DNA from: Acidipropionibacterium jensenii DSM 20535 | Lineage (GTDB): Bacteria > Actinomycetota > Actinomycetes > Propionibacteriales > Propionibacteriaceae | Reading direction: 5' to 3' | Assembly: GCF_000425285.1 (NCBI RefSeq) | Contig: NZ_AUDD01000003.1 | Coordinates: 124,001 to 188,000, forward strand | DNA: 64,000 nt | In this document: in pieces, positions 1-64,000 of the stretch | Layout of the letters: every line of letters begins with the position of its first letter | How positions within the stretch are numbered: the stretch's first letter is position 1 | Program-made: the position numbers and the translations under genes | The notes under the pieces: generated by a model | Database searches by the model: none | What the model was told of the DNA's origin: nothing | What the model saw: the letters and a program-made list of their open reading frames with translations, nothing else

Positions 1-58
1 GCTCTGGGGACAACTCGCGGAACCACCACCCCCAGACCCGTCGGGCCCCGGATCGAAG

Positions 59-87
59 TGGCGCCCACCGTGCCCGCGGCATACACT
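59..87 (+). promoter_or_regulatory. Predicted promoter of rpsB-tsf
   Basis: TGGCGC (59-64) and TACACT (82-87) are separated by 17 bases. They precede rpsB by about 180 bases and leave a long leader. Bases 1-58 show nothing I can name. Confidence 0.5.
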
Positions 88-94
88 TGGCCCG

Positions 95-246
95 CAGTCC
101 GGGCTGTCCCGGACTGACTTCGCATGCGTTCGACTCCCCTGTGGGAGGCCGGAACAACGGTCCCGTCCCGACGGGCAGCTCCCGGCGACGCATCAGGCGG
201 TGGCGCACCACGTCACCGAACAACCGCCGGCGCGCTGTGGCGCGCC
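95..246 (+). promoter_or_regulatory. Structured rpsB mRNA leader
   Basis: Two perfect hairpins lie in the untranslated leader. One is a 9-bp stem with a CTGT loop at 95-116. The other is the 7-bp stem GGCGCGC/GCGCGCC at 229-246, ending just before the Shine-Dalgarno sequence. Autogenous control of S2 through its own leader is known in other bacteria; that these hairpins do this is inference. Confidence 0.4.
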
Positions 247-266
247 CTGATGAAAGGACGAGCCCC

Positions 267-1226
267 ATGGCCGTCGTCACCACCCGCCAGCTTCTCGAGA
301 GCGGCGTCCACTTCGGACACCAGACTCGTCGTTGGAACCCGAAGATGAAGCGCTTCATCTTCACCGAGCGCAACGGCATCTACATCATCGACCTCCACCA
401 GTCGCTGAGCTACATCGACAAGGCCTACGCCTTCATCAAGAAGACCGTCGCCAATGGTGGCCAGGTTCTTTTCGTGGGCACCAAGAAGCAGGCCCAGGAG
501 GCCATCGCCGAGCAGGCCGCCCGCGTCGACATGCCCTTCGTCAACCAGCGCTGGCTCGGTGGCATGCTCACCAACTTCCAGACCATCTCCAAGCGGATCG
601 CCCGGCTCAAGGAGCTCGAGGCGATGGATCTGGAGACCGTGGCCGGCTCCGGACGCACGAAGAAGGAGCTGCTGATGCTCTCTCGTGAGAAGGACAAGCT
701 GGCCAAGGACCTGGGCGGCATCCGCGACATGCCCAAGACCCCGCAGGCCGTCTGGATCGTCGACACCAAGAAGGAGCACCTGGCCGTCGATGAGGCGCGC
801 AAGCTGCACATCCCGGTGGTCGCCATCCTCGACACCAACTGCGACCCCGACGAGGTCGACTACGCCATTCCGGGCAACGACGACGCCATTCGCTCCGTCT
901 CCCTGCTCACCCGGATCATCGCCGACGCCGTCGCCGAGGGCCTGGTGCAGCGCTCCAAGGGCAACGAGTCCGCCGAGAAGGGTTCCGAGGCCGAGCCGAT
1001 GCCCGACTGGGAGCGCGAGCTCCTCGAGGGTTCCGACAAGCCGGCTGACAAGGGCGCCGAGAAGCCTGCCGAGCAGGCCAAGGTCGAGGACGCCGAGACC
1101 GCCGAGAAGAGCGACGCCCAGGCCGAGCAGCTCACCGCCGAGGTCGAGGCTGCTGCTGCCGCCAAGCCGGCCGCTCCGGCCAAGCCCGCCGCCCCGGTTG
1201 CCGAGGCCCCCGCGGAGAACAACTGA
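267..1226 (+). CDS. rpsB: 30S ribosomal protein S2
   Basis: Structural protein of the small ribosomal subunit, 319 residues. The S2 core ([19 protein letters not shown] near the N terminus, then [14 protein letters not shown]) is unmistakable. The start is the ATG after AAAGGA at 254-259; the frame stays open upstream, but that stretch is leader. After about residue 235 comes an Ala/Glu/Lys-rich tail of some 80 residues, which makes the protein longer than E. coli S2 (241) as is common in actinobacteria. tsf follows after 36 bases, the near-universal rpsB-tsf operon. Confidence 0.98.
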
Positions 1227-1262
1227 GCCGTCAACCCACACCACGACAGGAATCAATCACAG

Positions 1263-2075
1263 ATGGCAATCAAAGCTGCTGATGTCAAGAAGCTCCGCGA
1301 CGCCACCGGCGCCGGAATGATGGACGCGAAGAAGGCGCTGACCGAGGCCGAGGGAGACTTCGACAAGGCCGTCGACCTGCTGCGCGTCGCCGGAGCTGCC
1401 AAGGCCGCCAAGCGCTCCGACCGTGAGGCCAGCAACGGCCTGGTCGCCGCGGCCGGGCACGCCCTGGTCCACATCGGCTCCGAGACCGACTTCGTGGCCA
1501 AGAACGCCGAGTTCATGGCCACCGCCGACCAGATCGCCCAGGCCGTCGAGGACGCCAAGGCCGACGGGAAGGACGCCGCCGGTGCGGCCGCCCTGCCCGA
1601 CGGGACCACGGTCGCCCAGACCCTGGGGGCGCTGGCCGCCAAGATCGGCGAGAAGATCGAGCTGGCCGACGCCGCGTACTTCGACGGCACCGTCGAGGTC
1701 TACCTGCACCGTCGCTCCCAGGACCTGCCCCCGCAGGTCGGCGTGATGGTCGAGTACAAGGGTGACGACGCCGCCGCGATCCACGGCATCTGCCTCCAGA
1801 TCGCCGCGATGAGCCCCCGCTGGCTGTCGCGCGAGCAGGTTCCCGCCGAGATCGTCGACCACGAGCGCACCGTCGCCCGCGAGATCGCCGTCGAGGAGGG
1901 CAAGCCCGAGAAGATCCTCGACCGGATCATCGATGGTCGCCTGAACGGCTTCTTCAAGGAGAACTGCCTGCTCGAGCAGGCTGCCGTCTCCGACGACAAG
2001 AAGACCGTGGAGAAGATCCTCAAGGAGGCCGGAGTCACGGTCACCCGGTTCGTGCGGTTCTCCGCCGGGGACTGA
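1263..2075 (+). CDS. tsf: Translation elongation factor Ts
   Basis: Guanine nucleotide exchange factor that recycles EF-Tu-GDP in the cytoplasm. It has 270 residues: an N-terminal UBA-like domain (about 1-55, [16 protein letters not shown]) and the TDFV motif at 75-78 that contacts EF-Tu. The length is typical for actinobacterial EF-Ts. It is co-transcribed with rpsB, and a strong hairpin terminator follows within 50 bases of the stop codon. Confidence 0.98.
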
Positions 2076-2123
2076 CCTCCCCGCAGACGGTCCGGACCCC
2101 CGGGCCGCCCGAACCCGGCACCC

Positions 2124-2157
2124 GGCAGGGGCCCCGCCATCAGGCGGGGCCCCTGCC
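2124..2157 (+). terminator. Terminator of rpsB-tsf
   Basis: A perfect 15-bp stem (GGCAGGGGCCCCGCC and its complement) with a 4-base ATCA loop. There is no real U-tract, as is usual for high-GC actinobacteria. Confidence 0.8.
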
Positions 2158-2195
2158 GCATCCGGGTCCGGGAGCGCCGAACCCGGCAGAGTCGG

Positions 2196-2201
2196 TAAGC
2201 T
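2196..2201 (+). promoter_or_regulatory. Predicted -10 of pyrH
   Basis: TAAGCT lies 34 bases before the pyrH ATG and downstream of the rpsB-tsf terminator. No convincing -35 hexamer is visible. Confidence 0.4.
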
Positions 2202-2235
2202 GAGGCGACGCAACAGCCCCGATCCAGGAGAGACG

Positions 2236-2949
2236 ATGCCCACTCCGTACCACCGTGTTCTGCTCAAGCTCTCCGGAGAGGTCTTCGGAGGAGGCGGGAT
2301 CGGCGTCGATCCCGACGTCGTGGCAGCCAAGGCCCGCGAGATCGCCGATGTCGTCAACGCCGGGGTCCAGGTGGCGATCGTGGTCGGGGGAGGAAACTTC
2401 TTCCGCGGCGCCGAGCTCCAGCAGCGCGGAATGGACCGCGACCGCGCGGACTACATGGGCATGCTCGGAACCGTGATGAACTGCCTGGCCCTCCAGGACT
2501 TCTGCGAGAAGGAGGGGGTGGCCACCCGGGTCCAGACCGCCATCGCGATGGGCCAGGTCGCCGAGCCCTACATCCCGCGCAAGGCCGAGCGCCATCTCGA
2601 GAAGGGACGGGTGGTGATCTTCGGTGCCGGGTCGGGGATGCCCTACTTCTCCACCGACACGGTTGCCGCCCAGCGCGCCCTGGAGATCGGCGCCGACGCC
2701 CTCCTGATGGGCAAGCAGGGCACCGACGGGGTCTACGACTGCGACCCGCAGACCCACCCGGAGGCCAAGAAGTTCGACGAGTTGACCTACGATGAGTTCC
2801 TGGCCCGCGATCTCAAGGTGGCCGATGCCACCGCGGTGGCGATGGCCCGCGACAACGATCTCACGATGATCTTCTTCAACCTCGAGAAGCGCGGAAATAT
2901 CGCCAAGGTCATTGCCGGGGAGCCGATTGGCACCACCGTTCACCGTTGA
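2236..2949 (+). CDS. pyrH: UMP kinase
   Basis: Phosphorylates UMP to UDP with ATP in pyrimidine nucleotide synthesis. It has 237 residues of the amino-acid-kinase fold: LLKLSGE at about 9-15, the glycine loop GGGNFFRG at 51-58, and the later [12 protein letters not shown] segment of bacterial hexameric UMP kinases. The ATG follows AGGAGA. frr starts 47 bases downstream, the standard pyrH-frr pair. Confidence 0.97.
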
Positions 2950-2996
2950 GCCACCCGACCGCACCTCTACCAGACATCAAGCACGAAGGATCAGCA

Positions 2997-3554
2997 GTGA
3001 GTTCAGACATCATCAAGGACGCCGGCGCCAAGATGGCCACCGCCGTCGACCACGCACGTGAGGAGTTCGCGGCGATCCGCACCGGTCGTGCGAACCCTGC
3101 GATGTTCAACCACATCATGGTGGACTACTACGGCGCCATGACCCCCCTCCAGCAGCTGGCCACCTTCCAGGTTCCCGAGGCCCGCACCGTGCTCATCGCC
3201 CCCTATGACAAGAGCTCGGTGAACGAGGTCGAGAAGGCCGTGCGCGACTCTGACCTGGGCGTCAACCCGTCCAGCGACGGCAACATCGTGCGCTGCGTGC
3301 TGCCGGCCCTCACCGAGGACCGCCGCAAGGAGTACATCAAGCTGGCCAAGGCGAAGGCCGAGGAGGGACGCATCGCGGTGCGCAGCATCCGACGCTCCTC
3401 CAACGACGTGCTGAAGAAGCAGGAGAAGGACAAGGAGATCACCGAGGACCAGCTGACCCGTTCCGAGAAGGAGCTGGACCAGGTGACCAAGAAGCACGTC
3501 GACCAGATCGACGCCCTGCTCAAGGCCAAGGAGTCCGAGCTGCTCGAGGTCTGA
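2997..3554 (+). CDS. frr: Ribosome recycling factor
   Basis: Splits post-termination ribosomes together with EF-G. The start is GTG at 2997 behind AAGGA (2986-2990), giving the family-standard 185 residues. An in-frame TTG at 2946 would overlap pyrH and add 17 unrelated residues, so it was not used. The IRTGRANPAMFNHIMVDYYG segment and the C-terminal DQVTKKHVDQIDALLKAKE helix are diagnostic. Confidence 0.97.
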   Translation: MSSDIIKDAGAKMATAVDHAREEFAAIRTGRANPAMFNHIMVDYYGAMTPLQQLATFQVPEARTVLIAPYDKSSVNEVEKAVRDSDLGVNPSSDGNIVRCVLPALTEDRRKEYIKLAKAKAEEGRIAVRSIRRSSNDVLKKQEKDKEITEDQLTRSEKELDQVTKKHVDQIDALLKAKESELLEV

Positions 3555-3573
3555 GCACTCCTCCCCACCGACC

Positions 3574-4446
3574 GTGACCACACCACCGACACCCCAGTCC
3601 GCTCCCGCCCACGAGCGGACTCCCAGGGCCGGGCGAGATCTGCCCGCTGCGATCGTGACCGGGGTCGTCCTGGTCGTCATCGTGGTCGGCACCGTGCTGT
3701 GGTGGCACTGGGGATTCGTCATCTTCGTGGCCCTGGCGCTGAGCATCGGGGCGGTGGAACTGCACCGGGCGATGGGCCGGCTCGGGATGCACTCGGCGGT
3801 GGTCCCGATCGTGGTGGGCACGGTCCTGATGCTGCTCGGCGCCTTCGCGGCCGCCGCCTACGACCTGCCGATCGGCGCCAACACCCTGCTGGTCGCCGGT
3901 CTGGGACTCACCTCGGCGGTCTCCATGCTGTGGCGGCTGCCGGGCGGGCCGAAGGGGTTCGTGGCCGACGCCGCCGCCAGCCTGTTCACCATCGCCTACC
4001 TGCCGCTGATGGGATGCTTCATCCCGCTGATGATGGCCGACACCCTCGGGGACCGGCGGATCATCGCCTGGATGCTCTGCGTGATCGCCTCGGACACCGG
4101 CGGATACACCGTCGGCGTCCTCCTCGGCCGGCACCCGATGGCCCCCAGAATCAGCCCGAAGAAGAGCTGGGAGGGAATGGCCGGGTCGGTCGTGACCGCG
4201 ATGCTGGTCGGTGCCGGCTGCGCGGTGTGGGGTCTGGGAGCGCCGGCCTGGGTCGGTGTGCTCCTGGGCGGAGTACTCTCGGTAGCCGCTACCTGCGGAG
4301 ATCTTGTCGAGTCGATGATCAAGCGCGACGCCGGGTTGAAGGACATGTCCCACTTCCTTCCCGGCCACGGCGGTGTGATGGATCGGCTCGACTCCATGCT
4401 GCTGTCCGCCCCGTTCGCGTGGGCTGTGCTCTCCCTGTGCCTGTAG
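3574..4446 (+). CDS. cdsA: Phosphatidate cytidylyltransferase (CDP-diglyceride synthase)
   Basis: Integral membrane enzyme that makes CDP-diacylglycerol from CTP and phosphatidic acid, the branch point of phospholipid synthesis. It has 290 residues. After a short cytoplasmic head there are about 7-8 hydrophobic segments, and the C-terminal family signature is complete (SMIKRDAGLKD, then GHGGVMDRLDS). GTG start with a weak ribosome-binding site, 19 bases after frr, so probably translated from the frr transcript. Confidence 0.95.
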   Translation: MTTPPTPQSAPAHERTPRAGRDLPAAIVTGVVLVVIVVGTVLWWHWGFVIFVALALSIGAVELHRAMGRLGMHSAVVPIVVGTVLMLLGAFAAAAYDLPIGANTLLVAGLGLTSAVSMLWRLPGGPKGFVADAAASLFTIAYLPLMGCFIPLMMADTLGDRRIIAWMLCVIASDTGGYTVGVLLGRHPMAPRISPKKSWEGMAGSVVTAMLVGAGCAVWGLGAPAWVGVLLGGVLSVAATCGDLVESMIKRDAGLKDMSHFLPGHGGVMDRLDSMLLSAPFAWAVLSLCL

Positions 4447-4522
4447 GGCCCGAGCGCCTGCAGGTGGACCGGGGAGGGCCACGGACGCAGAGCGCCGCTG
4501 ACTGTCCATCGAGGAGTGTGTG

Positions 4523-5740
4523 ATGTCCACCGAGCCGCGTCCAGCCGTGTCCCCATCGGGACTGGTGCTGCCGATCACCCCGCTGGCGGAACCCGGCACG
4601 GAGATGCCGGTGGTGCTGCGCAGCCCGAGTCGCACAAAGCCGCCCCGCCACTGGATCGACCTGTCTGTCGACGACCGCGTCGAGGCGGTCAAGGAGATGG
4701 GTCTTCCGGGCTTCCGCGCCCGCCAGATCTCCGACCATGTCTTCGTCCGACACGAACTGGATCCCCAGCAGTGGACGGATCTGCCGAAGGCGGCCCGCAC
4801 ACCGATCGCCGAGACCTGGTTCCCCGAGCTCCTCACCGAGGTGTCCCGGCAGTCCTGCGACAACGGCACCACCGTCAAGACCCTGTGGCGACTGCACGGC
4901 GGGTCCCTGGTCGAGTCGGTGCTGATGCACTACCGGGCCACCCGGCACTCCTCGGCGCGCACCACCCTGTGCATCTCCTCCCAGGCCGGGTGCGGGATGG
5001 CCTGTCCGTTCTGCGCCACCGGCCAGGGCGGTATCCAGCGCAACATGTCGACCGCCGAGATCGTCGCCCAGGTGCTGGCCGCCGACCAGCTGCTCGCCTC
5101 GGGACAGGTGCCGGGGGCCGAGCGGGTCTCCAACATCGTCTTCATGGGGATGGGCGAGCCGATGGCCAACTATCGGTCCGTGATGGCAGCGGTGCGCACC
5201 TTCATCGCCCCGGCGCCCAACGGCATCGGCATGAGCGCCCGTGGCATCACGGTGTCAACGGTCGGTCTGGTGCCCAGGATCAAGGCCTTCACCGAGGAGG
5301 GCATCCCGGCCACCCTGGCGGTCTCCCTGCACGCCCCCGACGACGAGCTGCGCGACGAGCTCATCCCCGCCAACCGGCGGTGGAAGGTCGACGAGCTGCT
5401 GGACGCCGCCTGGGAGTACGCCCACCGCACCGGGCGGCGGGTCTCCATCGAGTACGCCCTGATGCGCGACATCAACGACCAGGCGGACCGGGCCGCCGCC
5501 CTGGCACGTCAGATCCGTCGTCGTGGCGACTGGACCTGGGCCCACGTGAACCTCATCCCGCTCAACCCCACCCCCGGCTCCCGGTGGACGGCGTCACGGC
5601 CCGAGGACCAGGACGCCTTCGTCACCACCCTGGAACGCTGGAAGATCCCGGTGACCGTCCGCGACACCCGCGGGTCGGAGATCGACGGGGCGTGCGGACA
5701 GCTGGCGGCCAGGGGCCGCGCCGAGGGGATGGGCGCCTGA
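4523..5740 (+). CDS. rlmN: Dual-specificity 23S rRNA/tRNA adenine-C2 methyltransferase RlmN
   Basis: Radical-SAM enzyme that methylates C2 of 23S rRNA A2503 and tRNA A37. It has 405 residues. The iron-sulfur cluster motif CGMACPFC supplies C157, C161 and C164. The catalytic pair expected in RlmN is C150 (in CISSQ) and C391 (in DGACGQLA). ATG at 4523 is six bases after GAGGAG; the GTG one codon earlier is too close to it. The last gene of the first block, meeting chaA tail to tail. Confidence 0.96.
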
Positions 5741-5769
5741 GGGGCCCGTCCTCGGTACGGGTGCTCGAT

Positions 5770-5811
5770 CGGACACCCGGTCCCGGTCTCGGGCCGGGGG
5801 ACCGGCGTCCG
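5770..5811. terminator. Bidirectional terminator between rlmN and chaA
   Basis: CCGGTCCC (5777-5784) pairs with GGGACCGG (5798-5805), and an outer CGGAC/GTCCG pair extends the stem. It lies between convergent stop codons. Confidence 0.55.
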
Positions 5812-5845
5812 GTCTCGTGGCCGGGGCGACCGGCGTGGCGATCGG

Positions 5846-6967
5846 TCAGGGAACGATCGACATGAAGAGGAAGGCTGCCAGCACGACCAGGTGCAGGGCA
5901 CCGTGGAGGCGGGTGACCCGCTGGCCGGAGACCGTCAGCATGCCCACCGCCATCGTGGTGATGAGCAGCACGATCTGAAGGTTCCCCAGGCCCAGCTCGA
6001 GCTGCACGTCCAGCAGCGGGCTGAGAGCCGCCAGGGTGGGCACGGTGAGTCCGATGCTGGCGATCGCCGAGCCGAAGGCCAGGTTGATCCCCACCTGGAG
6101 GTGTCCGCGCTTGCCCGCGTTGTACGCGGCGATGGTCTCGGGGGCCAGCACCAGCAGGGCGATGATCACCCCGACGAAGGTCTGCGGCAGGTTGGCCGCG
6201 GCCACCCCGGCCTCGATGGCGGGGGACTCCACCTTGGCCAGCCCGACCACCGCGATGAGCGCGCACACCAGCAGCCCGACGCTCATCATGGCCACCTTGG
6301 TGGGCGGCGGATCGGCATGGGCCGAGGCCGTGATGATGTTGCCCTTGCGGTTGAGCGGCAGGAAGAAGTCGCGGTGCTGGACCGACTGGGTCATCACGAA
6401 GGTGACGTACACCACGATCGACGCGACCGCCTCGAAGGCGAGCTGGCTGCCGGTGAGGAACGCCCCGTTGGCGGAGGTGGTGAACCGGGGCACCACCAAG
6501 GTGAGCGCGGCCAGCACGACCACGGTCGCCAGTGCGGCGGCCGAACCCTCCTCGTTGATCCGTCCGCTCTCCCCCTTGCGCCTGCCGGTGCCGGCCAGGA
6601 TGGACAGCCCGAGGATGCCGTTGCAGGTGATCATCACGGCCGAGAACACCGTGTCCCGGGCCAGACTCTGGGTCTCTGATCCGGAGGAGGAGGTCATCAG
6701 CATGATGATGAGGCCCACCTCGATCACCGTGACCGCGACGGCGAGGATGAGCGAGCCGAAGGGTTCACCCACCCGGGCTGCGACCACCTCGGCATGTTCG
6801 ACGGCCGACAGCACCGATGCGGCGAGAATGATGGCCACCACCACCGAGATGACGACCGGGAGGTCCCGATGCCAGGTCAGTGCGAGGGTGACCAGACCCA
6901 CGGCCGGCGCCCATGTCGTCCATCGGGGCAGAAGAGAACGTGCGGATTGAGGTGCAGTCTTCGACAT
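5846..6967 (-). CDS. chaA: ChaA-type calcium(sodium)/proton antiporter
   Basis: Predicted secondary transporter that expels Ca2+ or Na+ in exchange for protons. It has 373 residues and about 11 hydrophobic segments. The two Glu-containing alpha repeats of the CaCA family are visible as SAVEHAEVVAARVGEPFGSLILAVAVTVIEVGLI and, in the second half, LVLAPETIAAYNAGKRGHLQVGINLAFGSAIASIGLT. ATG at 6967 was chosen because an open extension to 7150 is Arg/Pro-rich and not family-like. There is no ribosome-binding site; GACAAT lies 7 bases before the ATG, hinting at a leaderless message. The gene is monocistronic and stands where dxr often lies upstream of rseP. Ion specificity is not decided by sequence. 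Confidence 0.85.
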   Translation of the reverse strand: MSKTAPQSARSLLPRWTTWAPAVGLVTLALTWHRDLPVVISVVVAIILAASVLSAVEHAEVVAARVGEPFGSLILAVAVTVIEVGLIIMLMTSSSGSETQSLARDTVFSAVMITCNGILGLSILAGTGRRKGESGRINEEGSAAALATVVVLAALTLVVPRFTTSANGAFLTGSQLAFEAVASIVVYVTFVMTQSVQHRDFFLPLNRKGNIITASAHADPPPTKVAMMSVGLLVCALIAVVGLAKVESPAIEAGVAAANLPQTFVGVIIALLVLAPETIAAYNAGKRGHLQVGINLAFGSAIASIGLTVPTLAALSPLLDVQLELGLGNLQIVLLITTMAVGMLTVSGQRVTRLHGALHLVVLAAFLFMSIVP

Positions 6968-7104
6968 TGGTCGTATTGTCCCGTGCCGGGCAAATCGCCG
7001 CAAACCACCACGGGGAACCCGCCATCGCACGACGGCCGGCTCCCGCGGCCCCGCGGAGGGCGGCCGGGGCCGGATGACTGAGCCGACGTGCCACACTGGG
7101 CCCC

Positions 7105-8388
7105 GTGACTGTCCTGTTGGAGATCCTGGGTGCGCTGCTGTTCTTCGCACTCATCATTGTGTCGGTCTGCCTGCACGAGGCCGGTCACTTCATCCCCGCC
7201 AAGATCTTCGGGATCAAGGTCACCGAGTTCTTCGCCGGCTTCGGGCCGAGGATCTGGTCGCGGCGTCGCGGCGAGACCGAGTACGGCCTCAAATGGATAC
7301 CGGCGGGCGGCTACGTCAAACTCGTCGGGATGTTCCCCCCGCAGGTGACGCGGCGTCACCCCAACTGGCTCACCCGGCTGGCCGACGAGGCCCACGAGGC
7401 CGAGCGTGACGACTGGACCCCCGCCGACAACGGTCGACTGTTCTCCCAGAAGCCGATCTGGCAGCGGCTGATCGTGATGAGCGGTGGGATCCTCACCAAC
7501 CTGCTGCTGGCCTTCCTCATCTTCTGGGCGGTCTTCGGGATCTACGGACGCACCGGTGAGACCACCACCGTCGCCACGGTCTCCGAGTGCATGATCCCCG
7601 CATCGCGCTCGGCAACGACCTGCCAGCCGGGCGACGCCGAGACCCCCGCCCATGCCATCGGGCTGCGCGCCGGGGACCGCATCGTCTCCTTCAACGGCAC
7701 CGCGATCGGCTCCTGGTCCCAGCTCTCCGAGCTGATCCGGGCCAACCGGGACGGTGCCGCCACCGTGGTGGTGGAGCGCGCCGGGTCCACCGTGAGGCTG
7801 CCCGCCACCCACACCGTGCTCAACCAGGTAGTCAACCGGTTGGACCCGGGGAGCACCGTGGAGGCCGGCTTCCTGGGATTCGCGCCGGCCACCGAGATCA
7901 TCCACTCCGGGCCCGCCGACACCGTCGCCCAGATGTGGACGATGTCCAAGCAGTCCCTCTACGCCCTGGTGCGCCTGCCGGTGCTCACCTGGAATGTCGG
8001 CGTCGACATGGTCACCGGGCAGGCCCGCAGCCTGTCGAGCCCGATGAGCATCGTCGGCGCCTCTCGGGTCGCCGGCGATGTGGCCGGCGACACGCGGCTG
8101 AGCACCGGCGACAAGCTGGCGATGGGCGGCAGTCTGCTCGGCTCGCTCAACCTGTTCCTGTTCTGGCTCAACGTCGTCCCGCTGCTGCCGATGGACGGCG
8201 GTCACATCGCCGGGGCTCTCTACGAGGCCTGCAAGCGGGGCATCTGGAGGTTGCGCGGCAAGGGAGATCCCGGACCCGTCGACACCGCGATGATGATCCC
8301 GGTGGCCTGGGCGATCGGGGCCGTCATGGTGGTGATGGGGGCGGTACTCATCATCGCCGACATCGTCTCCCCGGTGAAGATCCTCTGA
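7105..8388 (+). CDS. rseP: Site-2 zinc metalloprotease (RseP/Rip1 family)
   Basis: Membrane protease that cleaves transmembrane segments, typically of anti-sigma factors. It has 427 residues. The zinc motif HEAGH (H24, E25, H28) is in the first membrane helix, a PDZ domain lies at about 180-235 (LRAGDRIVSFNGTAIGSW), and the second metal-site motif NVVPLLPMDGGHIAGAL is near 355. The GTG start has no Shine-Dalgarno sequence; CACACT lies 7 bases upstream. It is the ortholog of mycobacterial Rv2869c by position, next to ispG. Its substrate is unknown from this window. Confidence 0.93.
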   Translation: MTVLLEILGALLFFALIIVSVCLHEAGHFIPAKIFGIKVTEFFAGFGPRIWSRRRGETEYGLKWIPAGGYVKLVGMFPPQVTRRHPNWLTRLADEAHEAERDDWTPADNGRLFSQKPIWQRLIVMSGGILTNLLLAFLIFWAVFGIYGRTGETTTVATVSECMIPASRSATTCQPGDAETPAHAIGLRAGDRIVSFNGTAIGSWSQLSELIRANRDGAATVVVERAGSTVRLPATHTVLNQVVNRLDPGSTVEAGFLGFAPATEIIHSGPADTVAQMWTMSKQSLYALVRLPVLTWNVGVDMVTGQARSLSSPMSIVGASRVAGDVAGDTRLSTGDKLAMGGSLLGSLNLFLFWLNVVPLLPMDGGHIAGALYEACKRGIWRLRGKGDPGPVDTAMMIPVAWAIGAVMVVMGAVLIIADIVSPVKIL

Positions 8389-8486
8389 GCCGCGGGCGGC
8401 CTTCGCCGGGCAGTGACACACTGGCTGGTGGATCTGGCTGACAGATACTGGTAGATGGATAGCGTCGACACAGGAGCAACACCGCG

Positions 8487-9629
8487 ATGACCGTGAACCT
8501 GGGAATGCCCACTCCACCGGCCCCCACCCTCGCGCCCCGCCGCAGGACCCGGCAGATCCGGGTGGGAGATGTCCTGGTGGGCGGTGACGCCCCGATCTCC
8601 GTGCAGTCCATGACCACCACCAAGACCCATGACATCGGCGCCACTCTCCAGCAGATCGCCGCCCTCACCGCCGCCGGCTGCGACATCGTGCGGGTGGCCT
8701 GCCCGACCGACAAGGACGCCGAGTCGCTGCCCGTGATCGCCCGGCAGTCCCAGATCCCGGTGATCGCCGACATCCACTTCCAGCCGAAGTACGTCTTCGC
8801 GGCCATCGAGGCCGGCTGCGGGGCGGTGCGCGTCAACCCCGGAAACATCCGCAAGTTCGACGACCAGATCGCCGCCATCTGCGCCAGTGCCGCCGAGCAC
8901 CAGGTGAGCCTGAGGATCGGCGTCAACGCCGGATCCCTGGACCCCCGGCTGCTGGCCAGGTACGGCGCCCCCACCGCCGAGGCGCTCGTCGAGTCGGCGC
9001 TGTGGGAGGCCAGCCTGTTCGAGCAGGTCGGCTTCCACGACTTCAAGATCTCGGTGAAGCACCACGACCCGGTCGTGATGATCAGGGCCTACGAGCAGCT
9101 CTCCGAGCAGTGCGACTACCCCCTCCACCTGGGAGTCACCGAGGCCGGACCGGCCTTCCAGGGCACCATCAAGTCGGCGGTGGCCTTCGGGCACCTGCTC
9201 TCCGAGGGGATCGGCGACACCATTCGCGTCTCGCTGTCGGCCGACCCGGTCGAGGAGGTCAAGGTCGGCATCAAGATCCTGGAGTCGCTCAACCTGCGGC
9301 CGCGAGGGCTGGAGATCGTCTCCTGTCCCTCCTGCGGACGCTGCCAGGTCGACGTCCTCACCTTGGCAAACGAGGTGACAGACGCCCTGGAGGGGATCAC
9401 CGCCCCGCTCCGGGTGGCGGTGATGGGATGCGTGGTCAACGGACTGGGGGAGGGCCGGGAGGCCGACCTGGGAGTGGCCGCCGGCAACGGCAAGGGCAAG
9501 ATCTTCATGCACGGCGAGGTGATCCGCACCGTTCCCGAGCACGAGATCGTGGCCACCCTGGTCGATGAGGCCAACCGAATGGCAGCAGAGATGAGTGACA
9601 CCGGTGACCCTGTGGTCTCGGTCTCCTGA
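8487..9629 (+). CDS. ispG: (E)-4-hydroxy-3-methylbut-2-enyl-diphosphate synthase IspG
   Basis: Iron-sulfur reductase of the MEP isoprenoid pathway, converting MEcPP to HMBPP. It has 380 residues. The cluster ligands expected for the family are C280 and C283 (CPSCGRC), C315 (MGCVVNG) and E322. The N-terminal TIM barrel begins [20 protein letters not shown]. It lies 98 bases after rseP and overlaps the following GNAT gene by 35 bases, as in the mycobacterial rip1-gcpE-Rv2867c order. Confidence 0.97.
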
Positions 9630-10467
9630 GGTGGCCACCCGGGTTCGCACCCTCGACGACGCCGACCTGGCCGACGTCATGGAGCTGTTGTCGACGGACC
9701 CGGTCGGCAATATCTTCCTGCTGTCGAGATTCGGACAGTTCGGTCTGGAGCGCCACCGGCTCGGCTGCTACGTCTTCGGCGCCTGGTCCGGTGAGCGGCT
9801 GGTCGGCGTGCTGCACGCCGGAGCCAATCTGGTGCCGGTGTGCACCGAGCCCGGGGTACTGGGGCGGCTGGCCGCCCATGTGGGTCCCTGGCGCCATGCC
9901 ACCTCCATCATGGGACGCGCCGACCTGGTGATCGCCCTGCACACCGAACTGGCCCGCCGATGGGGTCGGCCGTGGGCCCAGGCCCGGGAGATCAGGGCGC
10001 ACCAGCCGCTGATGGTGATGGGCCCTCACCCCGTGGTTGCGGCGGACCCGCGGGTGACGCTGGTGACCGGGCGCCACTTCAACTCCTACTTCGAGGCCGC
10101 GGTGGCGATGTACACCGAGGAGGTCGGCGTCACCCCGTTGGACTCCAGCAACGGCTACCGGCGTCACATGTCCGCTCTGGTGGATCTGCACAACTGCTTC
10201 GGGATCGTCGACGACGGGGTGGTGCGGTTCAAGTCCGACATCGGGGTGGCCTGGCGCGACGTCTGCCAGATCCAGGGAGTCTGGATGGATCCCGCCTGGC
10301 GTCACCACGGCTCCGCGGCCGCGGCGATGGCGGGGGTCGTGGAGCTGTGCCGGAGGCGCTATCCGACGGTCTCGCTGTACGTCAACGACTTCAACACCCC
10401 CGCGCTGAAGATGTACCGACGGGTGGGTTTCACGCAGGTCGGCGAGATGGCCACGGTCTTGTACTGA
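9595..10467 (+). CDS. DUF4081 GNAT-family N-acetyltransferase
   Basis: Predicted acetyl-CoA-dependent acyltransferase with unknown acceptor. It has up to 290 residues. The N-terminal part resembles DUF4081 ([20 protein letters not shown]), and the C-terminal GNAT core shows the acetyl-CoA loop region [21 protein letters not shown] and [17 protein letters not shown]. Position and architecture match Rv2867c, which follows ispG in mycobacteria. The start is uncertain: GTG at 9595 overlaps ispG by 35 bases, while GTG at 9631 just after the ispG stop would remove 12 residues. Confidence 0.88.
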
Positions 10468-10482
10468 AACATCGTTGTAATG

Positions 10483-10497
10483 GGGTCGCGACGACCC
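10483..10497. repeat. Perfect inverted repeat before the ATP-grasp gene
   Basis: GGGTCG-CGA-CGACCC, 20 bases before the ATP-grasp start. It could be an operator or a short terminator; the sequence does not decide. Confidence 0.4.
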
Positions 10498-10516
10498 GTA
10501 ACACGGTGAGGGCAGC

Positions 10517-12160
10517 ATGCCCGGCATGGAGTCGTTGCTGGACGGATATCCCATCTCGCCGTCGATCCACGACGAGTTGCTCGGAGCGGACGCGGTCCGA
10601 CCTCCGTGCGAGAGGTTGGCGAGCGAGTTCGACCGGCTCGGGGTCGACGAGGTGCGCTCCCGGGCCGCCTATCTGGCCTCCCGATATGTCGACTCCGGCG
10701 TCACCTTCGACCTGGGCGGCACCGAGAAGCCCTTCCCCCTCGACATCATGCCGCGGATCATCACGGCCCCCGAGTGGAGCACCATCAGCACCGGCGTCGC
10801 CCAGCGGGTCTACGCCCTGGAACGCTTCCTCGGTGACATCTACGGCACCGGCAAGGTCTTCGACGACGGCGTGGTGCCGCGACGGCTCATCGTCACCTCT
10901 CCGAACTTCGCCCGCGAGGTGGCCGGCATCACCCCGGCCAACGGGGTCCGCATCCATGTCGCCGGCATCGACCTGATCCGTGACGGGGAGGGCACCATGA
11001 GGGTGCTCGAGGACAACGTCCGGATCCCCTCGGGGGTCTCCTACGTCCTCACCAACCGTGCCGCGATGGCCGGGGCGATGCCCGATGTGATGCGCCAGTA
11101 CGACGTCGAGCCCGTCGACATCTACCCCTCCCGACTGCGCGCCGCCCTGGAGGCGGCCGCTCCGGCCGGGGTGAGCGAGCCCAATGTCGTCGTCCTCACC
11201 CCCGGGATGTACAACTCCGCCTACTACGAGCACTCCCTGCTGGCCCGCACGATGGGCGTCCCGCTGGTCGAGGGCCCCGACCTGGTCTGTCAGCAGGGCC
11301 GCGTCTACGTGCGCACCACCCAGGGCCTCAACCGGGTCGACGTCATCTACCGACGGGTCGACGACGAGTTCCTCGACCCCGTGCACTTCCGCGGCGACAC
11401 GGTGCTGGGGGCCGCCGGCCTGGTCTCGGCGATGGCCAACGGGACGGTCACGATCGCCAACGGGATCGGCAACGGCGTCGCCGACGACAAGCTCATCTAC
11501 ACCTACCTGCCCGACCTCATCCGCTACTACTGCGGGGAGGAGCCGGTGCTGCCCAATGTGGACTCCTGGCGGCTGGAGGAGCCCGGCGCCCTGGAGGAGG
11601 TCCTGGACCGGCTCGACGAGCTGGTGGTCAAGCCCGTCGACGGGTCCGGCGGCAAGGGAATCATCATGGGCCCCGAGTGCACCCGCGAGGAGCTGGACGC
11701 CGCCCGGGTCAAACTGCGCTGCGACCCGCGCGGCTGGATCGCCCAGCCGCTCATCCAGCTGTCCACCGTACCGACCTTCGTCGGCGACCGGCTGCAGCCC
11801 CGGCGGGTCGACCTGCGCCCCTTCGCCATCAACGACGGGGATGCCATCTGGGTCCTTCCCGGGGGCCTGACCCGGGTCGCCCTGAGGGAGGGACAGTTCA
11901 TCGTCAACTCCTCCCAGGGAGGCGGCTCCAAGGACACCTGGGTGCTCGCCGACCGCGGCGCCGCCGAGCACGACAGCGTGCCGGCGATCCAGCTCCAGAC
12001 CGTCTCCCCCGAGGTGCCGATGTCTCCCCTGGTCGGCACCGAGCCGATGGAGAAGCCCGACCGGTCGGTCTGGGAGGCCCAGCAGGGCCAGCAGCAACAG
12101 ACCCGCCAGGTCCGTGGCGGTCACGACGAGTCCGCAGATGAGGTGGTGAAGCCATGCTGA
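10517..12160 (+). CDS. Circularly permuted ATP-grasp protein (DUF404/DUF407)
   Basis: Predicted ATP-dependent carboxylate-amine ligase; product unknown. It has 547 residues. The N terminus carries the family segment FLGDIYGTGKVFDDGVVPRRL and the hallmark HVAGIDLIRDGEGTMRVLEDNVRIPSG. Later, ELVVKPVDGSGGKGIIMG provides a typical ATP-grasp glycine-rich lysine loop. ATG follows GTGAGGG. The stop overlaps the next gene (ATGCTGA). The matching mycobacterial trio is Rv2411c-Rv2410c-Rv2409c. The last 45 residues are Gln/Glu-rich and probably disordered. Confidence 0.92.
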   Translation: MPGMESLLDGYPISPSIHDELLGADAVRPPCERLASEFDRLGVDEVRSRAAYLASRYVDSGVTFDLGGTEKPFPLDIMPRIITAPEWSTISTGVAQRVYALERFLGDIYGTGKVFDDGVVPRRLIVTSPNFAREVAGITPANGVRIHVAGIDLIRDGEGTMRVLEDNVRIPSGVSYVLTNRAAMAGAMPDVMRQYDVEPVDIYPSRLRAALEAAAPAGVSEPNVVVLTPGMYNSAYYEHSLLARTMGVPLVEGPDLVCQQGRVYVRTTQGLNRVDVIYRRVDDEFLDPVHFRGDTVLGAAGLVSAMANGTVTIANGIGNGVADDKLIYTYLPDLIRYYCGEEPVLPNVDSWRLEEPGALEEVLDRLDELVVKPVDGSGGKGIIMGPECTREELDAARVKLRCDPRGWIAQPLIQLSTVPTFVGDRLQPRRVDLRPFAINDGDAIWVLPGGLTRVALREGQFIVNSSQGGGSKDTWVLADRGAAEHDSVPAIQLQTVSPEVPMSPLVGTEPMEKPDRSVWEAQQGQQQQTRQVRGGHDESADEVVKPC

Positions 12161-13065
12161 GTCGGATGGCGGAGTCGATGTTCTGGATCGGGCGCTACCT
12201 GGAGAGAGCCGAGGATGTCGCCCGGATCCTCCAGGTCCACCTCGAGATCACCGCCGAGGAGACCGGGCGCCAGCGCAGCACCGACTCCCGCGCCCTGCTG
12301 GCCAGCCTCGGCGCCGAGCAGTCCGAGCAGGCCGGCCCCTCGGAGGTGTGGCGGGTGCTCGGCCACGACCCGGACTCGACGATCTCGATCGTCTCGGCCC
12401 TCTCCAGCTGCCGGCAGGCCGCCCGGAGGGCCCGCGAGGTGCTCTCCCTGGGCACCTGGGAGGAGATCAACCGGGCCTGGCGGGCGGTCGCCCAGGGCCA
12501 GCTCCGGAGCACCTACCAGCAGCTGGCGCTGCGCACCGTCCTGGACCACTGCTACGCCATCTCGGGGATCATCTACTCGACGATGAGCCACGACGAGGGG
12601 TGGGAGTTTCACCATCTCGGCCGCTCCATCGAGAGGATCGATGTGACCGCCAGACTCATCTCGGTGGCCCCGGTCACCGAGACCGAGAGACAGATCGCGA
12701 CCCTGCGGGCCTGCGGGGCCGACCACGCCTTCCTCATCAGTCGCGGTGGGGACCGCAGCCGGGGGGCGATCATCGACTTCCTGCTGCGCGATCGGTTGTG
12801 CCCCCGATCGGTGGTGCACTGCCTGGCAGAGGCCGACGCCTGCCTGGAGCGCCTGGACGTCGGGAGGCGGACCGGATTCCAGTCCGACGCCCAGCGACTG
12901 CTGGGCCGGGTCCGCGCCGAGATCGAGTACCGCTCCGACGAGGCCCTGCTGGTCGGACTTCCCGACCAGATGGCAGGGCTGAGCCGCACCTGCCACAGAG
13001 CCACCGATGCCCTGTCGGCCCACTACTTCCAGGGGGCCGACGCGTCCCAGTGGCACGAGGGATGA
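12154..13065 (+). CDS. Alpha-E (DUF403) domain protein
   Basis: All-helical protein of 303 residues that almost always accompanies the circularly permuted ATP-grasp protein; its biochemical role is unknown. The family N terminus MLSRMAESMFWIGRYLERAEDVARIL is intact, as is SMSHDEGWEFHHLGRSIERID-like sequence around residue 145-165. It overlaps the ATP-grasp gene by 7 bases, so the two are translationally coupled. Confidence 0.93.
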   Translation: MLSRMAESMFWIGRYLERAEDVARILQVHLEITAEETGRQRSTDSRALLASLGAEQSEQAGPSEVWRVLGHDPDSTISIVSALSSCRQAARRAREVLSLGTWEEINRAWRAVAQGQLRSTYQQLALRTVLDHCYAISGIIYSTMSHDEGWEFHHLGRSIERIDVTARLISVAPVTETERQIATLRACGADHAFLISRGGDRSRGAIIDFLLRDRLCPRSVVHCLAEADACLERLDVGRRTGFQSDAQRLLGRVRAEIEYRSDEALLVGLPDQMAGLSRTCHRATDALSAHYFQGADASQWHEG

Positions 13066-13068
13066 GCC

Positions 13069-13911
13069 ATGACCTCCACACTGCGTATCCAGCACCGCAC
13101 CGATGTCCACTACGACGGGCCGGTGATCCAGAGCTTCGACGAGGTCCGGATGACCCCGCTGTACTCCGACTCCCAGCTGATCAGGAGCACCTCGATCAGC
13201 ATCCTGCCCCACCCCTGGCAGTTCTCCTACGTCGACTACTGGGGCACCCAGGTGACCTCCTTCGAGCTGCACGAGCCCCACGACCGCCTCACGGTCAATG
13301 CGGACACCACCCTGGACATCGTCAAGCTTCCACACGTCGACTCGGGGATGACCCTTCCCGAGGTCGTCGCCGGGCACGACCGCTGGTACGAGTACGTCGT
13401 CACCTCGGCGGTCACCGATCCCGGTGACGAGCTGCGGGAGCGCACCCGGGAGCTGCTCCATGACTCCATGACCGTCAACCAGCTGGGCCATGCCGTCTCC
13501 GAGATGATCCACGACGAGGTGCACTACGTGCCCGGCTCCACCCGGGTCGACACCACCGCCCAACAGGCCTGGGAGGCCCGCTCCGGGGTCTGTCAGGACA
13601 TCGCCCACCTGGTGATCGGCTGCATGCGCAGCCTCGGCGTCCCGACCCGTTACGTCTCGGGGTACATGCTGCCGACCACCGACGCAGGTCTCGGGGAACC
13701 CGTCGACGGCCAGACCCACGCCTGGGTCCAGTGGTGGGACGGCGCCTGGACCGGATTCGACCCCACCAACATGATCGACTCCGGGGAGAGCCACGCCCGG
13801 GTCGGGATCGGACGCGAGTACGCCGACGTCGCCCCCTTCAAGGGAGTCTTCAGCGGACCGGGGGTCACCACCACCTATGAGGCCGCCGTCATCATCAGGA
13901 AGCTCGCCTGA
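13069..13911 (+). CDS. Transglutaminase-like cysteine protease family protein
   Basis: Predicted amidase, peptidase or acyl-transfer enzyme with the papain-like transglutaminase fold. It has 280 residues. The catalytic triad is complete: C175 (SGVCQDIAH), H217 (GQTHAWVQ) and D231 (GFDPTN). An N-terminal beta-rich domain typical of bacterial transglutaminases (LRIQHRTDVHYDGPV) precedes it. No signal peptide, so probably cytoplasmic. It starts 3 bases after the alpha-E gene, completing a three-gene unit that in other genomes is proposed to make and process a peptide-like bond. Confidence 0.92.
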   Translation: MTSTLRIQHRTDVHYDGPVIQSFDEVRMTPLYSDSQLIRSTSISILPHPWQFSYVDYWGTQVTSFELHEPHDRLTVNADTTLDIVKLPHVDSGMTLPEVVAGHDRWYEYVVTSAVTDPGDELRERTRELLHDSMTVNQLGHAVSEMIHDEVHYVPGSTRVDTTAQQAWEARSGVCQDIAHLVIGCMRSLGVPTRYVSGYMLPTTDAGLGEPVDGQTHAWVQWWDGAWTGFDPTNMIDSGESHARVGIGREYADVAPFKGVFSGPGVTTTYEAAVIIRKLA

Positions 13912-13967
13912 TCCCGCCCGGCCGTCGCACCAGCCTGCGCGGTGAACCCCCTCGGGCGGTTCTTCGG

Positions 13968-13973
13968 TAGGAT
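13968..13973 (+). promoter_or_regulatory. Predicted -10 of proS
   Basis: TAGGAT, 68 bases before the proS start and downstream of the transglutaminase gene. No clear -35. I saw no T-box-like specifier or antiterminator structure in the leader. Confidence 0.35.
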
Positions 13974-14041
13974 CTGCCCGGATCGTGCCTGGTCACGCCG
14001 ATGGGCGGCGGAGGGCTCAGCACGCACAGAAAGGTCACCAC

Positions 14042-15799
14042 GTGTTGACGCGCATGTCACAGCTGTTCGTCCGAACCCTTCGGGAGGACCCGGCCGATGC
14101 CGAGGTCCCCAGCCATCGCTGGCTGGTCCGCGCCGGGTACATCCGGCGGGCCGCCCCCGGCATCTACACCTGGCTGCCGCTGGGCCTGAAGGTGCTGCGC
14201 AAGGTCGAGGGAGTCGTCCGCGAGGAGATGGACGCGATGGGCGCCCAGGAGGTCCTCTTCCCGGGGCTGCTGCCTGCCGACCCCTACAAGCAGACCAACC
14301 GCTGGGTCGAGTACGGCGACAACCTGTTCCGGCTGACCGACCGCAAGAATGTCGAGATGCTGCTGGGGCCGACCCACGAGGAGATGTTCACCCTCCTGGT
14401 CAAGGACCTCTACTCCTCCTACAAGGACCTTCCGCTGGTCCTCTACCAGATCCAGAACAAGTACCGCGACGAGGCCCGTCCGCGCGCCGGGATCCTGCGC
14501 GGCCGCGAGTTCGTGATGAAGGACTCCTACTCCTTCGACGTCGACGACGCCGGACTGGACGTCGCCTACAACCGGCACCGCGAGGCCTACATCAGGATCT
14601 TCGACCGGCTGGGATTCGACTACGCCATCGTCAAGGCGATGTCGGGGCCGATGGGAGGGTCGCGCTCCGAGGAGTTCCTGGCCGTCTCCGAGAACGGCGA
14701 GGACACCTTCGTGCGCTCCCCGGGCGGATACGCCGCCAATGTCGAGGCGGTCACCGTCCCGGCCCCCGACCCGGTCGACTACTCCCAGGTGCCGGCCCCC
14801 GAGGTCGTCGACACCCCCGACGTGCCGACCATCGACACCCTGGTCGCGATGGCCAACGAGGTGAAGCCCCGCGCCGACCGGCCGTGGACCGGTGCCGACA
14901 CCCTCAAGAACGTCGTCTTCATGGTCACCGACCCCGACGGCACCCGCGCCCCCCTGGCGATCGGCCTGCCCGGAGACCGCGATGTCGACGAGAACCGGCT
15001 GGCCGCCGCCCTGGAGCCCTCGGTCGCCGAGCCCTTCGGCGAGGAGGACTTCGCCGCCAACCCGACCTTGGTCAAGGGATACATCGGGCCCCGCGCACTG
15101 GGCGAGAAGAACTCCTCGAAGGTCCGCTACCTCGTCGACCCCCGGGTGGTCACCGGCACCAGCTGGATCACCGGGGCCGACCAGGACGGTCACCACGTCT
15201 TCAACCTGGTGGCCGGCCGCGACTTCACCCCGGACGGCACGATCGACGTCGCCGAGGTGCGGGAGGGAGATCCCGCCCCCGACGGCTCGGGTCCCCTCAC
15301 CCTCACCCGCGGCATCGAGATGGGCCACATCTTCCAGCTCGGTCGCAAGTACGCCGACGCCCTGGGCCTGAAGGTCCTCGACCACAACGGCAAGCTCGTC
15401 ACCGTGACGATGGGCTCCTACGGCATCGGGGTCTCCCGTGCGGTGGGCGCCGTCGCCGAGTACACCTGCGACGACCGCGGGCTGGCCTGGCCGCGCGAAC
15501 TGGCTCCCTACGACGTCCACGTGCTGGCCACCGGCAAGGGATCCGAGATCCTCGACGAGGCCACCAGGATCGTCCGCGAGCTGGAGGACGCCGGGCTCGA
15601 CGTCCTGCTGGACGACCGGAAGGCCTCCCCGGGGGTCAAGTTCGCCGACTCCGAGGTGCTCGGCATGCCGACCTCCGTGGTGGTCGGACGCGGACTGAAG
15701 AACGGCGTCGTGGAGATCCGCGACCGCCGCTCCGGTGCGGCCCGCGAGGTGCCGGTGGCCGACGCCGTCGCCGAGGTGCTCACCGAGGTGCGCGGCTGA
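14042..15799 (+). CDS. proS: Prolyl-tRNA synthetase (bacterial type, with editing domain)
   Basis: Charges tRNA-Pro. It has 585 residues. Class II motif 2 is seen around [20 protein letters not shown], the INS/YbaK-like editing domain spans about 225-390, and motif 3 ([18 protein letters not shown]) and the anticodon-binding domain follow. GTG at 14042 is 7 bases after GAAAGG; the TTG one codon later is an alternative start. The INS domain marks the E. coli-type, not the eukaryote/archaeal-type, enzyme. Confidence 0.96.
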
Positions 15800-15803
15800 G
15801 GTC

Positions 15804-16586
15804 GTGACCGTCCCTCTGGAGATCCTGGCCCTGCTGGTGGTGGCGGCCCTGGTCGCCGGCTGGGTGGACGCCGTGGTGGGCGGGGGAGGGCTGATCCAGC
15901 TTCCCAGCCTGCTGCTGGGGCTGCCCTCCGACACCCCGGTGGCCACCATCGCCGGGACCAACAAGGTCTCCTCCTTCGCCGGCACGCTGACCGCCGCGAC
16001 CGCCTACCTGCGCTCGGTGCGGGTGCACTGGCAACAGGCCCTGGCCATCATGACCGGGGCCTGCGCGGGTTCTGCCGGTGGAGCCCGCCTGGTGCAGTTC
16101 CTGCCCCGCCAGTGGTTCACTCCGATCGTCCTGGTGGTGCTGGTGGGGGTGGGGGTGTTCACCCTGCGCCGTCCCGCCCTGGGGGTGGAGAACCGGGTCC
16201 GCCACCAGGGCCGGGCCCTCCACCTGAGACTTCTCCTCATCGGCCTGCTGATCGGCTGCTACGACGGGGCGGTCGGGCCGGGGACCGGAACCTTCTTCGT
16301 GATCGCCCTGGTCTCACTGATCGGGTACGGCTTCCTGGAGGCCAGCGCGCTGGCGAAACTGGCGAATCTCACCACCAATGCGGCAGCCATCGCGGTGTTC
16401 TGGATCCACGGCGTCATCTGGTGGCGGGTCGGTCTGGTGATGGCCGCGGCCAATCTCACCGGTGGCTGGATCGGAGCCCGGATGGCGGTCCGCCACGGCA
16501 GCCGTTTCGTCCGCAAGGTCTTCCTGGTGACGGTGGCGGGACTTGCGGTGAAGCTGGCCTGGGACACCGTCGCCCAGTTCCGCTGA
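15804..16586 (+). CDS. TauE/SafE family (TSUP) membrane exporter
   Basis: Predicted exporter of sulfite, sulfonates or related organic anions; the substrate is not identifiable. It has 260 residues and about 8 hydrophobic segments, with the family N terminus VAGWVDAVVGGGGLIQLPSLLL and the second-half repeat GCYDGAVGPGTGTFFVIAL. GTG start 4 bases after the proS stop, so it is read as part of the proS transcript. Mycobacteria keep a different membrane gene (efpA) near proS. Confidence 0.88.
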   Translation: MTVPLEILALLVVAALVAGWVDAVVGGGGLIQLPSLLLGLPSDTPVATIAGTNKVSSFAGTLTAATAYLRSVRVHWQQALAIMTGACAGSAGGARLVQFLPRQWFTPIVLVVLVGVGVFTLRRPALGVENRVRHQGRALHLRLLLIGLLIGCYDGAVGPGTGTFFVIALVSLIGYGFLEASALAKLANLTTNAAAIAVFWIHGVIWWRVGLVMAAANLTGGWIGARMAVRHGSRFVRKVFLVTVAGLAVKLAWDTVAQFR

Positions 16587-16594
16587 GGGTCCGC

Positions 16595-17536
16595 TCAGAC
16601 CCAGCCCGGCCAGCCCGGCAGCGGCACCCCGTAGTGGGTGAGGAAGCTCATCGACTCGGTCATCGCGAGCATCGCGGCCCGTCGGTCGGCGCCGTCGGCG
16701 GCGGCCGTCACCCGTCCCCAGCCGGCCAGCACGCCGCGCTCCAGGCCGCTCCACAGGGTCCGGGTGGAGGCCGCGTCCGAGGGGGTGGCCGGCATCGGGT
16801 AGCCGGGCTGAAGGGGGGTGGGGGAGGCCGAGGCGGCCCGCAGGGAGGCCCGGAGGGAGGTCTTCTGATGCTCGACGCGCTGCAGCCGGTCCACACCCGT
16901 GGCGTGCAGCGGATCGGTCGAGGAGAGCCTTCCGACTCCCCACTCCAGTCCGGTGGACAGGGCGTTGAGTCGGCTCAGCAGCACCTGCCGCGCCGCTGTC
17001 AGCGGTTCGGAGGGGACCGTCACCGGGTAGGCGTCACCGAGTTCGGGGGCCGGGCCGGTGAACCTGACCGAGTTGGAGAAGACGGTCAGGCTCGCCCAGA
17101 TGAGCGTCCAGGACGGGTCATCGGACCGGCCTGCGATCTCCAGATAGTCTCGGCCGGCGACACGCTCGGCCGTGATCAGCTGCAGCTGCGGGGACACGGT
17201 CGAGGGGGAGGCGGGGCTCGAGGGGGTCACCGGGATGACCGGGGTGGTGTCGGCACTGCGTCCGGCCAGTGGGTCGATCTGTGCCAGCACGGTGGCGTGG
17301 CCGGTGTGCACGGCGGCGATCCCGGCCTGTCCGGCGGCCCGGGCCAGTTGCGCCAGGGTCGCTTCGGTGGACACCGCGGAGCGCCGTTCGGCGGTCACCG
17401 GCGGCGTGGCCGAGGCGCGTCGGTCCTCACCGCTGCCGACCAGCGGCGAGACCCGGTAGCAGCCCGACAGGGAGGCCGCAGCCAGTCCGAGAGTCGCCAT
17501 CATCACGGTGCGTCTGCTGGGGGTGGCCGAACTCAT
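16595..17536 (-). CDS. DUF4439 (ferritin-like helical) lipoprotein
   Basis: Function unknown. It has 313 residues. After a basic head (MSSATPSRR) there is a hydrophobic signal ending in the lipobox LSGC, so it is predicted to be a lipid-anchored surface protein. The C-terminal third is helical and ends SFLTHYGVPLPGWPGWV, matching the end of DUF4439 proteins. Rv2844, also DUF4439, lies between proS and rimP in mycobacteria, so the position is conserved. The middle (about 95-130) is Pro/Ser/Thr-rich linker. ATG at 17536 has no ribosome-binding site; TACCCT is 7 bases upstream. Confidence 0.8.
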   Translation of the reverse strand: MSSATPSRRTVMMATLGLAAASLSGCYRVSPLVGSGEDRRASATPPVTAERRSAVSTEATLAQLARAAGQAGIAAVHTGHATVLAQIDPLAGRSADTTPVIPVTPSSPASPSTVSPQLQLITAERVAGRDYLEIAGRSDDPSWTLIWASLTVFSNSVRFTGPAPELGDAYPVTVPSEPLTAARQVLLSRLNALSTGLEWGVGRLSSTDPLHATGVDRLQRVEHQKTSLRASLRAASASPTPLQPGYPMPATPSDAASTRTLWSGLERGVLAGWGRVTAAADGADRRAAMLAMTESMSFLTHYGVPLPGWPGWV

Positions 17537-17543
17537 GGGCACA

Positions 17544-17567
17544 AGGGTATCGGTCGTCTCGTAGACT
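17544..17567. promoter_or_regulatory. Divergent promoters for the DUF4439 lipoprotein and rimP
   Basis: The minus-strand TACCCT (17549-17544) lies 7 bases from the lipoprotein ATG. The plus-strand TAGACT (17562-17567) lies 39 bases before rimP. The two -10 boxes are only 12 bases apart. Confidence 0.55.
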
Positions 17568-17606
17568 GGCCCCCACAACAGCAGGGACAACAGAACGAGG
17601 CCAGGG

Positions 17607-18134
17607 ATGAACGCGAATCAGCTCAGTGAGCTCATCGAGCCGTTGCTCGCACAGTTCGGGATGGAGCTGGACAAGCTGGATGTCGTCGCCGCCGGGAGAC
17701 GCCGTCTGGTCCGGGTGACCGTCGACGGGGACGGTGCCGACGGACACGGACCCGGCCTCGACGACATCGGAGAGGCCACCTCGGCCCTGTCGAAGGCGCT
17801 CGACGCCTCCGAGGTGCCGGGGGAGGCTCCGTACACCCTGGAGGTCACCTCCCGGGGGGTCGGGACCCCGCTGACCCTGCCCAGGCACTACCGCCGCAAC
17901 ATCGGCCGGCTGCTGGCGGTCACCCTCGACGCGGCCGAGGGCGCCAGGCCCGAGAAGATCACCGGACGGATCACCGCCGCCACCGGGACCACCGTCACCC
18001 TCGAGGTGCCGGCCCCCGGCTCCAAGCCGCACAAGCCACTCACCGTCAGTCGTGAGATCCCGCTCGACCAGATCCGGCGCGCTGTCGTCCAGGTCGAGCT
18101 CAACCGCAAGTCAGAGAATGCTGAGGAGAACTGA
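17607..18134 (+). CDS. rimP: Ribosome maturation factor RimP
   Basis: Assembly factor for the 30S subunit. It has 175 residues in two domains. The N-terminal alpha/beta domain contains DLDDIGEATSALSKALD-like sequence (LDDIGEATSALSKALDASE) and the YTLEVTSRGVGTPLTLPRHYRRNIGR core; the C-terminal domain is SH3-like. First gene of the rimP-nusA-ylxR operon, one base from nusA. Confidence 0.95.
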   Translation: MNANQLSELIEPLLAQFGMELDKLDVVAAGRRRLVRVTVDGDGADGHGPGLDDIGEATSALSKALDASEVPGEAPYTLEVTSRGVGTPLTLPRHYRRNIGRLLAVTLDAAEGARPEKITGRITAATGTTVTLEVPAPGSKPHKPLTVSREIPLDQIRRAVVQVELNRKSENAEEN

Positions 18135-18135
18135 G

Positions 18136-19146
18136 ATGGACATCGATCTGGCCGCGTTGCGCATGATCGAACGCGAGAAGGAGATCCCGCTCGACTACCT
18201 CGTCGAGACTCTCGAGGACGCCCTGCTCAACGCCTACGCGAAGACCGAGCACCCCGTCAAGGACGCCCGTGTCGAGCTCGACCGCAAGACCGGCAACGTC
18301 GCGGTGATGGTCCCCGAGCGCAATGAGGAGGAGGAGATCGTCGGCTGGTACGACGGCACCCCCTCCGACTTCGGCAGGGTGGCGGCATCCACCGCCCGGC
18401 AGGTGATCTTCCAGCGTCTGCGCGAGGCCGAGGACGAGCAGAAGTACGGACAGTTCCAGGCCGTCGAGGGGGACGTCGTCACCGGCGTCGTCCAGCAGTC
18501 CTTCCGCGACACCCGCACGGTGCACGTCGACCTGGGCGCCATCGAGGCCATCATGCCGCCCGCCGAGCAGGTGCCCGGCGAGAAGTACACCCACGGGCGC
18601 CGCCTGCGGGTCTACGTGGTCGCGGTCCGCAAGGAGCTGCGCGGCCCCCAGGTGGTCGTCTCCCGGACCCACCCGAACTTGGTGCGCAAGCTCTTCGCCC
18701 TGGAGGTCCCCGAGATCGAGCAGGGGGTCGTCGAGATCAAGGCCCTGGCCCGGGAGGCCGGCCACCGCTCGAAGATCGCGGTCACCTCGCACAATCCCGA
18801 TGTCTCGGCCAAGGGGGCCTGCATCGGGCCGATGGGCCAGCGGGTCCGCGCGGTGATGCACGAACTGGACGACGAGAAGATCGACATCATCGACTGGTCG
18901 GAGGATCCGGCCACCTTCGTCGGGGCCGCGCTGTCCCCGGCCAAGGTCAAGAGCGTCACGGTGGTCGACCCGGCCACCCGCGCCACCCGCGTCGTGGTGC
19001 CCGACTACCAGCTCTCCCTGGCGATCGGGCGGGAGGGCCAGAACGCCCGGCTTGCCAACCGGCTGACGGGCTGGCGGATCGACATCGTGCCGGACAATCC
19101 CGTCGACACCGCCGGACCGGCCACCACCGCCCCCGCCCAGCAGTGA
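18136..19146 (+). CDS. nusA: Transcription termination/antitermination protein NusA
   Basis: RNA polymerase-associated factor that modulates pausing and termination. It has 336 residues: N-terminal RNAP-binding domain (1-125), S1 domain (about 130-200, GDVVTGVVQQSFRDTRTVHVDLG), then two KH domains (about 225-330, with GACIGPMGQRVRAVM and AIGREGQNARLANRLTGW). It lacks the C-terminal acidic repeats of E. coli NusA, as is normal in actinobacteria. The ATG follows GAGGAG; an upstream open extension into rimP was rejected. Confidence 0.97.
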   Translation: MDIDLAALRMIEREKEIPLDYLVETLEDALLNAYAKTEHPVKDARVELDRKTGNVAVMVPERNEEEEIVGWYDGTPSDFGRVAASTARQVIFQRLREAEDEQKYGQFQAVEGDVVTGVVQQSFRDTRTVHVDLGAIEAIMPPAEQVPGEKYTHGRRLRVYVVAVRKELRGPQVVVSRTHPNLVRKLFALEVPEIEQGVVEIKALAREAGHRSKIAVTSHNPDVSAKGACIGPMGQRVRAVMHELDDEKIDIIDWSEDPATFVGAALSPAKVKSVTVVDPATRATRVVVPDYQLSLAIGREGQNARLANRLTGWRIDIVPDNPVDTAGPATTAPAQQ

Positions 19147-19418
19147 GTCGGTCGGGGGGCCGCCCGACGCAGCGCACCTGCGTGGGGTGCCGGCTCACCG
19201 GCGACCCGGCGACGATGGTGAGGTTCGTTCTCAGCGGAGACGCCGGCACCGGGTGGCTGGTCCGCCTGGACCCGACCTCCGCAGCCCCGGGCCGGGGTGC
19301 CCATCTGCACCCGGACCGGGGGTGCTGGCAGGCGGCGGCTCGGGGAGGCTTCGCACGGTCATTCCGCCGCAGAGTGAGGGTTGAGGCCCCGGACCGCCCC
19401 TGGGCGGCCGGCGACTGA
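19143..19418 (+). CDS. ylxR: YlxR/RnpM family RNA-binding protein (DUF448)
   Basis: Small basic nucleic-acid-binding protein of 91 residues. Its family signature is RTCVGCR at 11-17. The Bacillus homologue is reported to bind and modulate RNase P (RnpM). The GTG start overlaps the nusA stop by four bases (GTGA), so translation is coupled. A 13-bp hairpin begins 6 bases after its stop and closes the operon. Confidence 0.93.
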   Translation: MSRSGGRPTQRTCVGCRLTGDPATMVRFVLSGDAGTGWLVRLDPTSAAPGRGAHLHPDRGCWQAAARGGFARSFRRRVRVEAPDRPWAAGD

Positions 19419-19423
19419 GCACC

Positions 19424-19468
19424 GGCCCGCAGCCGGCGCGCGACACCGGGGCACCCCGGCTGCGGGCC
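19424..19468 (+). terminator. Hairpin terminator after ylxR
   Basis: A perfect 13-bp stem (GGCCCGCAGCCGG/CCGGCTGCGGGCC) with a 19-base loop, immediately followed by a second small stem CGGCGG-CCT-CCGCCG. It separates the nusA operon from the infB promoter. Confidence 0.65.
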
Positions 19469-19510
19469 GACGGCGGCCTCCGCCGGAGCGGGGGCCGTCC
19501 CGGGTGGGAA

Positions 19511-19539
19511 TTGGCCCCCGCTTGGGTTTTCGGTACACT
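19511..19539 (+). promoter_or_regulatory. Predicted promoter of infB
   Basis: TTGGCC (19511-19516) and TACACT (19534-19539) are 17 bases apart, the best -35/-10 pair in the window. It predicts a leader of about 175 bases. Confidence 0.7.
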
Positions 19540-19620
19540 CGACCACGCGCGTCTGCCGGAAACCGCCGGCGACCTCACCGAACTATGCCCTGCCCCTGAC
19601 GGGGAAGGACTGACAAGAAA

Positions 19621-19694
19621 GTGAGCAGACGCTCATGACGACTCGATGAGTACGCATCAATGAGCAATCGCACCATCTAGTTGGCCCGAGCCAA
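19621..19694 (+). promoter_or_regulatory. infB leader with four chained mini-ORFs and a hairpin
   Basis: Four tiny reading frames follow each other: GTG 19621 to TGA 19638 (5 residues), ATG 19635 to TGA 19649 (4), ATG 19646 to TGA 19663 (5) and ATG 19660 to TAG 19680 (6). Each stop overlaps the next start as ATGA. A purine-rich GGGGAAGGA at 19601-19609 precedes the first. TTGGC-CCGA-GCCAA (19681-19694) then forms a small hairpin before the infB ribosome-binding site. The rest of the 300-base gap holds only the terminator and promoter listed separately. Confidence 0.45.
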
Positions 19695-19718
19695 CACGGC
19701 CGGGTCCGAAGGAGAGTA

Positions 19719-22700
19719 GTGGCCAAGGTCCGTGTCTATGAGCTCGCGAAAGAGCTCGGACTGACAAGTAAACAGCTTCTGGGGAAGCTGGGCGATATGG
19801 GAGAGTTCGTCCGGTCTGCTTCCTCAACGATTGAGGCGCCGGTCGTGCGACGCGTGCGCGACCAGTTCAAGAACGGCTCACACGGCGGCGACGCCGGTGA
19901 GAACAAGCAGACCCCTCGCCCCCGCTCCGGCGTCAAGCCCGGCCCCGGGCGCAAGCATGTCGCCGAGCAGGGGCATGACGAGCACGGCACGTCCGACAAG
20001 GACGCCGGTGGCGAGTCGCACGGTTCTGCCGAGAAGCACCACGTGGGGCCCCATCCGGTCCCGCACCCCACACCGCGCGGCGGGTTCAACACCGCTCCCG
20101 GCGGTTCGTCTGCGGCGCGCACCAGCGTCACCCCGCGTCCCGGCCTCATCAAGCCCGGTCCGCACTCGCAGAGTCACCAGGGTGAGGCCGCTCACGGCGG
20201 CACCTCCCAGGGGCGGCCCTCCGCCAAGGAGGCCGGCCACCACGGTCAGGGGGGTGCGCACTCCGGTTCGGAGGCGCCGCGTCCCGGATCCGGTCGCAGG
20301 ACCCCCTCCTCGGGAACTCATCCGACCCCGCGCACCGCGCCGCTCAAGGGTGCCCCGCACCCGCATCCGGGACCGCGTCCCGGTGGTTCGCGAGCCGGTG
20401 GCACCGGCGGTCTCCCCACCTCCGGTCGTCCGGGCCCCAAGCCCGGTGCCCGTCGCAGCTCCGGGCCCCGCCCGGGCAACAACCCCTTCGCGTCCAGCCA
20501 GGGAATGGGTCAGAATCGACGTCGCTCCGAGCAGGGCGGTGGCCGTCCCGGCCAGCGTCATGAGGGCGCCTCGCGTCCCGGTGGCGAGCGGATGCCCCGT
20601 CCGGGCGGCACCTCGGGAATCCCGCATCCGAATCCCGCGATGATGCCCAAGCACCAGTCGAACCAGATCGGCCACACCTCCGGTGGCGGTCGAGGTGGTC
20701 GTGGTGGCCGCGGCGGTGGTCGTGGCGGCCAGAGTCGTGGCGGTTTCGGCGGCGGTCCTCGCGGACCGGTCGGCGGCGGCCGTGGTGGCCGTGGCGGTCG
20801 TGGCACCCAGGGAGCCTTCGGGCGCGGCGGGTCCGGCGGTCGTCGGGGACGCAAGTCGCGTAAGCAGCGCAGGCAAGAGTTCGACGAGATGCAGGCGCCG
20901 CTGGTCGGCGGCGTGCGCGTCCACAAGGGCAACGGGCAGACCCTGCGGCTTCGCCGTGGTGCCTCGCTGACCGATCTGGCCGAGAAGATCAATGTCGAGC
21001 CGGCTCAGCTGGTGCAGGTGTTGTTCAACCTCGGTGAGATGGTCACCGCCACCCAGTCGGTCTCCGACGAGACCCTGGAGATCCTGGGTACCGAGCTGGA
21101 CTACAAGATCCAGGTCGTGTCCCCGGAGGACGAGGACCGCGAGCTGCTGGAGTCCTTCGACCTGGAGTTCGGCGAGAACGAGGGAGACGAGGACGATCTT
21201 GCTCCGCGTCCCCCGGTCGTCACCGTGATGGGCCATGTCGATCACGGCAAGACCAAGCTGCTGGACACCCTGCGCCACTCCCATGTGGTGGAGGGCGAGG
21301 CCGGTGGCATCACCCAGGCGATCGGCGCCTACCAGGTCGAGACCGATGTCGACGGACATGATCGCAAGATCACCTTCATCGACACCCCCGGTCACGAGGC
21401 CTTCACCGCCATGCGTGCCCGTGGCGCCCAGTCCACCGATATCGCGGTGCTGGTCGTTGCGGCCGATGACGGCGTGATGCCTCAGACCGTCGAGGCGTTG
21501 AACCACGCCAAGGCGGCCGGTGTGCCGATCGTGGTGGCGGTCAACAAGATCGACAAGCCGGGAGCCGATCCCGAGAAGGTGCGCGGTCAGCTCACCGAGT
21601 ACGGGCTGGTCACCGAGGAGTACGGCGGCGACACGATGTTCGTCAACGTCTCCGCCAAGACCGGCGAGGGCCTGGACAAGCTGCTCGAGGCGATCATCCT
21701 GACCGCCGACGCCGCCCTGGATCTGCGCGCCAACCCGGACATGCCCGCCCAGGGTGTGGCCATCGAGGCTCACCTGGACAAGGGTCGTGGCCCCGTGGCC
21801 ACCGCCCTCATCCAGCGCGGAACGCTCAACATCGGCGACTCGATCGTGGCCGGTTCGGCCTACGGCCGTGTCCGTGCCCTCATCAACGACAAGGGCGAGA
21901 CCGTCGAGAAGGCGCTGCCCTCGGATCCGGTGCAGGTGCTCGGACTCACCTCCGTGCCCGGTGCAGGAGACAACTTCCTGGTTGTCGAGGACGACCGGAT
22001 GGCCCGGCAGATCGCCTCCAAGCGAGAGGCGCGGATGCGCGCCGCCCGCCAGGCGAAGTCGTCGCGTCGCAAGACCCTCGACGAGCTGTTCGATCAGCTG
22101 GAGAAGGGCGAGACGCAGGAACTGCTGCTCATCCTCAAGGGCGACGGCGCCGGTTCGGTGGAGGCCATGGAGGATGCCCTGGCCAAGATTGACGTCGGCG
22201 ACGAGGTGGATCTGCGGGTCATCGACCGCGGTGTCGGTGCCATCACCGAGACCAACGTCGACCTGGCATCGGCCTCCAACGCGGTCATCCTCGGCTTCAA
22301 CGTGCGCCCGACCGCGCACGCCGCCAAGATGGCCGACGAGGAGAATGTCGACATCCGCTACTACTCGGTGATCTACGACGCGATCGACGACATCGAGGCG
22401 GCACTGAAGGGGATGCTCAAGCCGATCTACGAGGAGAAGGCTCTGGGCAGCGCGGAGATCCGTCAGATCTTCCGCTCCTCCAAGGTCGGCACCATCGCGG
22501 GTTGCATGGTCACCAACGGAACCATCCGTCGGCACGCCAAGACCCGTCTGGTCCGCGACGGAGTGGTGGTCACCGAGACCGAGATCAACACCCTGCAGAG
22601 GGAGAAGGACTCGGTCACCGAGGTGCGCGAGGGGTTCGAGTGTGGCCTCACACTCACGAACTACTCCGACGTCCGCATCGGCGACGAGCTGCAGTGCTAC

Positions 22701-22727
22701 GAGATGGTCGAGAAGCCGCGCGAGTGA
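19719..22727 (+). CDS. infB: Translation initiation factor IF-2
   Basis: GTPase that delivers initiator tRNA to the 30S subunit and drives subunit joining. It has 1002 residues. A short IF2-N domain ([19 protein letters not shown]) starts the protein, followed by about 370 residues of Pro/Gly/His/Arg-rich low complexity, including an RGG-type stretch at roughly 317-387. A second IF2-N-like domain follows, then the G domain with GHVDHGKT near 505-512, NKID, and the beta-barrel and C1/C2 domains. GTG start after GAAGGAGAG. The actinobacterial long N terminus explains the size. Confidence 0.98.
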
Positions 22728-22744
22728 TCGCCGGCTGAACCACC

Positions 22745-22782
22745 AGACCGCCCCGTCCTCCGATCGGAGGACGGGGCGGTCT
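22745..22782 (+). terminator. Terminator of infB
   Basis: A perfect 38-base palindrome with 18-bp arms (AGACCGCCCCGTCCTCCG) and only AT at the centre, 17 bases after the stop codon. Confidence 0.85.
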
Positions 22783-23021
22783 CGGTTCTCGCGGTCTCAT
22801 CTGTGGCGGTGTTGGCTCTGGCGTTCTCGGTTCCATGGTCTTGTGTCCCTGCTGACGGGGGCCCGTGGCGGCCGCCTCGGCGAGCCGCGTGGAGGGTCGG
22901 CTCCCGGGAAACCGGGGTAGTCTGAAGCGCCGATGCCCGAGCGGTCGGGACATCTGCTGTCGGGAGCGCCGATCCGAGGGATCCTCGGGAACCGTGCGCA
23001 TGGAGGAGCGAGGAGAGCGCT
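22783..23021. other. Gene-free stretch between infB and rbfA
   Basis: No credible reading frame on either strand. TAGTCT at 22918-22923 is a likely -10 for rbfA, predicting a leader of about 90 bases that ends in GAGGAGCGAGGAGAG. Nothing recognisable lies at 22783-22910. Confidence 0.45.
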
Positions 23022-23480
23022 ATGACCAATCCACGTGTGGCCAAGCTGGCGGACCAGATCAAGGTGGTCGTCGCCGGCATGCTGGAACGCAGGATCAAGG
23101 ACCCCCGGCTGGGATTCGTCACGATCACCGAGGTCCGTCTCACCGGGGACTCCCGCGACGCCACCCTGTTCTACACGGTGCTGGGCACCGACCAGGAGCA
23201 GGACGCCACCGCGGCCGCACTCGAGTCTGCCAAGGGACTGCTGCGCTCCACGGTGGGCAAGCGACTGGGGCTGCGCTACGCGCCGACCCTCACCTTCGTC
23301 CGCGACGCCAGTTTCGAGACCGCCAAGTCGATCGAGAATCTGCTGGCCCGTGCCGCGGCCTCCGACGCCGAGGTGGCCAAACTGGCCACCGGCGCCGCCC
23401 ATGCCGGCGAACCCGATCCCTACCGGCGCCGTGACGAGGAGGATCCCGACGAGCCCGATGAGGCCGACGAGCGGGACTGA
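23022..23480 (+). CDS. rbfA: Ribosome-binding factor A
   Basis: KH-like factor needed for late 30S maturation and 16S rRNA 5' end processing. It has 152 residues. Family sequence runs from [33 protein letters not shown] through the [25 protein letters not shown] segment. An acidic tail (Asp/Glu/Arg) follows after about residue 128. truB begins 41 bases downstream; the DHH phosphoesterase gene that separates rbfA from truB in mycobacteria is not here. Confidence 0.96.
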
Positions 23481-23521
23481 GCAGTGACAGCCGGGACCGC
23501 GAGTCCGGCAGAGAGGTCGCC

Positions 23522-24412
23522 ATGGACTCCGGTCTGCTGATCATCGACAAGCCCTCGGGATGGACCTCCCACCAGGTGGTGGGCAGGGTGCGCCGGTTGA
23601 TGGGCACCCGGAAGGTCGGCCATGCCGGCACCCTCGACCCGATGGCCACCGGAGTGCTGGTGGTGGGAGTCGGCCGGGCCACCCGGCTGCTGGGCCATCT
23701 CGCCCACCACGACAAGGACTACACGGCGACCATCCGGCTCGGGGTTGCCACTCTCACCGATGACGCTGAGGGCGAGATCGTCTCGACCGCCGACGCCTCC
23801 GCGCTGACCGATGGGCAGATCGAGGCGGCGATGGGCCCACTGCGCGGCGACATCATGCAGGTGCCGACGGCGGTCAGCGCGATCAAGGTCAACGGCAGAC
23901 GGTCCTACGCCCGGGTGCGCGCCGGGGAGCAGGTCGAGCTGGCGGCACGGCCGGTCACCGTCTCGCGGTTCGAGTGCACGGCGCTGCGGCGCACTGTCGG
24001 GCAGGAGGGCACTGTCGTCGATCTGGACGCCGAGGTCAGCTGCTCCACCGGCACCTATGTGCGGGCCCTGGCCCGCGATCTCGGGGCGGCGCTGGGGGTC
24101 GGTGGCCATCTCACGGCCCTGCGTCGCACCCGGATCGGCCCCTACCGGCTGCCGGATGTCGCGGTCGACCTGTCCGATGAGGCGCCCCGGCCAGAGATGA
24201 TGACGATGGCGCAGGCTGCCCGGCTCAGTTTCCCGGTGGTCGAGCTCGATGCCGCGCAGGAGGCGGACCTCAGGGTCGGGCGCCGGTTGGAGATGGTGGT
24301 GCCGGCCGATCCGACGGCGATGATCTCCGGCGGCTCAGGTGATCTGCTGGCCCTCTACCGGCCCGATCCGGAGCGTCCCGGGTGGTCGCGCGCCCTCGCG
24401 GTACTCGTCTGA
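23522..24412 (+). CDS. truB: tRNA pseudouridine-55 synthase
   Basis: Converts U55 of the T-loop of tRNAs to pseudouridine. It has 296 residues. The catalytic aspartate is D39 in GHAGTLDPMATGVL, and the GRRSYARVRAGE and SCSTGTYVRALARDLG motifs are present. ATG after GAGAGG. The C-terminal PUA-like extension is short and actinobacterial in character. Confidence 0.97.
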   Translation: MDSGLLIIDKPSGWTSHQVVGRVRRLMGTRKVGHAGTLDPMATGVLVVGVGRATRLLGHLAHHDKDYTATIRLGVATLTDDAEGEIVSTADASALTDGQIEAAMGPLRGDIMQVPTAVSAIKVNGRRSYARVRAGEQVELAARPVTVSRFECTALRRTVGQEGTVVDLDAEVSCSTGTYVRALARDLGAALGVGGHLTALRRTRIGPYRLPDVAVDLSDEAPRPEMMTMAQAARLSFPVVELDAAQEADLRVGRRLEMVVPADPTAMISGGSGDLLALYRPDPERPGWSRALAVLV

Positions 24413-24437
24413 TTCGGGCCCTCAGCTCCCGGGAGCC

Positions 24438-24443
24438 TAGAAT
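24438..24443 (+). promoter_or_regulatory. Predicted leaderless promoter of ribF
   Basis: TAGAAT ends 6 bases before the ribF GTG (24450), so transcription should start at or next to the start codon. No clear -35. Confidence 0.55.
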
Positions 24444-24449
24444 CCCCCC

Positions 24450-25385
24450 GTGTCACCGATGCGCAACCCTGCCCCGAACCCTGTCCAGTCGACGGTCGTC
24501 ATCGGCAACTTCGACGGCGTCCATCGAGGGCATCGAGCCGTTCTGGAGAGAGCCCGGGCGCTGGATCCCGATCTTCCGCTGGTGGTGGTGACCTTCTGGC
24601 CGCACCCCGTCTCGGTTCTCACCCCTGGCCGTGAGCCCCTTCTGCTGTGCTCCCTGGAGCGGCGCATCGAGCTTCTGGAGCAGGCCGGTGCCAGCCAGGT
24701 GAGAGTGGTGCGGTTCACCCGGGATCTTGCCGGGTGGAGTCCCGAACTCTTCGTGGAGAGGGTGCTCAACCCGCTCAATCCGCGCCACGTCGTGGTGGGG
24801 CGGAACTTCCGCTTCGGCCACCGCGCCGCCGGCACCCCCCAGACCCTCGCCCAGATCGGCGCCGGACGGTTCGACGTCAACTCCCTGGATCTGGTGCACG
24901 TGGAGGGCAGCTCCACCTCCTCCACCCTGATCCGCGCCGCCGTCGCCGAGGGGAAGGTCCGCCAGGCCGCCCGGCACCTGGGCCGCAACTTCGAGGTCCA
25001 GGGTGTGGTGGTGATGGGGGACCAGCGCGGCCGCGAGCTCGGGTTCCCCACCGCCAACCTCGTGCTGACGGCCGCCTACGCCGTTCCCGCCGACGGGGTC
25101 TACGCCGGATGGCTCGTCCCGGCCACCGGGCCGGAGGCCGGCCGGCACCTGCCCGCCGCGATCTCGGTGGGCAGCAACCCCACCTTCGACGGGGTCGAGC
25201 AGCGGGTCGAGACCTATGTCCTGGATCGCACCGACCTGGACCTGTACGGAGTCGACATCACCGTCGAATTCGTCGACCGGCTGCGCGGTCAGGTGAAGTT
25301 CTCCGGCATCGATCCGCTCATCGCCCAGATGAGCACTGACGTCGAGGCCACTCGCCGGGTGCTCGATCTGGCCGACGGCGATTAG
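24450..25385 (+). CDS. ribF: Bifunctional riboflavin kinase/FAD synthetase
   Basis: Makes FMN and FAD from riboflavin. It has 311 residues. The N-terminal nucleotidyltransferase domain has GNFDGVHRGHR near 15-25 and SSTLIRAAVAEGKV near 150. The C-terminal kinase domain starts with VVMGDQRGRELGFPTANLVL. GTG start; with only 37 bases after truB and a -10 hexamer directly before the start codon, there is no space for an FMN riboswitch. Confidence 0.95.
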   Translation: MSPMRNPAPNPVQSTVVIGNFDGVHRGHRAVLERARALDPDLPLVVVTFWPHPVSVLTPGREPLLLCSLERRIELLEQAGASQVRVVRFTRDLAGWSPELFVERVLNPLNPRHVVVGRNFRFGHRAAGTPQTLAQIGAGRFDVNSLDLVHVEGSSTSSTLIRAAVAEGKVRQAARHLGRNFEVQGVVVMGDQRGRELGFPTANLVLTAAYAVPADGVYAGWLVPATGPEAGRHLPAAISVGSNPTFDGVEQRVETYVLDRTDLDLYGVDITVEFVDRLRGQVKFSGIDPLIAQMSTDVEATRRVLDLADGD

Positions 25386-25410
25386 CCGTCCGTCCGGCCC
25401 TGGAACGGGA

Positions 25411-25441
25411 TTCGTCGAGCCGGGGCAGTCCCTGATATCCT
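25411..25441 (+). promoter_or_regulatory. Predicted promoter of rpsO
   Basis: TATCCT (25436-25441) with a possible -35 TTCGTC (25411-25416), spacing 19. It predicts a 90-base leader, the region where S15 autoregulation occurs in many bacteria; I cannot assign a specific fold. Confidence 0.4.
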
Positions 25442-25536
25442 TCACAAGTTGCCGTCAGATCGGCCGCGGCCTTGTAAGAGCTTCCAGCCAGTAGGGGCAC
25501 CGGAGGCGCCGCGCAACGGACAGGGAGGAGCACCAC

Positions 25537-25800
25537 ATGGATGCTGCAGAGAAGAAGAAGATCGTCGAGGATTACGCAACCCATCCCGGTGACACCGGTT
25601 CCCCCGATGTCCAGATCGCGCTGCTGAGCGCTCGGATCGCCGACCTCACCGAGCACCTCAAGGTCCACAAGGGTGATCACCACTCTCGTCGTGGCCTGAT
25701 GCTCATGGTCGGCCAGCGTCGCCGTCTGCTCAACTACGTCGCCAAGAGCGACATCGAGCACTACCGCGAGCTGATCGCGCGCCTCGGCTTGCGCCGGTGA
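25537..25800 (+). CDS. rpsO: 30S ribosomal protein S15
   Basis: Primary 16S rRNA-binding protein, 87 residues. The sequence [39 protein letters not shown] is the conserved S15 rRNA-binding region. ATG behind GGGAGGAG. It is followed by its own strong terminator, so it is transcribed alone here and is not directly joined to pnp. Confidence 0.98.
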
Positions 25801-25824
25801 GGCTGTAACTCCACGACCTGAGTC

Positions 25825-25860
25825 CATCGGGGCCGCTCCCATCGGGGAGCGGCCCCGATG
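25825..25860 (+). terminator. Terminator of rpsO
   Basis: A perfect 16-bp stem (CATCGGGGCCGCTCCC and its complement) with an ATCG loop. Confidence 0.85.
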
Positions 25861-25922
25861 TCGTCTGTTCGGACTCTGGCCCGTATGACCCCGGGCTCCG
25901 GGAATCCTGATCTTGACCAAGG

Positions 25923-25959
25923 CATACTCAGTATGTCAGGGTGACGCATACCGAGTATT
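25923..25959. promoter_or_regulatory. Double operator of the PadR-ABC operon
   Basis: Two 13-base boxes, 24 bases apart: CATACTCAGTATG (25923-25935, perfect palindrome) and CATACCGAGTATT (25947-25959), identical at 10 of 13 positions. TTGACC at 25913-25918 just upstream could be a -35. PadR proteins usually bind palindromes of the ATAC-GTAT type in their own promoters, so self-repression is the likely role. Confidence 0.65.
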
Positions 25960-26028
25960 TATCGGTGGGCGGGAGTGCATGCCACATCTGGGGTGCACCG
26001 TCGGGGATCGGCTCAGGGAGGCACAACG

Positions 26029-26658
26029 ATGTCCATCAAGTTCGCGATACTGGCGATGCTCGCCGAGAGGCCGCGTCACGGGTACGAGCTGAAGTCGGAG
26101 TTCGACCGGAGGACCAATTCCACCTGGCCACTCAACGTCGGACAGGTGTACACCACCCTGGACCGGCTGGAGCGCGATCAGCTGGTGCTGCGGGGGGACG
26201 AGGACGCCGAGGGCCGCGTCGCCTACTCCATCACCGGCCTCGGCCGCGAGCGTGTGAGGTCGTGGTTCACCACCCCAGTGGCGGCCTCCCCGCAACGCGA
26301 CGAACTGGCGATCAAGATCGCCTTCGCGGCCACCACGCCGGGTCTCGACGTCGAGGCGATGATCCAGATCCAGCGACGCGAAACCATGCACCTGCTGCAG
26401 GACCATCGGCGCGCCCGGCGCGGAGTCGACGAGGACGACCTGGCCGGACAGCTCGTGCTGGACAGCTTCGTCTTCGCCGCCGAGGCCCAGATCAGGTGGC
26501 TGGACAACTGCGAGTCCGCGGTCCTGCGAGCCTCCCGCAACGCGAGCCGGGGAAGTACCGGCCCGCACACCCCGCCGGGCTCTGCATCACCGGACCGCCG
26601 GGCGGCCGGGCCCACCCCCGAGACCCGGTCGGCATCCTCGGCCAGGAGCCCGCGATGA
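26029..26658 (+). CDS. PadR-family transcriptional regulator
   Basis: Predicted ligand-responsive repressor of the ABC genes behind it. It has 209 residues. The winged-helix domain occupies 1-85 (FAILAMLAERPRHGYELKSEF, VGQVYTTLDRLERDQLV), followed by the helical dimerisation domain of the longer PadR subfamily (about 90-165). A Ser/Pro/Arg-rich tail of 40 residues looks disordered. ATG at 26029 follows GGGAGG. The stop overlaps the next start (ATGA). Confidence 0.9.
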   Translation: MSIKFAILAMLAERPRHGYELKSEFDRRTNSTWPLNVGQVYTTLDRLERDQLVLRGDEDAEGRVAYSITGLGRERVRSWFTTPVAASPQRDELAIKIAFAATTPGLDVEAMIQIQRRETMHLLQDHRRARRGVDEDDLAGQLVLDSFVFAAEAQIRWLDNCESAVLRASRNASRGSTGPHTPPGSASPDRRAAGPTPETRSASSARSPR

Positions 26659-27434
26659 GTGCCCCCGGACGCGCCATCGACGCCCCCGCCGTCCCCGCCT
26701 CGCGCACCGTTCTGGGACTGGACCATGTCAGCCGGGTCTACGGCTGCGGCGAGCAGGCCGTCCATGCCCTGCGCGACGTCACCCTCGACGTCCAGACCGG
26801 CCACTTCGTCTCCGTGATGGGCCCCTCGGGATCCGGCAAGTCGACTCTGCTCGGCCTGGCCGGCGGACTCGACCAGCCCACCGAGGGCACCGTGTCGGTC
26901 TGCGGTCAGCCGCTCAGCGGGATGTCCCGCGACGACCTGGCACGGGTGCGACGCCGTCAGCTCGGCTTCGTCTTCCAGGACTTCAACCTGGTCTCCACGC
27001 TGACCGCCCTGGAGAACGTCGCCCTCCCCCTGGAACTGGACGGGGTGGGCGCCAGGGCGGCCCGGGCCGCGGCCTGCGAGGCTCTGGAGAGGATCGGTCT
27101 GTCGGGCCTGGGGGACCGCTTCATCGAGGAGATGTCCGGCGGCCAGCAGCAGCGCGTCGTGATCGGCCGGGCGATCGTGGGCGATCGCCGTCTGCTGCTG
27201 GCCGACGAGCCCACCGGAGCCCTCGACTCGGCCACCGGTGACGAGGTGATGGCCCTGATCCGCCAGCTCGCCGATGACGGCGTGGCGGTGGTGCTGGTCA
27301 CCCACGAGGCCCGTCACGCCGCCTGGGCAGACCGGGTGGTCTTCCTGCGCGACGGCACCCTGGTCGATGAGTCGTCGGTGGTCGGCGACCCGATGGCGCT
27401 GCTGGCCGACGGGCCCCGACGGGGGGACTGGTGA
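26655..27434 (+). CDS. ABC transporter ATP-binding protein (MacB/LolD type)
   Basis: ATPase of a predicted exporter or membrane-stress transporter. It has 259 residues: Walker A GPSGSGKST (56-64), Q-loop in VFQDFNLV, signature MSGGQQQR, Walker B LLLADEPTGALD and the H-switch in VLVTHEAR. This subfamily pairs with FtsX-type permeases, and one follows directly with a TGATG or GTGA junction. Antimicrobial-peptide or lipid substrates are common for the family, but nothing here identifies one. Confidence 0.93.
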   Translation: MSAPGRAIDAPAVPASRTVLGLDHVSRVYGCGEQAVHALRDVTLDVQTGHFVSVMGPSGSGKSTLLGLAGGLDQPTEGTVSVCGQPLSGMSRDDLARVRRRQLGFVFQDFNLVSTLTALENVALPLELDGVGARAARAAACEALERIGLSGLGDRFIEEMSGGQQQRVVIGRAIVGDRRLLLADEPTGALDSATGDEVMALIRQLADDGVAVVLVTHEARHAAWADRVVFLRDGTLVDESSVVGDPMALLADGPRRGDW

Positions 27435-30250
27435 TGCACCGCCACGTCCCGCCGCACGGCGGCCGGCCGACCCGACCGGTCCCCGCCGGTGACCCGGGCG
27501 CACCGCAGACACCCGGCGACCGGGTCCGAAGGGGTGGCCAGGGCCGGCCCTCGGGTCGCCTCATCGCCCGGCTGGCAGGACGTGAGTTGGCCCGCCACAA
27601 GGCCCGGGCGGCCCTCATCGCGGTGCTGATCGCCCTGCCGGTGGCAATGCTCTGCGGCCTGGGTGTGCTGCAGCGCTACGAGGTCCCGGGTCCCCAGGAC
27701 CATGCCCTGAGCGCCTTCGGCGACGCCGATCTCATCATCGAGGCGATGGCCGGCTGGAGCGGTCGGTGCACCCAGGAGAGCCTCGCCGACACGGCCTGCG
27801 GCGCCGGTTCGGTCGACACCGTCTCGGCGAGCAACCTCTCCCGTCAGCAGCAGGCTCTGCGCTCGATCGGAGACTCGGCGGCGAGCACGACGTCGACCAG
27901 CCCGCTGCTGCCCGGGCATCCCGTGATCCCGGTCCGGACCGCCCATGTCACAGCGGACTGGCAGGGACTGGACGTCGCGGTGACCGTCGTCGGCGCCGAT
28001 CAGATCCGGTTGCGCACCGCCAAGGTGAGGCTTCCCGCCGGCGCCACCACGATGCCCGGACCCGGCGAGGTCTGGGTCGGCAAGGACACCGCCGAGCGGT
28101 ACGGCTGGACGGTCGGCCACACCATGCAGATCGGCACGGCGAGCTACCGGGTCACCGGTCTCACCCGGGTCGAACCGCTGTCCGGACCATCGGTGTGGGT
28201 CGGCCCCGGTCACCCTCTGGTGGCCACGGGCGAACTCAGCTGGTTCGGGACCGGTGCTCCGGTCAGCCGGGCCCAGGCCGATCTGCTCAACTCCCACGGG
28301 TTGGCAGTGATGGACCGGCAGGCCTACCTCGACCTCCAGTCGGATGGACCGGCCGGCGACGGCGCGACGGTCACCATGCTGACTCTGTCGGTGGGGGTGC
28401 TGGCGGCACTGGTGACGGCCACCGTGGCCGGCGCCGCCTTCGCCATCGGGGCCCGCCAGCAGCGCCGCACCCTGGCCCTTCTCGGGGCCACCGGTGCCGA
28501 CCGTCGAGTCATGCAGCAGCTCGTCACGCGGCAGGGGCTGGTCCTCGGTGTGGTCGGATCGGTGCTGGGGGCCGGCCTGGGGCTCGCCGGTGGGAACGGT
28601 TACCTCGCCTGGATCGGCGCCCACAACCCCTACTACCCGCCGTCCGCCCAGATCTCGGTGGGAATCACCGCCGCGGCGCTGGTGGTCGGCGTGGTCTCGG
28701 CCCTGGTCGCGGCCTGGGTGCCGGCTCGCGCGGTGGCCAGGCAGGACGTCCTGGCCGGGGTGCGCCATGCCGAGACGCCGTCAGGTCCCGCCCGTCTCCC
28801 CAGACTCGGTCTGGGACTGGTGCTGAGCGGAGTCGTCCTCGTGGTGGCCGCGGCGGTGATATTCCATCTCGGCTCCTCGGCGACGGATGCCCAGGAGCAC
28901 ACCCAGACGCTGTTCATCCCCGTGATCGTCGGCCAGGTGGTGATCTTCATCGGAATGGTGGCCAGTCTGTCCTGGTGCGTCGATCGGGCCGCCCGCGGCA
29001 GGGGCGGCCCCCTCGGGGTGCGCTTCGCGCTGCGCGACCTGGCCCGCAACAGGGGACGCGGTGCGGCCTGCGTGGCCGCCTCGATGGCGGTGATGGCACT
29101 GATGGCCAGCATCCTGACAGTGGCCGGGTCGCAGGACATCGCCGAGACCCGCAGATACCTGCCGCAGCTTCCCCCCGGCACGGCGGTGCTGGCATCGACC
29201 GACGCCCAGGGCAAGCCCCTGACCGCCGAGAGGGCAGCCGACCAGATTGCCGCCGTCGAGGCAGAGCTGGGCCCGGTCCCGCAACGGGTCCGGTCCCAGC
29301 AGCTGAGGACCTGTGACACCGACCTCTCCGATTCCGGACTGACCTGGTGCTCCGCGATGGTCTCGGTCGTCAGCACGACCGCCACCCGGGTCTCCCCGGA
29401 CCAGGGCGTCATCCAGGATCCGGACGGTCACCGCAGCTACACCCTGCGGGCCGAGGTGGTGGTCGATGACGGATCCCTCTACCACCTGCTGACCGGTCAT
29501 CGGGCCACCCCGGAGGTGCTCAGGGCGATGGACCGCGGTGTCGTCATTCTCAATCCGGCCCTGGCCACCGGCGGCCGTGCCACCGCGGAGATCACCCGGA
29601 ACCAGGGGGAGGACCCCATCGACAGGAGGGTTGCGGTGTTCACCGCCGCCGCGACCGTCGGCGGGAACCGGGTCCCGGCTCTCACCACCAGGGCGATGGC
29701 CGCCCGGCTGGCCGGCATGCCACCGGAGAAGCTGCCACTCGTCCCGGGGGACACCTGGCTGCGTCTGCCGGTGGCACCCACCTCCTCCCAGATCGACCGG
29801 ATCAATGCCGCCATCGCCCGCCGGACCACCGTCCAGCAGGCCTTCGAGCATGAGTCGGGACCCGCGCACAGCTACCGCGCGGTGCTCCGGTGGGGGACGC
29901 TGGTCGCCGCCGTGCTGCTGGTGGCCGTCGCGGTGGTCGTCCTGGCGCTGTCCCTGTCGGACTCCAGGACGGCCCGCCAGAGCGTGGCCGCGGTGGGCGC
30001 CTCCCGTCGCGACCTCAAACGCATCACCGCCGTGCAGTCCCTGGTCACGGTGGGGATCGGCGGGGTGGCGGGAGCCCTGGTCGGAGTCGGGCCGATCGCG
30101 CTAGCCATGTGGGCGCAGGGACCCGCCGGGTCCTGGGGAGTCCCGTGGGGCTACCTGGCGGCGCTGGTCCTCGGTGTCCCGGTGATCGTCGCGGCGGCCG
30201 TGCGGGTCCTCGTCCCCGCCGTCTCCCCGGTGCTGCGGCGCAGGGACTGA
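27434..30250 (+). CDS. FtsX-family ABC transporter permease
   Basis: Membrane subunit of the PadR-controlled transporter, 938 residues. One helix near 60-80 is followed by a large external domain to about 310. The first FtsX core (about 312-430, GATGADRRVMQQLV then LGAGLGLAG), further helices near 460-570, a second external domain and a C-terminal FtsX core (about 820-930, VGASRRDLKRITAVQSLVTVGIGGVAGALVG) complete it. ATG at 27434 is preferred to GTG at 27431 for its spacing from GGGGGGA. No stop-proximal terminator is obvious. Confidence 0.88.
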   Translation: MHRHVPPHGGRPTRPVPAGDPGAPQTPGDRVRRGGQGRPSGRLIARLAGRELARHKARAALIAVLIALPVAMLCGLGVLQRYEVPGPQDHALSAFGDADLIIEAMAGWSGRCTQESLADTACGAGSVDTVSASNLSRQQQALRSIGDSAASTTSTSPLLPGHPVIPVRTAHVTADWQGLDVAVTVVGADQIRLRTAKVRLPAGATTMPGPGEVWVGKDTAERYGWTVGHTMQIGTASYRVTGLTRVEPLSGPSVWVGPGHPLVATGELSWFGTGAPVSRAQADLLNSHGLAVMDRQAYLDLQSDGPAGDGATVTMLTLSVGVLAALVTATVAGAAFAIGARQQRRTLALLGATGADRRVMQQLVTRQGLVLGVVGSVLGAGLGLAGGNGYLAWIGAHNPYYPPSAQISVGITAAALVVGVVSALVAAWVPARAVARQDVLAGVRHAETPSGPARLPRLGLGLVLSGVVLVVAAAVIFHLGSSATDAQEHTQTLFIPVIVGQVVIFIGMVASLSWCVDRAARGRGGPLGVRFALRDLARNRGRGAACVAASMAVMALMASILTVAGSQDIAETRRYLPQLPPGTAVLASTDAQGKPLTAERAADQIAAVEAELGPVPQRVRSQQLRTCDTDLSDSGLTWCSAMVSVVSTTATRVSPDQGVIQDPDGHRSYTLRAEVVVDDGSLYHLLTGHRATPEVLRAMDRGVVILNPALATGGRATAEITRNQGEDPIDRRVAVFTAAATVGGNRVPALTTRAMAARLAGMPPEKLPLVPGDTWLRLPVAPTSSQIDRINAAIARRTTVQQAFEHESGPAHSYRAVLRWGTLVAAVLLVAVAVVVLALSLSDSRTARQSVAAVGASRRDLKRITAVQSLVTVGIGGVAGALVGVGPIALAMWAQGPAGSWGVPWGYLAALVLGVPVIVAAAVRVLVPAVSPVLRRRD

Positions 30251-30326
30251 GCCGGTCCCAACCCCGGGGAATTGCCGGGTCATCCCTGCTCACAGCGAGA
30301 TTTCGGGAAAACAAGGTGCCCTGACA

Positions 30327-30332
30327 TAGGAT
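30327..30332 (+). promoter_or_regulatory. Predicted -10 of pnp and its long leader
   Basis: TAGGAT, 188 bases before the pnp ATG. The leader carries the palindrome CTTCGATCGAAG (30438-30449). PNPase genes are often autoregulated through structured leaders cut by RNase III; that this applies here is inference. Confidence 0.4.
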
Positions 30333-30520
30333 CGAAGGGCAACTATTGCGAATATCTAGAGAAGCAGACCGCCGCCTGGTCCGGAGTGCACGTCTCGGTC
30401 CTCGGTAGTGGCCAGCGGGTGAGAACTCCCCCGATGGCTTCGATCGAAGACCGGCGCGAGTGCCGGAGGCGCAGAAGAGCGCCCGCGGAGGCGGCGGCCT
30501 CACATGAAAGGAATCCCCAT

Positions 30521-32722
30521 ATGGAGGGACCCGGTCTCGAATTCACCGAGGCAGTCATCGACAACGGATCGTTCGGCAAGCATGTCGTCCGGTTCGAGGC
30601 GGGCCTGCTGGCCCAGCAGGCGGACGGCTCGTCGGCCGTCTACCTGGACGGCGACACCATGCTGCTGTCCACCACCACCGCCGCCAAGACCCCCCGCGAC
30701 TCCATCGACTTCTTCCCGCTGACGGTCGATGTCGAGGAGCGCATGTACGCCGCCGGGCGGATCCCCGGCTCCTTCTTCCGCCGCGAGGGCCGCCCCTCGG
30801 AGAACGCCATCCTGGCCTGCCGGCTCATCGACCGCCCGCTGCGTCCGACCTTCGTCAAGGGTCTGCGCAACGAGGTCCAGGTCGTGGTGACCGTGCCGGC
30901 CCTCAACCCGTCCGTCTACTACGACGTCGTCGCCATCAACGCGGCCTCGATGTCCACCCAGCTCGCCGGGCTGCCCTTCTCCGGGCCCATCGGCGGAGTC
31001 CGGATGGCCCTCATCGACGACCAGTGGGTGTGCTTCCCCGACGTCGAGCAGCGCAAGGAGTCGACCTTCGACATGGTGGTCGCCGGCCGCGTGCTGGCCG
31101 ACGGCGACGTCGCCATCATGATGGTGGAGGCCGAGTCGACCCCCGCCACCTGGAACCTGGTCCGCTCCGGACGCACCGCCCCCACCGAGGAGGTCGTCGC
31201 CACCGGTCTGGAGGCCGCCAAGCCCTTCATCAAGGTGCTGTGCGACGCCCAGGTGGCGCTGGCCGCCAAGCTGCCCAAGGAGACCTACGACTTCCCGGTC
31301 TTCAAGGACTACGAGCAGGACGTCTACGACGCCGTCGAGGCCAAGGGCCACGACGAGCTCTCGCGGATCGAGCAGATCGCCGCGAAGCTGGAGCGTCAGG
31401 ACGCCGAGTCCGACCTCAAGAGCCGCATCAAGGCCGACCTGGCCGCCCAGTTCCCCGGCCGTGAGGCCGAGGTGTCCGGCGCCTTCAAGGCCATGATGAA
31501 GAAGATCGTGCGCAAGCGCGTGCTCGACGAGGGAGTCCGCATCGACGGTCGCGGTCCCCGCGACATCCGGACCCTGTCGGCCGAGGTCGGCATCATCCCC
31601 CGGGTGCACGGCTCGGCCCTGTTCCAGCGCGGTGAGACCCAGATCCTGGGAGTCACCACCCTCAACATGCTCGACATGGAGCAGAAGCTGGACACCTTGT
31701 CCCCGGACAAGACCCGGCGCTACATGCACAACTACAACATGCCGCCCTACTCCACCGGTGAGACCGGCCGGGTCGGCTCCCCGAAGCGCCGCGAGGTCGG
31801 CCACGGCAACCTTGCCGAGCGCGCCCTCATCCCGGTGCTGCCGGATCGTGACGAGTTCCCCTACGCCATCCGCCAGGTCTCCGAGGCGATCGGCTCGAAC
31901 GGGTCCACCTCGATGGGTTCGGTGTGCGCCTCGACGATGGCCCTGCTCAACGCCGGTGTGCCGCTGCGCGCCTCGGTGGCAGGCATCGCCATGGGCCTGA
32001 TGAGCGAGCCCAATGACGACGGCTCGACCAAGTACCTGGCCCTCACCGACATCCTGGGAGCCGAGGACGCCCTGGGCGACATGGACTTCAAGGTCGCCGG
32101 CACCAGCGAGTTCGTCACCGCCCTGCAGCTCGACACCAAGCTCGACGGCATCCCCGCCGATGTGCTGGCTGCCGCGCTGACCCAGGCCAAGGAGGCTCGC
32201 ACCGCGATCCTCGAGGTGATGAACGACGCCATCGACGAGCCCGACGAGATGGCTCCGACCGCGCCGCGCATCCTCACCGTGCACATTCCGGTCGACAAGA
32301 TCGGCGAGGTCATCGGGCCGAAGGGCAAGATGATCAACCAGATGCAGGAGGACACCGGGGCCAACATCTCGGTGCAGGACGACGGCACGATCTTCATCGG
32401 TGCCGCCGACGGCGCATCTGCCGAGGCCGCCCGCGACCTGGTCAATGCCATCGCCAACCCGCAGATGCCCGAGGTGGGGGAGCGGTTCCTGGGCACCGTG
32501 GTGAAGACCACGAGCTTCGGCGCCTTCGTCTCCCTGCTGCCCGGCAAGGACGGACTGCTGCACATCTCCAAGATGCGCGACCTCAACGACGGCAAGCGCG
32601 TCGAGGCGGTCGAGGACGTCCTCAGCGTGGGACAGACAATCCAGGTCGAGATCGCCGAGATCGACGACCGCGGCAAGCTGTCCCTGATCCTGGCCTCCGA
32701 CGACAAGGATGACGAGGACTGA
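30521..32722 (+). CDS. pnp: Polyribonucleotide nucleotidyltransferase (PNPase / GPSI)
   Basis: Phosphorolytic 3'-5' exoribonuclease that also synthesises tails; in actinobacteria it is also called guanosine pentaphosphate synthetase I. It has 733 residues: two RNase PH domains (about 1-220 and 330-560, with [15 protein letters not shown] and [19 protein letters not shown]), KH domain ([20 protein letters not shown], about 590-645) and S1 domain ([23 protein letters not shown], about 650-720). ATG follows AAAGGA; an open upstream extension is leader sequence. Confidence 0.97.
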
Positions 32723-32729
32723 CTCACTG

Positions 32730-32791
32730 GGGGACGTCGTCCCTCAGCACTGAGTGCACCGGGGACGTCGTCCCTCAGCACTGAGCGCACC
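32730..32791 (+). repeat. Tandem 31-bp direct repeat after pnp
   Basis: Two adjacent 31-base units (32730-32760, 32761-32791) differ at one base only. Each unit holds two small hairpins, GGGAC-GTC-GTCCC and CTCAG-CA-CTGAG. It begins 8 bases after the pnp stop. Confidence 0.75.
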
Positions 32792-32818
32792 AGGGAGGAC
32801 CTCCCCGAGCACAGTTCA

Positions 32819-32864
32819 CAGCGGCCCCCGGGTCCGGAAGATCTTCCGGACCCGGGGGCCGCTG
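32819..32864. terminator. Bidirectional terminator, 46-bp perfect palindrome
   Basis: Arms of 23 bp (CAGCGGCCCCCGGGTCCGGA... and its exact complement) centred between 32841 and 32842. It sits between convergent pnp and the gene at 32897. Confidence 0.85.
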
Positions 32865-32896
32865 CGTGCCCCTCCCAGGACCTCACGGATCGACGG

Positions 32897-33391
32897 TCAG
32901 CGCCGGGCCCACGCCCGGACCCGCGCCCGGACCAGGGCGAGGATCCCGATGGTGACGAGCAGCACCAGGGTGGTGGCCACGGACCCGAGCCACGACGGGA
33001 TCGCGATGGTGGCGAAGAAGGAGTGGACCGGGTGCTCGAAGACGTGCTCGTCGGCGTGCGCGCCGCCGTGGCTGAGGACCACCGCCATCTCGCCCAGATG
33101 GCCGATGCACCATCCGGCGAAGGTCACCGTGGGGATCCAGGTGAGGACGCGAACCGCCTTCGATGTGGAGATGCGCCGGATCCCGGCCAGCAGGATGATG
33201 GCTACGACGCAGACGGGGGCTCCCACCAGGTGGAAGGCCAGGTGGCCCCAACTCTGCTCCATGGGCAGGAAGATGAAGGGCAGAGCGGCAGAGACGATGA
33301 GGACGGCGGCCAGCGCGGCCGTTCTCGGACCGGTTCCGGAGGTGGCAGTGCCGGTGGGTGCCACCGTCCGGGGTGCTGACAGGGATGTCAT
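32897..33391 (-). CDS. Hypothetical four-helix membrane protein
   Basis: Not recognised. It has 164 residues: a Ser/Thr/Pro-rich cytoplasmic head, then about four hydrophobic segments (near 27-46, 52-72, 83-107, 128-152). His residues cluster at WGHLAFHLVG, CIGHLGEMAVVLSHGGAHADEHVFEHPVHSFF, possibly metal- or haem-related, but no motif is diagnostic. A strong AGGAGGAG precedes the ATG. It diverges from the membrane protein/two-component operon, with TAGGGT at 33428-33423 as its likely -10. Confidence 0.7.
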   Translation of the reverse strand: MTSLSAPRTVAPTGTATSGTGPRTAALAAVLIVSAALPFIFLPMEQSWGHLAFHLVGAPVCVVAIILLAGIRRISTSKAVRVLTWIPTVTFAGWCIGHLGEMAVVLSHGGAHADEHVFEHPVHSFFATIAIPSWLGSVATTLVLLVTIGILALVRARVRAWARR

Positions 33392-33422
33392 GGCTCCTCC
33401 TCTGTGGGCTTGAGGTGGCTCG

Positions 33423-33428
33423 ACCCTA
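33423..33428 (-). promoter_or_regulatory. Predicted -10 for the gene at 32897-33391
   Basis: TAGGGT on the minus strand, 31 bases before the ATG. No clear -35. Confidence 0.4.
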
Positions 33429-33501
33429 CGATCGGGCCCGGGCGTCACACATCGGCGATCTGACCTATTTCCTCTCGACCCCGCTCGGGAGACCATTGAG
33501 C

Positions 33502-34173
33502 ATGTCGAACAGGTCATGGCGGACTGCCATCTGGTGCGTCGCGGCGGTGGTGACTCCCGCCGCCATCTGGGCGATCGCGCTGCCCTGGCCGGCCGACAGC
33601 GACCTGGGGTTCGTCCTTCCCGTTCCGGTCCTGGCGGTGATGGCCCTGTCGGGAGCGGGAATTCTGCTGCTGGCCGGGGGCCAGAGCTCGGCCGGGCTGC
33701 GTGCCACCATGGCGATCCTCGGCCTGACCCTGCTGGGCTACCCCTGCCTGCTGGCGATGTCGGCCGCCTCACGGGGCGGTCCGCTGGTGGCGGGCGCCGC
33801 ATTCGCGGGCCACCTGATCCCGCTGACCATGGTCAGTGTGACTCCGGTGCTGGCCGTCTCCGTGGTCACCGCCAGGAGTCACCGGGGCTGGATCGCGGCG
33901 ATTCTCCTGGTGACCGCGGTGACCACGGTCGTCGACATCACCGGTGTCCGGGTCCTGATCGTGCTGGCCTCTGTCGTCCGGATGTCCGGATTCGTGCTGC
34001 CGATCGCGGCGACCTGGCCGCTGGTCAGGAACACCGCCGCCGACATGAGACGGCGGGCCATCGTGTGCGGGATGGCCTCGGTGGTGCCGGTGCTGATGCT
34101 CGGTCTGACCGGCTGCGCCGTCGCCATCGCCGGCCTCACCTGGGGGCCACCCGGCAGCGACCGACCTGGCTGA
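33502..34173 (+). CDS. Hypothetical membrane protein linked to a two-component system
   Basis: Not recognised as a family. It has 223 residues with six or seven hydrophobic segments filling most of the length, little loop sequence, and no catalytic motif. ATG at 33502 follows GGGAGA. It ends in TGATG, the A being the first base of the histidine kinase start codon, so it is translationally coupled. It may be a sensor partner or an effector of the kinase; both are inference. Confidence 0.75.
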   Translation: MSNRSWRTAIWCVAAVVTPAAIWAIALPWPADSDLGFVLPVPVLAVMALSGAGILLLAGGQSSAGLRATMAILGLTLLGYPCLLAMSAASRGGPLVAGAAFAGHLIPLTMVSVTPVLAVSVVTARSHRGWIAAILLVTAVTTVVDITGVRVLIVLASVVRMSGFVLPIAATWPLVRNTAADMRRRAIVCGMASVVPVLMLGLTGCAVAIAGLTWGPPGSDRPG

Positions 34174-35276
34174 TGCGCCGGTCGGCGATCCTGTGGATGC
34201 TCGCCGGGGTGCTGGCCGTCGTCACCCTCATCCTCGCAGCCGGCGGGGTGCTGGTGGCATCGGCGTTCGTGAGGGCCCCGGTCGCCATGCTGGTCGGGGT
34301 GCTCCTCACCGGGGCGGTCGGCCTGGTGTCGGTGCGCCTCCACCACTGGGCCGGGCGGCTGATCGACCCCACGGCGGAGATCGAGACGGAGCTGGCCGGC
34401 CTGGGGGAGGTCTCCGGCCACCGCCGGATGGCCCTCCAACAGGTGCTGCGCAAGGTGACCGGGGACCCGTCGCTGAGCCTGGCGGTGCGCGCCGACGACA
34501 CCTGGGTCGACGCGGACGGCAACCCGATCTCCCCGCCCGCCGACGCCGTGCCCCTCGGCAGGGCCGGCGGGGACGCACTGGTGATCTGTTCGCGGCCGGA
34601 GCTGTCGGGTCGGATCGCCCGGGTGGGCGACTGGGGCAGTCTGCTGGACCCGGCCGTGATGGAGGCCGTTGTCGAGCAGGAGGCGGCCCGGGCGGACCGG
34701 GCGGCCGCCGCGGAGCGCAGCAGGATCAGCCGCGACCTGCACGACGGTGTCCAGGCCCACCTTCTCGGCATCGCGCTGAACCTCCAACTGTCGGGCCGGG
34801 GTCTGGAGGAGCCCGGCGCCCGGCTGCTCGTCGAGGAGACCGTGGTGGGGCTGAGGGACGCCGTCAGCCAGGTGCGCGCCCTGGCCGAGGGCGGTGCGCC
34901 CACGGTGCTGGTGACCGATGGGCTGGGGGCGGCCCTGGCGCACCTCGTCCGGCCCCTCGACGTCGTCACCCAGACCCGGCTGCCCGAGCGCAGACACTCC
35001 GCGGAGGTTGAGGAGACCGCCTTCTTCGTCGCCAGCGAGGCGATCGCCAATGCGGTGAAGCACGCCGGCGCCGACCACATCGAGATCGCCGTCGAGGAGA
35101 CCGGCAGTGTCCTGACCGTCATCGTCACCGACGACGGGGTGGGCGGGGCGGATCTCCGGCTGGGAACCGGACTGCGCGGCATCACCGAGCGGGTGGCGGC
35201 CTTCGGCGGCCTGCTGGTGGTCCGCGAGGCGCGACCGCGCGGCACGGTGGTGGAGGCGAGCCTGCCATGCGGGTAG
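34173..35276 (+). CDS. NarL-type sensor histidine kinase
   Basis: Membrane kinase of a two-component system. It has 367 residues. Two N-terminal helices (about 5-31, 36-54) with almost no external loop suggest it senses the membrane or a partner protein. The HisKA_3 H-box has H190 (RISRDLHDGVQAHLLGI), and the HATPase domain shows SEAIANAVKHAGA (N box) and VTDDGVGGADLRLGTGLRGITERV (G boxes). It overlaps the regulator gene by 10 bases. Confidence 0.93.
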   Translation: MRRSAILWMLAGVLAVVTLILAAGGVLVASAFVRAPVAMLVGVLLTGAVGLVSVRLHHWAGRLIDPTAEIETELAGLGEVSGHRRMALQQVLRKVTGDPSLSLAVRADDTWVDADGNPISPPADAVPLGRAGGDALVICSRPELSGRIARVGDWGSLLDPAVMEAVVEQEAARADRAAAAERSRISRDLHDGVQAHLLGIALNLQLSGRGLEEPGARLLVEETVVGLRDAVSQVRALAEGGAPTVLVTDGLGAALAHLVRPLDVVTQTRLPERRHSAEVEETAFFVASEAIANAVKHAGADHIEIAVEETGSVLTVIVTDDGVGGADLRLGTGLRGITERVAAFGGLLVVREARPRGTVVEASLPCG

Positions 35277-35905
35277 TCATCGCCGAGGACCAGGTGCTGC
35301 TGCGGGACGGACTCGCACGGCTGCTGGAGAGTGCCGGCCACCTGGCGGTCGCCCCGGTCGGTGACGCCCGGGCGCTCATCAGCCAGGTCAACCTGAACCG
35401 TCCCGACCTGGTGATGGCCGACATCCGGATGCCGCCGAGCTACACCGACGAGGGGGTGCGAGCCGTGAGCACCCTGCGGCGGGCCTGGCCGCAGCTGGCG
35501 GTGATGATGCTCTCCCAGGTCGTCGACCAGGAGCTGGTGGACCAGATGAGGGATGGGGCCCCGCGGTCCTTCGGCTACCTCCTCAAGGACCGGGTGCTCG
35601 ACACCGAGGTCTTCCTCGACCAGCTCGAGACGGTCGCCGCCGGTGGCACGGTCTTCGACCAGACGGTCGTCGACGACTACCTCAGTCGCGGTCGAGGACG
35701 GGTCGGCCGACTCACCGATCGCGAGGCGCAGGTGCTGCGGCTGGTGGCCTCGGGCCGCAGCAACGCCGGGATCGCCGACGCCCTGGTGATCTCCCGGCGC
35801 ACCGTCGACGCCCACCTGCGCTCCATCTTCGCCAAGCTCGGCATCGAGTCCGCCGCCCACGACAACCAGCGCGTCCTGGCGGCTCTCGACTGGCTCGCCG
35901 GCTGA
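35267..35905 (+). CDS. NarL/LuxR-family response regulator
   Basis: DNA-binding partner of the upstream kinase. It has 212 residues. In the receiver domain D52 (LVMADIRMPP) is the predicted phosphorylation site, with E7/D8 acidic pocket and K106-region KD. The C-terminal LuxR helix-turn-helix is LTDREAQVLRLVASGRSNAGIADALVISRRTVDAHLRSIFAKLGI. The target promoter is not evident, but the divergent gene at 32897 is a natural candidate. Confidence 0.94.
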   Translation: MRVVIAEDQVLLRDGLARLLESAGHLAVAPVGDARALISQVNLNRPDLVMADIRMPPSYTDEGVRAVSTLRRAWPQLAVMMLSQVVDQELVDQMRDGAPRSFGYLLKDRVLDTEVFLDQLETVAAGGTVFDQTVVDDYLSRGRGRVGRLTDREAQVLRLVASGRSNAGIADALVISRRTVDAHLRSIFAKLGIESAAHDNQRVLAALDWLAG

Positions 35906-35987
35906 TCCCGGGGACTCCTTGCAGGCGGGCCGCGCCGGTGGCGAGCCGGGCCGGGCGAGGGAGTCTCTCGATCCACCGTGTCGTCTG

Positions 35988-35993
35988 TAGGGT
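35988..35993 (+). promoter_or_regulatory. Predicted -10 of dapB
   Basis: TAGGGT, 33 bases before the dapB ATG. -35 unclear. Confidence 0.4.
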
Positions 35994-36026
35994 GGGAGCC
36001 GAGTTGCCCCCACGGAAGGACGAAGG

Positions 36027-36767
36027 ATGATCAAGGTCGGTGTGTTCGGCGCGAAGGGTCGGATGGGCAGTGAGGTGTGCCGGGTGGTCGAGGCCGCCGA
36101 GGACCTCGAACTGGTCGGCGGGATCGGCCCCGGCCAGGACCGCTCCGCCCTCGAGGGCGCCGACGTCATCGTCGACTTCACCCAACCGGACGCCGTGATG
36201 GACAACCTGGCCTGGGCCATCGACCACGACATCGACACCGTGGTCGGCACCTCCGGGTTCACCGCCGAGAAGTACGACGCGCTGCGCGCCCAGCTGGCCG
36301 ACCACCCCACCACCGGCTGCCTGGTGGCCCCGAACTTCGGCATCGGCGCGGTGCTCATGATGCACTTCGCCGAGCAGGCCGCCCGCTTCTTCGAGTCGGT
36401 CGAGATCATCGAGCTGCACCACGCACACAAGGCCGATGCCCCTTCCGGAACCGCCGTCGCCACCGCGGAGAAGATCGCCGCTGCGCGCAGTGCGGCGGGT
36501 CTGCCCGCCGTGCCGGACGCCACCACCCAGGAGATGGCCGGCGCCCGCGGGGCCACCGTCGACGGCATCCATGTCCACAGCGTCCGACTGCCCGGCCTGG
36601 TCGCCCATCAGCAGGTGATGCTCGGCTCCCTGGGGGAGACCCTCACCATCAAGCACGACTCCTTCGACCGGGCCTCCTTCATGGCCGGGGTGCTCGCCGG
36701 GGTGCGGTCGATCGGTTCGCGGCCCGGTCTGACCGTGGGCATCGAGGGTCTCCTCGGGCTCCAGTGA
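36027..36767 (+). CDS. dapB: 4-hydroxy-tetrahydrodipicolinate reductase
   Basis: NAD(P)H-dependent step of the lysine/diaminopimelate pathway that feeds peptidoglycan. It has 246 residues. The nucleotide loop GVFGAKGRMGSEV is at 5-17 and the active-site signature is IELHHAHKADAPSGTA. Length and motifs match the actinobacterial short form. dapA and thyX, often near dapB in relatives, are absent here; the next gene is an unrelated membrane-associated protein 7 bases on. Confidence 0.96.
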   Translation: MIKVGVFGAKGRMGSEVCRVVEAAEDLELVGGIGPGQDRSALEGADVIVDFTQPDAVMDNLAWAIDHDIDTVVGTSGFTAEKYDALRAQLADHPTTGCLVAPNFGIGAVLMMHFAEQAARFFESVEIIELHHAHKADAPSGTAVATAEKIAAARSAAGLPAVPDATTQEMAGARGATVDGIHVHSVRLPGLVAHQQVMLGSLGETLTIKHDSFDRASFMAGVLAGVRSIGSRPGLTVGIEGLLGLQ

Positions 36768-36774
36768 GGACCCG

Positions 36775-37695
36775 ATGACCAGTCAGCCCGAGGGTCCCGG
36801 TGCCGATCCGTACCGCCGGCCCGGGATGGACGAGCCGACCCGGGTCCTCCCGGACCCGCTCGGCTCGCCCGACCCGCTTGACCCCACCGACCCGCGGACC
36901 CTCGTCGATCCCGACGGCGTCCCCACCCGGTCCCGGGGACGCAGGGACCCGGCCGGCGCCTCGGGATCGGGCGGGGGAGCACGCAGGGTGATCCGCAGAC
37001 TGGCCACCGTGCTGCTGGTCGTCCTGCTGATCGTGGCCGCCGTGCTGGCCGACGCCGTCGCCCGGCAGCGCACCGAGCAGCATGTCGCCCAGCAGATCGC
37101 CACCCAGCTCGACACCCGCCAGGAGGACGTCGACGTCACCATCGGCGGCTGGCCCTTCCTCGCGGTGCTGGCCACCGACCGGCTGTCCTCGGTGGACCTG
37201 TCGATCCCCGTCGCCACCGTCACCCGGCAGGACCGCAGGGTGACCTTCCGCGATGTGGCGGTTCACGCCAGCGGAGTCCGCAACGCCCGCCATCTCGACC
37301 GGGGCATCATCGACCAGGCCGAGGCCAGTGCACGCCTCGACTGGGCGCAGCTCTCCCAACTCAGCGGCGCCACCATCACCTCGGCCGGGAACTCGCGGGT
37401 CCAGGTGGTGCGGAAGGTCGACGTCCTCGGGGCGCAGGTCGACGTCCAGGTCTCGGCGGTCCCGGGCATCAACCCCGCCGATCGCACCGTCACCTTCAGC
37501 GATCCCAAGGCCAGCGTGGACGGGATCACCATTCCCGCCTCGCTGCTGGGCCCGGCGATGTCGTCCATCTCGAAGAAGATGGTGCTGCCCGATCTGGGCT
37601 CGATGAGGTACCAGTCCCTGACCGTGGACTCCCGGGGGGCGAAGGTCTCGATGGCCGGCAGCCAGGTCGAGTTGAAGGATCTGCTCGCGAGCTGA
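36775..37695 (+). CDS. LmeA-like DUF2993 phospholipid-binding protein
   Basis: Predicted membrane-anchored or exported lipid-binding protein. It has 306 residues: a Pro/Asp-rich cytoplasmic head (1-70), a hydrophobic anchor at about 76-96, then the DUF2993 domain (TIGGWPFLAVLATDRLSSVDLSIP and VDGITIPASLLG). The mycobacterial relative LmeA acts in lipomannan elongation, so a role in envelope glycolipids is plausible. It follows dapB by 7 bases and probably shares its message. Confidence 0.85.
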   Translation: MTSQPEGPGADPYRRPGMDEPTRVLPDPLGSPDPLDPTDPRTLVDPDGVPTRSRGRRDPAGASGSGGGARRVIRRLATVLLVVLLIVAAVLADAVARQRTEQHVAQQIATQLDTRQEDVDVTIGGWPFLAVLATDRLSSVDLSIPVATVTRQDRRVTFRDVAVHASGVRNARHLDRGIIDQAEASARLDWAQLSQLSGATITSAGNSRVQVVRKVDVLGAQVDVQVSAVPGINPADRTVTFSDPKASVDGITIPASLLGPAMSSISKKMVLPDLGSMRYQSLTVDSRGAKVSMAGSQVELKDLLAS

Positions 37696-37719
37696 TCCGT
37701 CGGTCCCGATGTCAGCCCA

Positions 37720-37785
37720 TCGCGAAGTCGCGAAGACCCTCCTCCGGTGCGGAGTTAGGGTACCCATGGTCAGGCAGCCTGACCA
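37720..37785 (+). promoter_or_regulatory. Regulated promoter of poxB
   Basis: TCGCGAAG is repeated in tandem at 37720-37735 near the expected -35 position. TAGGGT at 37756-37761 is the likely -10. The 19-base perfect palindrome TGGTCAGGCAGCCTGACCA (37767-37785) covers the expected transcription start, a place where a bound repressor would block initiation. Confidence 0.55.
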
Positions 37786-37824
37786 CTGTCTTTGTTCTCT
37801 TTGTCCCCGATCCGGAGGTCACCC

Positions 37825-39564
37825 ATGAATGTCGCCGAGCAACTCGTCCAGCAACTAGTGGACGCGGGGGTGCGGCGCATCTACGGGATCGTGGGGGACT
37901 CCCTCAACCCGATCGTCGACGCCGTGCGCAAGTCCGGCGGGTCCGCCAAGGGCGGGATCGACTGGGTGCACGTGCGCCACGAGGAGGCCGCCGCCTTCGC
38001 CGCCGCCGCCGAGGCCCAGTTGACCGGTGAACTGGCCGTCTGCGCCGGATCCTGCGGGCCGGGCAACCTCCACCTCATCAACGGCCTCTACGACGCCTAC
38101 CGCTCCCAGGCGCCGGTGCTGGCCCTGGCCTCGCACATCCCCAGCGTCCAGATCGGCTCCAGCTACTTCCAGGAGACCCACCCCGACCGTCTCTTCGTGG
38201 AGTGCTCCTCCTACTGCGAGATGGTCTCCAGCCCCGATCAGGCGCCCCGGGTCGTGAACTCGGCGATCCGCCACGCGGTGGCCATGCAGAGCGTCTCGGT
38301 GATCACCCTGCCCGGTGACATCTCCGACCAGAAGGCCACCGCCCCCACCCCGGTCTACGTGCCGAGCCGTCGCCCGGTGCTCGCCCCCAACCCCGAGGAC
38401 GTCAAGCAGCTGGTCACCCTGCTCAACGACTCCCGCAAGGTGGCGATCTTCGCCGGCGCCGGCGTCGAGGGAGACCACGACGAGGTCATCGCGCTGGCCG
38501 ACAAGCTCCAGGCCCCGATCGGCCACAGCCTGCGCGGCAAGGACTTCATCCAGTACGACAACCCCTTCGATGTCGGCATGACCGGCCTGCTGGGCTACGG
38601 CGCGGCCGCCGAGGGGATGAACGACGCCGACGTCCTGCTGCTGCTGGGTACCGACTTCCCGTACAACCAGTTCCTGCCCGACACCCTCACCGTCCAGGTG
38701 GACACCCACGCGGAGAAGCTGGGACGCCGCACCGACGTCTCCTTCCCGGTCCAGGCCGATGTCAAGGCCCTCGCCGAGGCCCTCACCCCGCTGGTGAAGC
38801 AGCACGACGACAAGTTCCTCAAGGCCACGATCAAGCGTCACGCCAAGATCATGAAGGCACCGGTCGGCTCGTACACCCGCAATGTCGAGCACCTCAAGCC
38901 GATCCACCCGGAGTTCGTCGCCCACACCCTCAACGAGGTTGCGGCCAAGGACGCCATCTTCACCGCCGACACCGGCATGTGCAATGTGTGGACCGCCCGC
39001 TACATCGACCCGCTGGGCACCCGCCGGCTGATCGGCTCCTTCCTGCACGGCTCGATGGCCGACGCCCTGCCGATGGCCCTGGGGGCCCAGGCCTCCCATC
39101 CCGGCCGCCAGGTCATCTCGGTCTCCGGCGACGGCGGACTGTCGATGCTCCTCGGGGAGCTGGTGACCGCGCGGATGCACAACCTGCCGATCAAGGTCAT
39201 CGTGTTCAACAACTCCACCCTGGGCATGGTCAAGCTCGAGCAGCTGGTCAACGGTCTGCCCGACTTCGGCACCGATGTCCACGACGTCAACTACGCCGGG
39301 GTGGCCACCGCGATGGGATTCCACGCCGAGCGGGTCGACGACCCCAAGGATGTCCGGCGGGCCCTGACCGACGCCCTGGACGCCGACGGTCCGGCCCTGG
39401 TGGAGTTCCTCACCGACCCGAACGCGCTGTCCCTTCCCCCCGAGATCAAGGGTGAGATGCTCATCGGTTTCGCAACCGCCATGAGCAAGGTGGTGCTCAA
39501 CCGCGGAGCCGGCGAGATCATGTCGATGGCCACCTCGAACATGCGCAACATCCCTCGTCGCTGA
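37825..39564 (+). CDS. poxB: Pyruvate oxidase / pyruvate:quinone oxidoreductase, PoxB type
   Basis: ThDP- and FAD-dependent enzyme that decarboxylates pyruvate to acetate and CO2, passing electrons to quinone. It has 579 residues. The catalytic-glutamate region is VHVRHEEAAAFAAAAEAQLTG, the FAD-binding middle domain begins near 190, and the ThDP motif GDGGLSMLLGELVTA starts near 434. E. coli PoxB has 572 residues; phosphate-dependent oxidases are similar, so the electron acceptor is inferred. ATG at 37825 after CGGAGG. Confidence 0.9.
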   Translation: MNVAEQLVQQLVDAGVRRIYGIVGDSLNPIVDAVRKSGGSAKGGIDWVHVRHEEAAAFAAAAEAQLTGELAVCAGSCGPGNLHLINGLYDAYRSQAPVLALASHIPSVQIGSSYFQETHPDRLFVECSSYCEMVSSPDQAPRVVNSAIRHAVAMQSVSVITLPGDISDQKATAPTPVYVPSRRPVLAPNPEDVKQLVTLLNDSRKVAIFAGAGVEGDHDEVIALADKLQAPIGHSLRGKDFIQYDNPFDVGMTGLLGYGAAAEGMNDADVLLLLGTDFPYNQFLPDTLTVQVDTHAEKLGRRTDVSFPVQADVKALAEALTPLVKQHDDKFLKATIKRHAKIMKAPVGSYTRNVEHLKPIHPEFVAHTLNEVAAKDAIFTADTGMCNVWTARYIDPLGTRRLIGSFLHGSMADALPMALGAQASHPGRQVISVSGDGGLSMLLGELVTARMHNLPIKVIVFNNSTLGMVKLEQLVNGLPDFGTDVHDVNYAGVATAMGFHAERVDDPKDVRRALTDALDADGPALVEFLTDPNALSLPPEIKGEMLIGFATAMSKVVLNRGAGEIMSMATSNMRNIPRR

Positions 39565-39612
39565 ACCGACGACAGCCGCTCCGGGGGGCGGTACTCAGAT
39601 CAGGGAGATCTG

Positions 39613-40164
39613 CTACTCACCGATCCAGGTGTGCAGGCGGACCTCCCTGATCTGCACCGTGCCGTCCTCGGTGCCGGTCTGGCGGTGGGCGCCGTCGGCC
39701 TGCCAGCCGGCTGCGCTGAGGAAGGAGCGCAGGGTGTCGTCGGTGGTGCGCAACCACCAGGTGGCCCGGGTGAACCGGTCGGCCCGCAGGGTGTCGACGA
39801 CGGCATTGAGCAGTCGCGACCCGTGCCCCCGGCCCCGATGGTCCAGATCGACGACGAACTCGGCGACCAGCGCATCGGTGGGCTCGGCGTCCTGGTCCTC
39901 GCTGGGGCCGATGGTGGCGAAGGCGCGCACCCGGGGCCCCTCCTCCCCGGGATCCAGGGCGACCAGGACCCTCAGCTCGGCGAGCGGTGGAGTGGCGATC
40001 GCGCGCCACCAGGTCTGCGTCATCTCCTCGACGCTCATCGACTCCAGCAGCCCGTGCAGATCCGGGTCGGCCTGCCAGACCCGGCGCTGCAGAGCGGCGA
40101 TGGCGCCGGCCTCGGCGGGCAGGGCGAGCCTGACGGAAGGGGTTCCTGCGGTGGTCCCGGACAT
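39613..40164 (-). CDS. GNAT-family N-acetyltransferase
   Basis: Predicted acyltransferase with unknown acceptor, 183 residues. Acetyl-CoA loop motif VVDLDHRGRGHGSRLLNAVVDTLRADRF is clear, followed by a typical C-terminal strand-helix LRSFLSAAGWQADGAHRQTG. ATG at 40164 was chosen because TAGGGT lies 6 bases upstream; the GTG two codons earlier would directly abut that hexamer. It converges on poxB and diverges from rnj. Confidence 0.85.
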   Translation of the reverse strand: MSGTTAGTPSVRLALPAEAGAIAALQRRVWQADPDLHGLLESMSVEEMTQTWWRAIATPPLAELRVLVALDPGEEGPRVRAFATIGPSEDQDAEPTDALVAEFVVDLDHRGRGHGSRLLNAVVDTLRADRFTRATWWLRTTDDTLRSFLSAAGWQADGAHRQTGTEDGTVQIREVRLHTWIGE

Positions 40165-40170
40165 GCTCAC

Positions 40171-40176
40171 ACCCTA
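40171..40176 (-). promoter_or_regulatory. Predicted leaderless promoter of the GNAT gene
   Basis: Minus-strand TAGGGT, 6 bases before the ATG at 40164. Confidence 0.5.
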
Positions 40177-40306
40177 TGTGGAGACGCCGCCGGACGATCC
40201 GAGGGGCTGCGCGGAGGTTCGCCCGAAGCAGCCCGTGCCGGGGCTGGTCCCCGCGGTGCCGACCCGTCCCGGGAGCGGCGGAACTGCATCTACCGGCGTC
40301 AACAGA

Positions 40307-40312
40307 TAAGCT
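40307..40312 (+). promoter_or_regulatory. Predicted leaderless promoter of rnj
   Basis: TAAGCT, 7 bases before the GTG at 40320. No ribosome-binding site in between. Confidence 0.5.
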
Positions 40313-40319
40313 GGTCGTT

Positions 40320-42008
40320 GTGGCGAAGAATGGACTGAAGAACCCCCCTGCCCTCAAACCTGACGTGCTGCGGGTCATCCCGCTCGGCGGTCTGGGAGAT
40401 GTGGGACGCAACATGTCCTGCTACGAGATCAACGGCGAGATGCTCCTCATCGACTGTGGAGTGCTCTTTCCCGAGGACGACCAGCCTGGCGTCGATCTCC
40501 TGCTCCCGGGCCTCGACTACCTCGACGACAAGCTGGACATGATCCAGGCCCTCGCGCTGACCCATGGTCACGAGGACCACATCGGCGCGGTGCCCTACTT
40601 GCTCAAGCGTCGGCCCGACATCCCGGTGTACGGCTCCCGGCTGACCCTGGCCCTGCTGGAGGCCAAGCTCAAGGAGCACCGCATCAAGGGCTACCAGCTC
40701 CACGTGGTGCGCGAGGGGGACAACGCCGAGATCGGCGAGCAGTTCGACCTGGAGTTCCTGGCCGTCAACCACTCGATCCCCGACGCCCTGGCGGTGTGCG
40801 TGCGCACCGACGCCGGCACCGTGCTCAACACCGGTGACTTCAAGATGGACCAGCTCCCCCTGGACCACCGGATCACCGACCTGCGCGGGTTCGGCCGGCT
40901 CGGCGAGGAGGGCGTCGACCTGTTCATGGTCGACTCCACCAATGCCGAGGTGCCGGGCTTCATCAAGTCCGAGACCGAGATCGAGCCGGCCATCGAGAGG
41001 GTCTTCGAGAAGGCCCAGAAGAAGCTCATCGTGGCCTGCTTCTCCTCCCACGTGCACCGTGTCCAGCAGGTCCTCAACATGGCCGTCAAGCATCACCGCA
41101 AGGTGTGTTTCGTCGGTCGGTCGATGATCCGCAACATGTCGGTGGCCCGCGATCTTGGCTACCTCCACGTGCCCGGCAACACGCTCATCGAACTGCGCGA
41201 GCTGGACAAGTACTCCGACTCCCAGGTGGTCATCGTCTCCACCGGGTCCCAGGGGGAGCCGCTGTCGGCGCTGGCCCGGATCGCCAACCGCGAGCACCGT
41301 GACATCTCGGTCGGCGAGGGGGACACCGTCCTGCTGGCCTCCTCGCTGATCCCCGGCAACGAGAACGCCGTCTACCGGGTCATCAACGGCCTCACCCGGC
41401 TGGGCGCCGTGGTGGTCCACAAGGGCAACGCCCTGGTCCACGTCTCGGGTCACGCCGCCGCCGGCGAGCTGCTGTTCGCCTACAACATCGTCCGGCCCCG
41501 CGCCGTGATGCCGATCCACGGCGAGATCCGTCACCTGATCGCCAACGCCGCCCTGGCCAGGTCCACCGGGGTGGCCGAGGAGAACGTCATCGTCACCGAG
41601 GACGGCGGGGTGGTCGATCTGGACGACGGCGTCCCGCACCTGGTCGGCAAGGTCGACGCCTCCTACATCTTCGTCGACGGCGCCGGTGTCGGCGAGGTCA
41701 CCGAGGACTCCCTCACCGACCGCAAGAGACTCGGCGAGGAGGGGTTCATCTCGGTGGTCGCCGGGGTCAACACCCGCGAGTCCTCGGTCATCTCGGGACC
41801 CGCCATCCAGGCCCGCGGATTCGCCGAGGGCGAGGAGTCCTACGACAAGATCCGCAAGCAGATCGTCAGCGAGCTCGAGAAGGCGATGAACGACGGCGTC
41901 GATGACCCCCACCGTCTCCAGCAGGTGGTGCGTCGCACCATCGGCCGATGGGTCTCCAAGACCTACCGTCGCCGTCCGATGATCGTTCCGGTCGTCATCG
42001 CGGTCTGA
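40320..42008 (+). CDS. rnj: Ribonuclease J
   Basis: Metallo-beta-lactamase-fold endo- and 5'-exoribonuclease for mRNA decay and rRNA maturation. It has 562 residues. The zinc motif THGHEDHIG gives H82, H84, D86 and H87. The beta-CASP domain includes ACFSSHVHRVQQ and STGSQGEPLSALARIA, and MPIHGEIRH and the C-terminal domain follow. GTG at 40320; the upstream open frame is Arg-rich and rejected. dapA, a frequent upstream neighbour in actinobacteria, is missing. Confidence 0.95.
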   Translation: MAKNGLKNPPALKPDVLRVIPLGGLGDVGRNMSCYEINGEMLLIDCGVLFPEDDQPGVDLLLPGLDYLDDKLDMIQALALTHGHEDHIGAVPYLLKRRPDIPVYGSRLTLALLEAKLKEHRIKGYQLHVVREGDNAEIGEQFDLEFLAVNHSIPDALAVCVRTDAGTVLNTGDFKMDQLPLDHRITDLRGFGRLGEEGVDLFMVDSTNAEVPGFIKSETEIEPAIERVFEKAQKKLIVACFSSHVHRVQQVLNMAVKHHRKVCFVGRSMIRNMSVARDLGYLHVPGNTLIELRELDKYSDSQVVIVSTGSQGEPLSALARIANREHRDISVGEGDTVLLASSLIPGNENAVYRVINGLTRLGAVVVHKGNALVHVSGHAAAGELLFAYNIVRPRAVMPIHGEIRHLIANAALARSTGVAEENVIVTEDGGVVDLDDGVPHLVGKVDASYIFVDGAGVGEVTEDSLTDRKRLGEEGFISVVAGVNTRESSVISGPAIQARGFAEGEESYDKIRKQIVSELEKAMNDGVDDPHRLQQVVRRTIGRWVSKTYRRRPMIVPVVIAV

Positions 42009-42023
42009 CTGATGGCCGGCGAT

Positions 42024-42053
42024 TTGGAGTCGTCGGATCAGGGCATGTAGTCT
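42024..42053 (+). promoter_or_regulatory. Predicted promoter of rpmB
   Basis: TTGGAG (42024-42029), 18-base spacer, TAGTCT (42048-42053). The leader contains a 5-bp hairpin GTTCC-TGCCT-GGAAC at 42060-42074. Confidence 0.6.
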
Positions 42054-42138
42054 GAACAAGTTCCTGCCTGGAACCCCCTTGCAGAATTACGAGTGTGTCG
42101 GCGCGCATGGCGCCGGCTGTTGAACAGGAGAACTCCCA

Positions 42139-42324
42139 GTGGCTGCTGTGTGTGACATCTGTGCCAAGCGCCCCGGTTTCGGACACAACGTCCCCTGGTC
42201 GAAGAAGCGGACCAACCGGCGGTGGAATCCCAATATCCAGCGCGTTCGTGCCGTCGTGAACGGCACCCACAAGCGGATGAACGTGTGCACGTCCTGCCTC
42301 AAGGCCGGGCGCGTCGAGCGCTGA
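42139..42324 (+). CDS. rpmB: 50S ribosomal protein L28 (zinc-ribbon form)
   Basis: Large-subunit protein of 61 residues. The four cysteines C5/C8 and C50/C53 make it the zinc-binding (C+) paralog type. Actinobacteria often keep a second, cysteine-free L28 under zinc control elsewhere; it is not in this window. GTG start after CAGGAGA. Confidence 0.96.
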   Translation: MAAVCDICAKRPGFGHNVPWSKKRTNRRWNPNIQRVRAVVNGTHKRMNVCTSCLKAGRVER

Positions 42325-42330
42325 GACTGC

Positions 42331-42389
42331 GCGGGCGTCTGCCCGCAGGCCAGGAAAGGGCCGACCCTCCATGTGGAGGGTCGGCCCTT
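42331..42389 (+). terminator. Tandem hairpins terminating rpmB
   Basis: GCGGGC-GTCT-GCCCGC (42331-42346), then a perfect 16-bp stem AAGGGCCGACCCTCCA with a two-base loop (42356-42389) followed by CTGCGTTCC. Confidence 0.8.
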
Positions 42390-42426
42390 CTGCGTTCCGG
42401 TGCACAGACCTGTCGGTGCACTCCGG

Positions 42427-42432
42427 TAGCCT
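42427..42432 (+). promoter_or_regulatory. Predicted leaderless promoter of recG
   Basis: TAGCCT, 7 bases before the recG GTG (42440). Confidence 0.5.
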
Positions 42433-42439
42433 CGCCAGA

Positions 42440-44674
42440 GTGGATGACGTCGTCTCACCGTGGTTGACCGGAGCCCAGCAGGAACTGCACCGCCCGCTGG
42501 CGGAGGTGCTGGGCACCAGGACCGCCAAGGCCTTCACCGCCCTGCACATCTCCACGGTCGGCGAACTGCTCTCCCACGTGCCCAGGCGGTACCTCACCGG
42601 CACCGAGACCACCGATCTGTCCCAGCTGGTGCCCGGCTCCGAGGTCGCCCTGGTCGCCGATGTGGCATCCGTGGAGGTGCACAACATCGCCGGCCCCGGC
42701 CACCGCCAGCGGCTGGAGGTCGGCCTGACCGACGGCAGGGCCACCCTGCCGATCACCTTCTTCGGCAAGGACTGGCTGGTCAAGTACTGGCAGAAGCAGT
42801 TCACCGCCAGCACCCACGGGATCTTCGTGGGCAAGGTCGGCACCTTCCGGGACCGGCCCCAGATCACCCATCCCGACTTCGTGATGTTCGACGCGAACGG
42901 CCGGATTGTCGGCAAGGCCGACAAGAAGACGATGGCCACCCAGGTGATGCGCCACGGCCTGGTCGGCCTCTACCCGGCCACCGCGAAACTGCCCACCTGG
43001 ACGATCGCCGAGTGCGCGACCCTGGTGCTGGCCCAGGTGGGCCGGCAGCAGGACACCCTGCCCGACTGGCTGCGCGAGGAGGCCGACCTGCCCCGGATCT
43101 GGGACGCCTTCGAGGAGGTCCATCACCCCCACGACCTACACAGCGCCGAGCAGGCCGCCGAACGCCTCATCTGGGAGGAGGCCATCGCCACCCAGGCGAC
43201 GATGGCCTCCAGACGCCGGACGGCCGCCGGCCGGGAGGCCCCGGCCTGCCCGCCGCGACCCGACGGGATCCTGGCGGCCTTCGACGCCGTGATGCCCTTC
43301 ACCCTCACCGCCGGTCAGCAGGAGGTCGGACAGCGGATCTCCGGTGAGCTGGCCGGCACCGCCCCGATGCAGCGGCTGCTCCAGGGGGAGGTCGGATCGG
43401 GCAAGACCCTCGTCGCGCTGCGGGCGATGCTCCAGGTCGTCGACGCCGGCCACCAGGCCGTCCTGCTGGCACCCACCGAGGTGCTCGCCCAGCAGCACCA
43501 CGCCACGATCACCGGGCTGCTGGGAGATCTCGGGGCCGGTCGGGTGCTGGGGGCACCCGAGAACGCCACCGGCGTCGCCCTGCTCACCGGCTCGATGAAC
43601 GCCGCCCAGCGCCGCGATGCGCTGTCCCGGATCGCCGATGGGTCGGCCGGAATCGTCATCGGCACCCACGCCCTGCTCACCGGCACGGTCGAGTACGCCG
43701 ATCTGGGGCTGGTGGTCGTCGACGAGCAGCACCGCTTCGGGGTGGAGCAGCGCGGAGTGCTGACCTCCTCCTCCCGGCGTCACCCCCATGAACTGGTGCT
43801 CACCGCCACCCCCATTCCCCGCACCGTGGCGATGACGGTCTTCGGCGACCTGGAGGTCTCCAGCCTGCGCGAGCTGCCCGCCGGACGGGCCGACGTCCAG
43901 ACCACCGTGGTCGACGTGCAGCAGCACCGCGGCTGGCTGGACCGGGCCTGGCAGCGGGCCCGCGAGGAGGTCGAGAAGGGGCACCAGGTGTTCGTCGTCT
44001 GCCCGCGCATCGACGCCCACGAACCCGACGAGAGGCCCGACGGGGCAGGCCCGGCCGAGGACCATCGGCCCCCCTCCGCCACCGTCGAGGAGCTCGCCCC
44101 GGCACTGTCCGGCGGACCGCTGAGGGGCCTGCACGTCGAGGCCCTTCACTCCCGGATGGACCCTGCCGACAAACAGCAGGTGATGGACCGGTTCGCCCGG
44201 GGAGCCTGCCAGGTGCTGGTCTCCACCACCGTGGTCGAGGTCGGCGTCGACGTCCCCAACGCCACCATGATGGTCATCATGGACGCCGACCGGTTCGGCG
44301 TCTCCCAGCTCCACCAGCTGCGCGGTCGAATCGGACGCGGCACGCTGCCCGGGCTGTGCCTGCTGGTCACCGGCGCCGAACCCGGAACCGACACCCGCGC
44401 CCGGATCGACGCCGTGGCGGCGACCCGCGACGGATTCGAGCTGGCCGAGCTGGATCTGGCCCAGCGCCGTGAGGGCAACGTCCTGGGCTCCTCCCAGGCC
44501 GGACGCCGCAGCCCGCTGAGGCTGCTCAAGGTCCTGGACCACGCCGAGATCGTCAGCGCCGCCCGCACCCTTGCGGAGCGCTGGATCGACAAGGATCCCG
44601 ACGACCCCCGACTGCGCGACCTGGTCGCCTCGACCGAGCGGATCGCCGAGGGCGACCTCATGGAGCAGGGCTGA
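42440..44674 (+). CDS. recG: ATP-dependent DNA helicase RecG
   Basis: Branch-migration helicase that remodels stalled forks and Holliday junctions. It has 744 residues: N-terminal wedge/OB domain (about 1-230), Walker A GEVGSGKT near 316, DEQH box (VVVDEQHRFGVEQR) near 427, and the second helicase domain with QLHQLRGRIGRG. A stretch around 235-275 is Arg/Pro-rich and variable. GTG at 42440; an open frame upstream reaches into the rpmB terminator and was rejected. Confidence 0.95.
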   Translation: MDDVVSPWLTGAQQELHRPLAEVLGTRTAKAFTALHISTVGELLSHVPRRYLTGTETTDLSQLVPGSEVALVADVASVEVHNIAGPGHRQRLEVGLTDGRATLPITFFGKDWLVKYWQKQFTASTHGIFVGKVGTFRDRPQITHPDFVMFDANGRIVGKADKKTMATQVMRHGLVGLYPATAKLPTWTIAECATLVLAQVGRQQDTLPDWLREEADLPRIWDAFEEVHHPHDLHSAEQAAERLIWEEAIATQATMASRRRTAAGREAPACPPRPDGILAAFDAVMPFTLTAGQQEVGQRISGELAGTAPMQRLLQGEVGSGKTLVALRAMLQVVDAGHQAVLLAPTEVLAQQHHATITGLLGDLGAGRVLGAPENATGVALLTGSMNAAQRRDALSRIADGSAGIVIGTHALLTGTVEYADLGLVVVDEQHRFGVEQRGVLTSSSRRHPHELVLTATPIPRTVAMTVFGDLEVSSLRELPAGRADVQTTVVDVQQHRGWLDRAWQRAREEVEKGHQVFVVCPRIDAHEPDERPDGAGPAEDHRPPSATVEELAPALSGGPLRGLHVEALHSRMDPADKQQVMDRFARGACQVLVSTTVVEVGVDVPNATMMVIMDADRFGVSQLHQLRGRIGRGTLPGLCLLVTGAEPGTDTRARIDAVAATRDGFELAELDLAQRREGNVLGSSQAGRRSPLRLLKVLDHAEIVSAARTLAERWIDKDPDDPRLRDLVASTERIAEGDLMEQG

Positions 44675-44774
44675 CGGGAGCGCTGCGCCCCCGCCGCACC
44701 CGCCTTCCGCGGCCCCGGGACGCAGCCCCGTCCATCACGCCGTCAGCATGCGCTGCGGGCCGGATACTGCCCGA

Positions 44775-45176
44775 CTACTTGTCGGTCGGCTCGGGGCCGA
44801 AGGCGAAGGTCCGCCCGCTGATCTGGCCGGGCTGGATGCGCACCCAGTTCTTCTTGACCGTGGGCACCCACGGCCGCAGCGGCATCTTCTCGCACAGCGC
44901 CAGCTCGTCGGGATCGGTGATGAGCTCTGCGCGTCCGCGCAGCACCACACTCCACCCGCCGTCCTCCGACCAGCCGTCGGCCTCGAAGGCCACCGCGCTG
45001 TTGCGGACGATCTCGTCGAGCTTGCTGCCCGGGGCGGTGCGGAAGACGATCGACAGCCCGTCAACGACATAGTTGACCGGGAAGATCTGGGGCTGGTCAT
45101 CGATGCTGGTGGCCAGCCGGCCGACCAGGGCGGTGTCGAGGTAACCCCAGCAGGAGTCCTCCTCGACAACGGACAT
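44775..45176 (-). CDS. Pyridoxamine 5'-phosphate oxidase-like flavin-binding protein
   Basis: Split-barrel FMN-binding family protein of unknown substrate, 133 residues. It contains LDTALVGRLATSIDDQPQIFPVNYVVDGLSIVFRTAPGSKLDEI, the core of this family, and ends with a RIQPGQISGRTF segment. ATG at 45176 is six bases after GAGGAG; another ATG at 45197 would add seven residues but has no ribosome-binding site. It converges on recG and diverges from rsmD. Confidence 0.85.
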   Translation of the reverse strand: MSVVEEDSCWGYLDTALVGRLATSIDDQPQIFPVNYVVDGLSIVFRTAPGSKLDEIVRNSAVAFEADGWSEDGGWSVVLRGRAELITDPDELALCEKMPLRPWVPTVKKNWVRIQPGQISGRTFAFGPEPTDK

Positions 45177-45299
45177 CGGGCTCTCCTCATTGCTCATGGA
45201 CTATTTCTACCAGCCCGGTGGGACTGGCGCAGGCACCAGGCAGATCACCGGGCGAGCGCGGCCGACCCTCGGCGGGCGCGGGGGCGAGATCTGCTCGCG

Positions 45300-45328
45300 A
45301 GGGTATCGCGCGGCGACTTCGATACCCT
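45300..45328. promoter_or_regulatory. Mirror-image divergent promoter, PNPOx-like gene and rsmD
   Basis: AGGGTATCG (45300-45308) and CGATACCCT (45320-45328) form a 9-bp inverted repeat with an 11-base spacer. Each arm contains a TACCCT -10 hexamer, one per strand. The plus-strand one lies 6 bases before the rsmD GTG. Confidence 0.55.
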
Positions 45329-45334
45329 GAACCG

Positions 45335-45931
45335 GTGACCAGGATCATCGCGGGACGAGCCGGTGGGCGCCGGCTGCGCACCCCCGACGGGGACTCCACC
45401 CGACCGACCTCCGACCGCGTCCGCGAGGCCTTCTTCTCGAGCCTGGCGGCCTGGAACGGCACCTCCGACCAGCCCGCCGACACCCAGCTGGAGGGCCAGT
45501 CCGTGCTCGACCTGTTCGCCGGATCCGGGGCGGTGGGGCTGGAGGCCGCCAGCCGCGGCGCCGCCCGGGTGGTCGCGGTGGATAAGAACCCCCGGACCGC
45601 GGCCCTCATCCGGACCAACGCGAGGACCTGCGGCCTGGCCGACCGTCTCACCGCGGTGGCCGCCGGCGCCGAACGGTACCTGGCCGGCGGGCTCCAGACA
45701 GACCCCTTCGACGTCATCTGGTTCGACCCGCCCTACGCGGCCGACGCCGACCAGCTCGACGCGCTGATCGCCGAGGCGGTCGGAGCCTTCCTGGCCCCCG
45801 ACGGCCTGATCGCGGTGGAGAGGTCGGCCAGGGGCCGGGCGCCGGTGATGCCCGAGGGTCTGGACAGCTGGACCAACCGCTACGGTGAGACCGTCGTCCA
45901 CCTCGCACAACCCACCAGGGAGCACTCGTGA
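45335..45931 (+). CDS. rsmD: 16S rRNA guanine-N2-966 methyltransferase RsmD
   Basis: SAM-dependent methyltransferase of 198 residues. The SAM loop is DLFAGSG (59-65) and the catalytic motif is DPPY at 131-134. Early family motifs RIIAGRAGGRRL and TRPTSDRVREAFFSSL are intact. GTG at 45335; an upstream Arg/Gly-rich open extension was rejected. The stop overlaps the coaD start by four bases (GTGA), the usual rsmD-coaD pair. Confidence 0.95.
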   Translation: MTRIIAGRAGGRRLRTPDGDSTRPTSDRVREAFFSSLAAWNGTSDQPADTQLEGQSVLDLFAGSGAVGLEAASRGAARVVAVDKNPRTAALIRTNARTCGLADRLTAVAAGAERYLAGGLQTDPFDVIWFDPPYAADADQLDALIAEAVGAFLAPDGLIAVERSARGRAPVMPEGLDSWTNRYGETVVHLAQPTREHS

Positions 45932-46401
45932 AGGCCGTCATCTCGGGATCCTTCGACCCCATCACCCGTGGACACGTCGACATCATCACCCGCGCTGTCA
46001 GGCTCTTCGACGTGGTGGTGGTCGGGGTCGCGGTCAACTCGGCGAAGAACGGCATCTTCTCGATGGACGAGAGAGTCGCCTTCGTGCGGGACGCCGTCGC
46101 CCACGTCCCGGGCGTGGAGGTCGCCCCCGTGGAGGGACTGCTCGTCGACTTCTGCACCGCCCAGGGCGCCGAGGCCATCGTCCGGGGCCTGCGATTCGGC
46201 GGGGACTTCGACTACGAGCTGCAGATGGCCCACGTCAACAAGGCGATGAGCGGGATCGAGACGGTGCTGCTGCCGGCCGGCCGGGAGTTCGGGACGATCA
46301 GCTCCACGATCATCCGGTCGGCGGCCAGCAACGGCGGCGACGTCTCCGACTTCGTCCCCCCGGCGGTGGCCGCCGCGCTGAAGGAGCGGTTCGGGGGCTG
46401 A
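45928..46401 (+). CDS. coaD: Phosphopantetheine adenylyltransferase
   Basis: Fourth step of coenzyme A synthesis from pantothenate: 4'-phosphopantetheine + ATP to dephospho-CoA. It has 157 residues. The nucleotidyltransferase motif GSFDPITRGHVDII (T/HxGH) is near 7-20 and the ISSTIIRSAASNGG motif near 128. Translationally coupled to rsmD. Confidence 0.97.
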   Translation: MKAVISGSFDPITRGHVDIITRAVRLFDVVVVGVAVNSAKNGIFSMDERVAFVRDAVAHVPGVEVAPVEGLLVDFCTAQGAEAIVRGLRFGGDFDYELQMAHVNKAMSGIETVLLPAGREFGTISSTIIRSAASNGGDVSDFVPPAVAAALKERFGG

Positions 46402-46461
46402 GATCCCCACGCCTCGAGGGCCTGCCCGTCGTCGCCGGGTCGGTGGAGGCCGATTGAGGTT

Positions 46462-46489
46462 TTGCCCGGCGATTGAACCGTTGTAGAGT
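46462..46489 (+). promoter_or_regulatory. Predicted promoter of the DUF177-rpmF-rnc-mutM block
   Basis: TTGCCC (46462-46467), 16-base spacer, TAGAGT (46484-46489); start about 45 bases before the ATG. Confidence 0.6.
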
Positions 46490-46541
46490 AAGCGGTCGGT
46501 CATGACCTCGTCATGGTCCATCGGTTGAAGGGAATGCTGCG

Positions 46542-47117
46542 ATGAACACCAACCATCGCCGCAGTGGCGCCTCTCGCGATCTCATCTTCGAGACTCACGA
46601 CCTGCGTCGACGTGCGGGTCAGATGATGCAGGTCCAGCGCGACGCCCGGGCACCTCAGGACCTCGGCCTGGACATGATCGGCGTTCCCGAGGACTCTCCC
46701 GTCGACCTGGACCTGCGTCTGGAGTCGGTGATCGAGGGGATTCTCGTGACCGGAACCGCCGAGGTCACACTGACCGGGGAGTGTTCACGGTGCCTGGAAC
46801 CGATCGAGGAGAAGTCCTCCTTCGACCTCCAGGAGCTGTACTACTACCCGGGACATGAGCCCGAGGAGGATGCCAACCGGGTGAGCGACGAGGAGGAGAT
46901 CGATCTCGAGCCCGTCTTGCGCGAGGCAGTGGTGCTGAACCTGAAGTTCAGCCCGCTCTGTCGCTGGGACTGCGCGGGATTGTGCCCCGAGTGCGGGGCC
47001 AACCTCAACACGCACCCGGATCACGACCACGGGGAGAGAATCGATCCCCGATGGTCGGGGTTGAAGGATCTCGGAGCGGTTCTGGCCGATCCCGACTCGG
47101 ACCGGTCCCAGGCTTGA
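46542..47117 (+). CDS. yceD: YceD/DUF177 family protein
   Basis: Member of a family linked to 23S rRNA accumulation and almost always found before rpmF. It has 191 residues. Two cysteine pairs are visible: CSRC in [14 protein letters not shown], and CRWDC/CPEC in the C-terminal [21 protein letters not shown], suggesting zinc binding. The mechanism is unknown. 103 bases separate it from rpmF. Confidence 0.92.
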
Positions 47118-47220
47118 CGGTTCATGGCCCCGACGGGCGATGGATCTGACCGGTCATCAAGACGGCACACACATGAAGGACGACACCGCAGAGGCGGCGT
47201 CGCAGGATGAGGAGATTATC

Positions 47221-47412
47221 GTGGCAGTCCCGAAGCGGAAGATGTCCCGCAGCAACACCCGGAGCCGTCGTTCGCAGTGGAAGACGTCCGCCCCCACCCT
47301 GGTCACCTGCGCCAACCCGGCCTGTGGACAGAAGCATCTGCCCCACACCGCGTGCCCGTCGTGCGGCGAGTACGGTCCGCGCGGTGACCGGCGTCAGGTC
47401 ACCGAGGCCTGA
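47221..47412 (+). CDS. rpmF: 50S ribosomal protein L32
   Basis: Large-subunit protein of 63 residues beginning [23 protein letters not shown] at 47221 lies 6 bases after GAGGAG; an open extension to 47140 is not L32-like. Cysteines C30, C35, C45 and C48 form a zinc ribbon with an unusual CxxxxC first knuckle. The stop overlaps the rnc start by one base. Confidence 0.96.
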
Positions 47413-48182
47413 TGACCGACTGCTCCGACCAGGAGCAGGGCGCGCAGGCAGGCCGGAGGGGTCCCGCAGAGGATGCGAGCTGGCCCTTCCTGACACTGCT
47501 CGAGGAGTTGGGAATCGAGATCGATCCTCAGCTCCTTCAGCTTGCCCTCACGCATCGCTCCTACGCCTTCGAGAACGGCGGGATACCGACCAACGAGAGA
47601 CTCGAGTTCCTCGGTGACGCCGTCCTGGAGGTCGGTGTCACCGAGTACCTCTACAACGCCTACCCGGCCTTCGCAGAGGGGCGGATGGCCAAGCTGCGCG
47701 CCGCGGTGGTGAGCACCGTCTCCCTCGGCGGTGTCGCCCGGAGCCTGCAGATCGGCCCACGGGTGCTGCTCGGACGGGGCGAGGAACTCACCGGCGGACA
47801 CAACAAGACGCACCTGCTCGCCGACACCACCGAGGCCCTGCTGGGCGCGGTGACCCTGTCGGCGGGGCTGGTCGAGGGGGTGCGACTGGTCCACCACCTG
47901 TTCGATCCGCGCATCGACGAGGCGGTCCGCTCCGGGGCGGGCACCGACTGGAAGACCGCCCTGCAGGAGATGTGCGCCGAACTGCACCTGGACTCCCCGC
48001 AGTACCGGATCGAGGGCTCGGGGCCTGACCACGACCGCCGCTATCTCGCTCGGGCCGTCGTCGGCGGCCGCGAGCGCGGCGGGTATGTCGGCCACAACAA
48101 GAAGGAGGCCGAGCTCGGCGCCGCGCGGCTGGCCATCGACGAGCTGGTCGCCGAGCACCACATCCCGGTACCGGATGCCTGA
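47412..48182 (+). CDS. rnc: Ribonuclease III
   Basis: Double-strand-specific endoribonuclease for rRNA processing and mRNA decay. It has 256 residues. The signature NERLEFLGDAVLEV and the second metal-binding region DTTEALLGAV are complete, and a C-terminal double-stranded-RNA-binding domain spans about 175-245 (DWKTALQEMCAELH, then HNKKEAELGAARLAIDELV). N-terminal 20 residues are variable. It overlaps mutM by 8 bases. Confidence 0.97.
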   Translation: MTDCSDQEQGAQAGRRGPAEDASWPFLTLLEELGIEIDPQLLQLALTHRSYAFENGGIPTNERLEFLGDAVLEVGVTEYLYNAYPAFAEGRMAKLRAAVVSTVSLGGVARSLQIGPRVLLGRGEELTGGHNKTHLLADTTEALLGAVTLSAGLVEGVRLVHHLFDPRIDEAVRSGAGTDWKTALQEMCAELHLDSPQYRIEGSGPDHDRRYLARAVVGGRERGGYVGHNKKEAELGAARLAIDELVAEHHIPVPDA

Positions 48183-49071
48183 ACTTCCCGAGGTCGAGAC
48201 GATCAGGCGCGGTCTGGCCGCCCTGGTGTCCGGCCGACAGGTGGTCGGCGTCACGGTGCTCGACGATCGGGCGGTGAGGCGTCAGCGGGGCGGCCCCGAG
48301 GCCTTCATCGCATCGTTGAGCGGGTGCACCCTGCTGGAACCGCGCCGGCGCGGCAAGTATCTCTGGTTCCCCCTGCGGGGGACTGATCGGTCGACCGCCG
48401 ACGACGCCCTGCTGTGTCATCTGGGCATGAGCGGTCAGTTCCGGGTCGACGACGCCGGCGCTCCGCTGGAGCGCCACGCCCGCGTCATGGCGGACCTGGA
48501 CGACGGCGCCCAGCTGCGCTTCCTCGATCAACGGCTCTTCGGAGGCCTGCAGATCAGCCCTGCCGGGGCGGATCTGCCCGCCGAGATCGCCCACATCGGG
48601 CCCGACCCGTTCTCAGACGGCTTCGACCCCCGACGCGCCGGGGCACGTCTGCGGGCCCGGCGCAGCACCCTCAAGAGGTCCCTGCTCGACCAGACCCTGG
48701 TCTCGGGAATCGGCAACATCTATGCCGACGAGACCCTCTGGCGGGCGCGACGCCACCCTGAGACGCCGACCGGCCGACTGCGGGCCGCAGAGGCCGGCGC
48801 ACTGTACGAGACCGCACGCCAGGTGATGGCGGAGGCCCTGGTCGCCGGGGGCACCTCCTTCGACTCCCTGTACGTGCGGGTCAACGGCGAGTCGGGCTAC
48901 TTCAGTCGCAGGCTCGACGTCTACGGCAGAGCCGGACAGCCCTGCCGTAGATGCGGCACCCCGATCACCCGGATGGCCTTCATGAACCGCTCCTCCCATC
49001 TGTGCCCGCACTGTCAGCGATGGCCCAGAGGGGTTCCGCGTCCACCCGCCCCACTAGGATCGCCGAGGTGA
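48175..49071 (+). CDS. mutM: Formamidopyrimidine-DNA glycosylase
   Basis: Base-excision repair enzyme for 8-oxoguanine, 298 residues. The N terminus MPELPEVETIRRGL gives the catalytic Pro and Glu. The helix-two-turn-helix region (SLLDQTLVSGIGNIYADETLW) and the C-terminal zinc finger (CRRCGTPITRMAFMNRSSHLCPHC) are complete. The upstream open frame inside rnc was rejected in favour of this canonical ATG. Confidence 0.97.
   Translation: MPELPEVETIRRGLAALVSGRQVVGVTVLDDRAVRRQRGGPEAFIASLSGCTLLEPRRRGKYLWFPLRGTDRSTADDALLCHLGMSGQFRVDDAGAPLERHARVMADLDDGAQLRFLDQRLFGGLQISPAGADLPAEIAHIGPDPFSDGFDPRRAGARLRARRSTLKRSLLDQTLVSGIGNIYADETLWRARRHPETPTGRLRAAEAGALYETARQVMAEALVAGGTSFDSLYVRVNGESGYFSRRLDVYGRAGQPCRRCGTPITRMAFMNRSSHLCPHCQRWPRGVPRPPAPLGSPR
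49055..49060 (+). promoter_or_regulatory. Predicted leaderless promoter of the GtrA gene
   Basis: TAGGAT within the last codons of mutM, 7 bases before GTG 49068. Confidence 0.45.
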
Positions 49072-49658
49072 CCATGACCCGTTCAACTCCCGGTGACCAC
49101 CGCCGTCACCTGGCAGAGTTCATCAAGTTCGGCCTGGTCGGCGGCTCCGGGGTGCTGGTCAACATGCTGGTCGCCCTGGTGATGAACAAGGCCAACGGAG
49201 GCACCAGGAACTCCCAGCAGATCCTGTTCAACCTGTTCGGCACTCCCTGGAACTTCCGGTTCACCAGCCTGGTGTGGATCGTGGCCTTCATCGTCTCCAA
49301 CATCGCCAACTTCCAGCTCAACCGCTCCTGGACCTTCAAGAGGGACCGGCGCCGCAGCTGGTGGGCCGAGTTCTGGCCGTTCTTCTCGGTCGGGGCGGTG
49401 GCCGCCTTCGTCGGGATGTTCATCAAGATCGCCCTCACCAACCCCACCTCGCCGGTCTTCCTGTCGGCATCCTTCTTCCACGAGGAGGCGGGTCTGCACT
49501 CGAGGGAGTACTGGTCGCAGATCATCACGATCGCCATCACGACGCCGATCAACTTCGTGGTCAACAAGCTGTGGACCTTCCGCTCCATCCGCCACCGCGA
49601 GGAGGAGTCGTCCGGCTCCCGCGCCGGCCGCCCCGCCTCGAATGTGAAGACGAGCTAA
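49068..49658 (+). CDS. GtrA-family membrane protein
   Basis: Small four-helix membrane protein of 196 residues in a family thought to move polyprenyl-linked sugars across the membrane. Helices lie near 18-40, 60-82, 98-118 and 145-167. The paired family motifs NFQLNRSWTFKR and NFVVNKLWTFRS after helices 2 and 4 are diagnostic. GTG 49068 overlaps the mutM stop; ATG 49074 is an alternative behind GAGG. First gene of the putative envelope glycan module. A weak 6-bp hairpin follows the stop. Confidence 0.87.
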   Translation: MTMTRSTPGDHRRHLAEFIKFGLVGGSGVLVNMLVALVMNKANGGTRNSQQILFNLFGTPWNFRFTSLVWIVAFIVSNIANFQLNRSWTFKRDRRRSWWAEFWPFFSVGAVAAFVGMFIKIALTNPTSPVFLSASFFHEEAGLHSREYWSQIITIAITTPINFVVNKLWTFRSIRHREEESSGSRAGRPASNVKTS

Positions 49659-49778
49659 GGATCCCCTTAACTGAGTCTGGGAAGGGGTGTCCTGGTTGTG
49701 GTCGGACCATTGCGACATGCACTCTTGAACAGGTGTGCGGGCAGTGGGTCGGCACACCGGCAGTGAGAGGCAGTACTG

Positions 49779-50021
49779 GTGGCGTTCACATTCATCATCT
49801 CGATGGTGGTCATTCTTCTGGTCGCCGCGGGAGTCGCCGCGGTCGTGTGGGCCGGGCTGAGGGAGCCGCGCACACCGGTCACCGGAAGCGGGCTGACGGC
49901 GGTCGCGGCGCGGACCGGCCGAATCCTCAACGGTGACGAGCACGCCGCCGACATCCTGCAGCTGGTGAAGGTCCCGGTGCGCACCGGCCGCCCGCAGTCG
50001 ACCGATCCCCGCACGAACTGA
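49779..50021 (+). CDS. Small single-pass membrane protein
   Basis: Not recognised. It has 80 residues: a hydrophobic segment at about 4-27 followed by a charged 50-residue tail. Codon use is high-GC3 like its neighbours, and GAGAGG lies upstream of the GTG, so it is probably real. It has no known family, and the tail shows no motif. Confidence 0.55.
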   Translation: MAFTFIISMVVILLVAAGVAAVVWAGLREPRTPVTGSGLTAVAARTGRILNGDEHAADILQLVKVPVRTGRPQSTDPRTN

Positions 50022-50038
50022 CCCGACAGGTTCGGATC

Positions 50039-50057
50039 CGCACGGTGCGACCGTGCG
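50039..50057 (+). terminator. Hairpin before ftsY
   Basis: CGCACGGT-GCG-ACCGTGCG, an 8-bp stem with a three-base loop, between the small gene and the ftsY promoter. Confidence 0.5.
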
Positions 50058-50091
50058 TACACCGGGCCCAGGTCACGCCGGGGCAGGCCGG

Positions 50092-50097
50092 TAGGAT
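50092..50097 (+). promoter_or_regulatory. Predicted leaderless promoter of ftsY
   Basis: TAGGAT, 6 bases before GTG 50104; no ribosome-binding site between. Confidence 0.55.
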
Positions 50098-50103
50098 CAT
50101 CCC

Positions 50104-51309
50104 GTGCCATCTTCCATGATCTTCGTGTGGACGCTGTTCGGCGTCCTGGTGCTCGCAATCGTCGTCGGGGTGAGTGTCGCCCTCGTCAACCGCTACCGGG
50201 TCCTCAAGGGGGGCAAGGCCCCCCACGAGGTGGAGGCCCCCCGACCCGGTGAGCCGGAGGAGCCGGCGACGCCCACCGAGACGCCGACCAGCCCCGCGCC
50301 GACCGGCGGGGCCCCGGCCCCCGAGGACACCACGTCTCAGCCCACCGCACCCGCGGCCGAGGCCCCCGTCGAGCTGGAGGCTCCCGAGGCACCGGCCTCG
50401 CGGATGGCCCGGCTGCGGCGGCGACTGGCCGGCAGTAACAACGCTCTGGCCCGCGGACTCGCCCAGCTGCTGAGCGCGGACCGTATCGATGAGGACACCT
50501 GGGACGACTTCGAGACCGCCCTCATCACCTCCGACCTGGGGGTCGGACCGACCACCGAGCTGGTCGAGAAGCTTCGCGGCGAACTGGCTCTGGACGGCGT
50601 CGCCGATCCCGACCAGGCCCGCGCCGTGCTCCACCGCGAACTCGTCGGCCTGGTCGACCCGGCGATGGATCGCCGGCTCAACCTCGAACACCCGGAGGGA
50701 AAGCCGGCCGTCATCCTGATGGTCGGCGTCAACGGCACCGGCAAGACCACCACCTGCGGCAAGCTCGCCCGGGTCCTGGTCGCCGAGGGACACTCCGTGC
50801 TGCTCGGTGCGGCCGACACCTTCCGTGCGGCTGCCAGTGAGCAGCTGGAGACCTGGGGGGACCGCGTGGGGGTGCGCACCGTCCGCAAGGACGAGGGCGC
50901 CGATCCGGCCTCGGTGGCATACGAGGCCGTTCAGGCCGGAATCGACGAGGGCGCCGATGTCGTTCTCATCGACACCGCCGGTCGCCTCCACACCAAGTCC
51001 GGGCTGATGGACGAGCTGGGCAAGGTGAAGCGAGTCATCGAGAAGCTGGCCCCGGTCTCCGAGGTGCTTCTGGTGCTGGACGCGACGACCGGCCAGAACG
51101 GGCTCACCCAGGCGAGGATCTTCGCCGAGGTGGTCGACGTCACCGGGATCGTGCTGAGCAAGCTGGACGGATCGGCCAAGGGCGGGATCGTCGTCCAGGT
51201 GCAGCGCGAGCTGGGCGTTCCGGTCAAGCTCATCGGGCTCGGCGAGGGACCCGACGACATGGCCCCCTTCGACGCCGAGCAGTTCGTCTCCGGATTGATG
51301 GGGGAGTAA
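50104..51309 (+). CDS. ftsY: Signal recognition particle receptor FtsY
   Basis: SRP receptor GTPase that docks ribosome-nascent chains to the translocon. It has 401 residues. The N-terminal anchor helix (about 5-29) is followed by a Pro/Glu/Ala-rich linker to about 100, the N domain, and the G domain with GVNGTGKTTTCGKLA, DTFRAAASEQL, DTAGRLHTKSGLMDEL and TKLDGSAKGG-type (SKLDGSAKGG). smc, usually found between mutM and ftsY in relatives, is missing. GT2 gene follows after 5 bases. Confidence 0.96.
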   Translation: MPSSMIFVWTLFGVLVLAIVVGVSVALVNRYRVLKGGKAPHEVEAPRPGEPEEPATPTETPTSPAPTGGAPAPEDTTSQPTAPAAEAPVELEAPEAPASRMARLRRRLAGSNNALARGLAQLLSADRIDEDTWDDFETALITSDLGVGPTTELVEKLRGELALDGVADPDQARAVLHRELVGLVDPAMDRRLNLEHPEGKPAVILMVGVNGTGKTTTCGKLARVLVAEGHSVLLGAADTFRAAASEQLETWGDRVGVRTVRKDEGADPASVAYEAVQAGIDEGADVVLIDTAGRLHTKSGLMDELGKVKRVIEKLAPVSEVLLVLDATTGQNGLTQARIFAEVVDVTGIVLSKLDGSAKGGIVVQVQRELGVPVKLIGLGEGPDDMAPFDAEQFVSGLMGE

Positions 51310-51314
51310 GTCCA

Positions 51315-52433
51315 ATGACCACGAATCTGCCGGACGGAACGACTTCCGGTCACGCCGAGGTGGAGCCGGTGCACCTGGACTCGGCCCGGGTCGCCGTGCT
51401 GATTCCCTGTTACAACGAGCAGGCCACCGTGGCGAAGGTTGTCCGGGACTACCGGGCGGCCCTGCCGACCGCACAGGTCTACGTCTACGACAACAACTCG
51501 ACCGACCGCACCGCCGAGATCGTGGCAGACCTGGAGGCCAGTGACGACCGCGTGCACCTGCGTCACGAGTGGCGCCAGGGCAAGGGCAATGTCATTCACT
51601 CGATGTTCCGCGACATCGATGCCGACTGCTACGTGATGATCGACGGGGACGACACCTATCCCGCCGAGTACGCCCCCCAGCTGGTCGAGCTGGTGCTCAC
51701 GGGCAGGGCCGACATGGCGATCGGCGACCGCCTGTCGACGACCTACGCCACCCAGAACAAGCGGCCCTTCCATGAGATGGGCAACTCCGTTGTCCGCAGT
51801 CTCCTCAACCACCTGTTCCGATGCGACATCACAGACATCATGACCGGGTACCGGGCCTTCTCCCGCACCTTCGTCAAGGGGTTCCCGGTGCTGTCGCGAG
51901 GATTCGAGATCGAGACGGAGATGTCGATCCACGCGGTCGACAAGAACCTCAAGGTGCGCGAGGTACCGATCGACTACCGCGACCGTCCCGAGGGGTCGGC
52001 CTCCAAGCTCGACACCTACTCCGACGGCTGGAAGGTGCTGCGCACCATCTTCCGGCTGTTCAAGAACTACCATCCGCTGGCCTTCTTCGGCACCATTGGC
52101 GCCCTCTTCGCGATCGCCTGTGCGGTGACCTTCCTCCCGGTGTTCCTGGAGTATCTGCGGTCCGGCGAGGTACCCCGGTTCCCCACCCTGATCGTCTCGG
52201 TCGCGCTGGGCATGGCGGCCGTGCTGTGCTGGGCGGTGGCGCTCATCCTCGACGTCGAGGTGGCCAAGAGCCGCCAGCTGTACGAGGTGATGACGAACTA
52301 CCACGACCACATCGAGAGGTTGCTGGCGGCCAATCGGTCCCAGCTGGACCCGCAGTTGCGCGAGCGCACCGGCCCGGATCCGGCGCAGCGCGTGGAACGG
52401 TCCCAGGGCGCGGGGCAACATCGCAGTGGCTGA
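51315..52433 (+). CDS. Glycosyltransferase family 2, polyprenyl-phosphate sugar synthase type
   Basis: Predicted to transfer a sugar from a nucleotide-sugar to a polyprenyl phosphate carrier (DPMS/ArnC/GtrB type). It has 372 residues. The GT-A domain starts VAVLIPCYNEQATV, DGDD at 110-113 is the metal/nucleotide motif, and TDIMTGYRAFSR (173-184) is typical of the polyprenyl-P subfamily. Two C-terminal helices (255-280, 290-313) anchor it. Sugar identity is unknown. It overlaps the next gene by 8 bases. Confidence 0.9.
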   Translation: MTTNLPDGTTSGHAEVEPVHLDSARVAVLIPCYNEQATVAKVVRDYRAALPTAQVYVYDNNSTDRTAEIVADLEASDDRVHLRHEWRQGKGNVIHSMFRDIDADCYVMIDGDDTYPAEYAPQLVELVLTGRADMAIGDRLSTTYATQNKRPFHEMGNSVVRSLLNHLFRCDITDIMTGYRAFSRTFVKGFPVLSRGFEIETEMSIHAVDKNLKVREVPIDYRDRPEGSASKLDTYSDGWKVLRTIFRLFKNYHPLAFFGTIGALFAIACAVTFLPVFLEYLRSGEVPRFPTLIVSVALGMAAVLCWAVALILDVEVAKSRQLYEVMTNYHDHIERLLAANRSQLDPQLRERTGPDPAQRVERSQGAGQHRSG

Positions 52434-52791
52434 GAGCGAGCGGATCGGCAGGCAGGCCTCCGGGGCGGCCACTGCGCCGATCGGCATCATCTTGATGGTG
52501 GTGTCCTCACTGTTCACCTGTACCGGCCAACTGATGTGGAAGCTGGCCGCCACCGGGAGGGCGGCTGAGATCGTCATCGGCTTCGGCTGCTACGGGGTCG
52601 GCGCGCTGCTGATGCTGATCGCCTACCGATTCGGCGAGCTGTCGGTGCTGCAACCGATCCTGGGGTTGTCCTATGTGCTCAGCCTGCTGGCCGGCTGGAC
52701 ATGGCTGGGGGAGCAGATCACGGCCGGACGAGTCATCGGGGTGGCCGCGGTAGTGGCAGGCGTCGCGATGGTCGCCAGGAGCGCGCGGTGA
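52426..52791 (+). CDS. SMR/EamA-like four-helix membrane protein, first of pair
   Basis: Small transporter-like protein of 121 residues with four hydrophobic segments, the last three joined by GFGCYGVGALLMLIAYRFGELSVLQPILGLSYVLSLLAGWTWLGEQI, which is typical of half-size DMT proteins. Paired with the next gene, it resembles the ArnE/ArnF heterodimer that flips undecaprenyl-phosphate-aminoarabinose. GTG start within the end of the GT2 gene; its stop overlaps the next start (GTGA). Confidence 0.82.
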   Translation: MAESERIGRQASGAATAPIGIILMVVSSLFTCTGQLMWKLAATGRAAEIVIGFGCYGVGALLMLIAYRFGELSVLQPILGLSYVLSLLAGWTWLGEQITAGRVIGVAAVVAGVAMVARSAR

Positions 52792-53123
52792 CACTGCTGC
52801 TGTGGGCGGGGATGCTCACCATGACCCTGATCGGTGCGCTGTCGAGCTGGATGCTCAAGCTCGCATCGGGGGATCTGCGCCCGGCGCGGCTGATCCGCAA
52901 CTGGCATCTGTGGGCCGGTGCTGCGGGCTATCTGTGCGCCGCTGTCATCAACATCTGGGTGCTGCGCCACATGGATCTCTCGGTGGTGCTGCCGATGACC
53001 GCACTGACCTACCTGTGGACTCTGCTGCTGGCCCGTTTGTTCCTGGGCGAGAGCCTCGATCGGTGGAGGATCGGCGGGGTCACGGCGATCCTGGTCGGCG
53101 TCGTCCTGATCGCGACGACCTGA
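52788..53123 (+). CDS. SMR/EamA-like four-helix membrane protein, second of pair
   Basis: Second half-size transporter, 111 residues and four hydrophobic segments, with the equivalent VLRHMDLSVVLPMTALTYLWTLLLARLFLGESL stretch. It is coupled to its partner by a four-base overlap. Two different half-transporters in tandem suggest a functional heterodimer. The cargo, most likely the lipid-linked sugar made by the upstream GT2, is inferred. Confidence 0.82.
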   Translation: MTLLLWAGMLTMTLIGALSSWMLKLASGDLRPARLIRNWHLWAGAAGYLCAAVINIWVLRHMDLSVVLPMTALTYLWTLLLARLFLGESLDRWRIGGVTAILVGVVLIATT

Positions 53124-53150
53124 GGTGGGTCGGATGGATGAGGTGGAGTG

Positions 53151-54989
53151 ATGTCTGAGTGGACGGATCGGTGGCAGTCGGCCGAGGGAGTCAGGGGGAT
53201 GGCCGGCGGCCCGGCGGGTGTGCTGATCAGTCTGGTGTGCTCGGCGGTGCTGACAGCCGGGTGGTGGTTCACCGGCCACACCGGCCTCCCGTCGGCGGGC
53301 CAGTGGATCGCGATGGCGATCGGATGGCTGGTGCTGGCCTCCGCGGTGCGGCTGAGCGCCACGATCCGCCGGCCCGGGCTGTGGCTGGTGGCGATCCTGC
53401 TCGGAGCGGTGCTGGCCATCATGAGGGTGCTCGGGGGTCGCTTCGATCCTGCTCTGCATCCGCCCTACCGGCACACCCGGATCTCGCCCTGGGTCGAGTT
53501 CGCGGTCGACTGGCTGATCGCGGTGCCGGTGATATGCGTCCTTCTGGAGGTCCTCGCCCATCCCCGCCGGGTGCGTTCCCAGAAGCTCACCGCAGGCCGA
53601 AAGGCCGCCTGGTGGGCGATCTCTGCAGTGCTGATGCTGGCAGCCTGGGCCCCCTACCTGCTGGCCTTCTGGCCCGGCATCGTGGTGCGCGACTCCTGGT
53701 CGTCGATCCGGATCGGCACCGGCATGCAACCGCTCAACAATCACCACCCGATCGCCTTCTCACTGCTGGTCGGGATGTGCATCAGGATCGGCGGCAGCTT
53801 CACCGCCGGCACCGCGGTGTTCTCCGTGCTGCAGGCCCTCCTGCTGGCCTTCGGGCTGGCGATCTGCGTGGTCTGGCTGCGCTATCGCGCAGGGCCTGTG
53901 CCCGCCATCCTGGCGCTGGCCTGGTTGGCCCTCGACCCGTCGGTGGCGATGTGGTCGATCACCATGCAGAAGGACACCCTGTTCGCACTGGTGATGACCC
54001 TGATGACGGTGCTGCTCGCCGAGGCAGGGCTGCGCGGCTGGACCTGGCTGACGCGGCCATGGCCGCTGGCGGGATTCCTGACAGGCCTGGTGGGCCTGTC
54101 CTTCACCCGCAACAACGGGACCTACATCGTCGCCTTCATGGTGGCGGGGGTCTGCCTGTTCCTCATCCCACGCCTGGTTGCGCCACGGCGCCACGGGTGG
54201 CGGTGGTGGGCGGTGCCGATCAGCTCGGCGATCGTGATGGCGCTGGTGTTCGCCCTACAGGGGCCCGGCTACAAGAAGGCTGGCATGGTGCCCAGCGATT
54301 TCGTGGAGGCGGCCGGGCTGCCGCTTCAGCAACTGGCCTGGGCGAACCGGTACGGACACCTGACGGCCGCCCAGCAGCGGACGCTGGCCCATCTGATGCC
54401 TCTGGAGCGGATGCGCCAGGACTACAACCCGACCCTGTCTGACAACATCAAGTTCGATCCGCGCGGGTTCAACAACCGCTGGCTCAACCACCACCGTCGC
54501 GAGTTCATCAGGACCTGGGCGCAGGCGATGCCGGCCAACCGCACCGGTTATGCGCTGTCGTGGTATGCCCTGGCGGGCCGGTATCTCGATCCCGGATCGG
54601 TCTTCCTGAGGGTCGACCCGGGCACCAAGCGGGGTTCGGGCAGCATCGTCATCGATGACCGCGACCGGCTCGCGACGGTCAGCGGGGGAAGGCTGGGCGC
54701 TGGACAGCTGCTGGACGTCGCCCGAACGGTGTCCACGAACCCGGTGACCGGCCTGACCTATCGGATGCCGCTGGTCATCTGGGCGGCGATCCTGGCGATG
54801 TGCTCGGCACTGCTGGCCAGACGTCCACGCGGCTCGCTGGCCTTCCTGCCGTTGATCGGGATGGTCCTGACGCTGCTGATCGCGGCACCCCTGACCGATT
54901 TCCGCTACGCGGCGGCAGGCCATGTCGGACTTCCCTTCCTGCTGCTGGCGCTGTGGGCCGGGGCGCACCGTGAGGAGGAGGCATCGTGA
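53151..54989 (+). CDS. GT-C-like polytopic membrane protein (DUF6020-like)
   Basis: Predicted lipid-linked-sugar glycosyltransferase, 612 residues with about 12 hydrophobic segments. The first large loop after AAWAPYLLAFWPGIVVRDSW contains acidic and His residues (VRDSWSSIRIGTGMQPLNNHHPIAF) in the place where GT-C enzymes keep their catalytic Asp. A soluble external region lies at about 365-510. The family assignment is from topology and this loop, not a full motif match. ATG 53151 follows GGTGGAG. Confidence 0.72.
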   Translation: MSEWTDRWQSAEGVRGMAGGPAGVLISLVCSAVLTAGWWFTGHTGLPSAGQWIAMAIGWLVLASAVRLSATIRRPGLWLVAILLGAVLAIMRVLGGRFDPALHPPYRHTRISPWVEFAVDWLIAVPVICVLLEVLAHPRRVRSQKLTAGRKAAWWAISAVLMLAAWAPYLLAFWPGIVVRDSWSSIRIGTGMQPLNNHHPIAFSLLVGMCIRIGGSFTAGTAVFSVLQALLLAFGLAICVVWLRYRAGPVPAILALAWLALDPSVAMWSITMQKDTLFALVMTLMTVLLAEAGLRGWTWLTRPWPLAGFLTGLVGLSFTRNNGTYIVAFMVAGVCLFLIPRLVAPRRHGWRWWAVPISSAIVMALVFALQGPGYKKAGMVPSDFVEAAGLPLQQLAWANRYGHLTAAQQRTLAHLMPLERMRQDYNPTLSDNIKFDPRGFNNRWLNHHRREFIRTWAQAMPANRTGYALSWYALAGRYLDPGSVFLRVDPGTKRGSGSIVIDDRDRLATVSGGRLGAGQLLDVARTVSTNPVTGLTYRMPLVIWAAILAMCSALLARRPRGSLAFLPLIGMVLTLLIAAPLTDFRYAAAGHVGLPFLLLALWAGAHREEEAS

Positions 54990-56146
54990 CCACTCGGACA
55001 CCGCTGCTGCTGGTCGGCATCATGAGTCCGCAGCTGGCCTGGGCGATGATGGGCCTGGCGGTGCTGGTCCCCATCCTGATCGGTCTGTGGTGGGGGTGGC
55101 GGGCCACCGGCGGTCGGCTGCGCAGAATCGGGCGGGGGATCGGCCGCGCACTGCTGGTGTTCTGCTGCCAGCTCATCGCCCTGGTCGCGGTCTTCCTGTC
55201 GGTCAACAACACCTACGGCTTCTACACCAGCTGGGGAGAACTGGTCGGCGAGGCGCCGGCCGCCCCGCGCCACGACCTGGTCGACATCCACAGCCCGCAG
55301 GTCAAGCGGATCGCGATCTCCAAGAACAACCCGCAACCCGACGGCCTGATGGCCGGCATCATGATGCCCGGCACCGACCCGCGCAACGCCCATGTCCCGG
55401 TCTGGCTGCCCCCGCAGTACTTCGAGCGCTCCCAGACCCACACCCGGTTCCCGGTCCTCTACTGGATCGGCGGAGAGGGGGACTCCGGGGACCGCGACAA
55501 CATCTCGATCCCGCTGGTCGGCCCCGCCCTCAACCTCATCAAGAACTACCAGGCCAATCCCTTCGTCATCGTCTTCCTGCCCGGGGAGATCCGCACCGGG
55601 CAGGACACCGAGTGCACCGATGTCGGCGGGATCAAGCAGCAGAGCTGGATCATGCGCACCGCCATCACCAGGATCCAGAAGCACTACCGGGTGGGCCGCA
55701 CGGCCGCCTCGAAGTTCGTGGCCGGCTACAGCACCGGCGGCTACTGCGCCGCCAACTTCACCATCAAGTACCACACCGAGTTCCGCGCCGGATTCGGCCT
55801 GGCGCCGTACTACCACCCGGTCTACGGGCAGCCCCAGCTCTCCCAGGTCACCCAGCAGACCCGTGACGAGAACTCGCCGATCATGCGGGTCAAGGCGAGG
55901 AATGTGCCCAGTGAGGTCCGCTTCCTGTCGGTGATGAGCCGGGCGGACAAGTCCACCTGGGGGGACGCCGCCAACCCGGCGATGTCCTACGGACAGGTCT
56001 GGGCCGACGGCCAGGACTTCTGGAACCACGCCCATACGATGGGCCAGTTCGCCTTCATCCTCACCGCCGAGGGAGGTCACCACACCAGCACCTACACCCC
56101 CTTCATCTCGGAGTCGATGCGGTGGTTGGGACAGTACGGACTGTGA
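54986..56146 (+). CDS. Membrane-anchored alpha/beta-hydrolase, esterase-D/antigen-85-like
   Basis: Predicted extracellular esterase or acyltransferase, 386 residues. Two hydrophobic segments (17-36, 54-72) anchor an external hydrolase domain. S249 in GYSTGGY is the nucleophile; D321 and H365/H366 (GGHHTSTYTPF) are candidate triad members. Corynebacterial mycolyltransferases share this fold, but mycolic acids are not expected in this family of organisms. It overlaps the GT-C gene by four bases, after GAGGAGG, so it belongs to the same message. Confidence 0.8.
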   Translation: MTTRTPLLLVGIMSPQLAWAMMGLAVLVPILIGLWWGWRATGGRLRRIGRGIGRALLVFCCQLIALVAVFLSVNNTYGFYTSWGELVGEAPAAPRHDLVDIHSPQVKRIAISKNNPQPDGLMAGIMMPGTDPRNAHVPVWLPPQYFERSQTHTRFPVLYWIGGEGDSGDRDNISIPLVGPALNLIKNYQANPFVIVFLPGEIRTGQDTECTDVGGIKQQSWIMRTAITRIQKHYRVGRTAASKFVAGYSTGGYCAANFTIKYHTEFRAGFGLAPYYHPVYGQPQLSQVTQQTRDENSPIMRVKARNVPSEVRFLSVMSRADKSTWGDAANPAMSYGQVWADGQDFWNHAHTMGQFAFILTAEGGHHTSTYTPFISESMRWLGQYGL

Positions 56147-56166
56147 GTCGCGGGGTCCATCGGCGG

Positions 56167-56172
56167 TACTGT
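56167..56172 (+). promoter_or_regulatory. Predicted -10 of ffh
   Basis: TACTGT, 43 bases before GTG 56215. -35 unclear. Confidence 0.35.
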
Positions 56173-56214
56173 GGTCGTTGACTGCCAGCACAAGTCCACC
56201 GAAGGAACTCACCC

Positions 56215-57801
56215 GTGTTCGACACACTCCAGGATCGACTCGCAGCGACCTTCAAGGGCCTGCGCGGCAAGGGCCGACTGACCGACGCCGACATCGACGC
56301 CACCGCGCGTCAGATCCGCATCGCCCTGCTGGAGGCCGACGTCAACCTCGGCGTCGTCAAGGAGTTCGTCGCCGCCGTCAAGCAGCGCTGCCGCGGCGAG
56401 GAGTTGTCCAAGGCCCTCAACCCGACCCAGCAGATCGTCAAGATCGTCAACGAGGAACTGGTCGGCATCCTCGGCGGGGACACCCGCACCGTGCGGTTCG
56501 CGAAGAACCCCCCGACCGTCATCATGCTCGCCGGCCTCCAGGGAGCCGGAAAGACCACCCTGGCCGGCAAGCTGGCCCGCTGGTTCAAGGACGAGGGACA
56601 CTCCCCGATGCTGGCGGCCTGCGACCTGCAGCGTCCCAACGCCGTCACCCAGTTGCAGGTGGTCGGCGAACGCGCCGGCGTCAAGGTCTTCGCACCCCAG
56701 CCCGGCAACGGCGTCGGCGACCCGGTCGCGGTGGCCCGCGAGTCGGTGGAGGAGGCCCGCCGCAAGCTCTACGACGTCGTCATCATCGACACCGCCGGAC
56801 GACTCGGCGTCGATGCCGAGCTCATGCAGCAGGCGGCCGACATCAAGGCCGCCACCAGCCCCGCCGAGACCCTCTTCGTCGTCGACGCGATGATCGGCCA
56901 GGACGCCGTCAACACCGCGGTGGCCTTCCAGGAGGGGGTCGGCTTCGACGGGGTGGTGCTCACCAAGCTGGACGGTGACGCCCGGGGCGGCGCCGCGCTG
57001 TCGATCGCCCGGGTGGTCGGGCGGCCGATCATGTTCGCCTCCTCCGGCGAGGGCCTCAAGGACTTCGACGTCTTCCACCCCGACCGGATGGCCTCCCGGA
57101 TCCTCGACATGGGCGACATGCTCACCCTCATCGAGCAGGCCGAGAAGGCCTTCGACAAGGAGCAGTCCCAGGCTGCGGCGGAGAAGCTGCTGGCCGGCAA
57201 GGGCCAGTTCGGCCTCGACGACTTCCTCGGCCTGATGCGGCAGATGCGCCAGATGGGGCCGATGTCCAAGATCATGGGGATGCTCCCCGGGGTCGGCCAG
57301 ATGAAGAACCAGATCTCCGACATCGACGAGCGCGAGGTCGACCGGATCGAGGCCATCATCCTGTCCATGACCCCCGCCGAGAGGGCCGACGTCGGGATCC
57401 TCAACGGCTCCCGACGCTCCCGGATCGCCAAGGGGTCGGGAGTCGAGGTGAGAGACGTCAACAACCTCGTCAACCGGTTCGTCGACGCCCGCAAGATGAT
57501 GACCCAGATGAGCCAGGGGATGGGTGGCGGGATGGTCGGGTCGATGGCCAAGCACGGCGCCAAGCAGCAACGCAAGAAGCAGCAGAAGCGCCGCAAGGGG
57601 GCCTCCGGTAATCCTGCCAAGAGGGCCGCCCAGGAGAAGGCCGGCACCTCCCGGAAGCCCGCCGAGACCGGCAATCCGTTCGGCACCCCGGCGGCCGGGC
57701 TGCCCACCTCCCAGGAGGACCTCAGCAAGGCGATGGCCGACTTCCGGATGCCGCCCGGCATGGAGCAGATGTTCAACCAGAAGAACAAGGGCCCGCGCTG
57801 A
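56215..57801 (+). CDS. ffh: Signal recognition particle protein Ffh
   Basis: SRP54 homologue that binds signal sequences and 4.5S/scRNA. It has 528 residues: N domain, G domain with GLQGAGKTTLAGKLA near 104-118, DTAGRLGVDAELM, TKLDGDARGGAAL, then the Met-rich M domain (about 300-435, e.g. MRQMRQMGPMSKIMGMLPG). A basic, low-complexity tail follows, longer than in E. coli. GTG start after GAAGGA. The amidohydrolase gene behind it matches the Rv2916c-Rv2915c order. Confidence 0.97.
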   Translation: MFDTLQDRLAATFKGLRGKGRLTDADIDATARQIRIALLEADVNLGVVKEFVAAVKQRCRGEELSKALNPTQQIVKIVNEELVGILGGDTRTVRFAKNPPTVIMLAGLQGAGKTTLAGKLARWFKDEGHSPMLAACDLQRPNAVTQLQVVGERAGVKVFAPQPGNGVGDPVAVARESVEEARRKLYDVVIIDTAGRLGVDAELMQQAADIKAATSPAETLFVVDAMIGQDAVNTAVAFQEGVGFDGVVLTKLDGDARGGAALSIARVVGRPIMFASSGEGLKDFDVFHPDRMASRILDMGDMLTLIEQAEKAFDKEQSQAAAEKLLAGKGQFGLDDFLGLMRQMRQMGPMSKIMGMLPGVGQMKNQISDIDEREVDRIEAIILSMTPAERADVGILNGSRRSRIAKGSGVEVRDVNNLVNRFVDARKMMTQMSQGMGGGMVGSMAKHGAKQQRKKQQKRRKGASGNPAKRAAQEKAGTSRKPAETGNPFGTPAAGLPTSQEDLSKAMADFRMPPGMEQMFNQKNKGPR

Positions 57802-57802
57802 G

Positions 57803-58993
57803 ATGACAGGGCCACAGGACGGCGCGCCGCTGTTCCACACCCACACCCACGACGGATCCACCCACACCCACATCGATCCCGCCGCGCTGGCCCGCCTGGC
57901 CCCGGCCGCGGACCTGCGGATCTGCGCAGTGGTGCTGCCCGAGGGTGACCAGCGCGACCTGTGGATCCACGACGGAGTGCTCGTCGAGGGCCCGCTGCCG
58001 GGGGCCCGGACCCTGGCCCGGGACTGCTGGGTGATGCCCGGCCTGGTCGACGCCCACAATCACATCGGGCTGAATGCCAAGGGTGCGGTGAGTCACCAGG
58101 AGGCGGAGAGCCAGGCGATCACCGAGTCGAGAGCCGGCAACCTGCTGATCCGCGACGCCGGATCCCCGGTCGACACCCACTGGATCGACGAGCGGGAGGA
58201 CCTTCCCCGGATCATCCGGGCCGGGCGCCACATCGCCCGTCCCAGGCGATACATCCGCAACTACGCCGCCGAGGTCGACCCGGACGAACTGGTCGCCGAG
58301 GTGGACCGGCAGGCCCGGGCCGGCGACGGCTGGGTCAAACTGGTCGGCGACTGGATCGACCGCGAGGTCGGCGACCTCGCCCCGCTGTGGCCTCAGGACG
58401 TCGCCCGGGCGGCCATCGAGAGGGCCCACCAGATCGGTGCCCGGGTCACCGCGCACTGCTTCTCCGAGGAGGCCCCGGCCCAGCTGGTGGCGGCCGGCAT
58501 CGACGGGATCGAGCACGGCACCGGACTGACCGACGAGACGATCTCACAGATGGCGGTGCGCGGGGTGGCCCTGGTGCCCACCCTGGTCAACATCGAGAAC
58601 TTCCCCGCCATCGCGGCCTCGGCCGACGGCAAGTTCCCGGTCTACGCGGCCCACATGCGCCATCTGCACGCCCACGTCGCCGAGACCGTCGGCAAGGCGG
58701 TGGACGCCGGGGTCCCGGTGTTCGCCGGCACCGATGCGGGAGGCACCGTCCCGCACGGCCTGGCGAGCCGGGAGGTGAGGATGCTCGCCGAGATCGGCGG
58801 CGCCGAGTTCGCCCTCGGGGCGGCCTCCTGGCGGGCCCGGCAGTGGCTCGGCGGCCCAGGCCTCGATCTCGGCGACTCGGCCGACCTGCTGGTCCTGGAC
58901 GCCGATCCGAGGCAGGACCTGAGCACCCTGGAGCGGCCACGGCACATCGTGCTGCGCGGCCGGGTGCTGCTCGACCGGCCTGAGCAGGCCTGA
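57803..58993 (+). CDS. Amidohydrolase-family metalloenzyme
   Basis: Predicted hydrolase of unknown substrate, 396 residues. The metal-binding motif DAHNHIG lies near 83-89, H in VTAHCF and H in GIEHGTG follow in order, and FAGTDAGG carries the catalytic Asp. A His-rich N terminus (FHTHTHDGSTHTHID, residues 11-25) could bind metal on its own. It begins one base after the ffh stop, as in mycobacteria (Rv2915c). Imidazolonepropionase-like and prolidase-like amidohydrolases are the closest recognisable kinds. Confidence 0.85.
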   Translation: MTGPQDGAPLFHTHTHDGSTHTHIDPAALARLAPAADLRICAVVLPEGDQRDLWIHDGVLVEGPLPGARTLARDCWVMPGLVDAHNHIGLNAKGAVSHQEAESQAITESRAGNLLIRDAGSPVDTHWIDEREDLPRIIRAGRHIARPRRYIRNYAAEVDPDELVAEVDRQARAGDGWVKLVGDWIDREVGDLAPLWPQDVARAAIERAHQIGARVTAHCFSEEAPAQLVAAGIDGIEHGTGLTDETISQMAVRGVALVPTLVNIENFPAIAASADGKFPVYAAHMRHLHAHVAETVGKAVDAGVPVFAGTDAGGTVPHGLASREVRMLAEIGGAEFALGAASWRARQWLGGPGLDLGDSADLLVLDADPRQDLSTLERPRHIVLRGRVLLDRPEQA

Positions 58994-59006
58994 CTTCCCG
59001 TCGAGT

Positions 59007-59036
59007 TTCCGTCGGACCGGCCAGTTGTGGCAGAAT
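59007..59036 (+). promoter_or_regulatory. Predicted promoter of rpsP and its leader
   Basis: TTCCGT (59007-59012), 18-base spacer, CAGAAT (59031-59036). The 140-base leader shows a second -10-like TAGTGT at 59117-59122. No gene is visible between 58994 and 59180. Confidence 0.4.
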
Positions 59037-59180
59037 GACGGGAGCTTCTGCCCGGTCGGTACCCTCTCACACCGTCCGGGTGGTTCCTCGGAGTCATTGC
59101 CGTGTCCCCACACCGGTAGTGTCCCCACCCGTCTTCCCGGGCCGACGGTCCGGGTGATCCCATTAGGAGAATCCACACAC

Positions 59181-59591
59181 GTGTCTACCAAGATTCGTCT
59201 GAAGCGTCTCGGCAAGATCCGCACCCCGCACTACCGCGTTGTCGTCATGGACTCGCGGACCAAGCGCGACGGACGTGCTATCGAGGAGATCGGCCAGTAC
59301 CACCCCAAGAGCGACCCGTCGATCATCTCGATCGACTCCGAGCGCGTCCAGTACTGGCTCGGCGTCGGCGCCCAGCCCAGCGTGGCCGTCGTCGCCCTGC
59401 TCAAGCGGACCGGCGACTGGCAGACCTTCACCGGTGACGGAAGCCAGTCCGGGGTCACCCCGCAGCCGGCCCGCCCCAACAAGGACGAGGTCTTCGACGC
59501 CGCCCTCGCCGAGGCCGACGAGGCTCCTCGCGAGGCCATCACCAAGAAGGCCGACGCCGAGGAGGCCCCGGCGGAGAAGGCCGAGGACTGA
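59181..59591 (+). CDS. rpsP: 30S ribosomal protein S16
   Basis: Small-subunit protein, 136 residues. The core (1-85, KIRLKRLGKIRTPHYRVVVMDSRTKRDGRAIEEIGQYHP) is standard; a 50-residue Ala/Glu/Lys tail is an actinobacterial extension. GTG 59181 follows AGGAGA. First of rpsP-khpA. Confidence 0.97.
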   Translation: MSTKIRLKRLGKIRTPHYRVVVMDSRTKRDGRAIEEIGQYHPKSDPSIISIDSERVQYWLGVGAQPSVAVVALLKRTGDWQTFTGDGSQSGVTPQPARPNKDEVFDAALAEADEAPREAITKKADAEEAPAEKAED

Positions 59592-59592
59592 C

Positions 59593-59847
59593 ATGCTGAC
59601 CGACGCTCTTGAGCACCTGGTCTCCGGCATCGTCTCCCACCCCGATGACGTGCGGGTCCGTGAGAAGCAGTTGCGCCGCGGGCCGATGCTCGAGGTGCGC
59701 GTCAACCCGTCCGACATCGGCAAGGTGATCGGCCGCCAGGGCCGTACCGCATCGGCGCTGAGGACGGTCGTGGATGCCCTCGCTGGAGGCGAGCAGGTCC
59801 GCGTCGACTTCGTCGATGTCGACCGTCGCGGCGGACGTCATCGCTGA
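59593..59847 (+). CDS. khpA: KH-domain RNA-binding protein KhpA
   Basis: Small RNA-binding protein of 84 residues with one KH domain and the GxxG loop in IGKVIGRQGRTASALRTVVDAL. It lies between rpsP and rimM as in most Gram-positive genomes; the homologues partner with KhpB to bind many RNAs. It starts one base after the rpsP stop. Confidence 0.93.
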   Translation: MLTDALEHLVSGIVSHPDDVRVREKQLRRGPMLEVRVNPSDIGKVIGRQGRTASALRTVVDALAGGEQVRVDFVDVDRRGGRHR

Positions 59848-59865
59848 GCACACCGGAGCTGTCGG

Positions 59866-59894
59866 CGGCCGTGACCCGAGAAGGGTCACGGCCG
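59866..59894 (+). terminator. Terminator between khpA and rimM
   Basis: A 12-bp stem (CGGCCGTGACCC with its complement) and a GAGAA loop, followed by TTCGTC. It could act as a partial terminator inside the block. Confidence 0.7.
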
Positions 59895-59937
59895 TTCGTC
59901 ACGTTCAGCCCCCAGTCGGGGAGTCGAAGGAGAAGAG

Positions 59938-60486
59938 ATGAGCGAGTCGTCGCACAGCGGGTCGGTCGAGGTGGTGGTGGGACGGATCGGCAGGGCCCAC
60001 GGTCTGCACGGTGAGGTGGCCGTCTCGCTGCGCACCGATGAGCCCCAGACCCGGTTCGCCCAGGGGGCGACCCTGCGGGTCGAGGGCAGCGGGCGCGAAC
60101 TGCACGTTCAGCAGACCCGCAGCCAGTCGGCCGCCTTCCAGGTGCGCTTCCGTGAGATCGATACCCGTACCGGGGCCGAGGCCCTTCAGGGCAAGATCCT
60201 GGTCGCCGATGTGGCGGCCGAGGAGAGGCCGACCGGCGAGGAGGAGTACTACGACCGGCAGCTGCGCGGGCTGGCGGTCCTGGACTGGCAGCAGCACCGG
60301 ATCGGCCGGGTCAGCGATGTCATCCATCTTCCCGCCCAGGATCTGCTGGCGATCGACGTCGACGGTCAGGAGAGGCTGGTGCCCTTCGTGAGCGCCCTGG
60401 TGCCGACGGTCGATCTGGATGCCGGGACCCTCACCCTGGCCGATGTCGGCGGGCTGGTCGACGCCGACGCCGAGGAGGCGCGCTGA
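59938..60486 (+). CDS. rimM: 16S rRNA processing protein RimM
   Basis: 30S head-assembly factor that binds S19, 182 residues. The N-terminal RimM domain has VVVGRIGRAHGLHGEVAVSLRTDEP, and the C-terminal PRC-barrel domain has EEYYDRQLRGLAVLDWQQHRIGRVSDVIHLPAQDLL. ATG after GGAGAAGAG. trmD follows after three bases. Confidence 0.95.
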   Translation: MSESSHSGSVEVVVGRIGRAHGLHGEVAVSLRTDEPQTRFAQGATLRVEGSGRELHVQQTRSQSAAFQVRFREIDTRTGAEALQGKILVADVAAEERPTGEEEYYDRQLRGLAVLDWQQHRIGRVSDVIHLPAQDLLAIDVDGQERLVPFVSALVPTVDLDAGTLTLADVGGLVDADAEEAR

Positions 60487-60489
60487 GAC

Positions 60490-61197
60490 ATGGGCGCCGC
60501 TCTGAGACTCGACTACCTGTCCATCTTCCCCGACTACTTCCAGGTGCTGCACCTGTCCCTGCTCGGACGGGCCGTGGAGCACGGGATCGTCGAGGTGCAC
60601 TCCTGGGACCTGCGCGACTGGACCCATGACCGGCACCGCACGGTCGACGACACCCCCTGCGGAGGGGGAGCGGGAATGGTGATGAAGCCCGATCCCTGGG
60701 GGGAGGCCCTCGACGAGCTGCTGGGCCCCGATCCCGACCCGGAGGTCCACGTGGTGGTCCCCACGCCGTCCGGCTACCCGTTCCGCCAGAGCGACGCCGA
60801 GGACCTGTCGCGGGTGCGCAGGATCGTGTTCTGCTGCGGCCGCTACGAGGGCATCGATCATCGGGTGCTGGACTACATCGCGAGTCGCTGGACCCTCCAC
60901 GAGCTCAGTCTGGGCGACTACGTGCTCAACGGGGGAGAGGTCGCCGCGCTGGCGGTCACCGAGGCCGTCGCCAGGCTGGTTCCCGGGGTGATCGGCAACC
61001 CGGAGTCCCTCACCGAGGAGTCCTACGCGCCCGGTCAGGACGGCCTGCTGGAGTACCCGGTGTACACCAGGCCGATCTCCTGGCGCGGCCTGGATGTGCC
61101 CGAGGTGCTGATGAGCGGACACCACGGTCGGATCGCCCAGTGGCGCCACGACCAGTCGGTGGAGCTCACCCGCAACCGTCGGCCCGATCTCATCTGA
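60490..61197 (+). CDS. trmD: tRNA (guanine-N1-37) methyltransferase
   Basis: SAM-dependent methylation of G37 in tRNAs reading CNN codons, preventing frameshifts. It has 235 residues. SPOUT-fold motifs are seen: LDYLSIFPDYF, PCGGGAGMVMKPDPW, CGRYEGIDHRV and SLGDYVLNGGEVAAL. In many bacteria rplS follows; here the sdh operon does. Confidence 0.97.
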   Translation: MGAALRLDYLSIFPDYFQVLHLSLLGRAVEHGIVEVHSWDLRDWTHDRHRTVDDTPCGGGAGMVMKPDPWGEALDELLGPDPDPEVHVVVPTPSGYPFRQSDAEDLSRVRRIVFCCGRYEGIDHRVLDYIASRWTLHELSLGDYVLNGGEVAALAVTEAVARLVPGVIGNPESLTEESYAPGQDGLLEYPVYTRPISWRGLDVPEVLMSGHHGRIAQWRHDQSVELTRNRRPDLI

Positions 61198-61212
61198 GCC
61201 CCATCGGGGGGT

Positions 61213-61246
61213 CCACTACACAGTGACGTAGTGGGTTGGCTATGGT
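61213..61246 (+). promoter_or_regulatory. Promoter and inverted repeat of sdhCA
   Basis: CCACTAC (61213-61219) and GTAGTGG (61228-61234) form a 7-bp inverted repeat with an 8-base spacer over the expected -35 region. TATGGT (61241-61246) is the -10 and ends 6 bases before the sdhC GTG. Confidence 0.5.
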
Positions 61247-61252
61247 GTCGCC

Positions 61253-61978
61253 GTGGCGACTACAACACTTAGTACTCATCAGAGAGCGGTGCGATCAAGC
61301 GTCGCGGCGAAGGCCCTTATGGCCGTCACCGGCCTGATCTTGGTCCTGTTCCTGCTCTTTCACATGTTCGGCAACCTGAAGATCCTCATGAGCGTCGAGG
61401 ACTTCAACCACTACGCGGGATTCCTGCGCACCATCCTCAACCCGATCCTGCCCGGAGACACCTTCCTGTGGATGTTCCGGTGCGTCCTGCTGCTGTGCAT
61501 CATCCTGCACATCTGGTCCGCCTCCCGGGTGACCAAGCAGAACGTCAAGGGAAGCGGCGGTCGAGGACGCTACTCGATCAAGAAGTCCCTGTCGCCGAAC
61601 AACTCGTACGCGGCCCGGACCATGATCTGGAGCGGCATCATCATCGTGCTGTTCGTGATCATGCACCTGCTGCAGTTCACGATCGCTCCGGCAGCCTTCG
61701 GCAATCCCCACGACGGTCCTGACGGGCGCGCCGGGATGGTCTTCACGGCCTTCGGCAACTGGGTCTTCATCGTCATCTACGTGATTGCGATGGCGGCGAT
61801 CTGCGCCCACGTCAGCCACGGATTCTGGAGCGCCTTCGCAACCCTCGGAGCCAACGTCTCGGGCCTGACCCGCAAGGTCCTGCGGCTGTGCTCGTGGGCC
61901 GTCGGAGCCGTCATCTTCGTCGGCTTCCTGGTGCCTCCGTTCCTCATCTTCTTCAACATCGTCGGGGGGGCCAACTGA
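61253..61978 (+). CDS. sdhC: Succinate dehydrogenase cytochrome b558 subunit
   Basis: Membrane anchor of a type-B succinate:quinone oxidoreductase, 241 residues with five predicted helices. Conserved His residues that normally hold two haems are visible in [28 protein letters not shown] and [11 protein letters not shown]. In propionic-acid bacteria this complex works in both directions, reducing fumarate in the Wood-Werkman pathway. GTG start. Its stop overlaps the sdhA start (TGATG). Confidence 0.93.
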
Positions 61979-64000
61979 TGTCCACTTCAGCCAAAGAGAC
62001 CAATGCCGAACTGGCAGGCCAGTACTGGCAGGTCGGTGAAGACATTCAGGACAAGAAGGCCAATGTCAGCCTTCCGATCGAGAAGATGTGGCCCGACCGC
62101 CAGTTCACCTCGCGTCTGGTGAACCCGGCCAACCGCCGCAAGATGACCGTCATCATCGTCGGGACGGGGCTCGCCGGCGGCGCTGCGGCAGCCACCCTCG
62201 GCGAGGCCGGCTACCGCGTGGAGAACTTCTGCTACCAGGACTCCCCGCGTCGCGCCCACTCGATCGCAGCACAGGGCGGCATCAACGCCGCCAAGAACTA
62301 CAAGTACGACGGCGACTCCGTCTACCGGCTGTTCTACGACACCGTCAAGGGCGGTGACTACCGCGCCCGTGAGACCAACGTCTACCGGCTCGCCGCGGTG
62401 AGCGCGAACATCATCGACCAGTGCGTCGCCCAGGGTGTTCCGTTCGCCCGCGAGTACGGCGGACTGCTCGACAACCGGTCCTTCGGCGGCGTGCAGGTGC
62501 AGCGCACCTTCTACGCCCGTGGGCAAACGGGTCAGCAGCTGCTGATCGGCGCCTACCAGGCTCTCGAGCGTCAGGTCAACGCCGGCACCGTGCACATGCA
62601 CACCCGCCACGAGATGGTCGAGCTGATCGTCGCCGACGGCCGCGCACGCGGCATCGTCACCCGCGACATGATCACCGGCAAGATCGAGGAGTGGCTGGCG
62701 GACGTCGTCGTTCTGGCCACCGGCGGATACGGCAACGTGTTCTTCCTGTCGACCAACGCCATGGGCTGCAATGTCACCGCCACCTGGCGGGCGCACCGCA
62801 AGGGCGCCTTCTTCGGCAACCCCTGCTTCACGCAGATCCACCCCACCTGCATCCCGGTGCACGGCGACAACCAGTCCAAGCTCACCCTGATGTCGGAGTC
62901 GCTGCGAAACGACGGTCGCATCTGGGTGCCCAAGAAGGCCGAGGACTGCGAGAAGGACCCCCGCCAGATCCCCGAGGCGGACCGCGACTACTACCTGGAG
63001 CGGATCTACCCCTCCTTCGGCAACCTGGTTCCCCGTGACATCGCGTCCCGGCAGGCCAAGTACCGCTGCGACGAGGGTCTCGGTGTCGGACCGAAGGTCA
63101 AGGAGATCGATCACGACGGCACGGAGCACATGCGCTCCCGCGGCGTCTACCTCGACTTCGCCGAGGCCATCGGCCGACTGGGCAAGGACGCCGTCGAGAA
63201 GAAGTACGGCAACCTGTTCGACATGTACCAGCGGATCACCGATGAGAACCCCTACGAGGTTCCGATGCGGATCTACCCCGCGGTGCACTACACGATGGGC
63301 GGACTGTGGGTCGACTACGACCTGGAGTCGTCCATCCCCGGGCTGTTCGTGTGCGGAGAGGCCAACTTCTCCGACCACGGTGCGAACCGGCTGGGCGCCT
63401 CGGCCCTGATGCAGGGTCTGGCCGACGGCTACTTCGTGCTGCCGAACACCATCACCGACTACCTGGCGGACTCCCCGAAGTTCCCCAAGGTGGATCTGAA
63501 GCACCCGGCCGTGGTGGCCGCCCGTCAGGGCGTCGAGAGCCGTGTCAACAAGCTGCTGTCGATCAACGGCACCCGCACGGTGGACTCGATCCACAAGGAA
63601 CTCGGCCACATCATGTGGGAGTACTGCGGCATGGAGCGCAATGAGGCCGGCCTGGTCAAGGCCATCGGTCTCATCCGCAACCTGCGCAACGAGTTCTGGA
63701 CCAACGTCAAGGTCACCGGCGTCAACGAGGAGCTCAACCAGACCCTCGAGCGCGCCGGTCGTCTCGCCGACTTCCTGGAGCTTGGTGAGCTGATGTGCAT
63801 CGACGCCCTGCACCGTCGCGAGTCCTGTGGCGGGCACTTCCGTGCCGAGTCCCAGACCGAGGAGGGCGAGGCGCTGCGTCACGACGACACCTACCAGTAC
63901 GTCGCCGCCTGGGAGTGGACCGGTGAGGGTCACAAGCCCGTCCTGCACAAGGAACCGCTGATCTACAACTCGATCCAGGTCAAGCAGAGGAGCTACAAGT
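61978..64000 (+). CDS. sdhA: Succinate dehydrogenase/fumarate reductase flavoprotein subunit (truncated by window end)
   Basis: Catalytic flavoprotein of the sdh complex; 674 codons are visible and no stop is reached. The FAD dinucleotide fold [19 protein letters not shown], the flavin-linking region [14 protein letters not shown] (His), and the substrate motif [16 protein letters not shown] are present, followed by [15 protein letters not shown] and [27 protein letters not shown]. The last visible residues (KQRSYK) resemble the C terminus of the family, so only a few codons are probably missing. sdhB is expected just beyond. Confidence 0.95.

Follow-up and report, generated by a model that had tools for sequence, protein, structure and literature searches.

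A conserved chain of overlapping mini-ORFs upstream of infB in Actinomycetes, a likely serial termination-reinitiation leader

The window analysed here is a stretch of 64,000 nucleotides from the 3.03 Mb assembly of Acidipropionibacterium jensenii, and all coordinates refer to its forward (+) strand, on which every feature described below is read. The ORFs of ylxR (19143–19418) and of infB, which encodes initiation factor IF2 (19719–22727; GTG start, relatives found), are separated by a 300 nt gap, and a chain of four mini-ORFs occupies positions 19621–19680 within it. Mini-ORF 1 (19621–19638; GTG AGC AGA CGC TCA TGA) has 5 codons and reads VSRRS (fMet-SRRS). It is followed by mini-ORF 2 (19635–19649; ATG ACG ACT CGA TGA; 4 codons, MTTR), mini-ORF 3 (19646–19663; ATG AGT ACG CAT CAA TGA; 5 codons, MSTHQ) and mini-ORF 4 (19660–19680; ATG AGC AAT CGC ACC ATC TAG; 6 codons, MSNRTI), each of which shares an ATGA overlap with the mini-ORF before it. 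The infB GTG lies 38 nt past the end of the chain. A. thoenii is the nearest named relative among the matches listed, with an IF2 that is 98% identical over the first 51 residues.

A sequence-only reading of this leader had reported four chained frames of 5, 4, 5 and 6 codons with three ATGA overlaps and a final TAG, preceded by a purine-rich site and followed by a hairpin and the infB ribosome-binding site, and each of these elements can be read in the sequence. The purine-rich site is AAGGA at 19605–19609, the likely ribosome-binding site for entry into the chain, and a hairpin and then AGGAGA (19710–19715), identified by sequence and anti-SD energy as the strong Shine-Dalgarno site of infB, lie beyond the last stop. 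That the first frame opens with GTG is a detail absent from the initial observation, and we regard mini-ORF 1 as the weakest and least certain member of the chain: a GTG-started first frame is kept only among Propionibacteriaceae-like leaders, and it overlaps a ribosome-binding-like box. By eye, a small hairpin (TGAGC-AGAC-GCTCA, 19622–19635) can be drawn between this box and the first ATG, and relatives may keep a different small hairpin at the equivalent place.

How often would such an arrangement arise by chance? We shuffled the 200-nt leader 20,000 times with its dinucleotide content preserved, and at least three ORFs were linked in 146 of the shuffles (exactly three in 141, four in 5). 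Real sequence gave a lower figure: among 2,546 tiles taken from the same 64-kb window, each 200 nt long, three linked ORFs turned up in one and four in none. Genome-wide, the pattern ATGA-N4..13-ATGA-N4..13-ATGA occurs at 37 sites, and stop and start are coupled at both junctions in three of them, the infB chain included. The two other coupled triples, which are the one point in favor of coincidence, lie at G000:C3:61915–61934 and G000:C3:40361–40398. The sequence-only reading had left room for a chance arrangement; the shuffles and the window tiles speak against one, and conservation throughout the Actinomycetes, presented below, removes the last doubt, leaving chance with a negligible probability.

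To follow the chain through the class we applied a fixed definition: ATG or GTG starts, 2–12 codons per ORF, overlaps of 4 or 1 nt, and a last ORF of up to 40 codons with its stop 20–200 nt before infB. Leaders were taken from the best 80 of 335 relatives among named genome records, from A. jensenii itself and four other genomes of the genus, and from 70 of 315 matching genomes in a draw across the phylum (the 30 best matches and 40 picked for family spread). At least three linked mini-ORFs precede infB in 124 of 127 Actinomycetes loci, a count that omits one locus with only 76 nt of leader (L025), whereas dinucleotide-shuffled class leaders contain three or more in 240 of 12,700 cases (1.9%). 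Under the same definition, chains of three were found at none of 27 infB loci from other classes of the phylum. A second set, drawn for family breadth from 30 class genomes without the exact pattern described below, yielded 29 matches (all but G523), and under a wider definition (up to 20 codons per ORF, up to 60 in the last) 27 of these 29 loci, under 18 further family labels, have at least three linked mini-ORFs; a second IF2-like match (L215) is left out of the 29. Those 18 labels are new with respect to the phylum draw and not to the named records, as the chains of L195 and L200 equal those of L019 and L065. Together the two sets cover 27 family labels, with class membership of L001–L080 taken from record titles, some metagenome-assembled genomes included, and family names beyond the titles being our own reading. 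Fewer than three linked ORFs were counted at L013, L022 and L028 in the first set and at L190 (one) and L214 (two) in the second; both L022 and L028 show a pair of linked ORFs, with a third start 2 nt past the stop. At times the chain script also includes an extra upstream ORF whose membership is doubtful. One record, titled Sporosarcina beigongshangi (L054), carries an Arthrobacter-like infB and leader and is probably misnamed or a mixed assembly.

The loci are related, so these counts are not independent trials, and the changes between chains are the better evidence. Two of the 127 entries (L081 and L086) are the A. jensenii window itself, L001 and L083 share one chain, and Streptomyces and Arthrobacter contribute more than their share of loci; the number of distinct chains is 92. 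An exact form, ATGA-N5-CG-ATGA-N8-CG-ATGA, is present once in each of 74 of 296 class genomes, and the reversed control pattern has no match in the 296. The exact form starts 87–109 nt before infB in the five of these 74 genomes in which it was placed relative to the gene (G213, G346, G141, G289 and G393). The A. jensenii chain falls outside this set by having CA for CG at its last junction. The overlaps are therefore kept in close relatives, where their loss had been named as the result that would tell against the chain, and even class-wide. As a feature of the infB leader the chain stands as first described; it is not a local one, being a class-wide element into which ylxR often runs.

We then asked which properties of the chain are kept. 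Junctions in the 92 distinct chains are ATGA (191), GTGA (19), TAATG (2), TGATG (2) and TAGTG (1), and starts are 11 nt (109) or 14 nt (100) apart at most of these 215 junctions. All spacings within a chain are 2 modulo 3 by definition of the overlap, and we therefore also counted successive RTGA sites independently of the chain definition, at −150 to −30 and no more than 26 nt apart. Of these spacings, 238 of 274 are 2 modulo 3, the phase that coupling requires, 30 are 0 and 6 are 1. The base after the start gives a similar contrast. At the first start, which no junction constrains, it is free: 86 distinct chains comprise 47 with A (41 ATGA, 6 GTGA) and 39 with G (35 ATGG, 4 GTGG). At inner starts A is kept in 203 of 203, largely because the overlap is defined that way. 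Of 58 single-step differences between inner codons, 29 are synonymous where 14.1 would be expected, with the reservation that the pairs are not independent, and third codon positions vary most (33 of the 58).

The letters and peptides themselves drift. The mycobacterial-type chain runs MSTP, GTGA, MKSR, ATGA, MTMRHS, the Microbacteriaceae-type chain METK, GTGA, MNGSK, ATGA, MRPVRE, and one Brevibacterium leader uses TAGTG and GTGA as its junctions; elsewhere the peptides include MSTR, METK, MRKI, MKLK, MSSFTS or MSASQ, MKAFA and MSVSA according to family, and the architecture is constant. Since letters and peptides change while overlaps and frame stay, selection appears to act on the stop-start overlap and its frame more than on letters or peptide. 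It follows that ORFs of 4–6 codons, far under the usual limits of annotation, can be retained class-wide.

These comparisons bear on two other explanations. The first is an untranslated RNA or protein-binding motif, built on the repeated GATGAG, in which starts and stops are incidental. Letters are strongly conserved within families, as such a motif would predict, and a hairpin described below accompanies the chain; between families, however, the letters differ while overlap and frame remain constant, the spacing shifts by 3 nt, and no Rfam match was found. Rewiring of the junctions and frame-preserving changes in spacing disfavor a pure RNA motif, which we consider very improbable. The Rfam result comes from a search of positions 19100–20100 against release 15 at E values up to 5, in which the two matches, at 13.8 and 13.4 bits, fell short of their gathering scores of 42 and 70 and point to no known family.

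The second is an arrest-peptide leader, in which a drug or metabolite would cause one of the mini-peptides to stall its ribosome, and infB would thereby be opened. Peptides of 4–6 residues hardly reach into the ribosome exit tunnel. A conserved nascent peptide or set of regulatory codons, the mark of arrest and attenuation systems, is not found in the chain, where the peptides are not conserved between families, nor is there a consistent structural switch. What can be said for arrest is that similar short upstream ORFs have been described, as in the part of the whiB7 report available (PMC10727445), and that in the first set of loci 47 of the 73 distinct ORFs at ATGA junctions have CGA directly before the stop, compared with 9 of 99 NNA codons in eight genes of the window. 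None of those 73 ORFs ends in a GNA codon; GCA is present in L188, L191 and L201, and with its appearance in these further families a CGA rule for the last codon was dropped. Peptide arrest is, on balance, scarcely probable.

If the mini-ORFs are translated, where do ribosomes enter? Anti-SD energies average −2.2 kcal/mol at 251 internal junctions and −7.9 at infB, the stretches searched being shorter at the internal junctions; the internal starts thus have no Shine-Dalgarno site, and infB has a strong one, from which it could initiate independently of the chain. At the entry to the chain the mean is −5.6, close to the −5.2 of random sequence, so an entry Shine-Dalgarno site is not proven. In the A. 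jensenii window (L081) and in L002 the best anti-SD match lies 26–34 nt upstream of the first ATG.

Transcription may begin within the gap. A promoter-like pair, TTGGCC-17-TACACT (19511–19539), fits a loose pattern and would place the transcript start at about 19546; a stricter scan returned no promoter. Loose pairs with 17–18 nt spacing recur in 8 of 9 Propionibacteriaceae-like leaders (the A. jensenii copy and one duplicate included), which argues against a transcription start downstream of 19680, the position beyond which the chain would be left out of the message. For Mycobacterium abscessus, the available part of PMC10727445 reports binding upstream of infB (MAB_3131c) by WhiB7, a regulator that ribosome stalling induces, a hint that the gene may be transcribed from a promoter of its own there too.

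Ribosomes might also arrive from ylxR. Its frame runs to the start or into the interior of the chain in 48 of 123 class loci and stops 4–311 nt upstream of it in the remaining 75, with 202 nt in A. jensenii; these distances depend on the choice of the ORF that opens the chain and of the reading frame. Feeding of the chain by ylxR also fits plain operon coupling, by which the chain would hand ribosomes from ylxR to infB and keep the two proteins in step with no sensing involved. The nusA stop and ylxR start of the A. jensenii window likewise overlap as GTGA (19143–19146), so that stop-start coupling in this operon already begins one gene earlier. Against such coupling stand the 75 loci at which ylxR ends short of the chain, among them A. 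jensenii with its own promoter-like pair; moreover, a single junction would suffice for it, and the last mini-ORF has no overlap with infB. We consider plain operon coupling unlikely.

Distances at the other end of the chain are more uniform, with 33–50 nt from the last stop to infB in 84 of 92 distinct chains, and a hairpin is commonly found there. Fold tests were made on 73 of 124 leaders, after dropping leaders with tails longer than 75 nt and near-identical rows. In 67 of the 73, a stem of at least 6 pairs (P1) starts no more than 8 nt from the first base of the last stop codon; its mean score is 18.6 compared with 13.2 in shuffles, the 5′ arm being confined in this search to 16 nt or less from the stop, and individual stems reach a shuffle rank of 0.05 or less in 29 of 73. 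The predicted folds at the A. jensenii stop include GTTGGC/GCCAAC (19680–19685 with 19690–19695) and GGCCCG/CGGGTC (19683–19688 with 19701–19706), the latter being closest to the P1 of relatives. Alignment A1 contains 47 sequences (46 of the 73 leaders and the A. jensenii window; mycobacterial rows are not aligned at P1), and in it pairs have changed on both sides at 6 of 7 P1 positions, an observation that an RNA or protein-binding motif would also accommodate. Among 500 shuffles of A1, the real value was reached by 1 for percentage paired, 2 for pairs changed on both sides, 7 for the covariation score, 27 for cells changed on both sides and 53 for further pair types. Room for P1 is scarce in L213, where the last stop is 21 nt from infB.

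A second pairing, P2, between the loop of the hairpin and the infB Shine-Dalgarno site, is found in several lineages (for example L004, L006, L029, L088, L121 and L123). Three of the leaders bearing it are from Janibacter. The P2 segments between the last stop and infB include CCTTCATC, CCTTCTCT and CCTGTCT, among others, and their arms change in step. It was not seen in Streptomyces leaders, and its mean score is 7.1 compared with 5.9 in shuffles. When a ribosome was placed on the last stop, predicted accessibility of the Shine-Dalgarno site went down in 12, stayed unchanged in 43 and rose in 18 of 73 leaders, a split in which neither a shared structural switch nor a shared sign can be seen. 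In the Propionibacteriaceae-like leaders L001, L002 and L085 it was predicted to rise to 0.98–0.99, which, in the model, is the opposite of a simple repressing role. For its absence from Streptomyces, its weak mean score and the lack of a common direction in accessibility, a Shine-Dalgarno-sequestering P2 switch was dropped as a general mechanism.

Judged by its z values of −0.8 to −1.6, the leader is not unusually stable overall, and this lack of marked structure would suit a role as a ribosome shield or frame trap, in which short-lived ribosomes guard the leader from Rho and nucleases and stray ribosomes are stopped in all three frames. Successive mini-ORFs do lie in different frames, and judging from the spacings every frame is closed. 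A trap needs only stops, however, yet the starts are kept by way of GTGA, TAATG and TAGTG, and one short ORF would shield equally well. We think this role improbable.

Taken together, the overlap geometry and the lack of Shine-Dalgarno sites within the chain lead us to conclude that the infB leader is likely a serial termination-reinitiation leader. The geometry of termination-reinitiation recognized at the outset is borne out by conserved overlaps and frame, by junction swaps (GTGA, TAATG, TAGTG), by frame-keeping changes in length and by the absence of internal Shine-Dalgarno sites. From the sequences, translation of the chain and its control over infB may be inferred, and the occurrence of chains at the same place in nearly all relatives suggests that the cell uses repeated stop-and-restart to control IF2.

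A plausible course of events would be as follows. A ribosome would enter at the upstream ribosome-binding site or, in some relatives, from ylxR, make a peptide of about 4–6 residues, terminate at a TGA shared in part with the following start codon, and reinitiate there with no Shine-Dalgarno site. This round of stop and restart would be repeated two to four times until the last stop is reached, beside the hairpin and some 40 nt short of infB. How many ribosomes stay on the chain would depend on the speed with which a terminated ribosome regains initiator tRNA with IF2, and occupancy of the chain would in turn set infB translation. P1 would stand in the path from the last stop and would hinder movement to infB. 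The most likely sign of such control is homeostatic: with IF2 plentiful, ribosomes would be reloaded and spent on the chain, and with IF2 scarce, some terminated ribosomes would skip reloading at AUGA and proceed to the strong infB site. A bypass sensor of this type would call for inner starts that are weak and an outer one that is strong, as in the leader.

As to the signal, IF2 brings initiator tRNA to the ribosome, and feedback on infB through IF2 or initiator tRNA, already suggested in the sequence-only reading, is therefore a natural guess and the best idea we have, with the feedback of IF3 on infC as a precedent. IF2 and IF1 also remove short peptidyl-tRNAs from ribosomes, an activity that would offer IF2 a second way to act on ORFs of 4–6 codons. 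In the available text of a review (PMC5972666), terminated ribosomes are described as moving more than 40 nt in either direction and initiating at a start with a Shine-Dalgarno-like site. The section there on a reconstituted system names IF1 and IF3 as the factors on which reinitiation depends and does not name IF2, which counts against IF2 sensing. Weighing these points, we give an even chance to a serial reinitiation chain whose occupancy follows recapture of IF2 and initiator tRNA and sets infB translation. A more specific version, in which several recaptures of initiator tRNA on the overlapping mini-ORFs act as a counter and infB output reads initiation capacity throughout the class, is tentative, and we lean against it.

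The closest precedent is uPPE2-PPE2 of Mycobacterium tuberculosis, for which the available part of PMC11260477 reports reinitiation at an AUGA overlap from a single uORF. As with uPPE2-PPE2 and the NUGA overlaps of bacteria and archaea generally, stop and start in the infB leader share 4 nt, translation of an upstream ORF would feed the next start, and the downstream start has no Shine-Dalgarno site; thus both the stop/start overlap and the lack of an independent ribosome-binding site at inner starts, the attributes of termination-reinitiation, are present. Instead of one uORF and one gene, the infB leader chains two to four mini-ORFs of about 4–6 codons, the last of these does not overlap its target gene, and the arrangement is conserved over a whole class. 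As far as we have found, the single reinitiation step has been described before, and a leader made of a conserved run of such steps has not.

Other known systems share parts of the design. The uORFs of yeast GCN4 leave room for scanning ribosomes to pick up initiator tRNA again from one uORF to the next, whereas the infB mini-ORFs overlap and only the last gap of the leader could serve this purpose. GCN4 resembles the infB leader in having several short uORFs and in that expression may depend on the supply of an initiator tRNA complex; dependence on initiation factors is established for GCN4, according to the passages available in PMC5972666, whereas for the infB leader such dependence is a proposal. 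RF2 controls its own synthesis at prfB by way of an in-frame UGA, another translation factor sensed through its own step, although prfB uses a frameshift in the coding region and infB would use a leader chain. Likewise IF3 controls infC through the initiation step that it governs, the start codon being ATT, or ATC in Streptomyces (PMC5472188, in the part available). In both infC and infB the initiation region of a translation-factor gene would hold the step governed by that factor; in infC this is start codon discrimination by IF3, and infB is preceded by a row of reinitiation events. The whiB7 and ilvB1 attenuators, as described in the accessible parts of PMC13236596 and PMC10727445, also combine a short upstream ORF with a leader hairpin, and differ in having one ORF, stalling and alternative hairpins in place of a leader with no consistent switch. 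Within the same rimP-nusA-infB operon, the rimP-leader is a control element of another type, a terminator motif in the 5′ UTR upstream of rimP (PMC2965389, available passages).

Among the papers listed in searches of the open-access literature (main articles), no published description of an infB mini-ORF leader was found. Papers that name both infB and uORF contain no description of the leader in the passages available, infB is absent from the main text of PMC9094748, PMC11260477 and PMC13236596, and PMC7247131 names neither IF-2 nor an initiation factor. Among plasmid records queried with the leader and the start of infB there were 5 matches, all confined to the infB part.

IF2 is essential, and we found no account in the open literature of how its level is set translationally in Actinomycetes. 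A leader in which overlaps are kept while peptides drift offers a natural serial test bed for reinitiation, and if sensing of IF2 or initiator tRNA is true, autocontrol of initiation becomes directly testable with simple reporters. Should the leader act as a counter, it would be a bacterial counterpart, by a different geometry, of the sensing of eIF2 by GCN4, and IF2 would become, after IF3 and RF2, another translation factor sensed by way of its own step. Some class genomes encode a second protein that matches the IF2 N-terminus (G054:C107, G230:C92, G282:C26 and G598:C98); the one leader seen for such a gene (L215) has no chain, and the open frames are 967–1382 residues long.
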